From positions 1 to 64,000 of the forward strand of contig REEO01000036.1 of assembly GCA_007695035.1 (NCBI GenBank): a stretch of 64,000 nucleotides of DNA, given 5' to 3'. Origin of the DNA: Saprospirales bacterium. Lineage in GTDB: Bacteria; Bacteroidota; Bacteroidia; Chitinophagales; Saprospiraceae. The notes under the pieces are model-generated. The model was not told the DNA's origin, made no database searches, and saw only the letters and a list, made by a program, of their open reading frames with translations. Both the position numbers and the translations under genes were made by a program. Numbering within the stretch: the stretch's first letter is position 1; the number at the start of each line of letters is the position of its first letter. Below are positions 1 through 64,000 of this stretch, piece after piece.

Positions 1-173
1 CCCGGCAAATTGAGGAATTGGTAAATCTGACGCCCTCCGCTTTGACCAAATACTTCCCCTGTAATAAAAAGCAACAACCCGGCAATTATCCACGTCCTAA
101 CGTGAAATCTGTCAACCAGGCTGCATGAGCAGATGTTCCCTCTCGTTCCTGATACCTCAAAAACTCCGTTCAT
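1..173 (-). CDS. porQ: Type IX secretion system protein PorQ, N-terminal part (cut by window edge)
   Basis: The minus-strand frame entering from the left edge encodes a signal peptide (hydrophobic core IIAGLLLFITG, cleavage expected before GQ). After it comes the mature start QSGGRQIYQFLNLP. PorQ proteins begin their mature chain with this kind of GG..YQFLNL segment, so I call the first residues of PorQ, an outer-membrane barrel component of the type IX secretion system. Only about 57 codons are present. The only in-frame ATG is at 171-173, which gives an unusually long 30-residue stretch before the hydrophobic core; the true start could use a non-ATG codon nearer to it. It lies 50 bases downstream of the MORN-like lipoprotein gene on the same strand. 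The family call is based on a short segment. Confidence 0.7.
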   Translation of the reverse strand, partial: MNGVFEVSGTRGNICSCSLVDRFHVRTWIIAGLLLFITGEVFGQSGGRQIYQFLNLP

Positions 174-223
174 TAAACTGTATTTTTCAACCAATTTCCG
201 AGCATCCTTTCTCAAAGATTAAC

Positions 224-805
224 TCAAGTAGAAATGGTCTGACATATACCTTTATTGCAGAGCATCTTCCTTTTAAGGCTTCCATCTTCGTTATAAAGAG
301 TGAGGTAGCCGTGTTCAAAATCGCCATGCAGATACAGTCCACTCGCTTTGAGGGTGCCGTCCTCAAAATACTCTTCAAAGGGGCCGTGTTCTAAGTTGTT
401 GTTGAAAGTAATGCGCTCCCTCAGGTTGCCATTGGGCCAAAAGTAGTACCACCATCCGGTCATTTTGCCATCCCAGTAAAAACCAATTCCGCTCAGGCTG
501 CCGTCTTCGTAATAGGTCCGGTGAAGTCCATGTAAATCTCCTCCGCAATAATTTCTCTCGGACTTCAACCCCCCATTTTTGTGGTAAAATACTCCCATAC
601 CTTCGCGGACTCCATCTCTGTATTTTATTTCAGCAAACAGTTGATCATTGTCATAATAGGAGCGGTAGATACTGTCGGGAACCAATTCCGGGCCAGGGCA
701 GAAAAGATTGGCCGATGGGCGTTCACCCCTGTCATCCAAACAGGAACTCACTAACAATCCAATGCCAAGGAGTCCGAATAAGAGACTTTTTTTCACTTTT
801 TTCAT
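224..805 (-). CDS. MORN/YwqK-like repeat lipoprotein
   Basis: This is a 193-residue protein with a lipoprotein signal peptide (two Lys-rich turns, hydrophobic stretch, lipobox ending in Cys22: LLVSSC). After the lipobox come about five repeats of roughly 23 residues of the form YY.DG.L....Y..G..HG, which is the YwqK/MORN-like repeat. Such proteins are often labelled 'toxin-antitoxin YwqK family antitoxin', but nothing here suggests a toxin partner. The protein should be a surface or periplasmic lipoprotein whose repeats fold as a beta-hairpin ladder. Its function is unknown. It lies between the S9 peptidase gene and porQ on the same strand, separated from the peptidase gene by a strong terminator, so it probably has its own promoter. 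Confidence 0.85.
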   Translation of the reverse strand: MKKVKKSLLFGLLGIGLLVSSCLDDRGERPSANLFCPGPELVPDSIYRSYYDNDQLFAEIKYRDGVREGMGVFYHKNGGLKSERNYCGGDLHGLHRTYYEDGSLSGIGFYWDGKMTGWWYYFWPNGNLRERITFNNNLEHGPFEEYFEDGTLKASGLYLHGDFEHGYLTLYNEDGSLKRKMLCNKGICQTIST

Positions 806-934
806 TTTGAAGGATTGATTTTTGGATGAAAATGGTTTTACAAAATGTCTATTCTCCCAAAGTCAGTTTCGGAGATGGTAGTGGGTTTTGCAGTCTTGGA
901 GCTACTGGGTTTTTGAGATCGGTTGAAGAAAAAA

Positions 935-988
935 CTAAAAAAAAGGGCAAATATTGTCCCGCTGCTGTTTCGCGAGACAATATTTGCT
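935..988 (-). terminator. Intrinsic terminator of the S9 peptidase gene
   Basis: A perfect 12-base inverted repeat (GCAAATATTGTC at 947-958 and GACAATATTTGC at 976-987) sits just after the peptidase stop codon. Read on the minus strand it is followed by CCC and an eight-T run. This is a canonical rho-independent terminator. Confidence 0.88.
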
Positions 989-999
989 TTGGTTGATGT

Positions 1000-3030
1000 T
1001 TATTCCGGAATTCCGGCATTTTCGAGTTTGAGGTCTTTGGAGGGCAGCGGGGCGCTTTGGTCCTCCAAATAGGTTTCAAACCACTCCAACATCCGCAGGT
1101 TGTAGTCAAATTGTGAGCTGGAACTTCGGTTGCCGTGTCCCTCTTCCGGATACCAGACGAGTCTGACCGGCAAGTCGGGCTTTCTAACCACAAGGTGGCG
1201 ATAGAGTTCCAACGACTGACCGGGGTGTACCCTGGTGTCCTCTTTTCCGTGCATAATCAGAATAGGGGTTTGTGCCCGCTCTACATAGTAAATCGGGCTT
1301 TTCTCCAAATTGCCCATCCAGTCTTCCCAAAGTCGCTCCTTGGTATGTACCAGATAGAGCTCTTCCGGAATGTCGCTGGTTCCCCATTTGGAGATGTTGT
1401 TGCTTATTCCGACAAACATCACGCCGGCTGCAAAGCGATCCGAGTAATAAGTGGACATCCATGCAGTGGCATATCCTCCGTAAGAACCACCGGTTACTCC
1501 TATTCGATCCGGATCTGCAATTCCCTGCTCAATCAGGTAATCTACTCCGTCCACCACATCGTCAAATTCAGCTCCGGAGAGGTCCATTTGACTGCTGGTA
1601 ATGAATTCAATACCGCGTCCGGTGCTGCCCCTGTAATTGGGGTAAAACACCGCAAAACCTCTGTCGGCAGCCACCTGTCCCGGCATGCTGTAGTTGGTGA
1701 GCCAGCCATTTGAATAGTGGGCTTCGGGTCCCCCGTGCACCATTACGATCAGTGGGTATTGCTCGCCCTCCTGATAATCAGTTGGCAAAATCAGCATTCC
1801 ATCTATATCAAATTCGTCATCTCTGGCCGTGTAAGTGACAACGCGCTGCTCCCCCAGACTGCGCTCCTCCAGCCACTCATTGTGGTGGGTGAGTCTCTCA
1901 GGAGTGTCGCTGCCCGATTTCAGCAAAAATACCTCATTGGGATGGGTGGGTGTGGATCCGGCATAAACAATGTCGCCATTGTCAGCCCGGTGGAAATTGC
2001 CCATGGCCAGTTCCTCACCGGTCATCTGACGGCTGTAGCCGGTTCCGTCGGTGTTTATTTGTCCGTAAAGGGAAGTGGTGCTCTCGCTGGTGCGAACATG
2101 TATTTTATCGTCCTCTACCCAGAGGAGCTGCTCAAACTTCCCCTCAAATTCGGGCCATATATTTTGCGGAGTGCCACCTTCCGCACTCACCATCATAATT
2201 CTTCCGGCTATGGGGTCGTGAATGTCTGTTCCCGCCAGCAGGGCGAGTCTTCTGTCGTCGGGACTCCAGGTGATTTGGACAATTTTTCCCTCGTTGTCAA
2301 TCTCGTTGATCACATCACCGGTGCGGGGATCTGCAGTACGCACGCGCTGAAACATAAACCGATCGTCAATGTGTGGTGTGGGGGCTGTGGACATCGCCAG
2401 TTTATCGCCTTTGTGGGACCACTCGATGATATAGGTAGAGCCCGGTACGTCCATTTTTCTGATGTCGGGCCAGGTGGATTTGATATTGGCAACCCAGGCC
2501 TTTTGATTGATCAGCCCCTCTTCAAAAATCTCGGGGGAGTAGGGGAGCGGTGGATCTTCTTCTTTCACCGGCAATCTCGCCATAAATGCAATGCGTTGGC
2601 CGTCTGGGTTCCACTCGTAGCCGGCAATGTTGGTTTCGAAAGAAAATAATTCGCTCACCTTTCCACTGCGTGGGCAGACATAAGCCAGCGAATTGGTGGA
2701 TTCTCCCTCGAATCTGGTAAGGTAGGTGAATCCGGGATAGCCAGGGCGAGTTGAAAGTGCGCCTGCACCGGTGCCGTTCTCCACATCCATGATTTCACCG
2801 GATTCCACATTAATTATGTGTAAACTGGTCCGCGGAGGACGATTTTCTTCCAGCGGGTTGGCCGGAGTTGCGCGGGTGAATGCCACGTATTTTGCATCGT
2901 CGGAAATGACAGCCGAAGTCACCATTTGGATCTTCGTCAGGTCCCAGGGAGTTAGTCCTTCTGACTGCGCACTCATCAATCCCGGTATAAGGAATATACC
3001 AAATAAAAACAGTTTGTAAAGTACTTTCAT
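1000..3030 (-). CDS. Secreted S9 family peptidase (dipeptidyl aminopeptidase/acylaminoacyl-peptidase type)
   Basis: This 676-residue serine peptidase begins with a Sec signal peptide (MKVLYKLFLFGIFLIPGLMSAQ). Residues 30-400 form a WD40-like beta-propeller with recurring SPDD/NPDG strands (for example YEWNPDGQR, ITWSPDDRR). The C-terminal third is an alpha/beta hydrolase of the prolyl oligopeptidase class. The nucleophile motif GGSYGGY lies near residue 515, the acid in HGKEDTRVHPGQS and the histidine in PEEGHGNRS. Such enzymes release dipeptides or acylated residues from peptides in the periplasm. The gene stands alone, with a terminator on each side. The natural substrate cannot be told from sequence. 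Confidence 0.92.
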   Translation of the reverse strand: MKVLYKLFLFGIFLIPGLMSAQSEGLTPWDLTKIQMVTSAVISDDAKYVAFTRATPANPLEENRPPRTSLHIINVESGEIMDVENGTGAGALSTRPGYPGFTYLTRFEGESTNSLAYVCPRSGKVSELFSFETNIAGYEWNPDGQRIAFMARLPVKEEDPPLPYSPEIFEEGLINQKAWVANIKSTWPDIRKMDVPGSTYIIEWSHKGDKLAMSTAPTPHIDDRFMFQRVRTADPRTGDVINEIDNEGKIVQITWSPDDRRLALLAGTDIHDPIAGRIMMVSAEGGTPQNIWPEFEGKFEQLLWVEDDKIHVRTSESTTSLYGQINTDGTGYSRQMTGEELAMGNFHRADNGDIVYAGSTPTHPNEVFLLKSGSDTPERLTHHNEWLEERSLGEQRVVTYTARDDEFDIDGMLILPTDYQEGEQYPLIVMVHGGPEAHYSNGWLTNYSMPGQVAADRGFAVFYPNYRGSTGRGIEFITSSQMDLSGAEFDDVVDGVDYLIEQGIADPDRIGVTGGSYGGYATAWMSTYYSDRFAAGVMFVGISNNISKWGTSDIPEELYLVHTKERLWEDWMGNLEKSPIYYVERAQTPILIMHGKEDTRVHPGQSLELYRHLVVRKPDLPVRLVWYPEEGHGNRSSSSQFDYNLRMLEWFETYLEDQSAPLPSKDLKLENAGIPE

Positions 3031-3070
3031 AAGTTTCTGTATTTTCAGGTTAAGAATTTTGCGAGGGCAA

Positions 3071-3110
3071 TATACAAAAAATCCCCGCCACTGGATAATG
3101 GCAGGGATTT
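3071..3110 (-). terminator. Intrinsic terminator of the peptidyl-prolyl isomerase gene
   Basis: The inverted repeat AAATCCC.GCCA (3079-3090) and TGGC.GGGATTT (3099-3110) forms an 11-12 bp stem with one wobble pair. On the minus strand it runs into six Ts. It lies 49 bases after the isomerase stop codon. Confidence 0.8.
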
Positions 3111-3158
3111 ATGAAAATCGGTTTTGGTAAGTTGGCTCCTCCATTGAGGAACCCCGAT

Positions 3159-5273
3159 TTAATAAACTCTGTATCTTGTATCTTCGATATCCACGGTTTC
3201 TTTTAAGGATTCGATGAGGCTCCTTGCCACCTGGTCTCGCTTCTGTGCAGACAATTGTCGTCTGACTTGCGAGGTTATACTAACCTGTGGCGGCTCGACT
3301 TTGTTGAGAATTTCCAGGGCATATACTCCGGAAGTTCCAATTACCGGCCCCGAGTGCTGTCCGCTTTCCAGGGTTTTGAGTGCGCCAATAACTGCCGGCT
3401 CACTTCCAATTCCGGGAATAAACCCATCTCCGAGGTTGACATCCATGGCTTGCTCTACAGCCAGCTGATATTTGTCTGCAATCTGCTGTAAACTCATCCC
3501 ATCTATAGCAGATGCGATTTTTTCTCCCTTCTTCTTGTTCATTACCCTGGGCAAAATGGTGCTTCTAACCGCACTGACTGAAGGCAGTCCGGCGGACTCA
3601 ATGTCTGTCAAACCTACTACCACATATTTTTCAGTAAAAAAGTGATCGTCGTGCTGAAATCCGTATATCTCAGGTGATACTTCTCCGGTTCTCACACTTC
3701 TGCTGAAAGCCCATCTGATGATGTCTCTAGACGTGGTATTGGACCCGAGGCCCTGAATGGAGAAATCATTGCGTGTGAAGAAATTGGAAGTGGTTAATGT
3801 GAGTTCAGGGCTCTCTTCCGCGCTCAGCTCTAATTCTCCAATGGTTCTGTTTTCTGCAACAAACCGCAGTACCTGGTCGTACATTGCATTTTGCGTTTCT
3901 TCACTGGGAATAATGGGTTCCTCAATCACAGCGAACCTCACACCTTCTTCCTCGCTTGAGTAAATTCGGTCGGTTACTTCGACAAGGTGGACTCCAAACT
4001 GAGTTCTTACGGTGTAATATTGTCCGGGTTCTGCCTGGTAAAAAATAAGATCGTTAAAAGGCTTAACCATATCGCCGGGAACTACATATCCGAGGTCACC
4101 ACCATCTTCAAAAGTAGCATCCATACCAAATTCAGCGGCAAGGCTGTCAAAGGATTCAGCTCCTGACTCCAGTACGGTGATCAGGCTGTCTAGAAGACGT
4201 TCCTCCTCGGCCAGTTGCACGTTGTTGTCCGCAAATCTAAGGATATGGCGGCTTCGAACAGAATCCGGTACCGGCTTGCGGTCGTACAACTTCAGAATGC
4301 TGTAATAACCATCTGAAATAAATGGGCCGTAAACTTCTCCGATTTCCATATTGAACAAGCGGTTTGCATAGTTTGAAGAGAGTTCATTTTCCCGAAAATA
4401 AGCCTCATCAAACTGACCCTGATTCATGTCCGTAAAAGCAGCCAGATCATCTGTGATGGCCATTTGAGTTGCAACGGCTTCCATTTCATTGCGTAAGAAC
4501 ATGGAATCTTCCTCTGTGGGTAATATGTCAAACGAAACATAAGCCACTCTCCTCGTTTCATTCTTTCGTTCAAATTCCCTGCTGTGTTCGCGCAGGTAGT
4601 TTCTCAGTTGTGAATCAGATACCTCAACTTCGCTATCTGGAATTACGGTAAATGGAATATTTATAAAATCAAGAGATACTGAAGTGCCTCTGGTGTGTTC
4701 CATGTCTTCAGCCATGAAAGTGGGGGTGTAGATGCCTTTGTGAACCACGGTGTTAAGCTTATCTAACAGTCGTTGGTTTCTAACTTCATCTTCCTGAAAT
4801 CTCCAGAATCTGATCATTCCGGGCTCAATGTTTCCGGTCTGCACTGCCTGACGAATTTCATTGAGTTGGTTGCGGTCCACCTGTCCCGTAGATGGGTCTG
4901 TGAATCGCTCCCTAATAATAGGGCTTAGGTTGGTGCCGTAGAGGAGTTCTTCCATTTCGGATTCTCCAACTTCCAGTCCCATATTGGCCGCCATATCCTG
5001 GATTATGGTTTTCTCGACAAAGTATTCCCAGAGTGCTTCACGCCTTTCAAAAAGGTCAGCACCACTTCCCGAGTATAGAATATCCTCGGCCTGCTGAAAA
5101 TCTCTCCAGTCAATTTCCTCACCAACTACAGTTCCTATGGTAAAGGATGACTGTCCGCCACCTGCCATATCACCGGGCGCCGTCATGTCCATAATAATAA
5201 AGGCGGCCAGGGCCAAACCCAGGGACACGATAAGCAACCAACTGTTGTTTCTGATCTTTCCTATTAATGCCAT
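3159..5273 (-). CDS. ppiD: Membrane-anchored peptidyl-prolyl isomerase, SurA/PpiD type
   Basis: This 704-residue protein begins MALIGKIRNNSWLLIVSLGLALAAFIIMDM, an N-terminal membrane anchor typical of PpiD-like foldases. A SurA-N-like chaperone region follows (about residues 50-230). Next is a parvulin domain around residues 335-440, with RSRHILRF at its start and the GGDLGYV...F.....GQ...V.T.FG.H.VEV signature at its end. The C-terminal region repeats a degenerate isomerase-like fold. It should help outer-membrane and secreted proteins fold in the periplasm. A well-formed promoter lies 60 bases upstream and an intrinsic terminator lies downstream, so it is a single-gene unit. Length matches Bacteroidota homologues. 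Confidence 0.9.
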   Translation of the reverse strand: MALIGKIRNNSWLLIVSLGLALAAFIIMDMTAPGDMAGGGQSSFTIGTVVGEEIDWRDFQQAEDILYSGSGADLFERREALWEYFVEKTIIQDMAANMGLEVGESEMEELLYGTNLSPIIRERFTDPSTGQVDRNQLNEIRQAVQTGNIEPGMIRFWRFQEDEVRNQRLLDKLNTVVHKGIYTPTFMAEDMEHTRGTSVSLDFINIPFTVIPDSEVEVSDSQLRNYLREHSREFERKNETRRVAYVSFDILPTEEDSMFLRNEMEAVATQMAITDDLAAFTDMNQGQFDEAYFRENELSSNYANRLFNMEIGEVYGPFISDGYYSILKLYDRKPVPDSVRSRHILRFADNNVQLAEEERLLDSLITVLESGAESFDSLAAEFGMDATFEDGGDLGYVVPGDMVKPFNDLIFYQAEPGQYYTVRTQFGVHLVEVTDRIYSSEEEGVRFAVIEEPIIPSEETQNAMYDQVLRFVAENRTIGELELSAEESPELTLTTSNFFTRNDFSIQGLGSNTTSRDIIRWAFSRSVRTGEVSPEIYGFQHDDHFFTEKYVVVGLTDIESAGLPSVSAVRSTILPRVMNKKKGEKIASAIDGMSLQQIADKYQLAVEQAMDVNLGDGFIPGIGSEPAVIGALKTLESGQHSGPVIGTSGVYALEILNKVEPPQVSITSQVRRQLSAQKRDQVARSLIESLKETVDIEDTRYRVY

Positions 5274-5332
5274 CGGTTATTAAAATATGCTTTGATTAGT
5301 AATAATTTACAGCCGTTTCGATTTTGGCTCTG

Positions 5333-5363
5333 CAAAGGTAATGCCTTTGACGGTATTTTCAAA
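5333..5363 (-). promoter_or_regulatory. Bacteroidota-type promoter of the isomerase gene
   Basis: On the minus strand a -33 TTTG (5360-5363) is followed after 19 bases by the -7 element TACCTTTG (5333-5340). Both elements and the spacing match the Bacteroidota consensus TTTG-N19-21-TAnnTTTG. The predicted leader is about 55 bases. Confidence 0.75.
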
Positions 5364-5441
5364 CAATAGATTGCTAACTGTTATAATGTGGGTGAAAATT
5401 GTGTGTTTTCCGGGAAATATCGCGGATTGAAAAAGTTTTTC

Positions 5442-6038
5442 TCAATCAACTTCATCGGAGGTTTCATTCAGTGCATTTCTCAGTTCCCGGAGTTTGACCG
5501 TAAACTCACTGCCGTATTTTCGCTCCAGTGCTTCGCTGCAGAATTCAAACAGTGGTTTCTTCAATTTTTTTCCCAGACTGCAGGCTGCAGAACAAATTTC
5601 CCAGCGGTCGTAATTGAGATAGTCCATGTCCACGGTTTCATTGCGCTCAATTCGAATAGGGTAAAGGTGGCAGGAGATGGGCTTTTTAAATTCTGTCAGG
5701 CCTTCTTCCTGGGCTTTTTCAAAAGCACATTGACCCGGGCTGTTCTCGTTTTCAATGAAAAAAACGCAAGCGCCATTTTCCTTCAAGGCAGTACCCGTTT
5801 TACCCATCTTTGGATAGTACTTTTTAAAACCCTTTTTCTCAATGGCCTGGCGATTTTCTTCCGGTAACACTTCCATTACAGTGTCGAGGATGTCATCAAT
5901 GATATCTATTTCCGCCTTATCCAGTGGTGCGCCAAATTCTCCTTCACGGCAGCAGGCCCCCTTGCAACTATTGAGGTCGCAGGTGAAGCATTCTTCAAGT
6001 ATGTCTTTGTGTATCAGTTTGTTGTCCAGTAGGATCAT
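5442..6038 (-). CDS. DUF3109 family cysteine-rich protein
   Basis: This 198-residue protein without signal peptide matches DUF3109 as found throughout Bacteroidota. Its cysteines fall in the family pattern: FTCDLNSCKGACC near the start, GACVFF, GQCAF, ISCHLYPI and EICSAAC. This spacing resembles the YkgJ-type zinc or iron-sulfur cluster-binding proteins, so metal binding is likely but the role is not known. The gene diverges from citrate synthase; the 157 bases between the two starts must hold both promoters. A near-consensus -7 element (TATGTTTA) lies at about 6081-6088 on the minus strand. Confidence 0.88.
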   Translation of the reverse strand: MILLDNKLIHKDILEECFTCDLNSCKGACCREGEFGAPLDKAEIDIIDDILDTVMEVLPEENRQAIEKKGFKKYYPKMGKTGTALKENGACVFFIENENSPGQCAFEKAQEEGLTEFKKPISCHLYPIRIERNETVDMDYLNYDRWEICSAACSLGKKLKKPLFEFCSEALERKYGSEFTVKLRELRNALNETSDEVD

Positions 6039-6113
6039 GCCGGGTAATTAGGGTTTGTGGTAAAAAGCTTGTCGATAGTAAACATAGTATGTGGACTTTT
6101 CGTTTCTTTTACA

Positions 6114-6121
6114 TAAATTTG
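6114..6121 (+). promoter_or_regulatory. -7 promoter element TAAATTTG of citrate synthase
   Basis: An exact TAnnTTTG lies 74 bases before the proposed GTG start. It lies downstream of the ATG at 6091, which begins the longest open frame, and therefore argues against that start. Confidence 0.6.
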
Positions 6122-6195
6122 CAACCGCAAAATTAAGGAGTACTGTCTTAGTATCTCCACCTTTTATCCCATTTTTGAACAAATCTTATAATACC

Positions 6196-7512
6196 GTGAA
6201 CAAAGTAGATCCACTGAAGAAAAAATTTTCCGAGAAGTCAGAAAAAGTAAGAACTGAACTCCGCAGTACCCTTAAAGCCAAGGGAAATGTCAAAATTGAT
6301 GAAGTCACTTTTGCCCAGGTAGTAGGTGGCATGAGGGGGGTGAAATCAATGATTTGGGAAACCTCACAGCTCGATCCCGTGGAGGGAATCCGGTTTAGAG
6401 GGTACAGCATTCCCGAATTGCGCGAGTTGCTTCCCAAAAAAGAGGGCGATAAAGAGCCTTTGCCCGAAGGTCTTTTCTGGCTTATGTTGGTAGGGGAGTT
6501 GCCTACCGATGAACAGGTGAAATGGTTGAGCGATCAGTGGATCTCGCGTTCCGAATTGCCTAAGCATACCGTTGATGTCCTGGAAGCACTCCCCAAAGAG
6601 ACGCATCCCATGACTCAGTTCAGCGCAGCCATTATGTCGCTGCAGAAAGGTTCTGTTTTCGCCAGGAGATACAGCGAGGGTATGTCAAAAGGAGAGTATT
6701 GGGAGGCGACTTACGAAGACGCCATGAATCTCATCGCTAAACTCCCGGCCGTTGCTGCATATATATTCAGAAGAATCTATTTTGACGGACAGCACATCAA
6801 GCCGGACCCCTCTTTAGACTGGGGTGGTAATTTTGCGCATATGCTGGGGGTCGAAGGAGAGGACTTTAAGTCTCTTATGAGATTGTACCTCACCATTCAC
6901 GCGGATCACGAGGGTGGAAATGCTTCGGCTCATACTACCCATTTGGTGGGTTCCACGCTCAGTGACCCCTACCTGGCTTTTTCTGCTGCCATGAATGCAC
7001 TTGCCGGCCCCCTTCACGGACTTGCGAATCAGGAGGTCATCAAGTGGATATTTAAAATGTGTGATTCAATCGGCAGTAAAAACCCGACCAAAGAACAAAT
7101 TGCCGAATATGTAAATAAGACGCTGGAAGCCGGGCAGGTGATTCCGGGTTACGGCCACGCTGTACTCCGCCAGCCGGACCCCCGCTTTGTAGCTCAGAAG
7201 AAATTTGCCGAGGAATACATCGATGATTCCGATGTGGTTAGCGTGGTTTGGAAGGTGTACGAGGTAGTGCCGGACATATTGAAATCACTAGGCAAGGTGA
7301 AAAACCCATGGCCCAATGTAGATGCCCACTCCGGAGCTCTTCTCGTGCATTACGGTGTCGATCAGTTCAGTTATTACACGGTGCTGTTTGGAGTGTCTCG
7401 AGCTTTGGGTGTTTTGTCTTCGCTGTGTTGGTCAAGAGCACTGGGACTTCCACTGGAGCGCCCCAAATCTGTAACCTCGGAATGGCTTTTGGATCAGGTT
7501 CGGGATAAGTGA
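6196..7512 (+). CDS. Citrate synthase, mitochondrial (eukaryotic) type
   Basis: The enzyme condenses acetyl-CoA and oxaloacetate to citrate at the entry of the TCA cycle. The sequence tracks animal mitochondrial citrate synthase along its whole length: GGMRG, LDP.EGIRFRGYSIPE, PLPEGLFWLM, LTIHADHEGGNASAHT, LAGPLHGLANQEV, GYGHAVLR, KNPWPNVDAHSG, YYTVLFGVSRALGVL and LERPKS. The three catalytic residues of that family are visible (His in PLHGLANQE, His in GYGHAVLR, Asp in NVDAHSG). I chose the GTG at 6196 (438 residues). The next upstream ATG (6091) precedes the promoter and would add a 35-residue tail with no family match. A mitochondrial-like citrate synthase is known from Bacteroides, so transfer is not required to explain it here. 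Confidence 0.93.
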   Translation: MNKVDPLKKKFSEKSEKVRTELRSTLKAKGNVKIDEVTFAQVVGGMRGVKSMIWETSQLDPVEGIRFRGYSIPELRELLPKKEGDKEPLPEGLFWLMLVGELPTDEQVKWLSDQWISRSELPKHTVDVLEALPKETHPMTQFSAAIMSLQKGSVFARRYSEGMSKGEYWEATYEDAMNLIAKLPAVAAYIFRRIYFDGQHIKPDPSLDWGGNFAHMLGVEGEDFKSLMRLYLTIHADHEGGNASAHTTHLVGSTLSDPYLAFSAAMNALAGPLHGLANQEVIKWIFKMCDSIGSKNPTKEQIAEYVNKTLEAGQVIPGYGHAVLRQPDPRFVAQKKFAEEYIDDSDVVSVVWKVYEVVPDILKSLGKVKNPWPNVDAHSGALLVHYGVDQFSYYTVLFGVSRALGVLSSLCWSRALGLPLERPKSVTSEWLLDQVRDK

Positions 7513-7938
7513 TTGGCTCTTTAAGCCGAGTTGTGAATTTCCATTTCTTGATTTCTCGCTGAGGATTAGATTTAGTAATGAAAGTGCGGGCTGTTGAGCC
7601 TTGACTGCAGTAGATTATAAAGCTACTACAGGCCGTGGGTATCTGTGCCACTGTAAATTTCACCACTCATTTTCTACATCAGCCCCATGACATCTTTGAT
7701 TCTGCTGCAATTTGAAAGGGTATGGCGGGTTGAAAATGGTTTCATGCAGAGACGCTAACCCTGCCCAGTAGGTACGCATTGGACTTAATCACTGCTGATT
7801 TCGTAAAACATCCTTGACTTTACAACCCCAGTATTGGGATTTGTATCAGTTGGTTAAGTAGTTCATGTCTGAAGTGCCATAAACCATGGCCCCATGAGCC
7901 ACACCGCCGTTTCACAAGTTAAAACTCCTTTTCCGTCC
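7513..7938. other. Intergenic region without a recognised gene
   Basis: This lies between the convergent citrate synthase and ribH genes. It holds a possible stem-loop CTGCAGTAG/CTACTACAG (7605-7631) without a T-run. Around 7740-7760 there is a phrase (TTTCATGCAGAGACG) like the degenerate CACAGAG-type repeats seen at 33.4 and 62.6 kb. No open frame with family similarity and no tRNA were seen. Confidence 0.6.
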
Positions 7939-8457
7939 TTAAAATCCAATACTTCTGGATTTCTTCTCGAGTTCCTGGTTTAATTTGATCATGCTGACAG
8001 CAGCCACTGCAGCTTCGACACCTTTGTTGCCGTGTTTTCCGCCGGCCCGGGCCAGTGCCTGGTCCATATTCAGAGGAGTGAGGACTCCGAAGATGCAGGG
8101 GGTCCCGGAGGTGAGGCTGAGTTGGGTCAGTCCGGTTGAGACGGCCTGATTGATGTAGTCGTTATGGGGGGTTTCTCCCTTGATTACGCATCCCAGGCAA
8201 ATAATGGCGCCGTATTTGTCGAACTTTAACAGACTTCGCGCACCCATTGGGAGTTCGTAAGAGCCGGGTACTTTGACCGCCTTTAGATTGTTTTTATCAA
8301 AGCCGTAGTGGAGCAGTGTCTCTGTGGCGCCTTGATGAAGTGCAGAGGTGATTTCTTCATTCCACTCAGCCACTACCAGCCCTACCTTGATCTTTTCCGG
8401 GTTTCTGATGGAGATGTGCTTGAGTTCAGAGAGGTCTGTCTTTTTGGGTTTGGCCAT
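7939..8457 (-). CDS. ribH: 6,7-dimethyl-8-ribityllumazine synthase
   Basis: This 172-residue enzyme joins 5-amino-6-ribitylaminouracil with dihydroxybutanone phosphate in riboflavin synthesis. Family motifs are in order: VGLVVAEWNEEIT (ribityl-pyrimidine pocket), VPGSYELP, GCVIKGETPHNDYI (phosphate binding), FGVLTPLNMDQALARAGG and GNKGVEAAVAAV. The open frame extends 103 codons further upstream, but that part overlaps the next gene on the same strand in another frame and has no family match. The ATG at 8457 (MAKPKKTDLSEL) gives the normal length. It follows the TPR gene by 67 bases on the same strand, an arrangement common in Bacteroidota, and is probably co-transcribed with it. Confidence 0.95.
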   Translation of the reverse strand: MAKPKKTDLSELKHISIRNPEKIKVGLVVAEWNEEITSALHQGATETLLHYGFDKNNLKAVKVPGSYELPMGARSLLKFDKYGAIICLGCVIKGETPHNDYINQAVSTGLTQLSLTSGTPCIFGVLTPLNMDQALARAGGKHGNKGVEAAVAAVSMIKLNQELEKKSRSIGF

Positions 8458-8524
8458 GCCGTGAAAATGAAAGAAGGCAAACCGGAAGATCAAATTACTT
8501 CCCGATTGCCAATATTTTAAAGGA

Positions 8525-9217
8525 TTATCCCGCAGCTCTCGCCCGGGCGATAAAGCGATCTGCATCTGCGCTTTCCTGGGAATTCGGATACTCGCGCTTG
8601 AGGTCTTCAAAAACCGAAATGGCATCTGAGCTTCTGCCCTCATGTATAAGTGCCAGACCGTATTTTTGCATGAAATAGGGCGTGAGGAAAGGATTGTCTC
8701 CTGCCCTGACAGCTCTCCTGTAAGACCTAATGGCATTGTCAAAATCTCCCAACTCAGCATACGCATCGCCCAGCGCTCCGTGTTTCATTATAGAGGTAAC
8801 TTCTTCATTCGGACTAAAGCTTCTAAGGTGATCTATCGCATCTTCATACCTTCCGAGGTTAATATAGGAAATACCTGCGTAGTACCTTGCCAGGTTGGCA
8901 GCTGTGGTGCCGCGGTATTGATCAATGATGCCGAGAAAACCGGGATAGCCACCACCCGGATTTTCCAATGCAAGGGCAAACGAATCACGCTCGAATTGAA
9001 ACTGTGCTCGGAACATTTGCTCCTGGGCACTTATATCACGGGGTATTTTATACATGTTTTGGTACATGAACCAGCCGGCTACAATAAAGACCAGGCCGAG
9101 GATCACACTTAAGACGATGTGTTGATTCCGTTCAATCCAATCTACGGCCGATTCCCTGGCCTCCGTAATATCGACCAGCGTTTCGTCCTTCTTCTTATCT
9201 CTTCTCCTTCTTGCCAT
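8525..9217 (-). CDS. Membrane-anchored tetratricopeptide repeat protein
   Basis: The 230-residue protein has a strongly basic N-terminus (MARRRRDKKK) and a single membrane segment at about residues 33-52 (HIVLSVILGLVFIVAGWFMY). At least three TPR units follow in the extracytoplasmic part (YYAGISYINLGRYEDAIDHL, GDAYAELGDFDNAIRSYRRA, YGLALIHEGRSSDAISVFEDL). The topology resembles YfgM, the periplasmic partner of PpiD and SecY in proteobacteria, but only the architecture supports that comparison. It lies directly upstream of ribH. A -7 element sits 25 bases before the start. Confidence 0.82.
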   Translation of the reverse strand: MARRRRDKKKDETLVDITEARESAVDWIERNQHIVLSVILGLVFIVAGWFMYQNMYKIPRDISAQEQMFRAQFQFERDSFALALENPGGGYPGFLGIIDQYRGTTAANLARYYAGISYINLGRYEDAIDHLRSFSPNEEVTSIMKHGALGDAYAELGDFDNAIRSYRRAVRAGDNPFLTPYFMQKYGLALIHEGRSSDAISVFEDLKREYPNSQESADADRFIARARAAG

Positions 9218-9241
9218 TGTAATTGTTTATGAAAATTCCCG

Positions 9242-9249
9242 CAAAAATA
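9242..9249 (-). promoter_or_regulatory. -7 element TATTTTTG of the TPR-ribH unit
   Basis: Exact TAnnTTTG on the minus strand, 25 bases before the start. It lies in a 20-base stretch (9240-9259) that is identical to the smc promoter (54064-54083). Confidence 0.6.
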
Positions 9250-9338
9250 GGGAATATTTGATCAATCGGTAAAGCATAGATCAAAATAAAATTTGAATAC
9301 CGGCAAGGGCATTCTCGTAGATGTCTGATTGTCAGTAA

Positions 9339-10367
9339 TTAGTGCTTTATGAAAGGGTAGTCTTCCTGCAGGTAATTGTCGGTATAAAGTTCAGATGCAG
9401 GCGGAAAATCGGATTCCTCCGCAAATTTTACGGCTTCATTAATCTCCTCCTTGATGGCATCTTTAATCTCCTTTATCTCATCTTCACTGGCGATTTTATC
9501 ATCCAAAATGCGTTTCTCCAGCGTTTTCACAGGGTCTTTATCCTGGTAATCCTTGAGCTCATCTCTGGTGCGGTAGTTGGCCGGATCTGAAACAGAATGG
9601 CCCTTGTATCGATAGGTTTTTATCTCTAAGAAATAAGGACCCTTGCCCGCCCTGATGTGTTTGGCTGCTTTCTCAAGTGCTTCGTGCACACTCTCCGGAC
9701 TCATCCCGTCCACCGGCTCCGAAGGCATCTCAAATGCGGAACCGATTTTGTATATGTCGGTGACATTGCTGGTTCGTTTTACTGAGGTTCCCATGGCGTA
9801 GTGATTGTTTTCACAGATGTAAAGCACGGGAAGCTTCCATGTCATGGCCATATTGAATGACTCGAAAAGCGATCCCTGACGAGCAGCTCCGTCTCCAAAC
9901 ATGGTCACGCTGATATTGTCGGTACCCCTGTACTGTTCTGCCAGTCCGATACCCGTTCCGATGGGAATTTGCGCTCCCACAATTCCGTTTCCACCAAAGT
10001 AGCGGTATTTTTTACTAAAAAAGTGCATGGAGCCACCCTTGCCCTTGTTGCAACCGTCATATTTTCCAAACAACTCTGCCATACAGGATTTGGTGTCCAG
10101 TCCGCGGGCGATACCAATTCCGTGTTGCCTGTAACCGGTGACCACAGCATCTTCAGGTCTGATTGCGGTCATCAATCCGGCTGCAATGGCCTCCTGGCCA
10201 ATATAGACGTGGAGGAATCCCCTGATTTTTTGCTGGCCGTACATCATGAGGGCCCGCTCTTCAAATCTCCTGATCCGGAGCATGTTTTCATACCACAGTA
10301 GGTAAGTTTCTTTGTCATAGGCCTTTTTGGCCGGGCTTTTTCTCTTATTCGTCGCTGTCTTCGCCAT
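9339..10367 (-). CDS. pdhA: Pyruvate dehydrogenase E1 component, alpha subunit
   Basis: The 342-residue protein is the thiamine-diphosphate-binding alpha subunit of the heterotetrameric E1. It decarboxylates pyruvate and passes the acetyl group to lipoyl E2. The TPP motif runs from GDGAARQGSLFESFN to the closing CENNHYAMG. Other family landmarks are RGFLHVYIGQEA, YRQHG, GKGGSMHFF and the phosphorylation-loop-like YRYKGHSVSDP. Length is normal. No beta subunit or E2 gene is adjacent in this window, so the complex is encoded at dispersed loci. The gene diverges from recF. Its leader contains a 9-bp stem-loop that might act as an attenuator. Confidence 0.95.
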   Translation of the reverse strand: MAKTATNKRKSPAKKAYDKETYLLWYENMLRIRRFEERALMMYGQQKIRGFLHVYIGQEAIAAGLMTAIRPEDAVVTGYRQHGIGIARGLDTKSCMAELFGKYDGCNKGKGGSMHFFSKKYRYFGGNGIVGAQIPIGTGIGLAEQYRGTDNISVTMFGDGAARQGSLFESFNMAMTWKLPVLYICENNHYAMGTSVKRTSNVTDIYKIGSAFEMPSEPVDGMSPESVHEALEKAAKHIRAGKGPYFLEIKTYRYKGHSVSDPANYRTRDELKDYQDKDPVKTLEKRILDDKIASEDEIKEIKDAIKEEINEAVKFAEESDFPPASELYTDNYLQEDYPFIKH

Positions 10368-10403
10368 CGGTTAGAATGCTTTTCTTTTGAAAAATCTCAC
10401 TAA

Positions 10404-10430
10404 AACAACCCGCTTTTGTGTCGGGCTGTT
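10404..10430 (-). promoter_or_regulatory. Stem-loop in the pdhA leader, possible attenuator
   Basis: On the minus strand AACAGCCCG and CGGGTTGTT pair over 9 bp (one G-U) around a 9-base loop, followed by TTAGTGAGATTTTT. It begins only about 7 bases after the predicted transcription start and ends 37 bases before the pdhA ATG. Confidence 0.5.
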
Positions 10431-10442
10431 TAAATTTGGGCA

Positions 10443-10450
10443 CAAAACTA
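10443..10450 (-). promoter_or_regulatory. -7 element TAGTTTTG of pdhA
   Basis: Exact TAnnTTTG on the minus strand, about 75 bases before the pdhA start. No clear -33 TTTG is seen at the expected distance. Confidence 0.5.
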
Positions 10451-10585
10451 ATAAACCCTCCAGTGACTTTGTACCATTTTGAGCTTTTTTTGGTCCGGGA
10501 GGACAAATCCAACGGTAAATTTACGCACTGGTGATATCTGCGGTTAAATCCGATGGTTTTTTTCAAAACATAATCCATAGACAAA

Positions 10586-11710
10586 TTGGCCTTTAAAAGA
10601 TTGGGATTGACACAATTCAGAAACCACGGACTGTCGCGGTTTGACTTCCCGACCCGGGTGGTGGGTATTGTCGGACCAAATGGCAGTGGAAAAACGACTG
10701 TGCTGGATGCCCTCCATTTTATTTCTGTTGGGAAGGGACTCACTGCAGCAACCGACCTGGCTTATCTTATGGATGGTGAGGACTTTTTCCGCCTTGAATG
10801 TGTGGCCCAGCAGGAGGGAGTGGAAAAAAAAATAGTGATCAAGTACCGGAAGGGCAAGGGAAAAGTATTGGAGGTGGATGACTCCCGACTCACAAAGCTC
10901 GTGGAGCACGTCGGCAGCTTCCCGGTGGTGAGTATGATTCCACAGGACATCGACCTCATTCTTTCTGGTAGCAGGGAGCGAAGGAGGGTCATGGACCTCA
11001 CCTTTTCCCAAATTGATCGGGAGTATTTTGAATCTCTGGTCCACTATCGAAAATTAATGCGACAGCGAAATGCCTTTTTGAAAAAAGCGCTGAAAACCGG
11101 GGTGGTCAACTGGGAATTACTGAAGACTTACGACCGCAGGATAAAACCCCATGCGGATATCATTTACGCCGCGAGAAATGAATACTGTGGAGAGCTGCTC
11201 AGACATTTCAAATTCTTTTATTCCGATATTTCAGGTGGGTCGGAAAAGGTGGAATTCACCTACCTATCCCAACTGCACGATGCTGCATATGGCGACCTGA
11301 GTGTCCGTTTTTCCGAAAAGGACCGGGTCATGGGGCGTTCACACGGCGGCATCCACAAAGACGATTTGGATTTCACTCTACTCAATCGCAAACTAAGGGA
11401 TGTGGCTTCTCAGGGACAACTGAAATCCACGGTACTTGCTCTTAAACTGGCTTCCCACAAGTTGATAAGAAACCGCACGGGCATAGATCCCGCATTTTTA
11501 CTGGATGATCTTTTCGACAGGCTGGACATGGACCGCGCATCCAATTTTCTCCACACAGTTAAGGAGCACACCACCGGCCAGATATTTATCACCGACACCA
11601 ATTTGGAGCGCCTGACCGGTGCCATATCCTCCATGAATGAAAAATTTTCTATCTTTTCGATCCGAAAGGGAAGAGTAGATGATATGATTGACGAGCAAAA
11701 AACCAGATGA
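10586..11710 (+). CDS. recF: DNA replication and repair protein RecF
   Basis: This 374-residue SMC-like ATPase loads RecA at single-stranded gaps together with RecO and RecR. Walker A is VGPNGSGKTT (about residues 29-38), the RecF-specific segments SVGKGL and HGGIHKDDLDF are present, the signature is ASQGQLKST and Walker B is FLLDDLFDRLD. The start is TTG at 10586: an in-frame TAA at 10571 leaves no ATG or GTG before it, and the first residues (AFKRLGLTQFRNH) match the family N-terminus. The stop overlaps the ATG of the DUF721 gene in ATGA, which implies translational coupling. Confidence 0.95.
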   Translation: MAFKRLGLTQFRNHGLSRFDFPTRVVGIVGPNGSGKTTVLDALHFISVGKGLTAATDLAYLMDGEDFFRLECVAQQEGVEKKIVIKYRKGKGKVLEVDDSRLTKLVEHVGSFPVVSMIPQDIDLILSGSRERRRVMDLTFSQIDREYFESLVHYRKLMRQRNAFLKKALKTGVVNWELLKTYDRRIKPHADIIYAARNEYCGELLRHFKFFYSDISGGSEKVEFTYLSQLHDAAYGDLSVRFSEKDRVMGRSHGGIHKDDLDFTLLNRKLRDVASQGQLKSTVLALKLASHKLIRNRTGIDPAFLLDDLFDRLDMDRASNFLHTVKEHTTGQIFITDTNLERLTGAISSMNEKFSIFSIRKGRVDDMIDEQKTR

Positions 11711-12003
11711 TGTTCAAAAAGAGCAATGAGCAAAAATTAGGAGATATCCTAAAGCAATTTTCGTCCAAAAGAAAGATAAAACCCGGATACGATCAGTACC
11801 GGGTTAAAAAGTGGTGGCATGAAAACATGGGCGGAATGATCAACGAGCAAACTTCCGGAATTTATCTCAAACACAAAGCACTCTACATCTCGGTATCCTC
11901 AGCATCCCTTCGGTCGGAACTCAATATGAGCCGCGACGCACTCAGAGAGAAAATCAACAGAGAGCTGGACGGGGAAGTGGTGGAAAAGATCATTGTACGG
12001 TGA
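11707..12003 (+). CDS. DUF721 family (DciA-like) protein
   Basis: This 98-residue basic protein carries the DUF721 core (a short N-terminal helix region, then LYISVSSASLRSELNMSRDALREKIN). DUF721 includes DciA, the helicase-loading factor of bacteria that lack DnaC. The Bacteroidota members are short and typically follow recF, as here. Its start overlaps the recF stop by four bases, so the two are made from one message. A role in replication or repair fits both the family and the partner, but direct loader function for this short form is inference. Confidence 0.88.
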   Translation: MMFKKSNEQKLGDILKQFSSKRKIKPGYDQYRVKKWWHENMGGMINEQTSGIYLKHKALYISVSSASLRSELNMSRDALREKINRELDGEVVEKIIVR

Positions 12004-12103
12004 TGGGTTCTATTACTCCAGACTGCAAGTGAGTTATCTGATGCCCTGGCCAAATTGCAGTCGTCCATTTTCCGGTCCCCACTCGAAGTTTGCAGATTAT
12101 CCG

Positions 12104-12111
12104 TAAGTTTG
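12104..12111 (+). promoter_or_regulatory. -7 element TAAGTTTG of the transporter-HEAT gene
   Basis: Exact TAnnTTTG, 21 bases before the ATG at 12133, predicting a leader of about 15 bases. It lies downstream of the TTG at 12055 that begins the longest open frame. Confidence 0.6.
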
Positions 12112-12132
12112 AGGCAATTAAACAACAGGCAG

Positions 12133-14868
12133 ATGACTTACAGTGGCGTGTTGAGGTTTTTTCAGATAAAGGGGGCCGAGGTCCCCACTTTCCTCAATAT
12201 GTTGGGTCACTCCTTTTTTAATGCCCTGGCAATCGCTTTTTCTTTTACTGCAATCAACGTATTGCTGGTGGAGATGAACGGGATAGAAAATCTCCCCTAT
12301 ATATACTTGCTAGGCGGGTTTTTGATGCTGATAACCGGCCGGATATACTCCTCACTCGAGTCAAGACTGCCTCCTCAGAGACTTTTTACGCTGGTCTTAC
12401 TGTTTTGTATGGGCTGGGCCATTGTCGCGCGATCAGCAGACCTGGTCCAAAATACTCTGCTTTTTGTATCCTTCCTTTACGCCCTTTACCTCGTAATTTA
12501 CCAGCTCAGTAACCTGGAGTTTTGGGGAGTGGCATCACTGCTCTACGATGTACGCCAGAGCAAAAGGCTGTTTGGGATGTTGACAACGGGGGAATCTGTG
12601 GCTAAAATACTGGGATATATGGCTACCCCGCTCATCGTGACCTGGTTTTCGGTGTACGACCTTTTCCTCTGTGCGGCAGTGGCTTTTCTCATCTCCCTGA
12701 TTTTCTTTTACAGACTGGCCCGCCTCAACAAAGAAGGCTTAAAAGTAGCTCACCATCACGATGAGGATCACGAAAAAAAGAGCGGCAGTTGGCTTTCGGT
12801 ATTTCGCATTGGAGACCCCTTTTTGCGAATAACAGGATTGTTTGCCCTGCTGGCTGTTTTGGTCTATTACTTTGTACATTACACCTTTCTAAACCGCGTT
12901 GAGGTTCACTTTAGGGAAGCAGAGGAGCTGGCTTACTTTTTTGGGCTCTTTTTCAGTTTTGGTACCTTTCTCAATCTTGCCAACCGTCTTTTGGTGTTCA
13001 ACCGTCTTTTCAAAATGTTGCGAATAGGAAACATGATACTCATATTGCCTGCCTTTCTGGCTGCATTTACGCTTGCCGGCCTGGTTGGGATGGTTTTTAT
13101 TGAAGACCCGCTTTACTACATGCTTTGGGTTTTTGGTTTGATTATGCTGTTCGATGAGATATTGCGGTCCTCTCTGCACCTGCCCTCCTTTTTTGTGCTT
13201 TTTCAGCCACTTTCAAAACACAAGCGATTGGAGGGGCACACCTTGGCAAAGGGCAGAATGGAGCCACTGGGCATATTATTGGCCGGTGGCGTGATGCTTG
13301 TATTGATTTGGTTTGGAGTTTTTGAGATTCAGAGCATTATTGTTTGCCTGGCCGTGGCCTTGATTTTGTGGATTTTGGTTGGAATGAAGGTTTCAAGAAT
13401 GTACGGTGAACTGGTTCGCTTTTTGCTAAAAAACCGACTCCTCACAAGCCGAAATTTGGACTTTTCAAAAGAAGAACTGGGAGCAATTGGAGGGGAGGTT
13501 AGTGCCAGTACCGATCCGGTAAATCTCCTTTATCGACTTAAAGTTATGGGCCCCGGCTTGCCTAATCAGGAGCGAAAAGATTTGCTGGTGAGATTATTGA
13601 GTGACGAGAATCCGCTTGTATTAAAAGAAGCCCTCGAACTGGCAGGGGAATTTCGGGATGAGAGAATGGTGCCCTATGCGAGGGAATTGGCAGGTCATGA
13701 AAATTTGGAAGTGAGCTCTAAGGCGGTTTTTTTGCTGTGCTCATTTTTAGAGGACGATGCTGTCGAGGAGCTGGAGGAGGATATAAATCAGAGCAGGGGA
13801 GAGCGCAGAGAACAACTGGTTGCAGCTGTGCTCAAGTACAGTGGAATAGTTGGAGCGACAACCTATGGGAGCGCGCTGATGGACAAAGTGAGATCAAGTT
13901 CAATCGAGGATAGAATAACTGCTGCAAATGTGATCGGGCTTGTAGGGCTCAGGGACTATTACCACCCACTGGCTAAATTGCTGCGGGATGAAGACAGGGA
14001 AGTCAGAAGGGCAGCAATTACTGCAACAGCCACGGTCAAAAATGAAAAGCTCATCCCCATCCTCTTTGAAATTGTGATTTCGGGTGAGTTATTCCGCGAG
14101 GCATCCAGGGCCATTGCAGCCTTTGGAAAGGAGGCTATACCGCACCTCAAACTGGAGCTGGCTAAGTCCTATGATATCAGGATACACCAGCGCCTCCTTA
14201 AGATCGCGGGGCATATTCACCTTCCCGGTTCGCTGAGATTACTCGTTACCGAATTGTTGGCCTCGGACCCAGGCAACAGATCAGTAGCAATCTCAGGAAT
14301 TTACTATTCAGGTGAAACGATTACCGGGGCAGAAATCAGGGAGAAAGTGGATCGTTTACTCGACCTGGAGGCCCAATATTTTGATGTATTGGTAGCTCAA
14401 CTTTTGTCCCCACTTGCAGAGGATGAAGACCGCTTGAAGCGCTCTTTGTTGAGTGAATTGGATTTGCAGCGAGATCGGGTTTTGAAAATAGCAGGCCTGT
14501 GGTATGGCCGCAAACTCATTCAGCGCATATCGGACAATTTGAGATCTGCCGATCGGAGCCTGGCTGCCAATGCCATTGAGCTACTCGAGAATAGATTGGT
14601 GAGAAGGGATGCCGCCAGGGTGATTCCGGTGGTTGAATTTTCTTTGGAAACCCTCTACGACTGGAAGAAAAGTCACCGCAATTACCAAAAAGACCAGGGC
14701 ATTGAATCTCTTTTTTTTAACGGATGCATTTGTGCCAGTGAATGGCTTATTGCGCTGATGGTAAGAATATACAGAGAGCGTGGTATTGAGCTGCCAACTG
14801 ATATATTGTCCCGCCTGGAGGGAATTGATTCGGAGGCCGTTATGGCTGAGTTAAACGCCAAAAATTAA
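12133..14868 (+). CDS. Nucleotide-transporter (NTT/AAA)-like membrane protein fused to HEAT repeats
   Basis: The 911-residue protein has two parts. Residues 1-425 contain about 12 hydrophobic segments of an MFS-like fold. The signature segment LEFWGVASLLYDVRQSKRLFGMLTTG..VAKILG matches the ATP/ADP translocase (NTT) family, in which an FW...A.....R.AKR.F....G motif is conserved. From about residue 450 onward the chain is a soluble alpha-solenoid of HEAT repeats (for example DENPLVLKEALELAGEFRD, DEDREVRRAAITATATV). NTT proteins fused to HEAT and cyclic-nucleotide-binding domains are known in free-living bacteria. Here the binding domain is a separate gene four bases downstream. The substrate is unknown; a sensor rather than a transporter is possible. 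The start was placed at the ATG after the promoter. Confidence 0.8.
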   Translation: MTYSGVLRFFQIKGAEVPTFLNMLGHSFFNALAIAFSFTAINVLLVEMNGIENLPYIYLLGGFLMLITGRIYSSLESRLPPQRLFTLVLLFCMGWAIVARSADLVQNTLLFVSFLYALYLVIYQLSNLEFWGVASLLYDVRQSKRLFGMLTTGESVAKILGYMATPLIVTWFSVYDLFLCAAVAFLISLIFFYRLARLNKEGLKVAHHHDEDHEKKSGSWLSVFRIGDPFLRITGLFALLAVLVYYFVHYTFLNRVEVHFREAEELAYFFGLFFSFGTFLNLANRLLVFNRLFKMLRIGNMILILPAFLAAFTLAGLVGMVFIEDPLYYMLWVFGLIMLFDEILRSSLHLPSFFVLFQPLSKHKRLEGHTLAKGRMEPLGILLAGGVMLVLIWFGVFEIQSIIVCLAVALILWILVGMKVSRMYGELVRFLLKNRLLTSRNLDFSKEELGAIGGEVSASTDPVNLLYRLKVMGPGLPNQERKDLLVRLLSDENPLVLKEALELAGEFRDERMVPYARELAGHENLEVSSKAVFLLCSFLEDDAVEELEEDINQSRGERREQLVAAVLKYSGIVGATTYGSALMDKVRSSSIEDRITAANVIGLVGLRDYYHPLAKLLRDEDREVRRAAITATATVKNEKLIPILFEIVISGELFREASRAIAAFGKEAIPHLKLELAKSYDIRIHQRLLKIAGHIHLPGSLRLLVTELLASDPGNRSVAISGIYYSGETITGAEIREKVDRLLDLEAQYFDVLVAQLLSPLAEDEDRLKRSLLSELDLQRDRVLKIAGLWYGRKLIQRISDNLRSADRSLAANAIELLENRLVRRDAARVIPVVEFSLETLYDWKKSHRNYQKDQGIESLFFNGCICASEWLIALMVRIYRERGIELPTDILSRLEGIDSEAVMAELNAKN

Positions 14869-14872
14869 GCTT

Positions 14873-15313
14873 ATGGAGTTTTTGATCGACAAAGTATTTT
14901 CACTCAAAGGGGTTTCCGTTTTTGAAAAACTGCCCGAGGCCTCCTTGCTGGATGTTGCCAGAATAATGGATTACGACGAGTTTAAAAAAGGGGTGGAATT
15001 CATTCGCAAGGGTGAAATGGCAGGGGAGATGTACATTGTAAAAAGTGGCGAGGTAAAGGTCCACGACGGGGAGCATTTGCTGGCCAAACTGGGCCCGGGT
15101 GAAATAGTTGGTGAGCTGGCCCTTTTGACTCCCATCCCGCGCACGGCCTCGGTGAGTGCCCTTTCTGATGTGGTGGTTTACAAAATTGGCAGGGAACACT
15201 TTTTAGACCTTCTGTATGAAAAACCGGAATTGATGAACGAGATCATCGAAGTGCTCATCCAACGCATTATAGCCCTGAATGAAGAGATTAAAAAATTAAA
15301 ATCGGGCCAATAA
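14873..15313 (+). CDS. Stand-alone cyclic nucleotide-binding domain protein
   Basis: This 146-residue protein is almost entirely one CRP-type cyclic-nucleotide-binding beta-barrel. The phosphate-binding cassette reads GEIVGELALLTPIPRTASV, with the Glu and Arg that contact the ribose and phosphate both present. There is no DNA-binding helix-turn-helix after the barrel, only a C-terminal helix (EVLIQRIIALNEEIKKLK), so it is not a CRP/FNR transcription factor. It starts four bases after the transporter-HEAT gene, so the two are co-translated and the protein probably acts on or with that membrane protein. Whether it binds cAMP or cGMP cannot be decided; the Thr after the cassette Arg occurs in cGMP-type sites but is not decisive. 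Confidence 0.88.
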   Translation: MEFLIDKVFSLKGVSVFEKLPEASLLDVARIMDYDEFKKGVEFIRKGEMAGEMYIVKSGEVKVHDGEHLLAKLGPGEIVGELALLTPIPRTASVSALSDVVVYKIGREHFLDLLYEKPELMNEIIEVLIQRIIALNEEIKKLKSGQ

Positions 15314-15358
15314 TCCTCGGTTTGATTTTTCTCAGTCGGCTTATTTCCGTGTATTGAT

Positions 15359-15937
15359 TTACTTGACTATTTCCTTTAGTTCCTCGAGGTATTTGGCTTT
15401 GACCGGCGCCCTGTATTTTTGCGCCCATTCGGTGTGAAATTGGTGACTCTCGAAAAATGAGACCTGGATTTGATTCCATTTGTTGCGGTCAGTCAGCCCT
15501 TTGAATTGCTTTAGCTCCTCAAACAGGGATTCGCTGATGGGATAAAAATCATCCCTGCCCAGATAGTCAAGGTCAGCATCGCAAATGATCTCTTCCAATC
15601 CAGTTTTCGGCTCTTGTGGCACTTTGGTTGCCATAATCAGTCCGGAAATGATTTTTATTGCCCTTTTGGAGAATTTAAAGCGAGGGAGAATCCGCTCAGC
15701 AATTTCAACCCCTTTTTTTTCGTGCTCATCGTAGGTGTACAAAAATCCGGTATCGTGCATCAGCGCCCCGGTTTTCAGCAAAGTAGTATTTTCCTGATTC
15801 AATTGAAAACGCTTGCAATGCGCAATGCATATCTGCAGGACATCGCGGGTGTGATGGACACCGTGATAGGTTAGTTTTGGAGAGAGGTTTTTCTCCAATT
15901 CAACCAAGACAAATTTTTCCAATTCCTGGTACCGCAT
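15359..15937 (-). CDS. HD-domain phosphohydrolase
   Basis: This 192-residue cytoplasmic protein carries a complete metal-binding HD set: His25/28/29 in YHGVHHTRDV, His61-Asp62 in LMHDTGF, and Asp120/Asp122/Asp124 in ICDADLDYLG. HD proteins hydrolyse phosphomonoester or phosphodiester bonds, commonly of nucleotides. It faces the cyclic-nucleotide-binding gene (stops 45 bases apart). A role in degrading a nucleotide signal sensed by that gene pair is attractive but is inference from position only. No terminator is visible between the convergent stops. Confidence 0.82.
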   Translation of the reverse strand: MRYQELEKFVLVELEKNLSPKLTYHGVHHTRDVLQICIAHCKRFQLNQENTTLLKTGALMHDTGFLYTYDEHEKKGVEIAERILPRFKFSKRAIKIISGLIMATKVPQEPKTGLEEIICDADLDYLGRDDFYPISESLFEELKQFKGLTDRNKWNQIQVSFFESHQFHTEWAQKYRAPVKAKYLEELKEIVK

Positions 15938-16042
15938 GATTGGTGAGCCGGTTCAGCAAACTACAAAGGTATTAAGAAAATGCGATATATTTTAAATGCA
16001 GTGGTCGATAGTGGCCAAATAGAGTGAAAATGGGCTTTTTTT

Positions 16043-16384
16043 TTACCCAATCCGGGTGCCATTTTCGACTTCGGAATCCGGTCGAAGGAGTACCACCTCC
16101 CCATTGCTTTCAACCGTGCCGAGTACCAGGCACTCACTCATCATATTGGCAATTTGTTTTGGTGGGAAATTGATTACTGCAACCACCTGGGTTCCAATGA
16201 GGTCTGCCGGGAGGTATTTGTCGGTTATTTTTGCCGAGCTTTTTAGTCTTCCCTCCTCGCCAAAGTCGATGACCATTTTGATGGCGTGATCTTTTGCCTC
16301 TTCAAAATAGGCAGCCTCCAGCACCGTGCCGACGCGCATATCTAATTTTTTAAAGTCCCACCAATTTGCCTTACCGCTGTCCAT
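16043..16384 (-). CDS. csaA: CsaA-like tRNA-binding domain protein
   Basis: This 113-residue protein is a single EMAP-II/CsaA-type OB fold. It runs from WWDFKKLDMRVGTVLEAAYFEEAKD through RLKSSAKITDKY.P.DLIGTQVVAVINFPPKQIA and MSECLVLGT to a VLLRPDSEVENGTRIG end, the standard CsaA order. CsaA is a secretion-related chaperone in Bacillus, and the fold binds tRNA-like structures. I start at the ATG at 16384; an in-frame TTG three codons upstream would overlap the stop of the subtilase gene. It follows the subtilase gene by five bases, suggesting a shared transcript. Confidence 0.9.
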   Translation of the reverse strand: MDSGKANWWDFKKLDMRVGTVLEAAYFEEAKDHAIKMVIDFGEEGRLKSSAKITDKYLPADLIGTQVVAVINFPPKQIANMMSECLVLGTVESNGEVVLLRPDSEVENGTRIG

Positions 16385-16389
16385 TGATA

Positions 16390-18003
16390 TCAATTTGACC
16401 GCTCGATGGCGAGTTTTACTGCCTCATACGCATTGATGTAGCCACCTGTGCTGCTCAGTTCGCTAAAATGGACCAACTCCCTGTCGCTTGGCCGCGTCAC
16501 TTCAGCATCTTCCCTGATGGCAGAATCCTCAATTATAGCCTTGATTTCCCTTGCTGAAAAATCGGGAAAATAAGACCTCAAAAGCGCTGCCAGTCCTGCC
16601 ACCATTGGAGAAGCCATACTGGTTCCCTGCAAATCCTGGTAGTCATCTCCGGGAACGGTGGAGTAGATAAAGTTGCCCGGCGCAAAAACATCCACTGTTT
16701 CTTTTCCATAATTGGAGAAGGAAGCCACCAGTGTAGGGGGATTTTCGTAGTTCAGTGCTCCTACTTCTATCCAATTTCGGGCCTGTCTCGGACCCAGGAA
16801 TCTTCTTCGCTCGAAAACGGGGTTGGGAAAATTGTCGTTGAGGTCGTTGTTTTGGGCGCTGTTTCCGGCTGCGTGAACCAGCAGTACATCATTTCGATCT
16901 GCGTGTCGGATCGCATCGTCCACCACCTGTTTGTTCCAGGAATAACCCTTTCCAAAAGACATGTTTATTACTGAGGCTCCATTGTCCACTGCGTAGCGGA
17001 TGGCATTGGCCACGTCCTTGTCTCTTTCATCGCCGTTGGGTACAGTCCTGATGGACATTATGCGTACATTGTCTGCAATTCCGTCAATGCCGATGTCATT
17101 GTCCCTGACTGCACCAATAATTCCGGCCACGTGGGTTCCGTGTTGGGAAAATTCACCTCCCACCTCATTGTTCCCGTAATACCGCTCCTCCTGGTCGTCG
17201 TAATTGTCGTTGACCAAATGCCGCGGACAGAAATCAACATTGTAGTGGTAATTGTACCGTGAGCGGTAGTGTTCAATTCCGCCGGTCAGATTTTCCTTCA
17301 GGTCCTCGCGCAAATTGTCGTAATCGGCATCGGGATAGTCCTCCAGGAAATTGAGTAGAACCTGTACCCCAAAACTCACGTCCCGGTCTCCCTGGGGATC
17401 GATGTTGAGAAGTGCTTCCTCGGTAAGGGGCTCGTCTCCAATTGCCAACATTACCTTGTCAATGGACAACAGCAACCTGTCGGTGAATTCTTTGAACTGC
17501 TCGTAATTGTTTTTTGAATTCTCCCTCCCGCGTTGGTAAGCCCGTTTATAACTCAAATACCGCGCGTATTCCTTGCGCTCTCTCCTGTTCAATTCCATTG
17601 GGTCCCTTTCTGCATACTTGTCACGAAATTTGCGGTAGAGTCGGGTTATCTCCAGGTTGTCGTAAATGACATTACTGTCAGGTCCTCCAATGAAATTCCA
17701 CCCGTTAATGTCATCTGCATAACCGTTTCCGTCGTCATCCCTCCCGGTTCCGGCTGTTTCACCCGGATTGACCCAGACATTATCCCTGAGGTCTTCGTGG
17801 TCGATATCGACTCCACTATCAATGACGGCCACAACTACTGTTCGACTTTCACGTCCCTCCAACAATTCATAAGCACCGGTGGTATTCAACCCTCGATAGC
17901 CGTCGTTATCAGGGCAGAGATGAAACCAGTCCAGAGGAACCTGGGGCTGTGCCAGAACAACTGTTGGAATCAAAAGGAGGAGGAAAAAGATATTCTTCAT
18001 CAA
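16390..18003 (-). CDS. Secreted subtilisin-like S8 peptidase
   Basis: The 537-residue protein has a Sec signal peptide (MMKNIFFLLLLIPTVVLAQ). The mature domain carries the full subtilase triad: Asp62 in VAVIDSGVDIDH, His in GTHVAGIIGA and Ser in GTSMASPMVAGLAALL, with the oxyanion Asn in VHAAGNSAQNN. Between Asp and His lies a long insertion of roughly 200 residues, rich in charged and aromatic residues (about 100-290), which is larger than in canonical subtilisins. A calcium-loop-like DDDGNGYADD lies near residue 90. There is no type IX secretion C-terminal domain; the chain ends with the catalytic domain. A second ATG at 18000 is an equally possible start. Confidence 0.9.
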   Translation of the reverse strand: MMKNIFFLLLLIPTVVLAQPQVPLDWFHLCPDNDGYRGLNTTGAYELLEGRESRTVVVAVIDSGVDIDHEDLRDNVWVNPGETAGTGRDDDGNGYADDINGWNFIGGPDSNVIYDNLEITRLYRKFRDKYAERDPMELNRRERKEYARYLSYKRAYQRGRENSKNNYEQFKEFTDRLLLSIDKVMLAIGDEPLTEEALLNIDPQGDRDVSFGVQVLLNFLEDYPDADYDNLREDLKENLTGGIEHYRSRYNYHYNVDFCPRHLVNDNYDDQEERYYGNNEVGGEFSQHGTHVAGIIGAVRDNDIGIDGIADNVRIMSIRTVPNGDERDKDVANAIRYAVDNGASVINMSFGKGYSWNKQVVDDAIRHADRNDVLLVHAAGNSAQNNDLNDNFPNPVFERRRFLGPRQARNWIEVGALNYENPPTLVASFSNYGKETVDVFAPGNFIYSTVPGDDYQDLQGTSMASPMVAGLAALLRSYFPDFSAREIKAIIEDSAIREDAEVTRPSDRELVHFSELSSTGGYINAYEAVKLAIERSN

Positions 18004-18566
18004 TTAAAGATTTTTGAAAAAAATTACCGGAAAGCAAAGTAATGTAATCCGCTGTCTGGCTGGATCGAGCGATTGATGTGTATGATTTTTGGTCCGGTGT
18101 AGTTCATAAAGACCTAATGAGAACGCAGCTCAAACGCGAATCTAGATAATTTCCACCTAATTTCTGCAAAAATTTCAGCGGATGATTGGTCTGTTCGGCT
18201 AAGTTGATGGCTTCCCGGTTTTTATTTGCCTGGTCGAAGGGCAGATTCTGTGAGTTTGGGCAGATTTTGCTTTGTTGTGGCGTGGGCTCCCAGGATTTTC
18301 TAATGGGGTCAAAAAGTTAACAGACCCTAAATGCCCGCCCGGCAATTCAGTTTTCCGGCACTTTTTACTAAATTTGCCAAATGGTGTATTAAATGCCATT
18401 TAGGATTGCGTCACTATCCAATCTGCTGGGGGTTGTGAAAATTTTTGCAGAGAGGGTGGAGTTGACAACAGTGTTAGCGGAAAATGGAAGAAAAAACTGT
18501 GTGTGGCCGTATTTTAGCATTAAATGGGGCCTGCACGACAAATCTATTAGAAGAAAATACCATCAG
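18004..18566. other. Divergent intergenic region between subtilase and DUF6089 gene
   Basis: It must hold both promoters. On the plus strand an exact -7 element TAAATTTG occurs at 18369-18376, which would give a leader of about 185 bases for the DUF6089 gene. No clear -7 element is seen for the subtilase. The open frame that extends the DUF6089 gene upstream to 18393 has no signal-peptide sense, and I regard it as non-coding. Nothing else recognisable was seen. Confidence 0.55.
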
Positions 18567-19448
18567 ATGAAATACGGCAAATTGATGTTGCTTGCTTTCG
18601 GGTTGTTTTGGTTTCAGGGACCCGCGGCCCATTCTCAGCATTTTGAGGTTGGCGTCGGTGGAGGAGTGACCAACTATTACGGAGACCTCAGTACGGGAAC
18701 ATTCAGAGATATTACGAGAAACACCCACGTGGGCGTCACCGGATTCGGAAAATACCATATCAGCCCCACCTTTAATGTGGGATTGTCCATAAGTCACGGG
18801 CGAATCAGTGGGGACGACCGCTATGCTGAAGACGAAGAGACGCGTATTCGAAATTTGAGTTTTCAGTCCCCGGTGACGGAAGTGGCTCTGCGACTGGATA
18901 TCAATTTACTCGGCTTTGATCCCTACAATTTCAGGTCCCCGTGGTCGCCCTACATTTTTGGAGGAATAGCCGGCTTTCGGTTCCAGCCTGAGACATTGTA
19001 CGAAGGGGAGTGGGTCGAATTGCAGCCTCTGGGTACCGAGGGTCAGGGTCTGGACGCATTCCCGGACCGGGAAAAGTACGATCTGATCCAAATCTCGGTC
19101 CCGCTCGGCTTTGGATTTAAATACGCACTCTCTGAATTTCTCACCCTTGGCTTCGAATTCGGTTACCGCCTCACATTTACGGACTATCTGGATGATGTGA
19201 GCACCAATTATGTGCCTTATTCGCTGATGTTGGAAGAGCGTGGTGAAGTGGCGGCAGCTCTAAGCGACCGGAGTTGGGAATTCCTCGGCCAGGAACCCGT
19301 GGAAAGGGAGGGCCCCCGTGGAAATCCCGATAAAAATGACGGTTACATCTTCACTGTTTTGACGCTTTCCTATCATTTTCTGGACACGGGACTGGCCCAA
19401 TCGCGTCAGCGCAGATCAAACCGAACGGGCTGCCCCAGCGGTTTTTAA
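18567..19448 (+). CDS. DUF6089-type outer-membrane beta-barrel protein
   Basis: This 293-residue protein has a signal peptide (MKYGKLMLLAFGLFWFQGPAAHSQ). The mature start HFEVGVGGGVTNYYGDLS is characteristic of DUF6089/PorT-like Bacteroidota proteins. Alternating hydrophobic strands (VGVTGFGKYHISPTFNVGLSISHGRISGDD, FGFKYALSEFLTLGFEFGYRLTFTDYLDDVS) indicate a small outer-membrane barrel with about 8-10 strands. The ATG at 18567 puts the signal peptide at the very N-terminus; the longer frame adds 58 residues before it. The role is unknown. It precedes recQ by 45 bases on the same strand. Confidence 0.83.
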   Translation: MKYGKLMLLAFGLFWFQGPAAHSQHFEVGVGGGVTNYYGDLSTGTFRDITRNTHVGVTGFGKYHISPTFNVGLSISHGRISGDDRYAEDEETRIRNLSFQSPVTEVALRLDINLLGFDPYNFRSPWSPYIFGGIAGFRFQPETLYEGEWVELQPLGTEGQGLDAFPDREKYDLIQISVPLGFGFKYALSEFLTLGFEFGYRLTFTDYLDDVSTNYVPYSLMLEERGEVAAALSDRSWEFLGQEPVEREGPRGNPDKNDGYIFTVLTLSYHFLDTGLAQSRQRRSNRTGCPSGF

Positions 19449-19493
19449 ATCAACTCCTGCCCCCTGAAGGCTTGAAAGCAGAATTTGCAAACT

Positions 19494-21398
19494 ATGGCTA
19501 ACCAGGCAGTCGAGGTTCTCAGAAAATACTGGGGATATCCCGGTTTCAGACCACTGCAGCAGGATATTATCGACAGCATTCTAGAGGGTAACGACACCAT
19601 AGCACTCCTGCCCACAGGCGGAGGTAAATCAATATGCTATCAGGTGCCGGGATTAATGATGGACGGACTGACCATGGTGATCACACCGCTCATTGCACTT
19701 ATGAGGGATCAGGTCAGGCAATTAAAAGACAGAAACATTCCCGCCATTGCCATTCACTCGGGACTCCGCAGTCGTGATATTGACCGGGAACTGGCCAATT
19801 GTGCAGCCGGTATGTACAAGTTTTTATACTGTTCACCGGAGCGGCTTCACACGGATATGATGGAGGCCCGGATCGGGAATTTAAACTTGAGTCAATTGGT
19901 CGTGGACGAGGCGCATTGCATATCGCAGTGGGGATATGATTTCAGACCCTCTTATCTGGAGATCGCCCACGCCCGCGAATTGGTCCCCGGAGTACCCTGT
20001 ATGGCGCTGACAGCCACGGCCACCCAGCAGGTGCGAAAAGATATCGCAACCCACCTTCAACTCAAAAATCCTCGCCTTTTTGTCAAAACATTCAAGCGCG
20101 ACAACATTGGATTTTTTGTGGTGGACGAAGAAAACCGCTTTGAGCGACTGCTTTACTTCCTCCGTAGAATCAAGGGCACTAAAATCATCTATGTCAGAAA
20201 CCGGCGCAAAACCCGTGAAATCAGTGAAAAAATCGCCCGTATCGGCTTTTCTTCCACCTGGTACCACGCCGGACTTGAGGCAGGTGAAAGGGCCAGGGTC
20301 GAGGATCAGTTTATCAAGGGGGAGAGAGAGATTATTGTTTCCACCAATGCCTTTGGGATGGGCATTGACAAATCGGATGTGAGAGCCGTTTTTCATATGG
20401 ACTTACCCACCGGACCCGAAGAGTATTATCAGGAAGCGGGAAGGGCTGGCCGGGACGGAAAAGAATCCTACGCTATCCTGTTTTGCCGGGACAGAGAAAA
20501 GAGAGATTTGGTGTCTTCTGCTGAAGCCGAGTTTCCCCCTCCATCAGCTATTAAACGCATCTACAAGGCCCTTTGCGTGTATTTTAACGTCATCCCGGGT
20601 GGGGGAGCAGGTGAAACCTTCGATTTTGACCTCCAGGAATTTACCGAGAGATTTCATCTCCAGTCCCGACAGGTCTATAGCGCGCTTAAACTCATCGAAA
20701 AATCCGGTTTTATTCTCTTGAGTGAGGCTGTCTATCACCCGCCCCGGGTCGGCTTTGTAGTCAACAATGAAACGCTTTACGACTACCAGTTGAAACATCC
20801 GAAGATGGATGCACTGAGCAAAGTATTGCTGAGGATGTACGAGGGAATGTTTAGCATCTCTGTACCTGTCCACCTTAAAAAAATTGCTAAGCGATTGAAA
20901 ACGGAACCATCTGAGGTCCACAAGGCGCTCGTGACTATGGAAAAGGACGGAATTATCAGTTACACCCCTGCCAGTGACAAACCCCGAGTGACCTTTTTGG
21001 AGCCGAGGATATCTTCGCGACACTTTAATATTGACCGGGAGCAGTATGATTTTTTGAAAAAGCGTACCTTCGACAGGGTGCAGGGCATGCTCTCTTATGT
21101 TGAAGAAACCAGCTGCCGAATGCAGAATCTGCTCGGCTATTTTGACGAAAAAAGTGCGGAAAAATGCGGAAAATGCGACCTTTGTTACGGTGCACACCAA
21201 ACGGAACCATCCAGTGCAAATGCCAAAAAACTGAAAGCCCATTTTGAGAAGTTGCTCTCGAAAAAGGATATGAGTTTGGAGGATTTGTTGGCCTCTGTCG
21301 GTTTTGTCTGGAGAAAAAGGGCCATCTCGCTGCTGAAATACATGGAAGCTGAAGGGATGGTGGAATGGAGGAATGAGAAATTTTCCCTGAAAAAATGA
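19494..21398 (+). CDS. recQ: ATP-dependent DNA helicase RecQ family
   Basis: The 634-residue superfamily 2 helicase has the full motif set. FRPLQQDIIDSIL is motif 0, LPTGGGKSICYQVP is Walker A, VVDEAHCISQWGYDFRPSY is the DEAH box with the aromatic-rich loop, and MALTATAT is motif III. Also present are the STNAFGMGIDKSDVRAVFH and QEAGRAGRDG motifs. The zinc-binding RQC domain ends with CRMQNLLGYF....EKCGKCDLC (four cysteines). The C-terminus is a short helical region rather than a clear HRDC domain, as in the second RecQ type common in Bacteroidota. The start is the ATG at 19494, three codons after the TTG that opens the longest frame. Confidence 0.94.
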   Translation: MANQAVEVLRKYWGYPGFRPLQQDIIDSILEGNDTIALLPTGGGKSICYQVPGLMMDGLTMVITPLIALMRDQVRQLKDRNIPAIAIHSGLRSRDIDRELANCAAGMYKFLYCSPERLHTDMMEARIGNLNLSQLVVDEAHCISQWGYDFRPSYLEIAHARELVPGVPCMALTATATQQVRKDIATHLQLKNPRLFVKTFKRDNIGFFVVDEENRFERLLYFLRRIKGTKIIYVRNRRKTREISEKIARIGFSSTWYHAGLEAGERARVEDQFIKGEREIIVSTNAFGMGIDKSDVRAVFHMDLPTGPEEYYQEAGRAGRDGKESYAILFCRDREKRDLVSSAEAEFPPPSAIKRIYKALCVYFNVIPGGGAGETFDFDLQEFTERFHLQSRQVYSALKLIEKSGFILLSEAVYHPPRVGFVVNNETLYDYQLKHPKMDALSKVLLRMYEGMFSISVPVHLKKIAKRLKTEPSEVHKALVTMEKDGIISYTPASDKPRVTFLEPRISSRHFNIDREQYDFLKKRTFDRVQGMLSYVEETSCRMQNLLGYFDEKSAEKCGKCDLCYGAHQTEPSSANAKKLKAHFEKLLSKKDMSLEDLLASVGFVWRKRAISLLKYMEAEGMVEWRNEKFSLKK

Positions 21399-21429
21399 AT
21401 CATGGGCAGCTCACAACAAACTGACCCAT

Positions 21430-22545
21430 ATGAAAAAAAAGCGTATTTTGAAAAGGGCCCTGATAGCGGTGAGTAACGACGTGACCATGGATCAGCGTAT
21501 GAACCGGATTGCCGGGGCTCTGCACGAATATGGAGTTAGCGTAATGCTTGTTGGCCGCCGGTTGCCCCATTCACTTCCACTGGCCGAAAAACCTTTTGAA
21601 CAGCGGAGATTGAGGTGTTTTTTCAATAGGGGGCCACTGTTTTATACTGAGTTACAAATTCGACTTTTCTTCTTTTTTTTGATAAAAAATTACGACCTGC
21701 TCATCGCCGTGGACCCGGACACCTTGCCGGCCATGTGGTGTGTAAAAACGCTGCGAGGGGGTAAACTGCTCTTCGATTCACACGAGTTGTTCGACCAGGT
21801 GCCTGAGTTGGAGAATAAACCGGTGGTTCGGTGGGTATGGAAAAAAATCGTCCGGCTTTTGGCCCCGCGGGCAGATTTTCGCTGGACGGTCAATCAATCT
21901 GTAGCGGACATTCTCCAAAACCAAACCGGGGTTCCATTTGAGGTGGTTCGAAATCTTCCCGAAATAAACCCTTTTCCCGAGATTAAAGAAAATGCCACCC
22001 ACCGAAACCGGGACCTGATTCTCTACCAGGGAAGACTCAACAAAGGCCGCGGTCTGGAGGAAATGATCGACGCCATGAGCCGACTGGAAGATTTCAAACT
22101 GGTTCTGGCCGGAGGTGGCGACCTGGAAAAGGAACTCAGAGAGCGGGTGAAAGAGAAGGACCTCGATAATGTAGTAATCACGGGCAATTTGCGACCGGAG
22201 GAACTGAATGAGTGGACCTCCAAAGCCTGGCTGGGACTCAACCTGCTGGACAAGACGAGTGGAAATTACTACCACTCACTGGCCAATAAATTTCTCGACT
22301 ACATGGCATTTGGAGTGCCATCGATTTCCATGGATTTTCCCGAATATAGAAATCTGAATGATCAGTACCATTTCTCCCTACTCATCCACGACCTGCGTGT
22401 GGAGACTATCATTGAAGCTGTAAAATTACTCGACAGTGACCCTGAACTCTATCGTAAGTTGCACCGGAATGCCTGCAATGCGGCCCGTTTTTTGAACTGG
22501 CAAAGGGAAAAGTTGAAGGTAAATGAAGTGTTGCAGGGATTGTAA
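21430..22545 (+). CDS. Glycosyltransferase family 4-like protein
   Basis: This 371-residue protein has the two-Rossmann GT-B layout of GT4 enzymes. The N-terminal acceptor half contains VSNDVTMDQRMNRIAGALHEYGVSVMLVGR and LLFDSHELFDQVPELE. The C-terminal donor half begins ILYQGRLNKGRGLEEMIDAMSRL, the nucleotide-sugar motif, and continues VLAGGGDLEKEL and VVITGNLRPEELN. The usual E.FG..E motif is replaced by a weaker LANKFLDYMAFGVPSI. The substrate is unknown, probably a surface polysaccharide. It sits 31 bases after recQ but belongs to no visible polysaccharide cluster. Confidence 0.86.
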   Translation: MKKKRILKRALIAVSNDVTMDQRMNRIAGALHEYGVSVMLVGRRLPHSLPLAEKPFEQRRLRCFFNRGPLFYTELQIRLFFFFLIKNYDLLIAVDPDTLPAMWCVKTLRGGKLLFDSHELFDQVPELENKPVVRWVWKKIVRLLAPRADFRWTVNQSVADILQNQTGVPFEVVRNLPEINPFPEIKENATHRNRDLILYQGRLNKGRGLEEMIDAMSRLEDFKLVLAGGGDLEKELRERVKEKDLDNVVITGNLRPEELNEWTSKAWLGLNLLDKTSGNYYHSLANKFLDYMAFGVPSISMDFPEYRNLNDQYHFSLLIHDLRVETIIEAVKLLDSDPELYRKLHRNACNAARFLNWQREKLKVNEVLQGL

Positions 22546-22622
22546 GTCCAACAATACCCCAAATACGCGGTCTTTTTCGAGCTAAACTACCTTTACGCCT
22601 CCAAACTCGCAATCAATGGCGG

Positions 22623-24125
22623 TTATTTCTCCGCTAAAAACTGGTCCTGGATATCCTTAAACTCCGGCAGACGGAGCTTGTGCCATTTTTTCATGACCAC
22701 CCCGTCTTTCCACCAAACCACACCGGGGCTCGACCGAATAATGGTTTTGAGTAAAATGTCATCCGCGAAATAGAACTCCACGTCGTCCATGCCCATCTCC
22801 CTTTGAAAAGCTTCGAGCTTGTGGGTGTTGGCCTCTCCGGAAACGAGGTAACTCCTTACCCCGCTCAGTCTGGCTTCATCGATAAATGGGATTATTTTTT
22901 CCGTAAAATGGCGGTTGAAGCGCTCGTCCCATTCGTAGGTAATCTCAGTTATTTCTTTTTCCTCTATCCTGTCCAACCGCTCAACAACTATAATCGAGTC
23001 CTTGCCATCTGCACCCACCATAAGCACTGAATCTTTAACAAACGATGTGTCCGGCACAGTAACCGTTTCCCGGGCTGATCTGCCGGGCAGATTATAGGTG
23101 ACTATCATGATGCTGTGGCCGGAATATTCGAGAAGTTCATCAGTAACTTCGTGCCCTTCCAGGTGATTAATCATAAAGTCGGATACTTTGGTTTCCGGAA
23201 CCTCGGGTTCGGATTGAATTTGGTTTTTCACCGAATGAGTCTGGCTGTATTCCGCGAGATTGGCGAAGTACTCTTCAGTTGAAATGGTGATGACCTCTCC
23301 CGACTCCTTGTCTTCCAATTCCCAGGCAATGACTTCCACATTGCCTGCTGCATCCCTTTCCAGATTGAGTTGGGTTCGTATGTCAGCGCCTTCGTGGAAT
23401 GCTCTGAAGTCCATGTGGGGTAGGTTCCAGGCAAAATTGCTGAATGCATATACAAGCAAAATTATGGAAGATGCCGCAATGGTTATGTTTCTGACTCGCT
23501 CGGTAAACAACTGGTGCATCTGTTCATACTTGAATAGGAAAAACACTGCCGGTACGAGCAGTATCAGGTCTTTATAGAAGGAGAGTTTGGGTTCTATCAC
23601 TATAAAATCCCCAAAGCAACCGCAATCCGTAACCCGCATGTTGTTTGAATTATATTCGCCCCACTGGGAAAACTGAAAGAAGTTGGTCCCGGAAGGCACG
23701 TACCCCGTCAGAAAAGTAAATCCTGTGAGCACGGTGAAAAAAGCCACGAGCAAAAAGAAAGCCCAGGCGGTAAATTTTTTCCACATCCCCATGATCAACA
23801 TCATCCCGAGCAACAACTCCACTATGACGACCATTACACTAAAGGCCAGTGCGTACTCCGACATGACCGGGAAAAGGGGAGCGATAAATGAAAACCAGGT
23901 CCCCTCAAAAGTAGCCTGAAACTCGGCAAAATACTGCTCCATTTTGAAGCCGGTTCCCATGGGATCAACCACTTTTACCCATCCTGAAAAGATGAAAAGT
24001 GCCCCGACTGCATGTTGCAAATAAGAGACCAACCAATTTTCATTGCGCTTCATTACAAAGCCTGTTAAGGCGGTCAATCCGGCCGCAATCAAAAGTATTA
24101 TAAGTGTAAGTTGTCCCAAACCCAT
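22623..24125 (-). CDS. DoxX-like membrane protein, BT_3928 type
   Basis: The 500-residue protein starts with a DoxX-family domain of several membrane segments (VSYLQHAVGALFIFSGWVKVVDP, FSVMVVIVELLLGMMLIMG, FTAWAFFLLVAFFTVLTGF). It carries the motif VTDCGCFGDFI between membrane helices, a paired-cysteine site seen in MauE/DoxX-like redox proteins. From about residue 250 the chain is soluble and extracytoplasmic and ends with a thioredoxin-like segment (FYFADDILLKTIIRSSPGVVWWKDG). This architecture is conserved in Bacteroidota as BT_3928. A role in periplasmic thiol redox chemistry is suggested by the cysteines but unproven. It is convergent with the glycosyltransferase. Confidence 0.82.
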   Translation of the reverse strand: MGLGQLTLIILLIAAGLTALTGFVMKRNENWLVSYLQHAVGALFIFSGWVKVVDPMGTGFKMEQYFAEFQATFEGTWFSFIAPLFPVMSEYALAFSVMVVIVELLLGMMLIMGMWKKFTAWAFFLLVAFFTVLTGFTFLTGYVPSGTNFFQFSQWGEYNSNNMRVTDCGCFGDFIVIEPKLSFYKDLILLVPAVFFLFKYEQMHQLFTERVRNITIAASSIILLVYAFSNFAWNLPHMDFRAFHEGADIRTQLNLERDAAGNVEVIAWELEDKESGEVITISTEEYFANLAEYSQTHSVKNQIQSEPEVPETKVSDFMINHLEGHEVTDELLEYSGHSIMIVTYNLPGRSARETVTVPDTSFVKDSVLMVGADGKDSIIVVERLDRIEEKEITEITYEWDERFNRHFTEKIIPFIDEARLSGVRSYLVSGEANTHKLEAFQREMGMDDVEFYFADDILLKTIIRSSPGVVWWKDGVVMKKWHKLRLPEFKDIQDQFLAEK

Positions 24126-24505
24126 AATATTCGTTTCTTTAGCTGTTAATAAAAAGTCTTATCCTGACTAAACGATGCAGTTGCCCCTTAGTATATGAAG
24201 TCCCGCGCTTTTGGGATTCCCCGGCCAAAATTTTCGTTCAAAGACCGGTTTTACAATGCTCCCGGCCCTTTCTTTACAGCTTAATTTAGTCTAACCAGGC
24301 TGTTTATCCCACTCTCTCATGGCAATTTCTACATCCGAATTTCTTAACCTCAATCCCTTTCTTTTGTTGCAAAGATAGGCATTGAAGTTGGTACAGAAAA
24401 AACTATATTATTGAAGTTTGACTTGGCGCTGCGTATCCAAACCCATATACATTGCCACTCTCGTAAAAAAGCCTTTATTTTGCAGCTCATTATTCGCTTT
24501 TTTGG
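24126..24505. other. Divergent promoter region of BT_3928-like and DMT genes
   Basis: On the minus strand an exact -7 element TATCTTTG lies at 24370-24377, giving a leader of about 240 bases for the BT_3928-like gene. On the plus strand a shortened variant TATTTTG lies at about 24475-24482, close to the DMT start. No open frame or RNA gene is recognisable. Confidence 0.5.
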
Positions 24506-25387
24506 ATGACCGTACTGCTGTTGCTGGCCTCTATAGTGTTCAATACCATCGTACTGGTGGTATTTAAGTACTTTGCCATGCTGGGTGTGGATGTGTACAA
24601 AGCCATAATTTACAACTACATCGTCTGCATTTCCCTCGGGGTAGCTGTCACGGGCACTGTGCCGGTGGTGTCAGCCCTGGAACAGCCGTATTTGCCGTAC
24701 ATACTCGCTCTGGGGGTCATTTTTGTCTTTGGGTTTAATGTAGCTGCTCAGACGGTCAGGTACTTTGGGTTGACCATCACCTCTATTCTGCAGCGGACCG
24801 CCCTTGTACTCACTGTTCTTTACGCGGTGGTGGTGTTTGATGAATCGCTGGGGTGGTTGAAAATGATAGCCATTGGTATGGCGCTGGCTGCCATTGTGCT
24901 GGTAAATATGCCGTTTGGAAGGGCAGGGAGAAAACCCGGGGATGGCCCATTTTGGGTGCTGCTGCTCCCCGTTGCCATGTTTTTGGTGAACGGGGTGATC
25001 GACACCATTCTCTTTCACATTGAAGCCTCTCGAATAACCACCACCGGTGACCTCGTAATGATCACCAACATATTCTCCTTCGCACTTTTGAGTGGACTGA
25101 TATTCGGTGTTGTGCGGTATGGACGCGAATTTTTTATTGTTAAAAAGGCCACCCTTTGGGCTGCTCTGATGCTGGGATTGCCCAACTTTCTGTCCATTTA
25201 CTTTGTGTTGAGACTGTTCGGAGGGGGCTGGGACGGTTCCGTTGCTGTCCCCCTCAATAATGTGGGGATTCTTTGTGCTGCCACCCTCACAGGCGTTTTT
25301 CTCTTCAAAGAGCGACTCACCGCATACAAAACAGCGGGGCTCTTGCTCGCAATAATTTCCGTAATTTTGTTCAGCAGAGTGATATAA
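24506..25387 (+). CDS. DMT-superfamily (EamA-like) transporter
   Basis: The 293-residue protein consists of ten hydrophobic segments in two homologous halves, as in drug/metabolite transporters. The first half includes ILALGVIFVFGFNVAAQTVRYFGLTITSILQRTALVLTVLYAVVVF, and the second ends with VGILCAATLTGVFLFKERLTAYKTAGLLLAIISVILFS, the conserved final helix pair with the FKERL motif of this superfamily. The transported compound cannot be predicted. It begins with ATG at 24506 and is followed after 10 bases by the YigZ gene. Confidence 0.85.
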   Translation: MTVLLLLASIVFNTIVLVVFKYFAMLGVDVYKAIIYNYIVCISLGVAVTGTVPVVSALEQPYLPYILALGVIFVFGFNVAAQTVRYFGLTITSILQRTALVLTVLYAVVVFDESLGWLKMIAIGMALAAIVLVNMPFGRAGRKPGDGPFWVLLLPVAMFLVNGVIDTILFHIEASRITTTGDLVMITNIFSFALLSGLIFGVVRYGREFFIVKKATLWAALMLGLPNFLSIYFVLRLFGGGWDGSVAVPLNNVGILCAATLTGVFLFKERLTAYKTAGLLLAIISVILFSRVI

Positions 25388-25397
25388 ATCAGGAGAT

Positions 25398-26060
25398 TTG
25401 AAGCATCAAAAACCTTACAAAACGATTGACCAGCCCGGAGAGGCCGAATTCCGGGACAGAAACAGTAAGTTTGTCGGACTTGCATGTGGTGTAAACAGTG
25501 AAAAAGAGGTGAATGAAATTCTCGAAGAGAGGAAATCAGCCCACCCCAAATCGCGCCACATCGTCTTCGCCTTCCGCATCGGACCCGGCGGAGAGGTTTA
25601 CAGGGCTTCTGACGATGGAGAGCCATCGGGCAGTTCGGGATTGCCCGTTTTCAACCAGATAAAAAGCGCAGAGCTGGACAATGTACTGGTGACTGTGGTG
25701 CGGTATTTCGGAGGCACAAAACTGGGAATTCCCGGTCTCACCAATGCCTATGGAGAGGCCGCCCGCCTGGCCATTGAAAATACCACCACCCGGTGGGTTA
25801 AGCCGGTGGATGAATTCCTGGTGCAGGCAAACTACGCCCACATGGGTAAATTGATGGATGTACTGAAAGGCCGCCCCGGCCTGGAGATCATTGCATCCGA
25901 TTTCACTGGCGGAGTGGAGCTACACATCGAGATCGAAAAAGAACTGACCGCTGAAACCCTGCAACGCATCCTTTGCGAAATGGCAGAAGTCCCCTACGAC
26001 CCACATCGAAAAATTGAGATCGATGGGTTGAAGTTTTATGAAGTGGGAGGGGAAGGGTAA
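25398..26060 (+). CDS. YigZ/IMPACT family protein
   Basis: The 220-residue protein contains the UPF0029 N-terminal domain with its hallmark segments: EFRDRNSKFVGLA, HIVFAFRIG, RASDDGEPSGSSGLP and VTVVRYFGGTKLGIPGL..AY. A C-terminal ferredoxin-like domain follows (VQANYAHMGKLMDVL). Eukaryotic IMPACT regulates the kinase GCN2; the role of bacterial YigZ is not settled. The start is TTG at 25398: the in-frame stop at 25380 leaves no ATG or GTG, and the encoded N-terminus is plausible. It is probably transcribed with the DMT gene. Confidence 0.9.
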   Translation: MKHQKPYKTIDQPGEAEFRDRNSKFVGLACGVNSEKEVNEILEERKSAHPKSRHIVFAFRIGPGGEVYRASDDGEPSGSSGLPVFNQIKSAELDNVLVTVVRYFGGTKLGIPGLTNAYGEAARLAIENTTTRWVKPVDEFLVQANYAHMGKLMDVLKGRPGLEIIASDFTGGVELHIEIEKELTAETLQRILCEMAEVPYDPHRKIEIDGLKFYEVGGEG

Positions 26061-26153
26061 GGGAAGTGGCAGGGAGCTGTTAGTTTTCCCCAGCAAAATG
26101 TCCAGATTCCATCAATTCCACCGACCGCTCTCCTCATTTGCTCCGCAAAGCCG

Positions 26154-26161
26154 TACATTTG
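26154..26161 (+). promoter_or_regulatory. -7 element TACATTTG of coaE
   Basis: Exact TAnnTTTG, 20 bases before the GTG at 26182. It separates coaE from the YigZ gene and lies within the longer open frame, which argues against starts at 26038 or 26098. Confidence 0.6.
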
Positions 26162-26181
26162 TGCTTAGTCAAAATGGCATT

Positions 26182-26790
26182 GTGTTGAGCAAGTATGCAT
26201 TGAAAGTGGGGGTTACGGGTGGTATCGGCTCGGGTAAAACCACCGTCTGCAGGATTTTTGAATCCTTGGGAGTGCCCGTGTATTACGCCGATGATCGCGC
26301 CCGGACACTGCTCAATACCGATGCGGATATTCACCGTGGTTTGAAGTCGATTTTTGGTGAGCGGGTGTTTGGAGCAGATGGCCGCCCGGACCGGAAGTAC
26401 ATAGCCTCTGTGGTTTTTGAGGATAAGGAAAAGCTCGCAAAACTCAATAAACTGATTCATCCGGCAGTGGGTGCCGATTGGGAAGCCTGGTACAGCCGAA
26501 TAAAAGCGGATTATCCCTATGTTTTGAAAGAGGCAGCGCTGTTGTTTGAATCGGGTTCTTACCGGAATCTGGACAGGGTAATCTGTGTAGCTGCTCCGGA
26601 ATCGCTGCGGATTGAACGGGTGGTGAAAAGAGACGGTGTGGATGAAGCGGCTGTCCGCTCACGGATGAAGAATCAACTCAATCAGGATATGAAAATTTCT
26701 CTGTCCCATCACCTCATTAAGAACGATGGAACTTTGAGCCTGATTAAACAAGTCGTATCATTGCACCGCCAATTGAGCAAGGGAGGGTGA
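26182..26790 (+). CDS. coaE: Dephospho-CoA kinase
   Basis: The enzyme phosphorylates the 3'-hydroxyl of dephospho-CoA in the last step of coenzyme A synthesis. The sequence shows the P-loop VGVTGGIGSGKTTVCRIF at the N-terminus, the substrate motif VYYADDRAR, RKYIASVVFEDKEKLAKLNKLIHPAV, and a final ..LI.NDGTL..L..QV segment. With the GTG at 26182 (or TTG at 26185) it has about 202 residues, the usual length. The longest frame would add 48 residues that overlap the YigZ gene and have no family match. The promoter at 26154 supports the short form. Confidence 0.93.
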   Translation: MLSKYALKVGVTGGIGSGKTTVCRIFESLGVPVYYADDRARTLLNTDADIHRGLKSIFGERVFGADGRPDRKYIASVVFEDKEKLAKLNKLIHPAVGADWEAWYSRIKADYPYVLKEAALLFESGSYRNLDRVICVAAPESLRIERVVKRDGVDEAAVRSRMKNQLNQDMKISLSHHLIKNDGTLSLIKQVVSLHRQLSKGG

Positions 26791-26861
26791 TCTTCCGAAA
26801 TAGCCCGGATTTGTTATAATAATTGGGCGTTTAATTCATTACAAAGAACTAAAAAGAGACA

Positions 26862-28145
26862 ATGGGAAACAGTACAGCAACCGGAAAAGTGACCAGCAGG
26901 GAATTGATTGAAATAGAGTACCGCCACGGCGCCCACAATTACAAACCTCTGCCGGTAGTGCTTTCTCGCGGAGAGGGGATATATGTTTGGGATGTAGAGG
27001 GAAAAAAGTACATTGACTTCCTATCTGCATATTCTGCTGTCAACCAGGGACATTGTCACCCTCGTATAGTGAGCGCCCTGATCGATCAGGCGGGCAAGCT
27101 CACCCTCACCAGTCGCGCATTTCACAACGATGTACTGGGCCCCTTCGAGAAGTTTGCAACTGAATTTTTTGGCTACGACAAATTGCTACCCATGAATACC
27201 GGTGTGGAAGCAGTGGAAACAGCCATCAAACTCTGTCGGAAATGGGCGTACCAGAAAAAAGGTATAGCAGAAAACGAAGCGCGAATCGTATTTGTCGAGC
27301 GAAATTTCCACGGCAGGACTATGGGGGCTATTTCTGCCAGCACCGATCCTGTGGCTCGAAAAGATTTCGGTCCTTACGTGCCCGGATACGACATCATCCC
27401 TTATGACGACATCCCCGCATTGGAAAAAGCACTTGAAAACCCCAATGTAGCCGGATTCCTTTTTGAACCTATTCAGGGCGAGGCCGGGGTAGTGGTCCCC
27501 TCGGAAAATTACCTCACTGATGCCTACCGACTCTGCAAGGAAAAAAATGTACTCTTTATCGCAGATGAGGTGCAGACAGGTATCGCCCGGACGGGAAAAC
27601 TCCTCGCGACCTGCGGAAACTGCAACTGTCAAAATCCCTGCGAGAACCAATACGAAACCCGACCCGATATTCTGATCCTCGGTAAGGCGATATCCGGCGG
27701 TGTTTTTCCCGTATCTGGTGTATTGGCAGACGACGAGATCATGCTTTGTATCAAGCCGGGTGAACACGGAAGTACTTTTGGAGGAAATCCCCTCGGAAGC
27801 AGAGTAGCCATGGCAGCTCTTGAAGTCATACGCGATGAAAAACTGGCTGAAAATGCAGAGCTAATGGGCAGGGAATTTCGCCGCCGAATGCAGGCCCTGG
27901 TCGACAAGTACGACCTCTTTAAACTCGTTCGCGGCAAAGGGCTTCTCAATGCCGTGGTGATTAATGACAGCCCGGACAGCAAGACTGCGAGTGATTTTTG
28001 TGAAGAAATGGCGAAAAACGGTCTGCTTGCCAAACCTACTCACGGGAATATAATTCGCTTCGCCCCACCCCTGATCATCAATGAGTCCCAGATGAAAGAG
28101 GCTTGCGATATTATTGAGAGAACGGTCCAGGAATTTAAACACTGA
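26862..28145 (+). CDS. rocD: Ornithine--oxo-acid aminotransferase with a cysteine-rich insertion
   Basis: This 427-residue class III PLP transaminase converts ornithine and 2-oxoglutarate to glutamate semialdehyde and glutamate. Family landmarks are [67 protein letters not shown], and the PLP lysine (Lys275) in [15 protein letters not shown]. Between the ARTGK loop and the lysine strand there is an extra cysteine-rich segment, [10 protein letters not shown] (residues 251-260), absent from human or Bacillus enzymes. I recall similar inserts from other Bacteroidota. Four cysteines in ten residues could bind a metal or form disulfides near the active site. Confidence 0.93.
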
Positions 28146-28603
28146 TGCAACCCACGGGTAATTAGCAAATAGCCATCAACCTATTGTTTCACGCATAAAG
28201 CCCATCCCTAAAAGTTGAGAAACAATGGGATGGGGCGGGGTGGTATGCCCTGGTAGATTCTCTGAATCGGCATCCCTTAGAAAGTATGGTGCTGAAAACC
28301 AATAGGCTGTGCACGAGAAAGCTGGCCTTCTAACACAAACCCATAAGCAAACTCACCTTTTCGAACTGGCGCTGGAAAAAAATTCCAACTGCCACACCTG
28401 ATATAAAGTTGGGAGAAAGGTATTTTAGAGACACGACAACCACTTTTCTGCAATCATCCCAAAAACTGGACCAGGCCAATTCTGTAATAAACTTTTCTTA
28501 AATAGCTAATATATTAAAAATAATCGTAATTTAGTGGCAATATTTGCGGTGACCGGAAGGTTATCCGGTAGTTTTAAGCAATTACTAAATCAGGAACTGC
28601 GCA
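28146..28603. other. Intergenic region with interlocked inverted repeats
   Basis: The 458 bases downstream of rocD and upstream of the TPR gene hold no convincing open frame. The only structure noticed is the interlocked pair of inverted repeats at 28183-28234, listed separately. No exact TAnnTTTG element was found directly before the TPR gene. Confidence 0.5.
28183..28234. other. Two interlocked 8-bp inverted repeats (pseudoknot-like)
   Basis: ATTGTTTC (28183-28190) is complementary to GAAACAAT (28219-28226). CCCATCCC (28201-28208) is complementary to GGGATGGG (28227-28234). The arms alternate, which is the topology of a pseudoknot rather than nested hairpins. The site is 37 bases after the rocD stop. 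A chance origin is possible. Confidence 0.35.
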
Positions 28604-31600
28604 ATGAAGGGGAAAACAATATTGGCTATCACCATACTGTGGCTTGCGGGCGGTTTGGTATTCGGGCAGAAAACGGCCTTGTTTACTGATACGGAGAGGC
28701 ATTTTAACAAGGGATTGGAATACTATGAAAAGGGGCTCTTTGGAGCGGCCATTCACGAATTCAGGATGGCATTGAACAAGGATTTTCCCATTCACAGGGA
28801 GGCTTCCTCGGTGGTTGAGGCGAAGGCAAAACTAATGAAAGCTGCCTGTTTGATAAGAATGGACATTCCTGAGGGAGAGCAGATGATGGCCGTTTTTCTC
28901 AGAGAAAATCCCAACAATCCGGTGGCCACCCAGGGGATAATAGAAATAGGGAACTACCATTACAACAGCGGGGACTACGATAAAGCCATTCGGTTTTACG
29001 AGATGGTCAGATTGCACGATTTGCCCGATGAGATGCGTGCGGAGGTTATTTTCAAAACGGGATACAGCTACTTCGCCCTTCAGGATTTTCAGCCTGCAAT
29101 GAGCGCTTTTTCTCCCCTTCTTGAGGAGCGCACCATGTATTATTATCCCGCCAATTACTATTACGCCATGAGTGCGTGGTACACAGGCCAGCGTCAGCGC
29201 GCCCTTGAGCATTTTGAAAGGGTGGAATCTTCCGCCTACTACAATCAGTTGGTGCCGTATTATATTGGAGCTATTTATTTTACCGAAGAAGACTTCGACG
29301 GTGTTATAGACTTTTTGACTCCTTACGTGGAGGAAGGAGATATCAGGTACAGCGATGACATACATCTCGTATTGGGGCAGTCGTGGTTTGAGCGGGAGAA
29401 TTATGAAAATGCAGCCACTCATCTGAAAAAAGCGGTGGAGGCAGGCAATGAACAGGACCGCGGAATTCGCTATCAACTCGGATATTCCCTGCATCAGACC
29501 GACCGGTGCAAAGAGGCCATCCCTCACTTGCAGTTTCTTACCACCGAGTCAGATGCTATGAGTCAAAACGCCAATTTTTTCCTCGCGGAGTGTTATTTGA
29601 ATGTGGGGGATAAGGAGTCTGCCAGAAATGCCTTTGCCAATGCGGTTCGAATAGATTACGATAAGGATGTGGTAGAAGAGGCGAGATTTAATTACGGAAA
29701 GCTCAGTGCCGAGATGGGCTACGACAGACAGGCAGTCAACAGCCTGGTCAAATTTGACCCCGGATCGGTTTTTTACGGACAGGCGCAGGAGGTGTTGGGT
29801 GATATTTTGCTAAATACCCGGGATTATGCCCGTGCCATTGAAATAATTGAGGAGATTGATTCGCCGACGCCTGCTATTCGCCGTGCCTATCAGAAGGTGA
29901 CTTTTAGAAGGGGAGTTCAGTTGATGAACGACAACGACCCCGATGTTGCCAGAGATCATTTTGACAAATCACTGGTCAATCCCATTGAATCGGGCATTCG
30001 TGCCCAGGCTTTGTTTTGGAAAGCTGAACTCTCACACAGGGACAACAATTACAGGCAAAGCATCGAAGAATTGAATCAGTACTTTACGGTGGCCAGGACG
30101 GCGGGACAACTGCCCGAGGAAACCTCGGTTCCGGTGGCTAATTACTTGCAGGGATACAATTACCTCAAACTCGAGCGACATGAAGTAGCCCTTGGCTTTT
30201 TTCAGGATGCTGTATCGGATATCCGCCTAAACACCGTGAATTTTACCAGTTCCTACATTCGCAATCTGATATTGAGCGATGCCATGATGAGGGCAGGGGA
30301 TTGCCTTTTTAAAAACAACCGCTACAATCAGGCTCTGAGGTTCTACAACGATGCCATTGAAATGGGGCACAGTGGCTACGATTATGCCATTTTTCAAAAA
30401 GCCCTCATTATGGGACTCACCGAGAAGCCCTTTGAAAAAATTGTCTTGCTGGAGGACCTTTTAACTGGCCATCCGGAATCGGCCTATGCAGACGATGCCC
30501 TCATTCAATTGGCCGTGACTTTTCAGGAACTAAACCGCAGTACGGAAGCGGTTCGGGCTCTGGAGAGGCTGGTGCAGGATTACGGAGAGACTTCTATTTT
30601 GGTGAATCAGGCCCACTTGAGGCTCGGATTAATTCATTACAACGAAGGAGATCTGTCCACAGCCACGCATCACTACAAAGCTGTTTTTGACAGCAATCCC
30701 GATAAGCGTGAGGCACAGGATGCACTGGCGGCACTGGAGGAAATTTATGTAAATGACATGGGTAGGCCGGAGGATTATTTTCGCCTGGTGGAAGAGATTG
30801 GCTTGATTGATTTTTCTGATTTTGCGCGCGATTCTCTGACATTCCGGGCTGCGGAAATACAGTTTATGGAAGGCAATTGCGAACGGGCCATTGCCTCTTA
30901 TACCAATTATATCGAGCAGTTCCCGAGGGGTGTTTTTCTCGTGCAGGCATACTACAATCGAGGGGAGTGTTATTCTATTCAGCGGAGGTGGGATAGGGCG
31001 CTAAACGATTATGAATCGGTTGTGGCGCGAGGCCCCGGCACCTATTACGCCAGAGCGCTGAACAAAGCGGCCACCATCAGTTACCATCACGAAAATGATT
31101 ATCAGCGTGCTTTTAGTCTTTACAAAGACCTTTTGGCCGCCGCCCAGAGTGGTGAACAGCGTTTTGAGGCTTCCCTGGGTGCATTGAGAAGTGCCTACCG
31201 CGCGAGACATGCAGAGGGAGTACTCGAATTTGGTGAGCGCATTTTAGAGGATGAGCGCGCCAGTGAGGAGAACAAAGCCAGTGCGCATTACTACATGGGA
31301 AAAATAAATTTCGACCTCAAGCAATACAGCAGAGCCCTTGAAAATTTCAACCGGGTGACCCGGCTCACCGACAATGTGTATGCTGCAGAGTCCCGGTATA
31401 AAATTTCTCGCATCTATCTTTTACAAAACGAAATTGAACTGGCAGAGGAGTTGGCCAGAACGGCCGTACAGGACAATTCTAACTACCCTTACTGGGTGGC
31501 AAAATCTCTGGTGTTGCTGGCTGATGTGCTGGTGATTCAGGGCGATAATTTCAATGCCCGGGCTGCTCTTTCAGCCGTGGTTGAACATTTTGATGAGGAC

Positions 31601-31732
31601 CCGGAAATTGTAGAAGAAGCTCGCGAAAAACTCAGGCGTATTGAAGCGAAGGACAGGGGAGAATCTGAAGATAGTAGCCGGGAAAGTGAAGAAGAGGAGT
31701 TTATGCCGGAAGAAGCCATTGACGAAGATTGA
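28604..31732 (+). CDS. Large secreted tetratricopeptide repeat protein
   Basis: The protein has a signal peptide (MKGKTILAITILWLAGGLVFGQ) followed by a nearly continuous array of TPR units across about 1000 residues. Examples are EYYEKGLFGAAIHEFRMAL, GDYDKAIRFYEMV, ENAATHLKKAVEAG, NNRYNQALRFYNDAIEMG and KQYSRALENFNRVTRL. The C-terminus is acidic and low in complexity (RGESEDSSRESEEEEFMPEEA). It should lie in the periplasm or attach to the outer membrane and work as a protein-binding scaffold. The following gene is an outer-membrane barrel 75 bases away on the same strand; the pairing of a giant TPR protein with a barrel is common in Bacteroidota. Specific function is unknown. Confidence 0.85.
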   Translation: MKGKTILAITILWLAGGLVFGQKTALFTDTERHFNKGLEYYEKGLFGAAIHEFRMALNKDFPIHREASSVVEAKAKLMKAACLIRMDIPEGEQMMAVFLRENPNNPVATQGIIEIGNYHYNSGDYDKAIRFYEMVRLHDLPDEMRAEVIFKTGYSYFALQDFQPAMSAFSPLLEERTMYYYPANYYYAMSAWYTGQRQRALEHFERVESSAYYNQLVPYYIGAIYFTEEDFDGVIDFLTPYVEEGDIRYSDDIHLVLGQSWFERENYENAATHLKKAVEAGNEQDRGIRYQLGYSLHQTDRCKEAIPHLQFLTTESDAMSQNANFFLAECYLNVGDKESARNAFANAVRIDYDKDVVEEARFNYGKLSAEMGYDRQAVNSLVKFDPGSVFYGQAQEVLGDILLNTRDYARAIEIIEEIDSPTPAIRRAYQKVTFRRGVQLMNDNDPDVARDHFDKSLVNPIESGIRAQALFWKAELSHRDNNYRQSIEELNQYFTVARTAGQLPEETSVPVANYLQGYNYLKLERHEVALGFFQDAVSDIRLNTVNFTSSYIRNLILSDAMMRAGDCLFKNNRYNQALRFYNDAIEMGHSGYDYAIFQKALIMGLTEKPFEKIVLLEDLLTGHPESAYADDALIQLAVTFQELNRSTEAVRALERLVQDYGETSILVNQAHLRLGLIHYNEGDLSTATHHYKAVFDSNPDKREAQDALAALEEIYVNDMGRPEDYFRLVEEIGLIDFSDFARDSLTFRAAEIQFMEGNCERAIASYTNYIEQFPRGVFLVQAYYNRGECYSIQRRWDRALNDYESVVARGPGTYYARALNKAATISYHHENDYQRAFSLYKDLLAAAQSGEQRFEASLGALRSAYRARHAEGVLEFGERILEDERASEENKASAHYYMGKINFDLKQYSRALENFNRVTRLTDNVYAAESRYKISRIYLLQNEIELAEELARTAVQDNSNYPYWVAKSLVLLADVLVIQGDNFNARAALSAVVEHFDEDPEIVEEAREKLRRIEAKDRGESEDSSRESEEEEFMPEEAIDED

Positions 31733-31807
31733 TTACCTGGTTTTTCCGGAAGGTTTGTCTGGTTGAAGCCAGGCCCATTTGAAGTAGGATAGAAAATATT
31801 TTAAAAT

Positions 31808-33424
31808 ATGAAGTACGCAAAGTTCATATGGTTGTTTGCGATGGCGCTGCCACTGAGTTTGGAAGCACAGCAGGAAGACCTGCCCTCCGAGCAAATAGAG
31901 GTGGTTAGGAGTTTTGAGGCGAGGTTGCTGGATGCTGAAAAATTACCCATAAATCCGGGTCCCATTAGAGTGGATACCAGCAGGGAATTGTCGTACACCT
32001 ATCAATTGAATCCCAGGCCCTACGCGATCAGTTACAGCGATCCGGAAATCCGTCCTATTGCGATGAGAAAAGAAACCCTGCCCGATTTTTACAACGGCTT
32101 CCTGCGCATGGGATACGGGGTGCCCAATTCGCCTCTTATGGAGATGGGATACCACTTCAATGAACATAATAATCTGTCACTCGGTATATCGGGACGGCAT
32201 TTGTCTGCCAATGATAAAAGCATTGATGACATGCGATTCAGAGAGACCCACGGAGCTGTTTACGGCCAGTATGTAGTGAGTCCCAACCTCACCATTTCTG
32301 CAGATGCAAGTCTGGATGTAGAGGATTACTATTACTACCCTGTCAATATCCAGGAGTTCCAAATTGATGAAAATATTCTCAAGCGGTACACCAATTTTAA
32401 AGGAGAGGCCACACTCTTTAATTCGGGGCGAAACCGTCACGACATTGATTATTTTGCCAGTTTTAAGATAGACCGATTGACAGACAACAGAGCCACCCGG
32501 GAGAACAACATTTTGCTGCACTTTGGCGGCACCCGATGGATGGGGGGTGAACACCCGTTAAAGTTGGAGATTGGAACCGATTTTACCAACCTGCGCGACA
32601 CCCTCACCCGCAGCCTGAACAACTTTTTCCTCAAGAGTAGTTTCACATACAATGCGGACCGGTTTTCGGCCAAAGGTGGGTTTAACCTGAGTTCAAGCGA
32701 CGATGAGTTCTACTTTTTCCCTGTGGTTGAGCTCAATTACCGCATCTCAGGTCAGTCACTCATTGCTTTTGCCGGTATGGATGGCGACCTTTACAAAAAC
32801 AATTACTCCAATCTATCTTCTTACAATCCATTTATCAACCACAGGCTTGATACGCTTGGCAACACCACTCGTCAGAAAATTTTTGCAGGGATAAAGGGGC
32901 TTTACAAGCAGTATTCATACTCTCTGGAGGCCTCCTATCAGAAAATAGAGCGGATGGCTTTCTACTTGCCCAATGCGGTCCGGTGGTACCTGTTTGACCC
33001 CATTTTCGATGAAACCCAAATCTATTCACTTCAGGCATCCGTTGGAGCCGAAATTTTCGAAGGACTGAGGCTGCAAAGTGAATTCACTTACAATCACTTT
33101 GACAACGAAACCTTGAGGGAGTCCTGGCACGTGCCTTCGCTCATGTGGAGCCTGACCGGCATCTACAGGGATGTGGGTGATCGCCTGCACCTGAGGTCCT
33201 CACTTTTTATCGAGAGTGGAGTTAAATCCCTGAACTTCGAAACCGGTGAGAGTGAAAGGTTGAAGGGCTTATTCGATCTTAATGTCGGAGCGGACTACTA
33301 CATAGCCGAAAATTTTTCCGTCTTCCTGAATGTCCAAAACATTTTCAACAACAAGAGGAAGCGATGGGCCAATTACCGGGGCTACGGAATAAACGGCCAC
33401 GCCGGACTGTTTATCCGCCTTTAA
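31808..33424 (+). CDS. Outer-membrane beta-barrel protein, TonB-receptor-like
   Basis: This 538-residue protein has a signal peptide (MKYAKFIWLFAMALPLSLEAQ) and no plug domain. The mature chain is a succession of amphipathic strands (LRMGYGVPNSPLMEMGYHFNEHNNLSLGISGRHLS, AVYGQYVVSPNLTISADASLDVEDYYYYP). The C-terminus, FSVFLNVQNIFNNKRKRWANYRGYGINGHAGLFIRL, is the terminal-strand pattern of TonB-dependent receptors, with a final aromatic/hydrophobic strand. It probably forms a barrel of about 16-22 strands. It is paired with the large TPR protein gene, suggesting a joint envelope function, which is inference. Confidence 0.82.
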   Translation: MKYAKFIWLFAMALPLSLEAQQEDLPSEQIEVVRSFEARLLDAEKLPINPGPIRVDTSRELSYTYQLNPRPYAISYSDPEIRPIAMRKETLPDFYNGFLRMGYGVPNSPLMEMGYHFNEHNNLSLGISGRHLSANDKSIDDMRFRETHGAVYGQYVVSPNLTISADASLDVEDYYYYPVNIQEFQIDENILKRYTNFKGEATLFNSGRNRHDIDYFASFKIDRLTDNRATRENNILLHFGGTRWMGGEHPLKLEIGTDFTNLRDTLTRSLNNFFLKSSFTYNADRFSAKGGFNLSSSDDEFYFFPVVELNYRISGQSLIAFAGMDGDLYKNNYSNLSSYNPFINHRLDTLGNTTRQKIFAGIKGLYKQYSYSLEASYQKIERMAFYLPNAVRWYLFDPIFDETQIYSLQASVGAEIFEGLRLQSEFTYNHFDNETLRESWHVPSLMWSLTGIYRDVGDRLHLRSSLFIESGVKSLNFETGESERLKGLFDLNVGADYYIAENFSVFLNVQNIFNNKRKRWANYRGYGINGHAGLFIRL

Positions 33425-33738
33425 TCACAAAACAGGGAGATCCACCACGGAGGCATAGAGCTCAGAGAGCCTTTAACTATAATTCAGACTCCAAAGTCCT
33501 GATCGTGAATTTGGTGGGTTTCCCTGGTCGTGGTTTTGGTTTCACGCAGAGGGTTAAGCCACAGGGGTCCTTATCAATTAAATAATACGGGAAAAATATT
33601 GCAATAAGTACAATCCCAGAGAAAGGGTATTATGCAGGCTGTGTTGAGATCGAGACTCAGGTAAACACCCACAGAGTCACAAAATGACCAATTCAATACC
33701 GGAATTCAATCCACCACCAACCATCGTTTAACCCGGCA
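33425..33738. other. Intergenic region with degenerate CACAGAG-type repeats
   Basis: Between convergent genes, several phrases of a degenerate repeat are visible: CCACGGAGGCATAGAGCTCAGAG-like text at about 33444-33467, CACGCAGAGGGTTAAGCCACAG at 33543-33564, and CACCCACAGAGTCACA at 33667-33682. They resemble the dispersed ACCACAGAGGACACAGAG repeats found between genes of many bacteria. No gene is recognisable. Confidence 0.45.
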
Positions 33739-33966
33739 TTAACCATCCGCTACTGCACACTCTGCCAGTTTCACCGGTTCTCCCCACATATTAACTGAGA
33801 CCGAGGGAGGATGTGGCTCGAGCGTGAATCGGATCATCAGTCCGTGTTTTTCAAAGTCGGGGGGGAGGTTGACCGGTTCCAATTTGCGGCCATCGTCTGA
33901 AATGATACCCCAGCCACCCGGGCCAAAGGGCAATTGAACCACCTTTCCTGATAGAAATTTACTCAT
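33739..33966 (-). CDS. Small hypothetical protein coupled to the S24 regulator
   Basis: This 75-residue protein without signal peptide begins MSKFLSGKVVQLPFGPGGWGIISDDGRKLEPVN. The stretch WGIISDDG.K.EP.NLP..F...GL..RF is one I recognise from uncharacterised small Bacteroidota proteins, where it looks like a compact beta-barrel (OB-like) domain. I chose the ATG at 33966 because it overlaps the regulator's stop in an eight-base ATGAGTAA arrangement, implying translational coupling; the longest frame starts 12 codons earlier. A function linked to the regulator, or to the stress it reads, is inference. Confidence 0.6.
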   Translation of the reverse strand: MSKFLSGKVVQLPFGPGGWGIISDDGRKLEPVNLPPDFEKHGLMIRFTLEPHPPSVSVNMWGEPVKLAECAVADG

Positions 33967-34792
33967 TGGGGACTTCATTTTTGCTCCGGACGAGATTTTC
34001 AAGAGATTCGATGAGCTTGGTCTGGCGATTTATAATATCCCGCTGACTTGATATTTGCTCCTGTTGAGCACTGTATCTGGATCGCCCGTGGAAGAAGGAG
34101 GAAATCCGGGTTCTCACGTGCCATATTTCCTTTACTTCGGCAATGTCCATTGTATAGGGTCTGAAAAAATCATTGTCGGAAATGAGTTTTAGGGTGCCAT
34201 CAATGGGTATTTTGTTCTCAATGCGTTTAATCAACACGTCATCACATGTGACTACCACATATACCTGGCCCGACTTGATGGAGTGTTTCCAGTAGAGCGG
34301 TTCTACAATGCTGCAAACTACCTTGTCGCCGTTTTCAAGCACCGGGTCCATGCTGTCACCGGACACATCAAAAGACCTGAAAGTGCCGCCCTTGTATTGA
34401 TAATCCGGCAGGGTGTAGGCGGGTAGTTCGGATTCCATGGTTTTTTCATCCATTCCCGATGCATATCCGGCCTGTGCAGGGACTGGCACATGCACAATGT
34501 TCTCTCTTCCCTGGCTGTCCACCATCAGGGTCACCACCCGGAAATCGCCATTGGCTGACTTGCTGAAAGGATCTCCCTCACCCTTGAAAAGATAGGAGGG
34601 ATTGAGGCTGTAGTGTCCAATTGTTTTGTAAAGCAAATCAATGGTCACATCGCGCCTGCCTTTCATTATTTCACTCAGAGATTGTGGAAGATATTCAACG
34701 GACTTGGCAAACTGCCTGAATGACCGAATCCTTCCCTCTTCCTTTAATCTCCTTATGCACTCCACGTACCTTTGAGAGACCTCGTGCTTCAT
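33959..34792 (-). CDS. XRE-S24 (LexA/CI-like) transcriptional regulator
   Basis: The 277-residue protein has an N-terminal helix-turn-helix (RSFRQFAKSVEYLPQSLSEI, residues 23-42) and a C-terminal S24 domain. The parts needed for self-cleavage are in place: the scissile Ala108-Gly109 in VPAQAGY, the nucleophile Ser147 in VSGDSMDP and the general base Lys189 in VLIKRI. After the peptidase domain there is a coiled-coil-like tail (residues 240-275, QQEQISSQRDIINRQTKLIESLENLV), which LexA lacks. It is probably a repressor removed by cleavage under stress, but such domains in Bacteroidota may instead respond to other cues. An 11-base palindrome lies upstream. Confidence 0.88.
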   Translation of the reverse strand: MKHEVSQRYVECIRRLKEEGRIRSFRQFAKSVEYLPQSLSEIMKGRRDVTIDLLYKTIGHYSLNPSYLFKGEGDPFSKSANGDFRVVTLMVDSQGRENIVHVPVPAQAGYASGMDEKTMESELPAYTLPDYQYKGGTFRSFDVSGDSMDPVLENGDKVVCSIVEPLYWKHSIKSGQVYVVVTCDDVLIKRIENKIPIDGTLKLISDNDFFRPYTMDIAEVKEIWHVRTRISSFFHGRSRYSAQQEQISSQRDIINRQTKLIESLENLVRSKNEVPNE

Positions 34793-35157
34793 AACACATA
34801 TTTTTGTAATGAATAACAGGGGCTAAATTAGTCAAAAACATATTACTGTAATCATATATTTAAAAAAATTTTCATATTTTGATTAACTTTTTCCAAAAGA
34901 TGCCCTAAAACAGGGGATTGTAGGCTGTACATTTTTTGGTGATTTTTCCTAAAAAAGTTTAGGCACTCAGAGAATTATTGTGTGAATGCAGCAATTTTTT
35001 AGAGAAATCCATGAAAGTCTTCGGTTGGAAAGGGCAGTTTTTGGTGAAAGAAAGGGACCAAAAACCCAATAGGAGAAAACAGGGAAAATTTAAAGTAACC
35101 GGAAGGGCTCAAATTGAAGGTAGATGGATGCCAAAAGGTTTTCAGCTTAATTTGGGC
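34793..35157. other. Spacer upstream of the S24 regulator
   Basis: It contains the palindrome at 34842-34852 and a stem CCTAAA/TTTAGG (34948-34963). A 9-bp inverted repeat GTTTTTGGT/ACCAAAAAC (35037-35065) is a possible tpiA terminator but lacks a strong T-run on the minus strand. A plus-strand TATTTTTG at 34799-34806 has no convincing gene in front of it. A lysine-rich plus-strand open frame from 34978 runs into tpiA and is not believed to be a gene. Confidence 0.5.
34842..34852. promoter_or_regulatory. Palindrome ATTACTGTAAT, candidate operator of the S24 regulator
   Basis: A perfect 11-base palindrome lies 50-60 bases before the regulator's start codon. A second GTAAT half-site is at 34806-34810. 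Position and symmetry fit autorepression by a dimeric XRE-S24 protein. Confidence 0.45.
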
Positions 35158-35919
35158 CTAAACCACCGCTTCAACAATAGCGAGAAAATCTTTGGCTTTG
35201 AGGCTTGCTCCTCCCACGAGGGCCCCATCGATATTGGGGCAATGCAGTAATTCTGAAGCATTGGCGGGCTTTACACTTCCTCCGTAAAGGATGGGGACAG
35301 AACGGGCCACCTGATCAGTAGAAGTAGAGGAAATCTCCTTCCGCACAAATTGGTGCATTTCTTCCGCCTGACCGGGGGTGGCGGTGTGCCCGGTTCCGAT
35401 TGCCCACACGGGTTCATAAGCGAAAATCACATCTTGTATTTGAGCTTCACTCAAGTTGCTTAGACCCTCATTAAGTTGTTTTCTAACGGTTTCAAAGTGT
35501 TGGTTTTGTTCTCTTTGATCCAGTTTTTCTCCAAAGCAAAATATGGGTTGCAGATTTCTGCTTAGGCAAGCTTTGATTTTTTGGTTGATCCACTTTCCCG
35601 TGTCACCAAACAACTGCCTTCTTTCTGAATGCCCTACGATAACCATTTGTACGCCCATATCTTCCAACATAACCGTGGAGATTTCACCTGTGTAGGCGCC
35701 ATTGCTTTCGTGATGGCAGTTTTGAGCTGCGAGAAATACCTTATCCCTGTCTGTAATGGATTTTTTTATCTCAGAAAGGTGGGTGAAAGGTGGCGCAAAA
35801 ACCAGGTCGCATGGGAGATCCTTTTCTTCGAGGATGTGGTTGACCAATTTTTTTCCCTGACCAACGGTGAGATTCATCTTCCAGTTGGCGGCAATAATTT
35901 GTCGGCGATTTTCAGACAT
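35158..35919 (-). CDS. tpiA: Triose-phosphate isomerase
   Basis: This 253-residue TIM barrel interconverts glyceraldehyde 3-phosphate and dihydroxyacetone phosphate in glycolysis. All catalytic motifs are present: AANWKMN (Lys), VGHSERRQLFGD (His), AYEPVWAIGTG (Glu) and PILYGGSVKP with DGALVGGASL for phosphate binding. Length is normal. Its start overlaps the stop of the SanA-like gene by eight bases (ATGTCTGA), so the two are translated in a coupled way, although their functions are unrelated. Confidence 0.97.
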   Translation of the reverse strand: MSENRRQIIAANWKMNLTVGQGKKLVNHILEEKDLPCDLVFAPPFTHLSEIKKSITDRDKVFLAAQNCHHESNGAYTGEISTVMLEDMGVQMVIVGHSERRQLFGDTGKWINQKIKACLSRNLQPIFCFGEKLDQREQNQHFETVRKQLNEGLSNLSEAQIQDVIFAYEPVWAIGTGHTATPGQAEEMHQFVRKEISSTSTDQVARSVPILYGGSVKPANASELLHCPNIDGALVGGASLKAKDFLAIVEAVV

Positions 35920-36556
35920 CGTCTCTATGTATATACTCTTGATTTCCGTAAAATTTGGGTTGGCGGTTAGTCAACACATCCATAACCGCTACAATACGGG
36001 CCATCCATTCGCGTGATTTAATGTTGCCGGAAACGCCAGTGGGGGGATCGTCAGCGAGGTAGGCTCCGGCTTTAATGCCTGCTTTTTCTGCAATGAACAA
36101 TGCCCTGGGTGCATGAAACTCCTGAGTCACTATTACAAATTCATCGAGACCGAAAATTTCTTTGCTTCTGAGGATGGAGTCGTAGGTTCTGAAACCCGCG
36201 TAATCCAGCGTGATGTGTTTGGCGGGAATGCCTCTATCAAGGAGATAGTTGCGCATATCGCGGGGCTCGTTGTAGTGAATGCTGCTGTTGTCGCCACTTA
36301 CGAGCAGGTGCTTGACTTTGCCACTTTGGTAAAGTCTGATGGCTGCTTCCATTCGCTCCTCAAAGTAGCTGTTAACGCGCACGCCATCCGGGGAACTCGA
36401 TGTTCCGAGTACCAGCCCTACAAAGGCGGGTTCCACATCATCCAGATTGGAGGTCATATTTTTATTGCCGTGGCTCAGCACCCAGTAGTTGGAGCAAAGT
36501 CCCAGCAACAAAATGGTGCCGATGACAATGGACGTATATTTTATGGCAAATTTCAT
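35912..36556 (-). CDS. SanA/ElyC/YdcF-type DUF218 protein
   Basis: The 214-residue protein has one N-terminal membrane segment (YTSIVIGTILLLGLCSNYWVL) and an extracytoplasmic DUF218 domain. Motifs include VGLVLGTSSSPDG, RMEAAIRLYQSGKVKHLLVSGDN, MRNYLLDRGIPAKHITLDYAGFRTYDSI and FVIVTQEFHAPRALFIAEKAGI, the SanA order. SanA of enterobacteria affects vancomycin resistance and envelope permeability; the enzymatic activity is not established. It overlaps tpiA by eight bases. Confidence 0.9.
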   Translation of the reverse strand: MKFAIKYTSIVIGTILLLGLCSNYWVLSHGNKNMTSNLDDVEPAFVGLVLGTSSSPDGVRVNSYFEERMEAAIRLYQSGKVKHLLVSGDNSSIHYNEPRDMRNYLLDRGIPAKHITLDYAGFRTYDSILRSKEIFGLDEFVIVTQEFHAPRALFIAEKAGIKAGAYLADDPPTGVSGNIKSREWMARIVAVMDVLTNRQPKFYGNQEYIHRDDV

Positions 36557-36710
36557 CTGATCTAATAAACGGACGCAACAGTTGATATAATACAGAATCG
36601 CAACATATGTTTAACAAAAACGTCACTAAATTCTTAATGACGCAAAGAAACTACTTTTTATTAAATTATCTTTATAGATGGAACAAATTTCCTTAAAAAT
36701 TCTAATCTTA

Positions 36711-36732
36711 CCCAAAATTTCAGAAATTTGGG
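36711..36732. other. Inverted repeat upstream of ppk1
   Basis: CCCAAAATTTC and GAAATTTGGG form a 10-bp stem with one bulge, about 50 bases before the polyphosphate kinase start. It could be an operator or a leader hairpin. No PhoB-like box is evident. Confidence 0.35.
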
Positions 36733-36782
36733 GTTGATTATCTAGCTGTGTTGAAGCTGTTTTGTGAAACAAGGTTTGTTAA

Positions 36783-38969
36783 ATGACTTATTCCACGATA
36801 AAGAGTTACTTAGATAGTACAAATTCCATTCCATATATTCACCGGGATATAAGTTGGTTGGACTTTAACTACCGCGTACTTCAGGAGGCCATGGATCCAT
36901 CTGTACCGCTGTTTGAGCGGATTAAATTCATGGCGATTTACTCCAATAATTTAGACGAGTTTTTTCGCGTGCGCGTTGCCAACAACCGCAATTTATTCCG
37001 CATTGGAAAGAAGACCAGAAAGCGTTTGGCATTTGATCCAAAGGGAATTCTTAAAAAGGTGGTCAGAATCGTCAACCGTCAGCAGTTGGAGTTCAATAAA
37101 ATTTTTGAGGAACAAATTTTCCCTGAATTGCGCGATCACGGCATTTATCTGCTGGATCAAAAAGAACTCTCTGATATTCAATTGCAGTTCATTGACGACT
37201 ATTTCAAGGAACACCTCCTCCCTTTTGTGCAACCCGTTTTGCTGATAGAAAACAAAGTGCGACCCTTTCTTAATAACGGGGCATTGTATCTGGCCGTTCA
37301 GCTTGAGGATAAAAGCGATGAAGCGAAGGAGGGAAACGCTTTTGATGAATATGCTATCGTGAAAATCCCCTCCGATCACATGCCCCGATTTATCAGGCTC
37401 CCATCGGTGGGCAAACGCTACGACCTCATCATGCTGGACGACGTGGTGCGCCACAGTATTGAAAAGTACCTTTTTCCTGGCTTTAATATTCTGGGGTCTT
37501 ACTCGATCAAATTGACGCGCGATGCTGAACTGTACATCGATGATGAGTATTCGGGTGACCTTGTGGAAAAAATAAAGAACAGCCTGTCCAAACGGAATGT
37601 GGGCCCGGCTTCCCGATTTGTTTACGACCGCTCAACGCCACCTGACATGTTGAAATTTCTCATGGGACTCCTGGACCTGGAGAACTTTGACCTGCTCGAG
37701 GAGGGGCGCTACCACAACAATTTCGACTTCTTTTCCTTCCCGGATTTTGGTATGAACCAGTTGAAAAATATCTCCCTCCCGCCATTGCCATATCCGGGGC
37801 TGGAGGATGTGGATAATATTTTTGAAGCAATCAGCGAGCGGGACCACATCAACCACCCTCCTTACCACTCTTATGAGTCGGTAATTCGATTTTTTGAGGA
37901 TGCAGCTCAGGATCCCGATGTCACTCATATAAAAATCATCCAGTACCGCGTGGCGAAAAAGTCCAGGATAATGGATGCACTTATCAAAGCGGTGAGAAAT
38001 GGAAAGCAGGTAACCGTTTTTATCGAGGTAAAAGCGCGTTTTGATGAGGAGACCAACTTGCGGTGGGGGGATACGCTTCAGAAAGCCGGAATTAGCGTCC
38101 ATTATAGCTTTCCCGGCCTCAAGGTGCACTCCAAAATGGCCCTGGTAAGGCGCATGGAGGGTGGCTCTGCCCAACTGTATTCCTACGTCAGTACAGGCAA
38201 TTTTCACGAAGATACGGTAAAAATATACAGTGATCTCGGGCTTTTTACTGCTCACAGTGGGATTACTTCCGAGGCGGCCCGGCTTTTCGGTTATTTGGAG
38301 ACGGTTAAGTTGCCTGAGGAGCCATTCGAACACCTACTGGTTGGTCAGTTTAACCTCCGAACAGAATTGGTGAATCTGGTGCGACAGGAAATTGAGAATG
38401 CAAGAGAGGGAAAAGAAGCTCGCATTATTCTCAAGATGAACAGCCTGCAGGACCCGGCTATGATTGATTGGCTATACCAGGCGAGCCAGGCTGGTGTGAA
38501 GATCGATCTGATAGTCAGGGGCCTATGCTCTCTGGTGCCTGGAGTGCCAGGGATAAGCGAAAATATCACCGCAGTTAGTATTGTCGATCGATTCCTTGAA
38601 CACTCCCGTATCTTTGTTTTTCACAATGGGGGTGAGGAGCGAATTTTTCTGTCTTCGGCTGATTGGATGGTGCGAAACCTGAGTTACCGCATTGAAACCA
38701 TTGTGCCGGTGTACGACGAGCACATCAGAGCAGAATTGATGGATTTGCTGGCTATTCAATTGTCCGATAATGTGAAGGCCAGGTACATTCACTTCAATCA
38801 AACCAATGAGTACAGACGCGGCACCAGCGATTTGAACATCAGGTCACAGTACGAGACCTACTTCTACTACAAGCGGAAGGTGGAAAGCACTATTGTTGGG
38901 GATAAGGATTCCACAGATGATACTCAACTCGAGCCGGCTGACCGGCAAAAAAACGGCTCAGAAGATTGA
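36783..38969 (+). CDS. ppk1: Polyphosphate kinase 1
   Basis: This 728-residue enzyme makes polyphosphate from ATP reversibly through a phosphohistidine. It shows the PPK1 domain order. The N domain includes RDISWLDFNYRVLQEA and NNLDEFFRVRV. The head domain follows, then two PLD-like C domains with VTHIKIIQYRVAKKSRIMDALIKA, the autophosphorylated His near residue 450 in LKVHSKMALV, and YVSTGNFHEDTVKIYSDLGLFTA. The final SSADWMVRNL...RIE.IVPV segment is also canonical. The 3' end overlaps the convergent TonB-like gene by 12 bases. A possible hairpin lies in its upstream region. Confidence 0.96.
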   Translation: MTYSTIKSYLDSTNSIPYIHRDISWLDFNYRVLQEAMDPSVPLFERIKFMAIYSNNLDEFFRVRVANNRNLFRIGKKTRKRLAFDPKGILKKVVRIVNRQQLEFNKIFEEQIFPELRDHGIYLLDQKELSDIQLQFIDDYFKEHLLPFVQPVLLIENKVRPFLNNGALYLAVQLEDKSDEAKEGNAFDEYAIVKIPSDHMPRFIRLPSVGKRYDLIMLDDVVRHSIEKYLFPGFNILGSYSIKLTRDAELYIDDEYSGDLVEKIKNSLSKRNVGPASRFVYDRSTPPDMLKFLMGLLDLENFDLLEEGRYHNNFDFFSFPDFGMNQLKNISLPPLPYPGLEDVDNIFEAISERDHINHPPYHSYESVIRFFEDAAQDPDVTHIKIIQYRVAKKSRIMDALIKAVRNGKQVTVFIEVKARFDEETNLRWGDTLQKAGISVHYSFPGLKVHSKMALVRRMEGGSAQLYSYVSTGNFHEDTVKIYSDLGLFTAHSGITSEAARLFGYLETVKLPEEPFEHLLVGQFNLRTELVNLVRQEIENAREGKEARIILKMNSLQDPAMIDWLYQASQAGVKIDLIVRGLCSLVPGVPGISENITAVSIVDRFLEHSRIFVFHNGGEERIFLSSADWMVRNLSYRIETIVPVYDEHIRAELMDLLAIQLSDNVKARYIHFNQTNEYRRGTSDLNIRSQYETYFYYKRKVESTIVGDKDSTDDTQLEPADRQKNGSED

Positions 38970-41753
38970 AAACCCTATGTTGAGGTAGAAAAAGAAAGGA
39001 ACCGCCCTTGTGCCAGACCTGGAGTAAAATTCGGTGCCGGCTGCTACTGTATCAAAGGATTTGGTGTTGGTCAAATTCGTGGCATTGAGGGACAGGTTTA
39101 TGTCTTTTTCTCCGAGCTTGATTTGGCGGTATACCTCCAAATGTGAACCAAATAAGCGGGCTCGAGACAATCCACTGCCCGTCGATCCGTGATAAGTGCC
39201 GGTCAATACCACTCTCCACCCTCTGTCAGAATAGGAAAAACGGAGGTCTGTTCTGTGGCTTATGCTATTGGATTGATTGTTGGACATGCCCGAATCGGTT
39301 TTCACTGCGCTGTGGCGAAATCGGTGAGTCAATCCGGCTGTAAGACCGTGAGCAATGCGGGATTCTAATCTCAGGCTCAGGTGGGTATTTTGCTGTTTGG
39401 TCGGAGTTAATTCTCCGAGGACAACAGATTGACCGCTGGAAGCTGTGTAGCCCGATCCCAGCCTGATGTTGGTTTTAAGCGGGCTGTAAAACCAATTGTA
39501 GCCACCACTGACACTCCATCTGTCCGAGTTTTTTATGTAAATCGGATCGCTGGCAATGATGGATCCAAAGAAGTCAAATGCATTGCTCCAGCGATTTTCT
39601 CTGAATGCGTATGTAGCCCTTAAATGTGCACCTGAATGCCTCAAGATATTGCGGTATCTCATGGAGATGTCCACGCGTTGACCCTCGGACTGATTCCCGC
39701 GGTAGGAGGGATTTACATCGGAATAAAGACTTCTGAAATAGGGGCTTCCAAAGTGCATGTAGGAATGCAGGGGTTGTTTAGAGGAGGTTAAGGCCATGTT
39801 TAATTGCCACTCCCTCGTCAGATCTCTTTGGTAGGATGCGGCAGCCAGGTAGAATGCTCTGTCGGACTGCCGGTCCAAATCCTCGTTTTGGTGTCTGATG
39901 ACTCCTGGCTGAAAATTCAGTTGAATATGTGACTTGCTGTTCAGTTGAACCCGTGATCGGGAATTGAGACCGATTATTCGGGTGTTGACGGACTCATTGG
40001 TTTTTCTCACCTGAAAACTGTCTGGTTCACCGCTGTGATGTTCATCAGTAAGGTCGCTGTGATTGCTCATTTTGGATCGAATCTGTTCGTATTGTACCTC
40101 CAGGTTAAGACCAAGTTTTCCCCTTTGGTAGAGGTATCTGCCTGTGGTTTCTATCCGATTCTGAGAGTAATCCAGCGATTGGTGCAGGGTGTTGAATTTA
40201 TCCTGCAGGTTGAAGTAGAAGGGAAAATCGCTGTTTCGCCCTTCTAAATGTTGGGGCTTTGTAAAGCGACTCCATTTAACCTGAGCCTGAAAAACCTGAT
40301 TTTCACCTGCTTCGGTTGTCAGCAATGCACTTCCGAAGTACTCCCGGCTACTTTCTCTTTCGAGCGTGGTCAGTTGTTCAGTTGAGCCATTGTTTTCAAA
40401 CTGAAGTAGGTCAATGTCATTGCTTCGGTTTGTGCCCGCCCACTTAAAGTAGGTTTCGAATCTCGTCTTTTTGTTTTGGCTCATGTAGTCGAGATGGGCA
40501 TCTATATCCCCAATTCTGTTGCGATGGTGATGATCCTGCTCTGTTTGGAGAAAATAGGTGTCGTCCCGCAGAGAAAAACTTTGCTCACTGGTCCTGAATT
40601 GTTGTCCGTTTTTGTGGTGCAACAGACCGTTGATGCTGAGCCTCCAACGATCGCTGAGCCTGGAAATTGAGCGCACTGTATTGAAGAGGGTGCGGGAATT
40701 GTCAACGTACCAGACCGGAAGGCCGGGATTGACAAATCTGGAAATGTGTTGATTCCGGGGCACGACCATGTTGTTGTCCCTTAGACCGGGGTTTCCTATG
40801 GCCCCACCGTAGCGCGCGTTCATTTCATTCATAGTATAGCCTCTCCCGGTATTTCCATTGCTTCCCAGATAGATCATTTTGTGTCCGCTGGGTATGGAAA
40901 ATATGTTGGATTGGAGTTGCCACTTTCCCTCTCTTTTTACTCCAACTCCGCCACCGGTTATTACAGATCCGTTGAGCTCCATACCCATGTTTTCATCCAG
41001 AACCAGGTTTAAGGCTACCGATTCCGACATACTTACATTTCTCAGAACCGGGTTTTCTTCGTAATTTTCGAAAATCTGGACATGGCTGATGTATTCGGCC
41101 CTGATGTTTCTGGTACCAATGGTATAGCTGCGGCCAAACAGATCATCTCCCTCGATCAGCAAAGCTTCAATTGCCTTGCCGTAAACGGTGACCTGCCCGT
41201 CTTCACCGACTTCTATCCCGGGCAGTTTTTTGAGAATATCTTCCACATTGTGTTCGGTAGAATCAATAAAAGTACTGAGGTCGAATGTGGTGGTGTCCCC
41301 CCTGAGGGTGATGGGAGGTCTGTCTGATTCCACAACCACTTCTCTCAGTTGCGAGTCGGTTCTGCCCAGTTCTGCTATCAATTCCCCCGTGTCCTCCGGA
41401 TAAACCGGAATGGTTATGTGTTGAAATCCAAGATGGCGAATCCGCAACCATGCCGTATCTCTGGACTCAGTCATTTCGAGCTTAAATTCACCCATTTGGT
41501 CGCTGAAGGTAAAATCGAGCACTTCGTTGTCCACAGTGTCAGCGAGCAGCATCACCGATGCCCCCTGCAGGGGTGTCTCCTCCTCCCTGTCCATTACCTT
41601 TCCACTGATGTCTATAACCGATTGCCCCAATCCCGGGGTAGCCGAAAGCAGGATAAAAAGAGTGATCCATGCGGGGATTAAGTGAAAGTTCTTCACTCTA
41701 TGGGGCTTAATTAATTTGTCTCTCAAAAAAGGATTGGCATTTTGGCCTTCCAT
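38958..41753 (-). CDS. TonB-dependent-receptor-like outer-membrane protein with carboxypeptidase-like domain
   Basis: The 931-residue protein has a signal anchor around residues 25-44 (cleavage likely at GLGQ). A CarboxypepD_reg-like beta-sandwich follows (ISGKVMDREEETPLQGASVMLL...). Next is a plug-like domain (VEDILKKLPGIEVGEDGQVTVYGKAIEALLIEGDDLFG) and then a long barrel. The barrel ends YLNIGFSIF with a terminal aromatic. No TonB box is obvious. This subtype often accompanies GLPGLI proteins in Bacteroidota, and two such genes lie directly upstream on the same strand. A role in uptake or surface assembly is likely but the substrate is unknown. Confidence 0.85.
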   Translation of the reverse strand: MEGQNANPFLRDKLIKPHRVKNFHLIPAWITLFILLSATPGLGQSVIDISGKVMDREEETPLQGASVMLLADTVDNEVLDFTFSDQMGEFKLEMTESRDTAWLRIRHLGFQHITIPVYPEDTGELIAELGRTDSQLREVVVESDRPPITLRGDTTTFDLSTFIDSTEHNVEDILKKLPGIEVGEDGQVTVYGKAIEALLIEGDDLFGRSYTIGTRNIRAEYISHVQIFENYEENPVLRNVSMSESVALNLVLDENMGMELNGSVITGGGVGVKREGKWQLQSNIFSIPSGHKMIYLGSNGNTGRGYTMNEMNARYGGAIGNPGLRDNNMVVPRNQHISRFVNPGLPVWYVDNSRTLFNTVRSISRLSDRWRLSINGLLHHKNGQQFRTSEQSFSLRDDTYFLQTEQDHHHRNRIGDIDAHLDYMSQNKKTRFETYFKWAGTNRSNDIDLLQFENNGSTEQLTTLERESSREYFGSALLTTEAGENQVFQAQVKWSRFTKPQHLEGRNSDFPFYFNLQDKFNTLHQSLDYSQNRIETTGRYLYQRGKLGLNLEVQYEQIRSKMSNHSDLTDEHHSGEPDSFQVRKTNESVNTRIIGLNSRSRVQLNSKSHIQLNFQPGVIRHQNEDLDRQSDRAFYLAAASYQRDLTREWQLNMALTSSKQPLHSYMHFGSPYFRSLYSDVNPSYRGNQSEGQRVDISMRYRNILRHSGAHLRATYAFRENRWSNAFDFFGSIIASDPIYIKNSDRWSVSGGYNWFYSPLKTNIRLGSGYTASSGQSVVLGELTPTKQQNTHLSLRLESRIAHGLTAGLTHRFRHSAVKTDSGMSNNQSNSISHRTDLRFSYSDRGWRVVLTGTYHGSTGSGLSRARLFGSHLEVYRQIKLGEKDINLSLNATNLTNTKSFDTVAAGTEFYSRSGTRAVPFFFYLNIGFSIF

Positions 41754-41840
41754 TATTCTGTGTTATAATTGACTACTTACATCAAACTTGCCCGCTTCCA
41801 ACCTTCATAATTCTCTTCATCTGCCTGAACCATACCTCTG

Positions 41841-42638
41841 TTATTTTTGCCTTTCCTCTCTTTTCTTCTTATAGTCACCAAAAATGGTCCATTTATTTTT
41901 TATAATTTCCCTGTTTGGGAGTGGATCGTTGTGGGTTGCCCCCAAAGATTCTGCCCGGTATAGATCTGTAATAAGTATATCCGTCAATTTTTCCATGGAT
42001 AGAATCATTCCATCAGAGGGAGGGGTAACCTCTATTCCTGCATCTTCATTTTTTTTGAAAGATTTAAATCTATAACTGACCATTTCGTCCCTGGAAAAAG
42101 CTTCCAAAATTAGCCCGGGTAAACCATTTAACATATAGGGGCCAAAGGGAAGAGGAATCTCTTCAGTAAACCAAACGTCATATGTTCGACCACCAAAATC
42201 TCCAACGGCTAGACGGGTTCGATAGCTCCCAATATCTCGTTCCAGAGTATGGATAGCCCAGTTGATTTTGGGGATTTTAGATGAAAGAATAAAATTATCT
42301 CTCGAAAGAATGAAGTAATCCGTTTTATAAATCATAGTATCCTTACTGAAATCCAGATAAACCGGAAGGCCTTCACTATCACCTTTAATGTAGCCAACTC
42401 TCCTTTTGTCTGGACTCCCCCTTACTACTCCAGTAAAGCCCGATACTTTCGGGAACTCATCGTGAACATATAAACTCTTGTCCCCAGAAATGTAAAGGGT
42501 GTTCAGTCCATCGTAATGCCTTGTTTGTATTTTGGTTTCACAAATGTATTCTACCTGATAAATGATGACTTCCTGAGCTGCCAGGGGAAAGCTCAGCAGT
42601 AGTGTTGGAAGGATGCCAATCAGGGTTTTTGGTACCAT
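41841..42638 (-). CDS. GLPGLI family protein (copy 1)
   Basis: The 265-residue protein has a signal peptide (MVPKTLIGILPTLLLSFPLAAQ) and the family hallmark LNGLPGLILEAFSRDE. It starts its mature part with IIYQVEYICETKI and carries the conserved VWFTEEIPLPFGPY segment before the motif. GLPGLI proteins are secreted, specific to Bacteroidota and often multicopy; their function is unknown. It is clearly paralogous to the next gene upstream along most of its length, with the block around the motif nearly identical, so the two arose by tandem duplication. It lies 88 bases upstream of the TonB-receptor-like gene. Confidence 0.9.
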   Translation of the reverse strand: MVPKTLIGILPTLLLSFPLAAQEVIIYQVEYICETKIQTRHYDGLNTLYISGDKSLYVHDEFPKVSGFTGVVRGSPDKRRVGYIKGDSEGLPVYLDFSKDTMIYKTDYFILSRDNFILSSKIPKINWAIHTLERDIGSYRTRLAVGDFGGRTYDVWFTEEIPLPFGPYMLNGLPGLILEAFSRDEMVSYRFKSFKKNEDAGIEVTPPSDGMILSMEKLTDILITDLYRAESLGATHNDPLPNREIIKNKWTIFGDYKKKREERQK

Positions 42639-42751
42639 TTAGTTGGCAATTTTTTTAAAGGTATAAAATTTTGAGCACAGATTGAAACGGTACTTGAATT
42701 TATTCTGCACAAAAAGTTTTTGGTTGATTCCATCGGCAAAATAGGGTTACA

Positions 42752-43555
42752 TCACCTCCGCTGTTTACGCTTCTCAGCCCTTTTCATTTTGTAGTCTCTC
42801 AGAATTGTCCATTTGTTTTTCTCTATTTCATAGTTTGGATGTGGAGAATTGTCTGTCACATCACCTCTTGATTCAACCCTATACAGCATTTCAATCCGTA
42901 TATCCCTGAACTCCTCCATTGTTATTTCGACTCCATCGGCAGGGGGAATAATTTGGACTACCGGGTCTTTTAGTTCACGAAAGGATTTAAATCGATAAAT
43001 GACCATTTCATCTCTTGAGAAAGCCTCCAGGATAAGTCCCGGCAATCCGTTTAGTTTGTAGGGGCCGAATGGGACGGGAATCTCTTCAGTAAACCAGACC
43101 TCGTAGGTTCGACCACCAAATTCACCCACGGCCAACCTGGCGGTATATCCGCCAATTTCCCTTTCAAGACAAAGTATGGTCCAGTCTATCCCGGGAATAG
43201 GTTTAGAAAAAATAAAATTTACGTTTGGGTCTCCCCATTCGTTTTTGTAGGTCATAGTATCGGTGGAGTGATCCATGTAAACAGGTAATCCTTCACTGTC
43301 CCCGAATATGTAGTGAAGTACACGTCTGTTTTCATTCCCACTTTCACCGGCCCACCCGGATTCAATAGGGAAATCGTTGTGAACATAGAGACTGCGGTTG
43401 CCTGAAAAGTAAAGCGTATTCAAGCCATCCTGGGATCTGCCCTTTCGAATTTTGGTCTCACAAATGTATTCCACCTGATAAATGGTGCTGTCCTGAGCTG
43501 CCAAAGAAAAGCTCAAAAGTGAGGCCAGGGGGGCAATCAGGGCTTGGGGTAGCAT
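42752..43555 (-). CDS. GLPGLI family protein (copy 2)
   Basis: The 267-residue paralogue of the neighbouring copy has a signal peptide (MLPQALIAPLASLLSFSLAAQ), mature start TIYQVEYICETKI, DGLNTLYFSGNRSLYVHNDFP, and the identical motif block LNGLPGLILEAFSRDEMV.YRFKSF. The C-terminal tail is very basic in both copies (KMKRAEKRKQRR here). Divergence is highest between residues 55 and 120, suggesting that this middle part faces a variable partner. No function is known. The 113-base spacing to copy 1 leaves room for a separate promoter, but co-transcription of the cluster seems likely. Confidence 0.9.
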   Translation of the reverse strand: MLPQALIAPLASLLSFSLAAQDSTIYQVEYICETKIRKGRSQDGLNTLYFSGNRSLYVHNDFPIESGWAGESGNENRRVLHYIFGDSEGLPVYMDHSTDTMTYKNEWGDPNVNFIFSKPIPGIDWTILCLEREIGGYTARLAVGEFGGRTYEVWFTEEIPVPFGPYKLNGLPGLILEAFSRDEMVIYRFKSFRELKDPVVQIIPPADGVEITMEEFRDIRIEMLYRVESRGDVTDNSPHPNYEIEKNKWTILRDYKMKRAEKRKQRR

Positions 43556-43722
43556 TTAGGATTAGTTTTTGATATAGAAAAATTTTGGGTAAAAAGTGAT
43601 TGTGTTAATAACTATTTTGGTCTCAGAATATTGTCGTGCGTATTTAAAACGGAATCAGAAAATAATGGGCCCATTATTATAGTTAAATCATCCTTGTTTA
43701 AAGTCCACCTTGAAGATTTAAA

Positions 43723-44073
43723 TCAACAAGGATCTTCCATTCCACTTGGTACAGGAAACCCATGATCACAAATTGCACAATGCCAAAATACATCCGCTGC
43801 CTGAGCACAGTTTGGATAGGGTCCAGTTGCACAGATTGTCAATCCGTCAAATTCGTACGAACATGATGTAGCTTGATCTGCATCGGGGCCGCTAGTTATT
43901 TGCTGGGTTAAGGCCTGCAATTCTGATAGTGGTACAACATGGACTCTCGTTCCGAAGGTGTATTCCACCGTAACCTTAACCCTTGGATCCTCTTCTGTCT
44001 GAGGAGCATCCACAATAGCATCGCCAATGAATAACAAAGGTAAAATGAATAATGAAATTAATAACGCTTTCAT
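43723..44073 (-). CDS. Small secreted six-cysteine protein, unrecognised
   Basis: This 116-residue protein has a signal-like N-terminus (MKALLISLFILPLLFIGDAIVDA). The C-terminal half holds six cysteines in about 50 residues, spaced TSC, TIC, PNC, WHC, AIC and a final DPC, enough for three disulfides. WHCAIC is a CxxC pair. I do not recognise the family. It has its own promoter and heads the cluster of two GLPGLI genes and the receptor-like gene on the same strand, so a secreted effector, pheromone or structural factor working with them is possible but unproven. The even cysteine number and a terminal Cys suggest a compact folded module. Confidence 0.6.
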   Translation of the reverse strand: MKALLISLFILPLLFIGDAIVDAPQTEEDPRVKVTVEYTFGTRVHVVPLSELQALTQQITSGPDADQATSCSYEFDGLTICATGPYPNCAQAADVFWHCAICDHGFPVPSGMEDPC

Positions 44074-44161
44074 GATTAAAAAATTTAAGTAACCCTACTT
44101 CTTTTGGAGTGGTTTCGGGATGGCCCACAAAAGTGTGTTTGCGCAAATAAAACTTTCACAA

Positions 44162-44169
44162 CAAAGGTA
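44162..44169 (-). promoter_or_regulatory. -7 element TACCTTTG of the six-cysteine protein gene
   Basis: Exact TAnnTTTG on the minus strand, 88 bases before the start. It is identical in sequence to the isomerase promoter core at 5333-5340. No -33 TTTG is visible at the expected distance because an A-run occupies that place. Confidence 0.55.
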
Positions 44170-44315
44170 TAGGTGATTTTCGAAAAAAAAAAAATAAAAG
44201 ACTGGTATTTTTCGAATAAATAAAATTTTAACTGTTTAGATTATTGATAATCAATGGTTGAGAAAGTGTGCGGTGTTCTTTTTAATTATGGTAGCGAAAA
44301 AAATTGATCTTACCC

Positions 44316-44537
44316 CTAAAACTCTACCACCCCAAACTCCCCCTCAATTGTCAATTCCCTATCCTTCTGCTTTTCCACATGTCCCATTTTCTGAGCACTG
44401 ATGCCGAGGGATTGGGCATCGCTTACTATTTCTTTGGTGATTTCCGGGCGACAATGATTTTTTCGGTTGCGCTGGGTGAAGAGGGGAGCAATAGGGTGGA
44501 GGTAATCGTTGACCGTCTGGCGGCCTGTAGCGCATTT
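44316..44537 (-). pseudogene. Decayed 3' end of a second purM gene
   Basis: Translating the minus strand gives HCRPEITKEI...SDAQSLGI....GHVEK.K...LTI.G.FG..EF and a TAG stop at 44316-44318. Over the last 46 residues it matches 24 positions of the intact PurM encoded at 49145-50317. Further upstream in the same frame, VNDYLHPIAPLF matches PurM VIKDNLLPVAPVF, but about 19 residues between the two blocks are missing, an in-frame deletion. A TAA at 44538-44540 closes the frame and no start codon precedes the fragment. It is a gene remnant in the 656-base spacer before the efflux operon, in the same orientation as the intact purM. Confidence 0.8.
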
Positions 44538-44647
44538 TTAGAAGGGATTGCCATAAAGGTGATTTTGCTCAAAGGTTTTTTCCGAAAATTAATGGTTTAT
44601 TCGCAAAACCAGTTAAATATTAATTAATTATTGGTCTATAGGGCTAT

Positions 44648-44679
44648 TTTGAACGAATATTTTGCTATCCTTACACTTG
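44648..44679 (+). promoter_or_regulatory. Putative promoter of the efflux operon
   Basis: TTTG (44648-44651) and TACACTTG (44672-44679) are 20 bases apart, matching the Bacteroidota -33/-7 layout with one mismatch in the -7 element. The adaptor ATG is 50 bases downstream. The 5' half of the spacer behind it holds the purM remnant. Confidence 0.45.
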
Positions 44680-44729
44680 AGCAATAATATTGGTGTTTTA
44701 TCGGTATTGATTTAAAAAGATTGAAAGGT

Positions 44730-46130
44730 ATGGATTCACTGGTAAAAAACCTCCTGGGGGTATTGGCGGCGGGCCTTGTGATCTGGTTGATTTACAGTCT
44801 TGCATTTGACAGAACCGGGAGTATGAGTGGGGAGGGGGATGTAAAAGTTCGGGTAGAGCACTCCGACCTCGAGATTCAGGTACGGGCTACTGGAGAGCTT
44901 CAGGCAAGGAATTCAGTCAAAATAACGGGGCCCTCGGGAATGCGTACAGCCGGTATTTTTCGAACTACTATTTCGGATCTGATACCGGAAGGAACGGTGG
45001 TGGAGGAAGGTGATTATGTGGCTACCCTGGACCGCTCGGAGGTCACCCATCAAATACAGGCCACTGAAGCAGAACTTGAGCGGATTAACAACCAATTGGT
45101 CCAGTTGCGCATTGACACAGCACTCGAAATGCAGAGTTTGAGGGACCAACTTATCAATCAGCGGTCGGTTTTGGAAGAGCGGGAAATACAATTGGCGCAA
45201 AGTAAGTACGAACCCCAAATGACCATTCGACAGGCTGAGATCGACTTTCAGCGGGCTGAGCGAACCTACAATCAGCAAAAATCAAATTACCTGCTTAAAC
45301 AGGAACAGGCTGCGGCCAGAATCGCAGAAGTGAGATCTACTCATCGGCAGGAACAAATGAAACTTGACAACCTCAATGAATTGGCTGAAGAGTTTACTGT
45401 ACGATCACCGGCACCGGGGATGGTTATTTACCAGCGAAGTTGGGGAGGAAGGAAAGGCCCCGGATCGGAAATAACTCCCTGGGATCCCACCGTGGCTGAA
45501 TTACCTGACCTGAGTGAATTTATTTCCCGCACTTTTGTGAATGAAATTGATATCAGCAAGGTAAGTGTCGGGCAGGATGTTCAGATTACCGTGGATGCCT
45601 TCCCGGAAAATACCTATACTGGCCGAGTCACTGAGGTCGCCAATATCGGCCAGCAATTGAGAAATCAGGATGCGAGGGTCTTTGAAGTGACCATTTTGCT
45701 AAATGACAGCGACAGCCTGCTCAGGCCCGCCATGACTACAGGAAACAGGATTCTTGTCGATCGTTTTGAAGAGGTCCTTCATTTGCCACTGGAAGCAGTC
45801 CACCGGGATACTGTTCCCTATGTGATTGCCGAAGTGGACGGGAGACCGATCCGGCAGGAGGTGGTTATGGGAGCGGCCAATAACATCAGGTTCACAGTGG
45901 CTGCCGGAGTTCAAGAGGACCAAAATGTTTATCTTGCCTACAGCGGCGATAAAAGTGAGTTGCCTTTCGTAGAGCTGGAGCGTGAAACCAAAGAAAAAGC
46001 CCTTCAAGATATCAGGGAGGATCGGGCTGCCCGGGAAGAAAAGAGAAGGCAAAGGAGCAGGGAATTTCGAGATGAAACCCCGGCACCACGGAGGTCATCT
46101 AATGGAGGTTCTGTTATTATCATTAACTAA
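44730..46130 (+). CDS. Periplasmic adaptor (HlyD/MacA-like) of an efflux system
   Basis: This 466-residue membrane-fusion protein has an N-terminal membrane anchor (LLGVLAAGLVIWLIYSLAF). A split lipoyl domain (VVEEGDYVATLDRSEVTHQIQ and FTVRSPAPGMVIY) flanks a long coiled coil at about residues 100-220. A beta-barrel domain follows (VNEIDISKVSVGQDVQITVDAFPENTYTGRVTEVANIG), and the C-terminal tail is charged. The ATG at 44730 follows the TTG that opens the longest frame by three codons. It is the first gene of an adaptor, permease and channel operon. The nine-base gap to the permease start codon implies joint translation. Confidence 0.92.
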   Translation: MDSLVKNLLGVLAAGLVIWLIYSLAFDRTGSMSGEGDVKVRVEHSDLEIQVRATGELQARNSVKITGPSGMRTAGIFRTTISDLIPEGTVVEEGDYVATLDRSEVTHQIQATEAELERINNQLVQLRIDTALEMQSLRDQLINQRSVLEEREIQLAQSKYEPQMTIRQAEIDFQRAERTYNQQKSNYLLKQEQAAARIAEVRSTHRQEQMKLDNLNELAEEFTVRSPAPGMVIYQRSWGGRKGPGSEITPWDPTVAELPDLSEFISRTFVNEIDISKVSVGQDVQITVDAFPENTYTGRVTEVANIGQQLRNQDARVFEVTILLNDSDSLLRPAMTTGNRILVDRFEEVLHLPLEAVHRDTVPYVIAEVDGRPIRQEVVMGAANNIRFTVAAGVQEDQNVYLAYSGDKSELPFVELERETKEKALQDIREDRAAREEKRRQRSREFRDETPAPRRSSNGGSVIIIN

Positions 46131-46139
46131 TTGCTAAAA

Positions 46140-47453
46140 ATGGGGTTTCGAAGGATTGTTCTAAACTCAGGGCTGGCACTTCTCGGAGTGGGAGCCAACA
46201 AATTGCGGGCTTTTTTAACGGGTCTTGGTATTTTGTTCGGAGTGGGTGCAGTGATCTGTATGTTGGCTATCGGGACCGGGGCGCGCCAAAACATTCTTGA
46301 ACAACTCTCCCTGATAGGTACAAATAACATCGTGGTCAATGCCATCGACGTTTCTGAAGACGCGGAAGAATCCGATGATGATGAGGAAGATGAGACAGCG
46401 AAATTTTCACCCGGATTGAATTTGGATTTGATATACGCGATCAAGGATGTATTGCCCGGTGTGGAAGCGGTTGGAGCCGAAGTGGGGATGAGCCAAAGAG
46501 CCATTTATCGCGATAGGATGCTGAGCACTAGAGCAATGGGCGTTAACAATGATTTTTTTGCAGTCAACAACCTCACAATCAGATCGGGCACTTTCTTTAC
46601 TGATAATCACCTCAGTGAAGGCCGGGATGTGGCTATTGTAGGGGATCGCGTGGCCCGTTATTTATTTCAAAATGAAGACCCCGTTGGCAGCTATATAAAA
46701 GTGGGCCAAATCTGGCTGCAGATTATTGGGGTATTGAGCTCCAGAACTCACAATGAGGCACTCAGTGAAAATTTTGGATTGAGGGATGTCAACTCGGACA
46801 TTTACGTACCTGTGCAGTCCTTTTTCGTCCGGTTTAAGAACAGAGGCGCTATTTCTGAAGGCGATATTGACCGCAGGGGAAGGAGAGAAGGTAGAGAGAA
46901 TTACCACCAGTTGGACAGACTGACTGTAAAGCTCAAGAACTCCGAGCAGCTCACCGCCAGTGCTTCGATTATTGCCACCATGCTGGAAAGGCTGAACAAT
47001 GAAAACAAAGATTTCTACCTCGATATCCCGGAATTGCTGTTGGAGCAACAGAGACAGACGCAGGATACATTCAATCTGGTGCTGGCTGTTATCGCTGCCA
47101 TTTCTCTTCTGGTGGGAGGTATAGGGATAATGAACATCATGCTGGCTTCGGTGATGGAGCGAACGCGTGAAATTGGAATCCGAAGGTCGGTGGGAGCAAC
47201 CGAAGGGGATATCAGGATGCAGTTTTTGATGGAGGCCGTATTTATAAGTTTATTTGGGGGATTGCTCGGTATCGGTTTTGGAATAGCTGCAGCGGAGGTA
47301 GTGACCTGGTACTCCGGTATTCCGGCCATTGTTACTGCCTGGTCGGTGATTTTGTCTTTTGGGGTAGCTACTCTGATTGGACTTGCTTTTGGTTATTTCC
47401 CGGCATCCAGGGCGGCCAAAAGAGACCCCATACAATCGCTCAGGGTGGAGTAG
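46140..47453 (+). CDS. MacB-type ABC transporter permease (no ATPase domain)
   Basis: The 437-residue protein has one N-terminal membrane segment (KLRAFLTGLGILFGVGAVICMLAIGTGA) and a periplasmic MacB-PCD domain. Three C-terminal membrane segments belong to the FtsX fold (TFNLVLAVIAAISLLVGGIGIMNIMLASVMERTREIGIRRSVGA, the hallmark). The periplasmic domain contains an unusual acidic run (SEDAEESDDDEEDE, about residues 75-90). E. coli MacB carries its ATPase at the N-terminus; here it is missing, and no ATP-binding gene is adjacent. Energy must come from a subunit encoded elsewhere. I start at the ATG at 46140 rather than the TTG at 46131. Confidence 0.9.
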   Translation: MGFRRIVLNSGLALLGVGANKLRAFLTGLGILFGVGAVICMLAIGTGARQNILEQLSLIGTNNIVVNAIDVSEDAEESDDDEEDETAKFSPGLNLDLIYAIKDVLPGVEAVGAEVGMSQRAIYRDRMLSTRAMGVNNDFFAVNNLTIRSGTFFTDNHLSEGRDVAIVGDRVARYLFQNEDPVGSYIKVGQIWLQIIGVLSSRTHNEALSENFGLRDVNSDIYVPVQSFFVRFKNRGAISEGDIDRRGRREGRENYHQLDRLTVKLKNSEQLTASASIIATMLERLNNENKDFYLDIPELLLEQQRQTQDTFNLVLAVIAAISLLVGGIGIMNIMLASVMERTREIGIRRSVGATEGDIRMQFLMEAVFISLFGGLLGIGFGIAAAEVVTWYSGIPAIVTAWSVILSFGVATLIGLAFGYFPASRAAKRDPIQSLRVE

Positions 47454-47580
47454 GCCCGGTAGGAGTCATTTTGATGATGGTTTTACCCTAACCAGACTTA
47501 ATACTCCAAAGTAAAAAAACAGCTATAGACCCTCTGAGGTGAATACCTCAACGACTTTAGAGAAATGAAAAAATAACTGC

Positions 47581-49080
47581 ATGATGAAAATGGTGAAAAA
47601 TCTTCTGTTGGCTGCCTTAATAGTGCTGGGAAGCAGTATGATCTCTTCTGAATCAATGGCCCAGGATACACTGAGATTAAATATGAACGAATTACTGGAA
47701 CTCGCCGGTAGTGAATCGCCTGATCTGATGATTGCACGGATCCGCTACTCCAACAGTTATTGGCAGTACCAATCGTTTCTGGCAGATTTAAGACCACAAA
47801 TTGAGCTGGGCGCAAATCTGCCGGTATTGAATCGGGCTATAGAACCCATCGTATTACCCGATGGAAGTGAAGATTTTCGCTCGCGTTCGCTCATGAGCAA
47901 CAGCCTCAATGTATCACTAAGCCAGGTAATTCCATCTACAGGAGGTCAGGTTTTTTTATCCTCCGGTCTTAGGCGAATTGACCTTTTTAGCGGGGATGGT
48001 ATTACGGGGTCCACCTCCTGGCTATCCTCACCGGTCAGTCTCGGCATCAACCAACCGCTCTTCAGATTCAATCAATTTAAGTGGAATCGAATGATTGAGC
48101 CGCTGCGTATGGAGGAATCCGAACTGGCTTTTTCAGAAGAACTCGAAAGTATATACCGGCGCGCTGTGAGCCTGTTTTTTGATGTCATAACCGCCCAGTT
48201 GGACCTTGAAGCGGCCCGATTGGATGCGGAGAATGCCGATACTCTGTATCAATTGTCCCTGGGCAGATACGACCTGGGGAGAATAGCTGAGACCGATCTG
48301 TTGCAAATGGAGTTGAACCTGAGAAATGCAGAAGCGCAAATTGCCCGTTCTACTATTTCTTTGGACATTGCCATGGAGCGGTTGCGGGACTTCCTCGGTA
48401 TAGAATCTGAAGTTTACTTCCATTTTGAGTTGCCTGATGAACTTTCGGAAATGGAAGTGGATCCGCATTTTGCGCTTGAGCACGCCCGGTCCCACAGGAG
48501 CCAGATCATCTCCTTTCAGCGGCGATTGCTCGAGAGCCAGAGTCAATTGGAGCGAGCAGAACGCAATTCCGGTATCGATATTCAGATCTCCGGTTCGATT
48601 GGCTTTTCGCAGACTGCAGACCAATTTGCTGACGCATACCGAAACCTTATCGATCAGGAGCAGCTCTCCGTGGGTATATCACTCCCCATTGCTGATTGGG
48701 GGAAATCCAGGGCCAGGAAGGAAATTGCTCGCTCTCAACTGGAGCTAACCGAGAGAACAATCAGGCAGGAGGAGGTTAACTTTGAGCGGGATATTCTCAT
48801 TACGGTTCAGCAGTTTTACCAGGTGCGGCAGCAGGTGGCGCTTTCAAAACAAGCCATGGAAATTACGAACCAACGATTGGAGATCACTCGGAATCGCTAT
48901 CTAATTGGTAAAATTGGAACGCTGGACCTGAACCTGGCAATTACGGAAAGAGAATCTGCCCGAAGGGCCTATATCAGTGCGCTAAGGTCTTATTGGCAAA
49001 CTCACTTTGACTTGAGAGGGTTGACTCTTTACGACTTTGAGAACCGGCGTTCACTGGTCAGAGACCTGGATGGTTTTTGA
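47581..49080 (+). CDS. TolC-family outer-membrane channel
   Basis: This 499-residue outer-membrane efflux protein has a signal peptide (MKMVKNLLLAALIVLGSSMIS..MAQ). It carries the two-fold TolC repeat: LRLNMNELLELAGSESPDLMIARIRY opens the first half. Long coiled-coil helices follow (LDLEAARLDAENADTLYQLSLGRYDLGRIAETDLLQMELNLRNAEAQIA, then the paired NQRLEITRNRYLIGKIGTLDLNLAITERESARRAYISALRSYW). With the adaptor and permease upstream it completes a tripartite export route across both membranes. The 127-base gap to the permease could hold a separate start, but the order suggests one operon. It converges with purM. Confidence 0.92.
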   Translation: MMKMVKNLLLAALIVLGSSMISSESMAQDTLRLNMNELLELAGSESPDLMIARIRYSNSYWQYQSFLADLRPQIELGANLPVLNRAIEPIVLPDGSEDFRSRSLMSNSLNVSLSQVIPSTGGQVFLSSGLRRIDLFSGDGITGSTSWLSSPVSLGINQPLFRFNQFKWNRMIEPLRMEESELAFSEELESIYRRAVSLFFDVITAQLDLEAARLDAENADTLYQLSLGRYDLGRIAETDLLQMELNLRNAEAQIARSTISLDIAMERLRDFLGIESEVYFHFELPDELSEMEVDPHFALEHARSHRSQIISFQRRLLESQSQLERAERNSGIDIQISGSIGFSQTADQFADAYRNLIDQEQLSVGISLPIADWGKSRARKEIARSQLELTERTIRQEEVNFERDILITVQQFYQVRQQVALSKQAMEITNQRLEITRNRYLIGKIGTLDLNLAITERESARRAYISALRSYWQTHFDLRGLTLYDFENRRSLVRDLDGF

Positions 49081-49144
49081 TCAGCCAGCATTCGGGGAGG
49101 CCGGATAAAGTATGTTTGACTTAATTCTAATTCAGCTCCTTTTA

Positions 49145-50317
49145 TCAAAATTCCAACTGGCCAAAATCTCCTTTAATGGTCAGAGATGTGCCCTTGTGTT
49201 TTTCCACCCTGCCAATTACATCGGCATCAATTCCCATCGATTGAGCATCCTTGATTAGGTCAGCCGAAATTTCTGGTTTGCAGTATATTTCCAAACGCGT
49301 GCCGAGATTGAAAACCTGCACCATTTCCCTCCAGGGGGTGTTGGTGGTTTTCTGAATTAATTTAAAGACGGGAGCCACGGGGAGGAGATTGTCCTTGATC
49401 ACGTGGTACCCTGCTGTAAATTTTGAGGACTTGGTGAGTCCGCCTCCCGTGCAGTGGATAATGCCCTTAATTTCTGGCTTGTATTTGTTGAGGTGTTTGG
49501 CAAAAAAGGGTAAAAAGGTGCGTGTGGGGGAGAGCATTAGTTTGCCGATGCTGTGTTTTCGGCCTCCTATTTCCACTTCATCCCTGAGTCGGTAGGGGCC
49601 TGTAAACCGGTAGGTTTCCGGAACCATAGGATCGTAAGCCTCCTTGAAATTTTGGTCGTAGTATTTGCTGAGCAGGTCGTGACGGGCCGAAGTGAGTCCG
49701 TTGGAACCTATGCCGGAATTGTAGGTGTTTTCGTATTCTGTCTGCCCGCTGGAGGCCAGCCCCACGATTTCCAGACCCTCCTCAAAGTCGTTGACAATGA
49801 GTTCTTTTCTGTGCAATCTGCCAAATGCCGTGTAGCCCACATCTATGGTACGCACGATGTCTCCTACATCGGCCGTTTCTCCTCCGGCAAGGTGGATTTC
49901 CACTCCGTATCCTGCCATTTGATCTGTAAATTCTACCGCAGATGCGATAATCTGTTCGATGATTTCCCCGGGGATCAGGTTTTTGTTGCGTCCGATGGTG
50001 GAGGAGAGTAGCAGGTTGTTGTAGCAGCCTACGCAAGCCATGTCGTCCACATTCATGACAATGGCGTCTCTCGCAATGCCCTTCCAAACGGAGAGGTCTC
50101 CAGTTTCTTTCCAGTAGAGGTAAGCCAGTCCGGCTTTGGTGCCTGCCGTATCGGCGTGCATGAGATTGCAGTAATTTTCATCGCCCCCTGTGTGGTCTGG
50201 CAGTATTTTGCAGAAGGCATTGGGGTAGAGCCCCTTGTCCTGGTTTTTTATGGCTTTGTGAACCTCTGATTTAGAAGCGCTTACTCCTCTGTGATCGTAT
50301 TTTAACTTGTCAGACAT
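49145..50317 (-). CDS. purM: Phosphoribosylformylglycinamidine cyclo-ligase, Bacteroidota form
   Basis: The 390-residue enzyme closes the imidazole ring in purine synthesis. It has the AIR-synthase fold: YDHRGVSASKSEVH, HADTAGTKAGLAYLYWKETG, MNVDDMACVGCYNNLLLSSTIGRN, LAGGETADVGDIVRT, GLASSGQTEYE, IIHCTGGGLTKSSKF and MVQVFNLGTRLEIYC. The sequence is longer than proteobacterial PurM (about 345 residues), as usual in Bacteroidota. I start at the ATG at 50317; a longer frame adds 22 residues without similarity. The 165 bases between it and smc contain inverted repeats, so purM may be regulated separately. Confidence 0.94.
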   Translation of the reverse strand: MSDKLKYDHRGVSASKSEVHKAIKNQDKGLYPNAFCKILPDHTGGDENYCNLMHADTAGTKAGLAYLYWKETGDLSVWKGIARDAIVMNVDDMACVGCYNNLLLSSTIGRNKNLIPGEIIEQIIASAVEFTDQMAGYGVEIHLAGGETADVGDIVRTIDVGYTAFGRLHRKELIVNDFEEGLEIVGLASSGQTEYENTYNSGIGSNGLTSARHDLLSKYYDQNFKEAYDPMVPETYRFTGPYRLRDEVEIGGRKHSIGKLMLSPTRTFLPFFAKHLNKYKPEIKGIIHCTGGGLTKSSKFTAGYHVIKDNLLPVAPVFKLIQKTTNTPWREMVQVFNLGTRLEIYCKPEISADLIKDAQSMGIDADVIGRVEKHKGTSLTIKGDFGQLEF

Positions 50318-50372
50318 AACTATTTTTTTCTGTTGAATCAGTCTTCCTCGATTTCTCTCCCCATTGGTCAGG

Positions 50373-50412
50373 GCCTTTGACATCTAAAAAAGCTGAAGGC
50401 CTGGTCAAAGGC
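50373..50412 (-). promoter_or_regulatory. Inverted repeats in the smc-purM spacer (terminator or purM leader switch)
   Basis: On the minus strand GCCTTTGAC and GTCAAAGGC form a 9-bp stem. Inside it, a competing small hairpin GCCT-TTGACC-AGGC is followed by CTTCAGC and six Ts, like a terminator. The two pairings exclude each other. The site is 56-95 bases before the purM start. Confidence 0.45.
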
Positions 50413-50482
50413 ATTTTCCTGTATTCCGGCTTTTAATTTTTTATTTTTTCATGTAAAATAACGGGCATTTATGGGTTTTGGC

Positions 50483-53400
50483 TTAAACTTCTCGCTCTTG
50501 TACATCGGTTAGAAAATCCACATTCTTCAATGCTCTGAAGTCCACGGCACTCACTCCCGATACACCGGATTCCTCCATGTAAACCCCGTAGATGATGTCC
50601 AGGTGGCTCATGGTTTGTTTGTTGTGGGTGACAATGATAAACTGCGATTCGCTGGAGAAATTCTTAATAATCTTGTTGAATTTCTCGATATTGGAGTCGT
50701 CCAGCGGGGCGTCCACTTCGTCAAAAATACAGAATGGCGCCGGTTTGAGTAAGTAAAGGGCAAAAAGCAATGAAATGGCGGTCAGGGTTTTTTCCCCACC
50801 GGACAACTGGGAGATGGATTGAGGGCGCTTGCCTTTGGGTTTGGCGATTATCTCAATATCTGAATCTAACGGTGTTCCTGGGTCGGTCATTACCAGGTCG
50901 CAATTGTCATCCTCGGTAAAAAGGCTACGGAACACATTGATGAAATTGAACCGGATACGGTCGAAAGCCTCAATGTATCGCTCTTTGGCTGTGGTTTCAA
51001 TCTCCGTTATGGTTTCCCTCAGTGAATCACGCGCATTTTCTATGTCTTTTTTCTGCTCCTGGATGTCGTCATATCGCACTTTCATCTCTTCGAAAGCCTC
51101 GAGTGCGAGCGGGTTGACTTCCCCAAAATTGGTGAGCCGGGCTTTTAATCGCTCCACTTTTCTGCCTAGTTCATTGACATCGATTTTCTCTTCCTCTTCA
51201 TCCAGAGTGACCTTTTTCGGGTCTAATTCATAGCCGAATTCTACCGAAAGGCGTTCGGAAATGCTCTTGACATTGAATTCTACCTCCCTGTTTTTCTCCC
51301 TCATTCCGGTCATCACTTCTTCCAGGTCGTTCGACTTCCGTTTGAGTTCTGCGACGTTTTTCTCTTTTTCAAAAATGGCATTGCGGGAACTGAAGTACTG
51401 TTGTTCTTTTTCACTCAAACTGGCTTCCACTTCTTTTTTTCTGCGGTAAAACTCCTGCAATTCCTCCTCCTGGTTGGCTATTTTTTTCTTCAGGGTTTCA
51501 ATTTGGGCTTCACTTTCTCGAATGAGCGCGTCGGTTTTTTTCTCCTCTGCATTGAGGTCCCTCAGGCGTCCTTCTTGAAAGTCCAGTTCCTTCTCAAAGC
51601 CGCTGAGTTTATTTTGCTGGCGGATGAGCTCAATGTTTTTGTTGTTGAATTCCTCAGCTCGTTCTCCTTTCAGCGCCAAGGTTTTTTCCATCTTTTTAGC
51701 GCTGTTTTCGAGCTGTTTATTGAGGTTGGTGAGCCGGTCTTTAAGGTTTTCGATCTCTTGCTCTTCTTCGCTGAATCCGACTTTGACTTCCCGGTGCTGG
51801 TCGTTGAGCACTTTGAGCCTGCGGTTGCGTTTTTCCACCGCTTCAATGCCGGAGTTTTTGGTGGCCTGGATACCGGCCTCGCGCGCTTTTACCCCGGCAA
51901 TTTCCGATTCGATCTTCGTCAGTTCCCGCTGGATATCCTCTGTGTCCAATTTTGATATGGAAACTTTGATCTGTTGAAGTTCTGCCCGTGCCTGGTCCAC
52001 CTTTTTTTCCAGATCGCTGATTTTCTTATTGGTCTTTTCCAGGGCTTTTTTCCTCCCTATTTTTTTTCCTGCAAAGAGGTCTGAGCTTCCCCCTTCCGCT
52101 GTGGTTTTTCTGCGGACCGTCTGCCCGTCCGAGGATACCAGCACACTGACTTCGGCCGGGGTTTTTGGTGGCAGGGTTTCTGTTTGGGAAATAAAAACGC
52201 CCTTTAAGAGGAACCGAAACAATGGTCGGTAAACCCTGTCTATTTCCACCACCTTATAGGCTGAAACGGCACCTGCGATATCTTTGTCATCCGGGGATGA
52301 AGTTTCCTCATCCAGTGCGTCCAGTAGGAGGAACTGGGCCTTGCCTTTTTGCGCATTTTTCAGGGTTTCGATACCCTCTAGTGCAGTGGCCCAATCGGGC
52401 ACTACGTAGTGATCCAAAACCGGAGCCAGCACTGCCTCAATGGCGGGGCGAAATTCATCCGGACAGTAGATGAGTTCTGATAGCAGTACCGCTTTTTTTC
52501 TCCAATCTTTATGACCGCTTAGGTGCTTAATGGAATCCGGGTACCCCTCTAGCTTTTCTAGCAGTGATTTAAGGAGGTTGCGTTCGTTTTTTAGGGAATC
52601 CAGCTTGCGTTCCAGCTGCTTTTGCTCCTGCTCGATGGCGTCCCGTTTTTCCTTTTGCTCACCGAGCTTGTTTTTTCGCTTTTCCTCCCGGAGGATGCAC
52701 TGTGATTTTTTTTGTTCCAGCTCTTTATATGCCTCGCTAACAGAGAGCAGTGCCTGTTCGAGTTCGCGGTGCTTGTCTTTTTCAATCTTTTCCTCCTCTC
52801 GCAGTCTTTCGCCCTCCTCCTGAATGGAGTCCAATTTGCTTTGGAGAACAGACAATTGTTTTTCCCGCTCTGACTTTTGGGCTTCCAGTTTTCTCACATC
52901 TTGCAGCAATTGATCGTGTTCGCTTTTGACTTTAGCTGCGGCCTGATCTGCTTCTGTTTTCTGGCCGGTTAGCGCATCCAATGATTGCTGCAGGGTGTGG
53001 CTCACTTTTTTCTCCACTATCACCTGATTCCGGAGGTATTCCATCCGGGCACTGATCTTTGATTTCTGCTCCCTGAGTTCGCGAAGGCGACTCTCTCGCC
53101 GCTCGTTCGACTCCTGGGTATTTTTGAGAGATTGCCGACCGAGGTTTAACTGGCTTTCCACGTCCTTGAGTTGATTTGAGATGGAAGCCGCCTGTTTTTG
53201 GCTCTGATTGAGATTTTCCTCCTCTTTGAGCGTTTCCTGCTTGTCTTTTTCCAGTTGCGCTTCAATCGTTGAAATATGCGCTTTCAATTCGCTTTGATCG
53301 CCTTTGTGCTTTTCCAGGTTTTGAACCAGGGTTTGGTTTGAGTTGAGCAGGCTGGCGATTTCAATTCTGGCAAGGCGGATGCGCTGGGTTTTGTGCTTGT

Positions 53401-54058
53401 CCTTGAGCTTGTTGAAGGATTTAGCCTTTTTGGCCTGTTTTTCCAGTTCTTTTAAGTTGCCACTGATCTCAAAGAGCAGGTCCTGAACCCGCTCGAGGTC
53501 CTGTTCCGAGGCTTTGAGCTTATTTTGGACCTCCTTTTTGCGCTGTTTGAACTTCGAAATTCCTGCCGCTTGTTCGAACATTTTCCTCCGGGCGTGATCC
53601 TTGTCGGACAGTATGTCGTCCACCATATCAAGTGCGATTATGGCGTAGGAGTTGGATGCAATGCCGGTATCGGAGAGAAGGGAAGAGATGTCCTTGAGTC
53701 GGCAGGGAACGCCGTTGAGTCGGTATTCGCTGTTTCCACTCCGGTAAAGGTGCCTGGATATGGATACTTCGTTGTATTCTGAAGGCAGTGTGCCTTTGTC
53801 GTTGTCAAAAATTAGAGAAACACTGCAGGCGTTGGCCGGGCGGCGCGATTTGGTGCCGTTAAAGAGTACGTCCTGCATTTTGTCGAGCCTCAGCCCGGAG
53901 GTTTTTTGCTCTCCCAAAACCCACCTGAAAGCATCTACAATGTTGCTCTTGCCCGACCCATTGGGACCTACAACCCCCACCACATCCTCGTTGAAATGCA
54001 GGGTGGTGGCGTTTCCAAAACTCTTAAAGCCTTTTAACTCTATCGTCTTCAGTCTCAT
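50483..54058 (-). CDS. smc: Chromosome segregation protein SMC
   Basis: The 1191-residue condensin ATPase organises and segregates the chromosome with ScpA and ScpB. The N-terminal head has Walker A VGPNGSGKSNIVDAFRWVLGEQ. Two long coiled coils (about 170-500 and 670-1010) flank a hinge near residues 515-650 that includes PDEFRPAIEAVLAPVLDHYVV and AQFLLLDALDEE. The C-terminal head has the signature ISQLSGGEKTLTAISLLFALY and Walker B FCIFDEVDAPLDD. Length and order are canonical. The -7 element ends only seven bases before the ATG, so the message should be almost leaderless. Confidence 0.97.
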   Translation of the reverse strand: MRLKTIELKGFKSFGNATTLHFNEDVVGVVGPNGSGKSNIVDAFRWVLGEQKTSGLRLDKMQDVLFNGTKSRRPANACSVSLIFDNDKGTLPSEYNEVSISRHLYRSGNSEYRLNGVPCRLKDISSLLSDTGIASNSYAIIALDMVDDILSDKDHARRKMFEQAAGISKFKQRKKEVQNKLKASEQDLERVQDLLFEISGNLKELEKQAKKAKSFNKLKDKHKTQRIRLARIEIASLLNSNQTLVQNLEKHKGDQSELKAHISTIEAQLEKDKQETLKEEENLNQSQKQAASISNQLKDVESQLNLGRQSLKNTQESNERRESRLRELREQKSKISARMEYLRNQVIVEKKVSHTLQQSLDALTGQKTEADQAAAKVKSEHDQLLQDVRKLEAQKSEREKQLSVLQSKLDSIQEEGERLREEEKIEKDKHRELEQALLSVSEAYKELEQKKSQCILREEKRKNKLGEQKEKRDAIEQEQKQLERKLDSLKNERNLLKSLLEKLEGYPDSIKHLSGHKDWRKKAVLLSELIYCPDEFRPAIEAVLAPVLDHYVVPDWATALEGIETLKNAQKGKAQFLLLDALDEETSSPDDKDIAGAVSAYKVVEIDRVYRPLFRFLLKGVFISQTETLPPKTPAEVSVLVSSDGQTVRRKTTAEGGSSDLFAGKKIGRKKALEKTNKKISDLEKKVDQARAELQQIKVSISKLDTEDIQRELTKIESEIAGVKAREAGIQATKNSGIEAVEKRNRRLKVLNDQHREVKVGFSEEEQEIENLKDRLTNLNKQLENSAKKMEKTLALKGERAEEFNNKNIELIRQQNKLSGFEKELDFQEGRLRDLNAEEKKTDALIRESEAQIETLKKKIANQEEELQEFYRRKKEVEASLSEKEQQYFSSRNAIFEKEKNVAELKRKSNDLEEVMTGMREKNREVEFNVKSISERLSVEFGYELDPKKVTLDEEEEKIDVNELGRKVERLKARLTNFGEVNPLALEAFEEMKVRYDDIQEQKKDIENARDSLRETITEIETTAKERYIEAFDRIRFNFINVFRSLFTEDDNCDLVMTDPGTPLDSDIEIIAKPKGKRPQSISQLSGGEKTLTAISLLFALYLLKPAPFCIFDEVDAPLDDSNIEKFNKIIKNFSSESQFIIVTHNKQTMSHLDIIYGVYMEESGVSGVSAVDFRALKNVDFLTDVQEREV

Positions 54059-54065
54059 CGGGGCG

Positions 54066-54073
54066 CAAAAATA
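54066..54073 (-). promoter_or_regulatory. -7 element TATTTTTG of smc
   Basis: Exact TAnnTTTG on the minus strand with seven bases between it and the ATG. It lies in a 20-base stretch (54064-54083) identical to the promoter of the TPR-ribH unit at 9240-9259. Confidence 0.6.
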
Positions 54074-55023
54074 GGGAATATTTTTGGGAGGTGGGTATCC
54101 ATGGGGGAGCTTTGACCGGGAGTTGGTGAGAAATGTAGGGAAAGGTCACTTGTGGGGTTTGGAAAGGCTCACCAGATTGAAGGATAATTGAAACGGACTC
54201 ACTCATAAGTTAACACAAATTCCCTGTCGGGAAATTCCTGATCCCGATAGGCGACGGGTTTGCCACCCGGGTTGTAATGGTAGGTGATTTTACAAACCTT
54301 GCAATCCTGATAGGGCTGGTAGGTTACTCAAGTTTCGCAGTTTTCTTTCGTGGAAATTATGAGGGCTTTGTGTATTGTGAGGCAATTAGTGAATTGCGAG
54401 ATTGGTGGGGTTGAGTGGATTGAGAAAGAATAAAAGCTTGCCTACAAAAGATAGCCCAATTTCAGCTTCAACACACAACGCTTAGGGGAGGAATGCATTT
54501 TTTAGCCAAATACATGACAAGTTTACCCCTAGACTTTGGCAGTGCACCCTATACTTTAGGTGGGGATTGTTACTTTTTGTAGTTGTCCCCAATTCTTTAG
54601 TGGATCAGACAAAAGTAAGAAGGATTTGATACTTGCAGCAAAACTATTAACCTGAGATGGTATAAATTTATGTCAGGTGTAAATTTCACATAAATCGCTG
54701 AAATACAATTAAAAGAAGACATATAATTATTCAGTAGTAATGTTTAAACAGTTTGCATACAGTTAAGTATAACCTGAGAAAATTCAGGTATCAAATTATT
54801 AACTACACTCGAGTTTGCAATCACATTGACTGAAGGAAACCCATAGGTTAGAGGTGTTAATAAAAATCCTTTCAATCTTAGGCAGTGATCAGAATGCACG
54901 GTATATTTACCGGATTTTCAATGCGATCAAACCGGGCATATTGAACTACTTACTGACAAAGGTCTGAAAAGTGGGGGTGCTGAATTTTTATCATCGGTCG
55001 CTCAACCATTAAATTCTATTCAG
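54074..55023. other. Long intergenic region between smc and ptrB
   Basis: No open frame of note, tRNA or repeat family is recognisable in these 950 bases. Weak structures are TGGGGA/TCCCCA (54561-54591) and ATTTATGT/ACATAAAT (54666-54695). The right half is clearly more A+T-rich than the coding DNA around it. A near-consensus -7 element TATATTTA is at about 54901-54908. Confidence 0.5.
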
Positions 55024-57195
55024 ATGAAAAAGTCATATTTATTAGTACTGACAGGATTTCTTACTTTTGCAATCCTGTTGGCAATCAGTGCCTGCGGGGA
55101 AACAAAATCAGATAAACCTATGACGATAAAAGAGAAGGTGCTGAAGCTCGATGCACCGCAAGCTGAAAAGAGACCTGTTGAGTTAGAGAAGCACGGAGAT
55201 GTGCGGATAGACAATTACTACTGGCTCAACCAGCGCGAGGACGAGGCGGTAATTGATTACCTTAAGGCCGAGAACGAATACCTCGACAGTGCGATGGCTC
55301 ACACGGCCGATTTTCAGAGTGATTTGTTTGATGAAATTGTCGGCAGGATAAAGCAGGACGATGAGAGTGTGCCCTATTTCGACAATGGGTACTACTACTA
55401 CACCCGCTATGAGTCGGGTCAGGAGCACCCCATTTACGCGCGAAAAAAGGGCTCTCTGGATGCGGAAGAGGAGATTGTTTTGAATGTAAATAAACTGGCA
55501 GACGGTTTTGAATACTACAATGTCACCGGACTTTCCGTTAGCCCGGATAATCGCTACGTGGCTTTTGGAGAGGACACCCTGAGTAGGAGGATATTCACTC
55601 TCCGCATAAAGGATCTGAAGACCGGAGAATTTTTGCCGGAAACCATTGGAGCTACTACCGGCAGGAGCGTCTGGTCAGGGGACGGGAAGCATCTTTTTTA
55701 CAATTTGAGGGACGCTGAAACTCTCCGATCGTACAAAGTATTCCGCCATGAGATTGGAAACGACCCAGAGGAGGCTGAATTGGTCTATCACGAGGAGGAC
55801 AACACCTTTCTCACCTTTTTATATAAAACCAAATCACGCGATTACATTGTGATTGGTTCCTACGCCACTCTGACCCAGGACTACCGTTTGATTCCTGCAG
55901 ACGATCCCACAGCGGAGCCCAGTGTTTTTGAGCCGCGGGACAGAGAGGGAAATCTGGAGTATTCCATTGCCCACAAAGGAGATAAATTTTACATCCGCAC
56001 GAATTTAGATGCCCGGAATTTTAGGATAATGGTCACACCCGTTGATGCTACCGGCCGGGAAAATTGGCGGGATTTTATCCCCCATCGCGACGATGTTCTC
56101 GTTGAGGGTATGGAGTTGTTCGATGATCACCTGGTGGTTCAGGAGCGCATAGAGGGACTCAGCCAGCTCAGGGTAATGGAATGGGAAGGAGATGAGGAAC
56201 ACTATATCGAATTTGAGGATGAGGCATTTGTGGTTTACCCCGGGACCAACCGACAAATGGATACCGATGTAGTGAGAATAGGTTTCTCCAGTCTGACTAC
56301 TCCCAATTCGGTTTTCGACTACAATATGAATACGCGCGAGCTCAAGTTGATGAAGCAACAGGAAGTCCTGGGTGATTTTGATTCAGGCCATTACGTGTCT
56401 AAGCGAAAAATGGTGAAAGTGCGGGACGGAGTGGAAGTGCCGGTTTCGATGGTTTTTCACAAGGATACTCCCCTTGATGGAACGAGTCCACTTTTGCTCT
56501 ACGCTTACGGCTCTTACGGTATCAGTATGGAGCCCCATTTCAATAGCGTGCGATTGAGTTTGTTGGACCGTGGGTTTATTTACGCCATTGCCCACATACG
56601 CGGTGGTGAGGAAATGGGCAGGCACTGGTATGAAGACGGGAAACTTTTGAAGAAGAAAAACACATTCCGGGACTTCATTGACTGTGGAAAGTATCTGGTT
56701 GAAAATAACTATGCGCATCCCGATCATTTGTACGCAATGGGCGGCAGCGCCGGTGGCCTCTTAATGGGAGCGGTGGTCAATAAAGCCCCCGACCTATGGG
56801 CCGGTATTATTGCCGCTGTGCCGTTTGTGGATGTGGTCACCACCATGTTGGACGAATCCATTCCGCTCACTACCGGTGAATACGACGAATGGGGAAATCC
56901 TAATGTCGAAGAGTATTACTTCTACATAAAGTCCTATTCGCCTTACGACAATGTGGTCGGGCAAGACTACCCACCCATGCTCGTCACCACGGGGCTTCAC
57001 GATTCCCAGGTTCAGTATTGGGAGCCGGCCAAATGGGTTGCGAAGTTGCGCGAAAATAAGACGGATGACAACCCCCTGCTTTTGTACACCAATCTGTCCA
57101 CGGGACATTCCGGTGCAGCGGGAAGGTTCGAAAGACACAGGGAAACAGCCAGGAATTTTACCTTTTTACTCGGCCTGGCCGACCGGATTGACTGA
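55024..57195 (+). CDS. ptrB: Oligopeptidase B (S9A), lipoprotein form
   Basis: The 723-residue prolyl-oligopeptidase-family enzyme cleaves peptides after basic residues in known homologues. It has a lipoprotein-type signal ending in ISAC. The N-terminal part HGDVRIDNYYWLNQREDEAVIDYLKAENEYLD is the family opening. A seven-bladed propeller follows, then the hydrolase domain with LLLYAYGSYGISMEPHFNS, IRGGEEMGRHWYEDGK and the nucleophile Ser in AMGGSAGGLLMGAV. The acid is in TGLHDSQVQYWEPAKW and the His in STGHSGAAGRFE. Membrane anchoring differs from the cytoplasmic E. coli enzyme but occurs in Bacteroidota. Confidence 0.93.
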   Translation: MKKSYLLVLTGFLTFAILLAISACGETKSDKPMTIKEKVLKLDAPQAEKRPVELEKHGDVRIDNYYWLNQREDEAVIDYLKAENEYLDSAMAHTADFQSDLFDEIVGRIKQDDESVPYFDNGYYYYTRYESGQEHPIYARKKGSLDAEEEIVLNVNKLADGFEYYNVTGLSVSPDNRYVAFGEDTLSRRIFTLRIKDLKTGEFLPETIGATTGRSVWSGDGKHLFYNLRDAETLRSYKVFRHEIGNDPEEAELVYHEEDNTFLTFLYKTKSRDYIVIGSYATLTQDYRLIPADDPTAEPSVFEPRDREGNLEYSIAHKGDKFYIRTNLDARNFRIMVTPVDATGRENWRDFIPHRDDVLVEGMELFDDHLVVQERIEGLSQLRVMEWEGDEEHYIEFEDEAFVVYPGTNRQMDTDVVRIGFSSLTTPNSVFDYNMNTRELKLMKQQEVLGDFDSGHYVSKRKMVKVRDGVEVPVSMVFHKDTPLDGTSPLLLYAYGSYGISMEPHFNSVRLSLLDRGFIYAIAHIRGGEEMGRHWYEDGKLLKKKNTFRDFIDCGKYLVENNYAHPDHLYAMGGSAGGLLMGAVVNKAPDLWAGIIAAVPFVDVVTTMLDESIPLTTGEYDEWGNPNVEEYYFYIKSYSPYDNVVGQDYPPMLVTTGLHDSQVQYWEPAKWVAKLRENKTDDNPLLLYTNLSTGHSGAAGRFERHRETARNFTFLLGLADRID

Positions 57196-57483
57196 TTTCT
57201 TTAGCTTTTATTTTTTGGCGTCGGGAGGATTGAATACATATAGGTTGTGTCCGGTTAATTCGGTGTCTTGAACCGGTTTGGAAATTCTTTTTGCCTTTTT
57301 TGCAGCATTTTATACATATAGTCCCCCGGATTCTATTTCTTTGCAGTGTAAAAGCAGATGCCTTTATGCGGTTGATTCAGGAAAGAAAATCGCGATCGCC
57401 GGAGGTTCTGCATTGTAAAATAATCAATTTCCACGCGCTCATTTGGTTAGCGCCTGTGCAATGGTTAGAAATTTTCGTTCATA

Positions 57484-58419
57484 ATGTTGAGCAGGAGAAT
57501 AGTACGAGTTAAAGTGATGCAATTGCTGTATAACCTTCAGGCCGATAAGCAGCTTGGGGCTTCGGACTTGCAGGGAATTTATCGCAAGGGTGTCAATCAG
57601 ACTTACGATTTGTTTTTGTTCTCCCTGTATGTGGTGTTGAAAACCACCCGGATTGCCCTGGAAGAAGAAGAGCGACGCAAGGCAAAATTGCTGCCCAAAG
57701 ATGAAGACCGGAATTTTACCCCCAAACTCTACCAGAATCCACTCATTCAAGAGCTAGAGAATTCTGAGCATTTTACCTCAATAATCGAGAAGAAAAATTT
57801 TGCCGCTCTGGTCGATGGGGACCTCGTCAGACAGATTTACCGAAAATTTGCTAAAGAGGAGGTTTACAGGGAGTATGTCTATAGCGAATCAGGGGACAAG
57901 GAACACCGCAAGGCCCTGCTGGATTTGTTCAGGTTTATGAGAAAGAGCGAGGTTTTTGAGGAGCTTCTAGAGAGCAATTACAGCAACTGGGAGGACGATA
58001 AGTCGCTGGTCGTAGGGGCTGTAAAGAAAGTCGTGAAAGCCCTTCCTGGACAGCCGGATGACTTTTTGAAGGAACACTATCCGGACGAGGAGACCTGGAA
58101 GGAATTTGGGGAGCAACTGCTCCAATTGACCATAGAGGAGGATAGTGAATTGAGGAAGACCATCAGCCCCACACTAAAAAATTGGGATGAGGACAGACTC
58201 AATACTGTGGATAATATCCTCATCAAAATGGCCCTCTGTGAAATGCTTCACTTTCCCACCATTCCAACCACGGTCACCATCAATGAGTACATGGAAATTT
58301 CCAAGGATTACAGCACGGCACGCTCCAAGGATTTTCTCAATGGGATTTTGGATAAACTCGCTGGGGATTTGCGTGAAAAAGGCATGATTAAAAAAAAGGG
58401 CAGGGGGTTGAAAGGCTGA
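57484..58419 (+). CDS. nusB: Transcription antitermination factor NusB, long form
   Basis: This 311-residue protein begins MLSRRIVRVKVMQLLYNLQA, the usual NusB opening. The C-terminal NusB fold includes LNTVDNILIKMALCEMLHFPTIPTTVTINEYMEISKDYSTARSKDFLNGILDKL. E. coli NusB has about 140 residues; here about 170 extra residues, highly charged and helical, lie between the first helix and the conserved end, as is usual in Bacteroidota. NusB joins S10 and boxA RNA in antitermination complexes. It lies 25 bases before guaA, and the two are probably co-transcribed. Confidence 0.92.
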   Translation: MLSRRIVRVKVMQLLYNLQADKQLGASDLQGIYRKGVNQTYDLFLFSLYVVLKTTRIALEEEERRKAKLLPKDEDRNFTPKLYQNPLIQELENSEHFTSIIEKKNFAALVDGDLVRQIYRKFAKEEVYREYVYSESGDKEHRKALLDLFRFMRKSEVFEELLESNYSNWEDDKSLVVGAVKKVVKALPGQPDDFLKEHYPDEETWKEFGEQLLQLTIEEDSELRKTISPTLKNWDEDRLNTVDNILIKMALCEMLHFPTIPTTVTINEYMEISKDYSTARSKDFLNGILDKLAGDLREKGMIKKKGRGLKG

Positions 58420-58444
58420 CCCGGCCCCATACCTGACATAAATA

Positions 58445-59983
58445 ATGGAACAGAGAATTGTCATTTTTGATTTTGGATCTCAGTACACCCAATTGATTGG
58501 AAGGCGAATTCGGGAGTTGAATTACTATTGTGAAATTCACCCCTTCACCAAAGAGATCGAACCCGGCCCGGATGTAAAAGCTATTGTGCTTTCGGGCTCT
58601 CCTTTTTCGGTGCGGAATTCAAATGCCCCGGATTTTGATCTCGAACGCTATATCGGAAAGGTGCCGGTGCTGGGGATATGCTACGGCGCCCAATTGATCG
58701 CTCAAAAGCTGGGAGGAAAAGTGGAGCGTTCCAACAGTCGCGAATATGGTCGGGCGGTCCTTACCAATTTGCTTCCCGATCCACTGATGCAGGGGGTTGA
58801 AAGTGGAACCCAGGTATGGATGTCCCATGCGGATCATATTTTATCATTGCCCCGTGGTTTTGAGACCATTTCCACCACCCAATCTATACCTGTTGCCGCC
58901 TTTCGGTCGCACCCGGAATCTGGAAGATCACCAGTTTACGGTCTGCAGTTTCACCCGGAAGTGACCCATACCGTTTCAGGAAGTACGCTGTTGGAGAATT
59001 TTGTATCCCGGATATCCGATATGGAGCCCAACTGGACCCCTGCCTCTTTTGTGGAGGAGACCGTAGAATCGCTTCGCAGTCAATTGGAGGGAGAGCGCGT
59101 GGTAATGGGCTTGTCCGGCGGAGTGGATTCCTCTGTGGCTGCCACGCTACTGCACAGAGCCATCGGAGACAGGCTGCACTGCATATTTGTCGATAATGGG
59201 CTGCTGAGGAAAAATGAATTTGAGGAGGTGCTGGAAGTATATAAAGACAGAGGGTTAAATGTAAAGGGTGTGGATGCCCGCGATCAATTTTTGGATCCCC
59301 TTGAAGGGGTGTCGGATCCGGAGCAAAAACGCAAGATCATAGGCCGGGTTTTTATTGATGTTTTTCAATCAGAGGCCGAGGAACTTGACAATGTAAAATG
59401 GCTTGGTCAGGGCACCATTTATCCCGATGTAATTGAGTCAGTTTCTGTTCATGGCCCCTCTGTCACCATAAAATCTCATCACAATGTCGGGGGACTTCCC
59501 GAAGCACTTAGCCTCAATATAGTAGAGCCCCTGCGCATGTTGTTTAAGGACGAGGTGAGAAAAGTGGGCGCTGAACTCGAACTGCCATCTGATTTGCTTG
59601 CCAGGCACCCATTTCCGGGGCCCGGACTGGCGATTCGAATTCTGGGTCCTGTCACTCGTGAAAGGGTGGAAATGCTCCAAAAGGCAGACCATATATTTAT
59701 CGAGGGCTTGAGGAAATTCGGTCTCTACGATCAGGTTTGGCAGGCTGGTGCAATTTTACTACCCATACACTCCGTTGGAGTAATGGGTGATGAGCGAACC
59801 TACGAACAGGTAGTAGCTCTCCGCGCAGTTACCTCCGTAGATGGCATGACCGCTCAGTGGGCTGAATTGTCCTACGATTTTCTGGGCGATATCTCCACGG
59901 CTATTATCAACAATGTGAAAGGAATAAACAGGGTCGTATATGACATCAGCAATAAACCACCGTCCACGATCGAATGGGAATAA
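58445..59983 (+). CDS. guaA: GMP synthase (glutamine-hydrolysing)
   Basis: The 512-residue bifunctional enzyme aminates XMP to GMP. The N-terminal class I glutaminase shows the catalytic Cys near residue 79 in [17 protein letters not shown] and the His-Glu pair in [12 protein letters not shown]. The ATP-pyrophosphatase half has the PP-loop [40 protein letters not shown] and [14 protein letters not shown]. The C-terminal dimerisation domain ends KPPSTIEWE, canonical for GuaA. Its last 44 bases overlap the start of the following lipoprotein gene. Confidence 0.97.
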
Positions 59984-61382
59984 GGCAGCATTTTTGTGTT
60001 GTTTCTTCCTGGCACTTGTGTTAATGGTAGCCGGATGTAAAACCCAGCGCGCTCCGGTGGAGGATACCGCGGAAAAGGACAGTGATAAAGAAGAACCGGT
60101 GCGCATTCCGATCGATACTATTCAATGGTCCGTAATTTCACCGGAAGATTATCCCCCCGTCGGATACCCGGAAGATTCTCCCTACCGCGACCGAATTCCC
60201 GAAACCATCCCACCCCCGGTTTTGAAAGAGAAATACCGCATAGCCCTGTTTTTGTCTATGGAAGAGTGGCCTGAAACCGAAATTTGGGAGATATTTTTGG
60301 AAGAGGAGGATTTGGAAGAGGAGGAGCTAGAGGAAATTGAAGAACTCATTCCCACCCTGAATGAAGAAGCACTGGAATTTCTCAATGGTTTCGAATACGC
60401 CTTGAAGAGAGAGTTGGCCGAGGGTGTTCAGATTGTTGTAGAGGTGCACGCCATTGGTGAGCGCCGACCCAGGGACGAGATACTCACAAAACTAAGTGAG
60501 CTTAATTTTTCAGCGGACCTGATGATTGGAGGCCGGACCAGAGCGGAATTAGAGGCACTGTCAGCCTTTGCAGCTTCCAACCAGGCCGTATTGTTGAACC
60601 CGTGGTTTCCCGGAAATTTTGAAGTGGCGCCGGATGCGCAGGTAGTGAGTTTGCAACCCGGATTGCGCGACCATTTCGATATGGTAGCGAGAAAATTGGG
60701 GCAAATGGAGGAGGAGGATGTCTTTTACGTGGTCTATTCGCCCCGTGAAAGAAGTAGAGTAGAGGAGTTCAGAGAGATATTCCATGAATTTTTTCCCGAT
60801 CGGGAGTTTAGAGAGTTGTTTTTTCAGGATGATGTAGAAATTTTGGAGTTTGAGTTCGACGAATTTTTTGACGAAGAATCTACCACCTGGTTTTTCCTCC
60901 CAATGACGAGAAATCATCCCTTTATCTATCCGGTTCTGCGCACACTGGATGCCAGATCTGAGGATAAGGAATACAAAGTACTCGGTCTGACCCTCTGGGA
61001 TCGCGATGTACACCAGGAGTTACAAACCAAGATCGATTTGTACAATACCTCGGCCCACAGCCCGGTTTTCGGAGACAGCATACTCATACATTTTAATCAG
61101 GGATTTTATGACTACATGGGATACATTGGCTCCACCAACGAGTACGAAGGATTTATCACGGGCGAATTTGCCAGGCGCAATTTGCTGGTTTACGGGGCTG
61201 ATTTTCCGCTTTACTTACCCTATTCTGATGCCAATCCCGGATATTTTAACTTCCGCTTCCGGGAGTACGGATTAGAGGAAAAAGCCGTGGATGAATTTGG
61301 CCGAATTCCATCGAATTTGAGAAACAAAGGTTTGTATTTGCTGCGTTTCGACGAGGGGAAATTTCGTATATTATTTGACTAA
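59940..61382 (+). CDS. Substrate-binding-like lipoprotein following guaA
   Basis: This 480-residue protein has a lipoprotein signal ([18 protein letters not shown]) and a periplasmic-binding-protein-like fold of the LppC/Peripla_BP_6 kind. Segments such as [71 protein letters not shown] and [25 protein letters not shown] support this. In many Bacteroidota a related gene with a LysM domain follows guaA; here I see no LysM repeat. A very acidic run ([16 protein letters not shown]) lies near residue 120. The start overlaps guaA by 44 bases because the basic n-region needs codons inside guaA. The ligand is unknown. Confidence 0.78.
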
Positions 61383-61456
61383 CAATCAGTCTTCACGCAT
61401 CACCAAAATTTTGTTTTGTTAAATTTTTTAATTTACCTATAGTGTATGGTGCTGAA

Positions 61457-61464
61457 TAAGTTTG
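61457..61464 (+). promoter_or_regulatory. -7 element TAAGTTTG of trmH
   Basis: Exact TAnnTTTG, 47 bases before the ATG. The upstream AT-rich stretch lacks a clear TTTG at the -33 position. Confidence 0.5.
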
Positions 61465-61511
61465 GAAGATTGATTCAGGTGGGCCTACGATTAAATTAAA
61501 AAATTAATTGA

Positions 61512-62153
61512 ATGAAAATCAAGCCGGAAAGATACGAACGGATAAGGCAAACGGTAGCCTATCGACAGTTGGACTTCACCGTGGTGCTTGAGCACTTTTC
61601 GGACATGCACAACATCGGAGCAGTAATGAGAACCTGTGAATCGGCCGGCATTCAAAATGTGCACATCATACCGCATCCTGAAGAGGAGCGAATGAAGAAC
61701 CCCGTCCTCGGCAAGCGCACCACTGCAGGGGCGAGAAAATGGCTGGATGTCTATCTCCACGAAACCATTGAAGACTGCATAGAAAGGTTGAGAAAATCTT
61801 ACAGCACGATATACTGCACAGCCCTGGGAGACCAGGCCACAGAACTTTTTGACGCCGATCTCACAAAGAGCACGGCCATCATCCTGGGCAATGAAAAACT
61901 GGGTGTATCCGACCGCGCCAGTCAACTTGCCGACGGAAACCTCCTTATCCCCATGATGGGAATGGTCAGATCACTGAATGTGTCCGTGGCATGCTCTGCC
62001 ATTGTGTTTGAAGCTGTCCGTCAGCGAAAACTGGCCGGCCTGTACCGAGACGATATCGACTTTGTCGAACATGGAAAACAACAGTTATTCGAAGACTTCC
62101 TCCGCAGGCACGAACTCCAGTACAAAGGGCGGAAGCCGAAAAGGGAGGATTAG
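61512..62153 (+). CDS. trmH: tRNA (guanosine-18-2'-O)-methyltransferase-like SpoU protein
   Basis: The 213-residue protein has the SPOUT methyltransferase trefoil-knot motifs in order: HFSDMHNIGAVMRTCESAGI (motif 1, with the Asn and catalytic Arg), STAIILGNEKLGVSD (motif 2) and IPMMGMVRSLNVSVACSAIVFEAVRQR (motif 3). The short N- and C-terminal extensions are of TrmH type. It should methylate the ribose of G18 in tRNAs, although other RNA targets are possible for SpoU proteins. It has its own promoter and stands alone. Confidence 0.9.
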   Translation: MKIKPERYERIRQTVAYRQLDFTVVLEHFSDMHNIGAVMRTCESAGIQNVHIIPHPEEERMKNPVLGKRTTAGARKWLDVYLHETIEDCIERLRKSYSTIYCTALGDQATELFDADLTKSTAIILGNEKLGVSDRASQLADGNLLIPMMGMVRSLNVSVACSAIVFEAVRQRKLAGLYRDDIDFVEHGKQQLFEDFLRRHELQYKGRKPKRED

Positions 62154-62267
62154 GTATTGTAGTTGATCAATTACGAATTACGAATTGGGGTAGTGGCGAA
62201 AATTCTGATTCATCCGGCATTAATAAGGAATCTTGGGGTAATCCTTTGGCTGGGATTAAGGTTCACC

Positions 62268-62283
62268 CCCCAAAGCTTTGGGG
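62268..62283. repeat. 16-base perfect palindrome CCCCAAAGCTTTGGGG
   Basis: A perfect self-complementary 16-mer lies inside the spacer, 115 bases after trmH. It could be a protein-binding site or part of a degraded repeat. Confidence 0.6.
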
Positions 62284-62318
62284 CTGAAGAGGTAAAGGTC
62301 GCAAAGGGTTCAATTGAC

Positions 62319-62366
62319 AGTAGAAAGTTCGGAAAGTAGAAAGTTTGGAAGGTGAAAAGTTGAGAT
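62319..62366. repeat. Tandem repeat, 16-base unit, about three copies
   Basis: AGTAGAAAGTTCGGAA is followed directly by AGTAGAAAGTTTGGAA (one difference) and a more diverged third unit GGTGAAAAGTTGAGAT. The copies are strictly head to tail. Confidence 0.6.
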
Positions 62367-62892
62367 AGGCCTTTGGGGTTTATGGCCAATATCTTCGTGC
62401 GTATTTGACCTTTCATTAATTCTATTCCCATAAATCCATAAATTACCCGGTTGTCAAAATTTACCTTTCAGTCCCTGAGATTTCGGAAAAGCCATCTGCG
62501 GACTTTGCGTAGAATCCTATCTGTTATTAGAAACCCTTCGATTCTTATAATTTACGGAAACTCAAAGAATTACTGAATACAGCCTTCGTGGCCTCTGCGG
62601 GAACCTCATACCACACGTCCCGGTGTAAAAAAGTTGACTGGATGCCATCGAAATAGTATTTACAGGCAAAATCCTCAAAAATTTACAATCCCTGCGAATA
62701 GATATCCTGCCGTTTACATCGAGGTTTCGCCTGAAAAACAACTCACAAACTCACAGACTCACCCCTTCGGCAGGCTCAGGGCAAAGCAATTCACAACTGG
62801 AAACCGGCCATCCGCCAAAAACCATCCCATCCCTCCACACCAATCCCGTAAAACCCAAGACATTTAATTCCCCCCAATCTTTGAATATTCCG

Positions 62893-62900
62893 TATTTTTG
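62893..62900 (+). promoter_or_regulatory. -7 element TATTTTTG of the aminotransferase gene
   Basis: Exact TAnnTTTG, 15 bases before the first ATG (62916), predicting a leader of about 10 bases. Confidence 0.55.
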
Positions 62901-62915
62901 CCAACTTTGCAATAA

Positions 62916-64000
62916 ATGGAGCATATGAAATTGTCTGAAAGATTGGAGAATATGGAGGAGTCGGCAACCTTGCTGATGGCTCAATTGGCCCGTGACAGAA
63001 AAGCTGCGGGTAAAGAGGTCATTTCACTCTCTCTGGGTGAGCCCGACTTTGACACACCTGAACCCATAAAAGAAGCAGCCTGGCGCGCGCTGCAGGAGGG
63101 ACATACCAAGTACACACCCGTACCCGGAATTCCGGCACTCCGAGAAGCCATTGCGGAGAAGTTTCGGACCGAAAACAGGCTTCCTTACCGCGCAGAAAAT
63201 ATTGTGGTCTCCAATGGAGCCAAGCAATGCATTGCCAATGTCTGTCTTTCACTTATTAATCCGGGGGATGAGGTGATTCTCCTTGCTCCCTACTGGGTTT
63301 CTTATGTTGAGATTGTGAGGTTGGCTGGGGGTGTTCCCGTTGAACTTTCGGCCGGAGTGGAGGCAGATTACAAAGTTTCGGCTGAGCAATTGGCAGAGGC
63401 CATTTCGGACAAAACGAAGCTCGTTATTTTTTCTTCCCCCTGCAATCCGACGGGCAGTGTTTTTTCAGAGCAGGAGTTGCGCGCAATTGCAAGTGTAATA
63501 CTTGAGCACCCCTATCTGATGATACTCTCCGATGAAATATACGAATACATCAATTTTGACAGCGATTACTTCAGTATAGGGGCCGTTGATGGTATGGAAA
63601 ATCGGACGATCACGGTCAATGGCTTTTCCAAGGGTTTTGCGATGACGGGTTGGAGACTTGGGTACATGGGAGCACCGGACTGGTTGGCAGCCGGATGTGC
63701 AAAGGTTCAGGGTCAATTCACTTCAGGGGCCAATTCTTTTTCCCAGCAAGCCGCTGTTTTTGCCTTAAAAAACTCCAGAGAGGAAGTGGACAAAATGAGA
63801 TCGGCATTCCGAAAGAGAAAAGACCTGGTTGTCTCCGGATTGTCTCAAATCCCCGGACTCAAAGTCAACGATCCAATGGGTGCTTTTTACGTTTTTCCGG
63901 AGGCTGTCGATCTGGTCGATAAAAAATACGAGGGACGGAGGTTGAATTCCGTGGATGATTTTTGCATGCTGCTGCTGGAAGAAAAAGGAGTTGCAGTTGT
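62916..64000 (+). CDS. Aspartate aminotransferase-like class I aminotransferase (3' end outside window)
   Basis: The frame stays open from ATG 62916 to the window end (361 codons). Translation gives the class I fold I-gamma pattern: VISLSLGEPDFDTPEPI, YTPVPGIPALREAIAEKF, VSNGAKQCIANVC, PGDEVILLAPYWVSYVEIV, SSPCNPTGSVFSEQEL, LSDEIYEYINF, and the PLP lysine (Lys239) in NGFSKGFAMTGWRLGY. The family usually has about 395-400 residues, so about 35-40 are missing. A second ATG at 62925 is an alternative start. It is most likely an aspartate/prephenate-type aminotransferase; substrate is inferred from family similarity only. Confidence 0.9.
   Translation, partial: MEHMKLSERLENMEESATLLMAQLARDRKAAGKEVISLSLGEPDFDTPEPIKEAAWRALQEGHTKYTPVPGIPALREAIAEKFRTENRLPYRAENIVVSNGAKQCIANVCLSLINPGDEVILLAPYWVSYVEIVRLAGGVPVELSAGVEADYKVSAEQLAEAISDKTKLVIFSSPCNPTGSVFSEQELRAIASVILEHPYLMILSDEIYEYINFDSDYFSIGAVDGMENRTITVNGFSKGFAMTGWRLGYMGAPDWLAAGCAKVQGQFTSGANSFSQQAAVFALKNSREEVDKMRSAFRKRKDLVVSGLSQIPGLKVNDPMGAFYVFPEAVDLVDKKYEGRRLNSVDDFCMLLLEEKGVAV

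Follow-up and report, generated by a model that had tools for sequence, protein, structure and literature searches.

The NTT family includes chloroplast ATP/ADP exchangers. NTT proteins with an added HEAT solenoid, with or without a cyclic-nucleotide-binding domain (NTT-HEAT and NTT-HEAT-cNBD), were published in 2017 by Major, Embley and Williams, who, in the accessible part of their text, describe split and fused forms from many bacteria, cyanobacteria and oomycetes among others, present them as uncharacterised and suggest that cAMP may tune ATP uptake by NTT-HEAT-cNBD proteins (PMC5381601). Our literature search found neither functional work on this group after 2017 nor a paper on the NTT structures used below. 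On the side of signal removal, two single plant HD proteins serve as a precedent for an HD protein acting as an eraser: AtCN-PDE1, reported to lower cGMP, and BDPDE1, assayed in vitro with cAMP and cGMP; the accessible part of the source describes both as YpgQ-like, and no link to a carrier or to a CNB protein was found there (PMC8431786).

In the 64,000-nucleotide stretch of DNA analysed here (the window), three ORFs make up the locus of interest: NTT-HEAT and CNB genes on the forward strand and an HD gene on the reverse strand (Table 1). The longest ORF of the NTT-HEAT gene (12055-14868) opens at a TTG codon at 12055, and we consider the ATG at 12133 the probable start because the ORFs of two related loci (L002 and L003) open at the same MTYSG. 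Position 12104, where an earlier sequence-only reading of this DNA had begun the locus, is out of the NTT-HEAT reading frame. Exactly 4 bases separate the NTT-HEAT stop codon from the CNB ATG, and the HD gene converges on the CNB gene, lying 45 bases from its stop codon. NTT, then HEAT, then a cNBD encoded a few bases downstream is also the domain order of the published NTT-HEAT(-cNBD) proteins, whose cNBD gene is either several nucleotides downstream or fused, according to the accessible text (PMC5381601). In the genus of the window, an NTT-HEAT gene was found in all eight genomes searched (the window's own included), followed by a CNB gene in 8/8 and then by an HD gene in 8/8, in one case truncated where the contig stops; since the three genes recur in this way, their arrangement is not due to chance. 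Further neighbours in this genus are RecF, DUF721 and CsaA (6/8 loci). No Rfam match was found within positions 11000-17000 and a tRNA search found no tRNA in the window; a scan for promoters and terminators gave counts near those of shuffled sequences (6 versus 4.9 and 7 versus 5.1, respectively), and NCBIfam yielded no more than weak or partial names.

Table 1. Features of the locus, in window positions
Feature	Position	Strand	Evidence
NTT-HEAT membrane protein, 911 aa	12133..14868	+	ORFs; profile and fold match to solved NTTs; HEAT_2 8.7e-17
NTT carrier domain, residues 1-445 (boundary set in this analysis)	12133..13467	+	Profile against PDB; VIA-align
NTT signature FWGVASLLYDVRQSKRLF	12520-12573	+	Aligns with FWGFANEITKIHEAKRFY of 9j3n
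Second NTT-like signature QPLSKHKRLEGHTLAKG, residues 358-374	13204..13254	+	Aligns with IPLDQEQKVKGKAAIDV of 9j3n
HEAT-repeat solenoid	13468..14865	+	PF13646 8.7e-17; nearly all helical in model
Stand-alone CNB protein, 146 aa	14873..15313	+	PF00027 9.7e-22
Phosphate-binding cassette GELALLTPIPRTA, CNB residues 80-92	15110..15148	+	Conserved residues
HD protein, 192 aa, predicted cyclic-nucleotide phosphodiesterase	15359..15937	-	PF01966; class I PDE fold; adjacency; cyclase linkage
H25-x3-H29 of motif YHxxxHTxDV	15851..15865	-	48/48
H61-D62	15752..15757	-	48/48
D122 of DADLDYLG	15572..15574	-	48/48
Q158-x2-F161	15455..15466	-	47/48 each

The sequence-only reading had called the membrane half NTT-like, and a profile search of this half had been set beforehand as a test of that claim. 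The family profile found two PDB entries at E<0.1, both of them NTT proteins (9j3n, E 1.3e-13, and 9j3j, 1.7e-11), and VIA-align superposed the structural model on AtNTT1 (9j3m) with a Z of 38.1 and an rmsd of 2.8 over 421 residues of model residues 2-429. Among the other NTT entries, 9j3l (Z 37.3) and 9j3n (31.2) also scored above the best non-NTT carrier (27.8), and two of the five entries (9j3j, 25.5, and 9j3o, 25.1) matched no better than unrelated carriers. Pfam TLC (PF03219) did not match the window protein or anything else in the window's genome, and since the control likewise matched nowhere, family membership was decided from the profile and fold results instead; among 29 NTT homologues, PF03219 matched two (best E 3.3e-6) and MFS_1 matched 15. 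By profile and by modelled fold, then, the membrane half is a member of the NTT (ATP/ADP carrier, TLC) family, and the HEAT solenoid proposed to be fused to it was confirmed by a PF13646 match.

Compared with AtNTT1 and Chlamydia pneumoniae NTT1 (9j3j, 9j3l, 9j3m, 9j3n and 9j3o), the carrier fold and both signatures align, but identity in the superpositions is 13-15%, acidic motif residues are replaced in the window protein and the HEAT and CNB parts are added. In the alignment with 9j3n, the window protein has a glutamine where the NTT motif HEAKRF has its glutamate, and the charges of its second signature are different, so that nucleotide transport may be lost; the basic residues of both signatures are retained in part. 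This raises the question of whether NTT-HEAT is a former carrier that now works as a membrane receptor or scaffold, passing a solute signal to the CNB protein or a cAMP signal from it. The replaced acidic residues, next to residues that are invariant in 29/29 homologues (R141, S143, K144, R145 and L146 in the region of the first signature, Q358 in the second), would fit such a role, as would the HEAT repeats, which are interaction modules; however, the carrier fold is complete over the 421 residues aligned with AtNTT1 and both signatures partly keep their basic residues, and we regard loss of the carrier function in favour of such a role as unlikely. Both roles that the sequence-only reading had put forward for the membrane protein, a gated one and that of a receptor, fit the present data.

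The CNB protein matches PF00027 (77.2 bits against a cut-off of 27.5) and no other Pfam family, so that no DNA-binding domain was found in it. Residues G80, E81, R90 and A92 of its cassette are present in the window protein and in 37/37 aligned CNB sequences, and position 91 is S in 30 of these, T in six and M in one. The sequence-only reading was thus right about a CNB gene four bases on, with an intact cassette and no DNA-binding domain. Across the named loci (80 of 198 relatives), CNB is linked to NTT-HEAT in 75, of which 58 are split and 17 fused; four of the remaining cases are cut by a contig end and one lacks CNB. The sensor had also been said to be split off here, and the split itself is confirmed, but it is not peculiar to this genome, as these counts and the 2017 description show. 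In other lineages the CNB domain is fused to the NTT-HEAT solenoid, for example in L145 and L164.

The HD protein matches PF01966 (E 2.3e-8, 34.8 bits against a cut-off of 22). Its convergent orientation and complete metal ligands, both noted from the sequence earlier, were borne out: the gene is on the reverse strand, and Y24, H25, H29, H61, D62 and D122 are identical in 48/48 aligned HD proteins. Homologues of the HD protein are present in Segetibacter, Rufibacter and Flavihumibacter. The protein shares with class I PDEs the spacing of YHxxxHxxDV, HD, D and QxxF, where Q158-x2-F161 agrees in spacing with the class I purine clamp and may correspond to it; it lacks the class I form HDxxHxG, F65 standing in place of the H. 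Its model (pLDDT 98.4) gave a best VIA-align Z of 18.3, with an rmsd of 2.6 over 186/192 residues, on animal class I PDEs; by title or chain range, all 50 matches listed were PDE10A or PDE7A, and no bacterial HD enzyme was among them. The fold shared with PDE10A and PDE7A extends across nearly the whole HD protein, but this protein has 192 residues versus 277-330 in the chains listed, its identity to them is 13-18%, and it does not match PDEase_I (PF00233). That family matched 23/48 aligned HD proteins weakly (best E 5.1e-4) and none of 296 genomes above the cut-off. Judging from its model, the HD protein thus only looks like a class I PDE in fold and is not assigned to PF00233, and a shared fold is no demonstration of function.

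Sequence-based and Foldseek searches with the HD protein led elsewhere. In Foldseek, the predicted HD hydrolase 2pq7 came first by E-value, followed by ADP-bound YpgQ, with no match at E<=0.001; the HD family profile found 2pq7 in the PDB at 7.5e-7 and class I PDEs at E values of at least 0.13 only, and a PDB search with the single sequence returned one match at chance level. With 2pq7 and YpgQ leading by E-value, and with NTT relatives that carry nucleotides according to their PDB entry titles, the HD protein might act on the transported solute rather than on the CNB ligand, as a YpgQ-like nucleotide pyrophosphohydrolase or a nucleotidase in a regulated nucleotide salvage unit. We consider this improbable, because the nearest folds among the VIA-align matches listed are class I PDEs and because the HD family also occurs fused to cyclases (see below). 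A further argument comes from eleven NTT-bearing genomes of family f8 that have no HD gene beside NTT among the matches listed: a cyclase gene directly precedes the HD gene in 11/11 of them, the fetched stretch holds no CNB or NTT domain in 9/11, and the other two have CNB on the other side.

Conserved adjacency of the HD gene in related genomes had likewise been set beforehand as a test, and the gene does keep its place far beyond the genus: it was found in 54/80 named loci; of the 70 loci whose sequence reaches 700 bases or more to each side, 49 have it. It is missing from the fetched stretch in the other 26, 21 of them with enough sequence. Among the 54 loci, 36 have the gene convergent, 16 directly upstream on the same strand and two divergent; in one locus (L098) the HD gene shares 4 bases with the NTT gene, and in another (L100) 2 bases lie between them. 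In a separate comparison, HD was beside NTT in at least 17 of 57 NTT genomes, a lower bound since the list of HD matches reaches down to about E 2e-38; in two more genomes (G181 and G191), HD adjoins CNB close to where the contig stops. Some of the genomes in this comparison are also the source of named loci (e.g., L103 and L169), so the two sets were not counted together. Because the arrangements cluster on the NTT tree, where the upstream HD form needs two changes and the divergent form one, part of the HD count reflects shared descent, and one could ask whether the adjacency as a whole is inherited synteny without function. This is very improbable: the adjacency outlasts changes in orientation, the genus neighbours RecF, DUF721 and CsaA are present in only 5, 5 and 4 of the 80 loci, and no other neighbour family exceeds 10/80. 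The one larger cluster (26 loci, 53 ORFs) mixes cyclases, kinases and regulators as a result of single linkage and was not counted as a family.

The HD gene is also linked to cyclases. Class III cyclases are encoded in the flanks of 17/80 NTT loci (20 ORFs) versus about 0.7 expected, an estimate derived from 164 matches in 46 cyclase-bearing genomes, taking each genome to be 4 Mb long, and with loci that are not independent. In L125, cyclase, HD, NTT-HEAT and CNB genes follow each other on one strand with gaps of 34, 6 and 9 bases, and all four are likewise on one strand in L160 (Flavisolibacter ginsengisoli); in five other loci (L146 of Segetibacter koreensis, L151, L159, L169 and L183), cyclase and HD genes face the CNB-NTT pair. 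HD genes also lie directly behind cyclase genes, with a 4-base overlap in L195 and L196, and cyclase-HD fusions were found in L087, L090 and L091; the ten proteins of the fusion screen were chosen mostly for their long frames, so that the share of fusions among them does not show how frequent such fusions are. Of the 20 neighbouring cyclase ORFs, 11 have both the K and the D that we assign to adenylyl cyclases (purine-type residues). No cyclase is encoded within the window or on its contig; the class III cyclases of its genome are on other contigs.

Altogether, we favour, with moderate confidence, the view that the three genes belong to a cyclic-nucleotide circuit, the nucleotide most likely being cAMP, with the CNB protein as reader, the NTT carrier as output and the HD protein as eraser. 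In this circuit, whose ligand, hydrolysis, gating and direction and substrate of transport we infer, the cyclic nucleotide would be made by class III cyclases, which some relatives encode within the cluster itself; on binding it, the CNB protein would act on the carrier's HEAT solenoid and thereby switch the carrier, whose solute would be nucleotide-like or otherwise anionic; and the HD protein would hydrolyse the cyclic nucleotide and reset the switch. The sequence-only reading, whose overall interpretation is partly supported, had also proposed signal removal as the task of the HD protein: the PDE-like fold, the cyclase neighbours and the cyclase fusions speak for it, with hydrolysis itself a predicted step. 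The HD gene facing NTT-CNB and the cyclase links appear to be new with respect to the 2017 description, as the term "HD domain" occurs 0 times and no cyclase neighbour was found in the accessible part of its text (PMC5381601), and these links were not found in print in the open-licence literature.

The linkage to HD and adenylyl-type cyclase genes names a likely signal for NTT-HEAT-CNB proteins, supplies enzymes with which to probe them and suggests a complete circuit of maker, eraser, reader and output. More tentatively, the HD proteins may represent an undescribed family of bacterial cAMP phosphodiesterases, structural kin of the animal class I PDEs and a common cAMP eraser of Bacteroidota. 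Their partner would be either a class III cyclase or an NTT carrier gated by cAMP, and some genomes would encode the whole make-erase-transport-read circuit in one gene cluster. If true, this would provide Bacteroidota with a candidate family of cAMP phosphodiesterases whose structural relatives in animals, the class I PDEs, are drug targets.

Pycsar phage defence has a cyclase and a CNB protein in common with these loci, and PADLOC gave matches for the neighbouring cyclases and for the CNB protein, the latter to Pycsar and TIR-effector models. A Pycsar or TIR effector role for the CNB protein was rejected, as its matches span the CNB stretch only, through the shared domain; neither Pfam nor PADLOC found a TIR or PycTM effector in the three locus proteins, and the purine-type residues of 11 of the 20 neighbouring cyclases are a further difference from Pycsar. 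HD-PycTM fusions do exist in the order, and where the HD gene is divergent (L155 and L164), its product branches with this PycTM-fused group, apart from the rest.

The three-gene module proposed by the sequence-only reading is real, its genes, folds, conserved sites and linkage all being present: a gene for a carrier of the ATP/ADP carrier family (NTT) joined to a HEAT solenoid (NTT-HEAT), a gene for a 146-residue cyclic-nucleotide-binding protein (CNB) and a gene for a 192-residue HD-domain protein (HD). The NTT-HEAT start was placed at 12133 because the MTYSG start is common to two loci of relatives (L002 and L003). Six of the eight loci from the genus show RecF, DUF721, NTT-HEAT and CNB in succession, followed by HD and CsaA on the opposite strand; the remaining two end early at contig ends.

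Coordinates of the module genes in the window and of features in the loci of relatives (L-numbers)
Feature	Location	Strand	Remark
NTT-HEAT	12133 (probable ATG) to 14868 (stop)	+	from ORF reading
CNB	14873-15313	+	starts four bases past the NTT-HEAT stop
HD	15359-15937	-	CNB stop lies 45 bases away
HD-PycTM fusions	L092:1294-2547; L093:1493-2731; L094:1290-2438; L095:1-1977
HD-YitT fusions	L085:658-2109; L086:1618-3078; L088:524-1990
Cyclase fragment	L204:2937-3176		79 aa

The membrane half of NTT-HEAT almost certainly belongs to the NTT family. Pfam found HEAT families and a sub-threshold MFS_1 in the single sequence, the rest being at chance level. A profile of 29 carrier domains had exactly two PDB matches at E<0.1, both titled ADP,ATP carrier protein 1, from Chlamydia pneumoniae (by structure-search titles; 1.3e-13) and Arabidopsis (1.7e-11). 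In the profile alignment, the window signature FWGVASLLYDVRQSKRLF pairs with FWGFANEITKIHEAKRFY of a solved NTT, with K144 and R145 retained and the NTT glutamate replaced by Q142, and a second signature, QPLSKHKRLEGHTLAKG, pairs with IPLDQEQKVKGKAAIDV. The whole protein was modelled with AlphaFold2 (39 alignment rows, pLDDT 84.7), a pTM of 0.56 making domain placing uncertain. In VIA-align the model aligned with the Arabidopsis carrier AtNTT1 at Z 38.1 (rmsd 2.8, 421 residues) versus 27.8 for the best non-NTT carrier, with two other NTT entries at 25.5 and 25.1, below that carrier; in Foldseek, NTTs were the top four matches. The membrane half is thus modelled as a nucleotide-carrier fold, but its charged motif residues are altered and its substrate may be a nucleotide or another solute.

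NTT-HEAT relatives came from a scan of genome contigs, and the best 80 of 198 were examined as named loci. In 58 of these 80, CNB is a gene separate from NTT-HEAT, and in 17 the two are fused; at 4 loci CNB is cut off by a contig end, and 1 locus lacks it. NTT-HEAT and CNB very probably act as one functional unit. The CNB protein has one domain only, with an intact phosphate cassette whose residues G80, E81, R90 and A92 are kept in 37/37 aligned sequences (position 91 carries S in 30 of them, T in 6 and M in one). The split sensor singled out by the sequence-only reading is indeed present at the window locus, but it is not new, since a 2017 paper (PMC5381601) describes both the two-gene form and the fusion in wording that fits this locus, and proposes cAMP as a possible regulator of ATP uptake.

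The strongest part of the finding, and the part that is new, is the HD gene. It was found at 54 of the 80 named loci (the best of 198 relatives); counting just the 70 loci flanked by 700 bases or more on either side, it occurs in 49. Among the 54, it is convergent in 36, immediately upstream in the same direction in 16 and divergent in 2. Neighbour clustering of the 80 loci gave HD (54), then a mixed cyclase/kinase/regulator cluster (26), all other families reaching at most 10. In a tree built from 81 carrier domains, two changes suffice for the upstream form and one for the divergent form; HD presence versus absence takes at least ten, and the HD count therefore reflects partly shared descent and partly repeated loss or gain. 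NTT-HEAT occurs in 57 of 298 genomes of the order, and HD adjoins it in at least 17 of these (11 convergent, 6 upstream), a lower bound from match tables for both proteins compared by eye. HD and NTT share 4 bases in L098 and lie two bases apart in L100. Three NTT loci on far branches of the carrier tree (L139, L177 and L179, from MAGs deposited as Campylobacteraceae and Anaerolineae) have no HD within the fetched stretch.

Using a model of the HD protein (48 alignment rows, pLDDT 98.4, pTM 0.93), all 50 matches listed by VIA-align were the class I phosphodiesterases (PDEs) PDE10A (Z 18.3, rmsd 2.6, 186/192 residues, 14% identity) or PDE7A (Z 17.3); by E-value, Foldseek placed 2pq7 (1.2e-3) and YpgQ first, with PDE5 and PDE2 near. 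The spacing of YHxxxHTxDV, HD, D122 and QxxF resembles that of class I PDEs, but their HDxxHxG form is not kept, and PDEase_I matches 23 of the 48 aligned HD proteins weakly (best 5.1e-4) and the window protein not at all. The HD protein is therefore predicted to work like a class I PDE rather than to be one. Plant single-domain HD proteins, with cAMP or cGMP effects reported in PMC8431786, offer a precedent.

Cyclases are recurrent partners of the HD family. Of ten HD-domain proteins scanned, picked mostly for long frames, three carry a fused class III cyclase, three PycTM (a Pycsar effector membrane domain) and three YitT, and one stands alone. All eleven genomes of one family (f8) that bear NTT with no HD seen beside it in genome tables were inspected: in 11/11 a cyclase directly precedes HD on the same strand, within 35 bases, and 2/11 additionally have a CNB gene facing HD close to a contig end. 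Cyclase and HD share a 4-base overlap in L195 and L196. Flanks of 17 of the 80 named loci hold 20 cyclase ORFs versus about 0.7 expected (assuming 4 Mb genomes, the loci being non-independent). L125 has cyclase, HD, NTT-HEAT and CNB in succession on a single strand, separated by 34, 6 and 9 bases; L160 has the same order, and a cyclase and HD pair faces CNB-NTT in L146, L151, L159, L169 and L183. Pfam confirmed 9/9 scanned cyclases (E 7e-26 to 6e-55), four of which (L125, L131, L151, L160) belong to the 20 flanking ORFs. Of these 20, 11 contain both of two adenylyl-cyclase residues, the K in KIKTxGD and the D in D(I/V)WG. Five cyclase domains occur in the window's genome, all of them on other contigs. 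In a tree built from 98 HD domains, NTT-linked HDs cluster (13 changes versus 32 in shuffles) and are not a single group, mingling with cyclase-linked ones across several clades; the HDs of divergent loci L155 and L164 branch with PycTM-fused ones.

Four loci fuse a like HD domain to PycTM (Pfam scan of L092, L094 and L095); the gene that follows in L092 and L093 resembles, by eye, a SixA-like phosphohistidine phosphatase. These proteins are perhaps for housekeeping rather than defence. Three genomes from the scanned order encode HD fused to a five-TM YitT membrane protein that carries DUF2179, about 485 aa in length. In G105, the C-terminal part of a cyclase lies directly before HD and an NTT-CNB unit, either a degenerate cyclase or an assembly error.

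The analysis shows the parts, their order, folds, conserved sites and linkage. In the circuit proposed from them, the cyclase would make cAMP, CNB would bind it and work on the carrier via HEAT, and HD would terminate the signal. HD probably acts on a cyclic mononucleotide, for which cAMP is a reasonably likely identity, and we lean slightly towards gated transport, not reception, as the output. The question of what NTT-HEAT-cNBD proteins do can now be reduced to simple assays. A two-component input may feed the circuit. Short cyclase ORFs of about 347 aa with a DKFMGDAVMAVF motif (L131, L135, L136, L158, L183) adjoin small regulators and kinases bearing a YLRLSYHGLRAKDK-like motif, and Pfam identifies the one in L131 as a response regulator carrying a cyclase domain.
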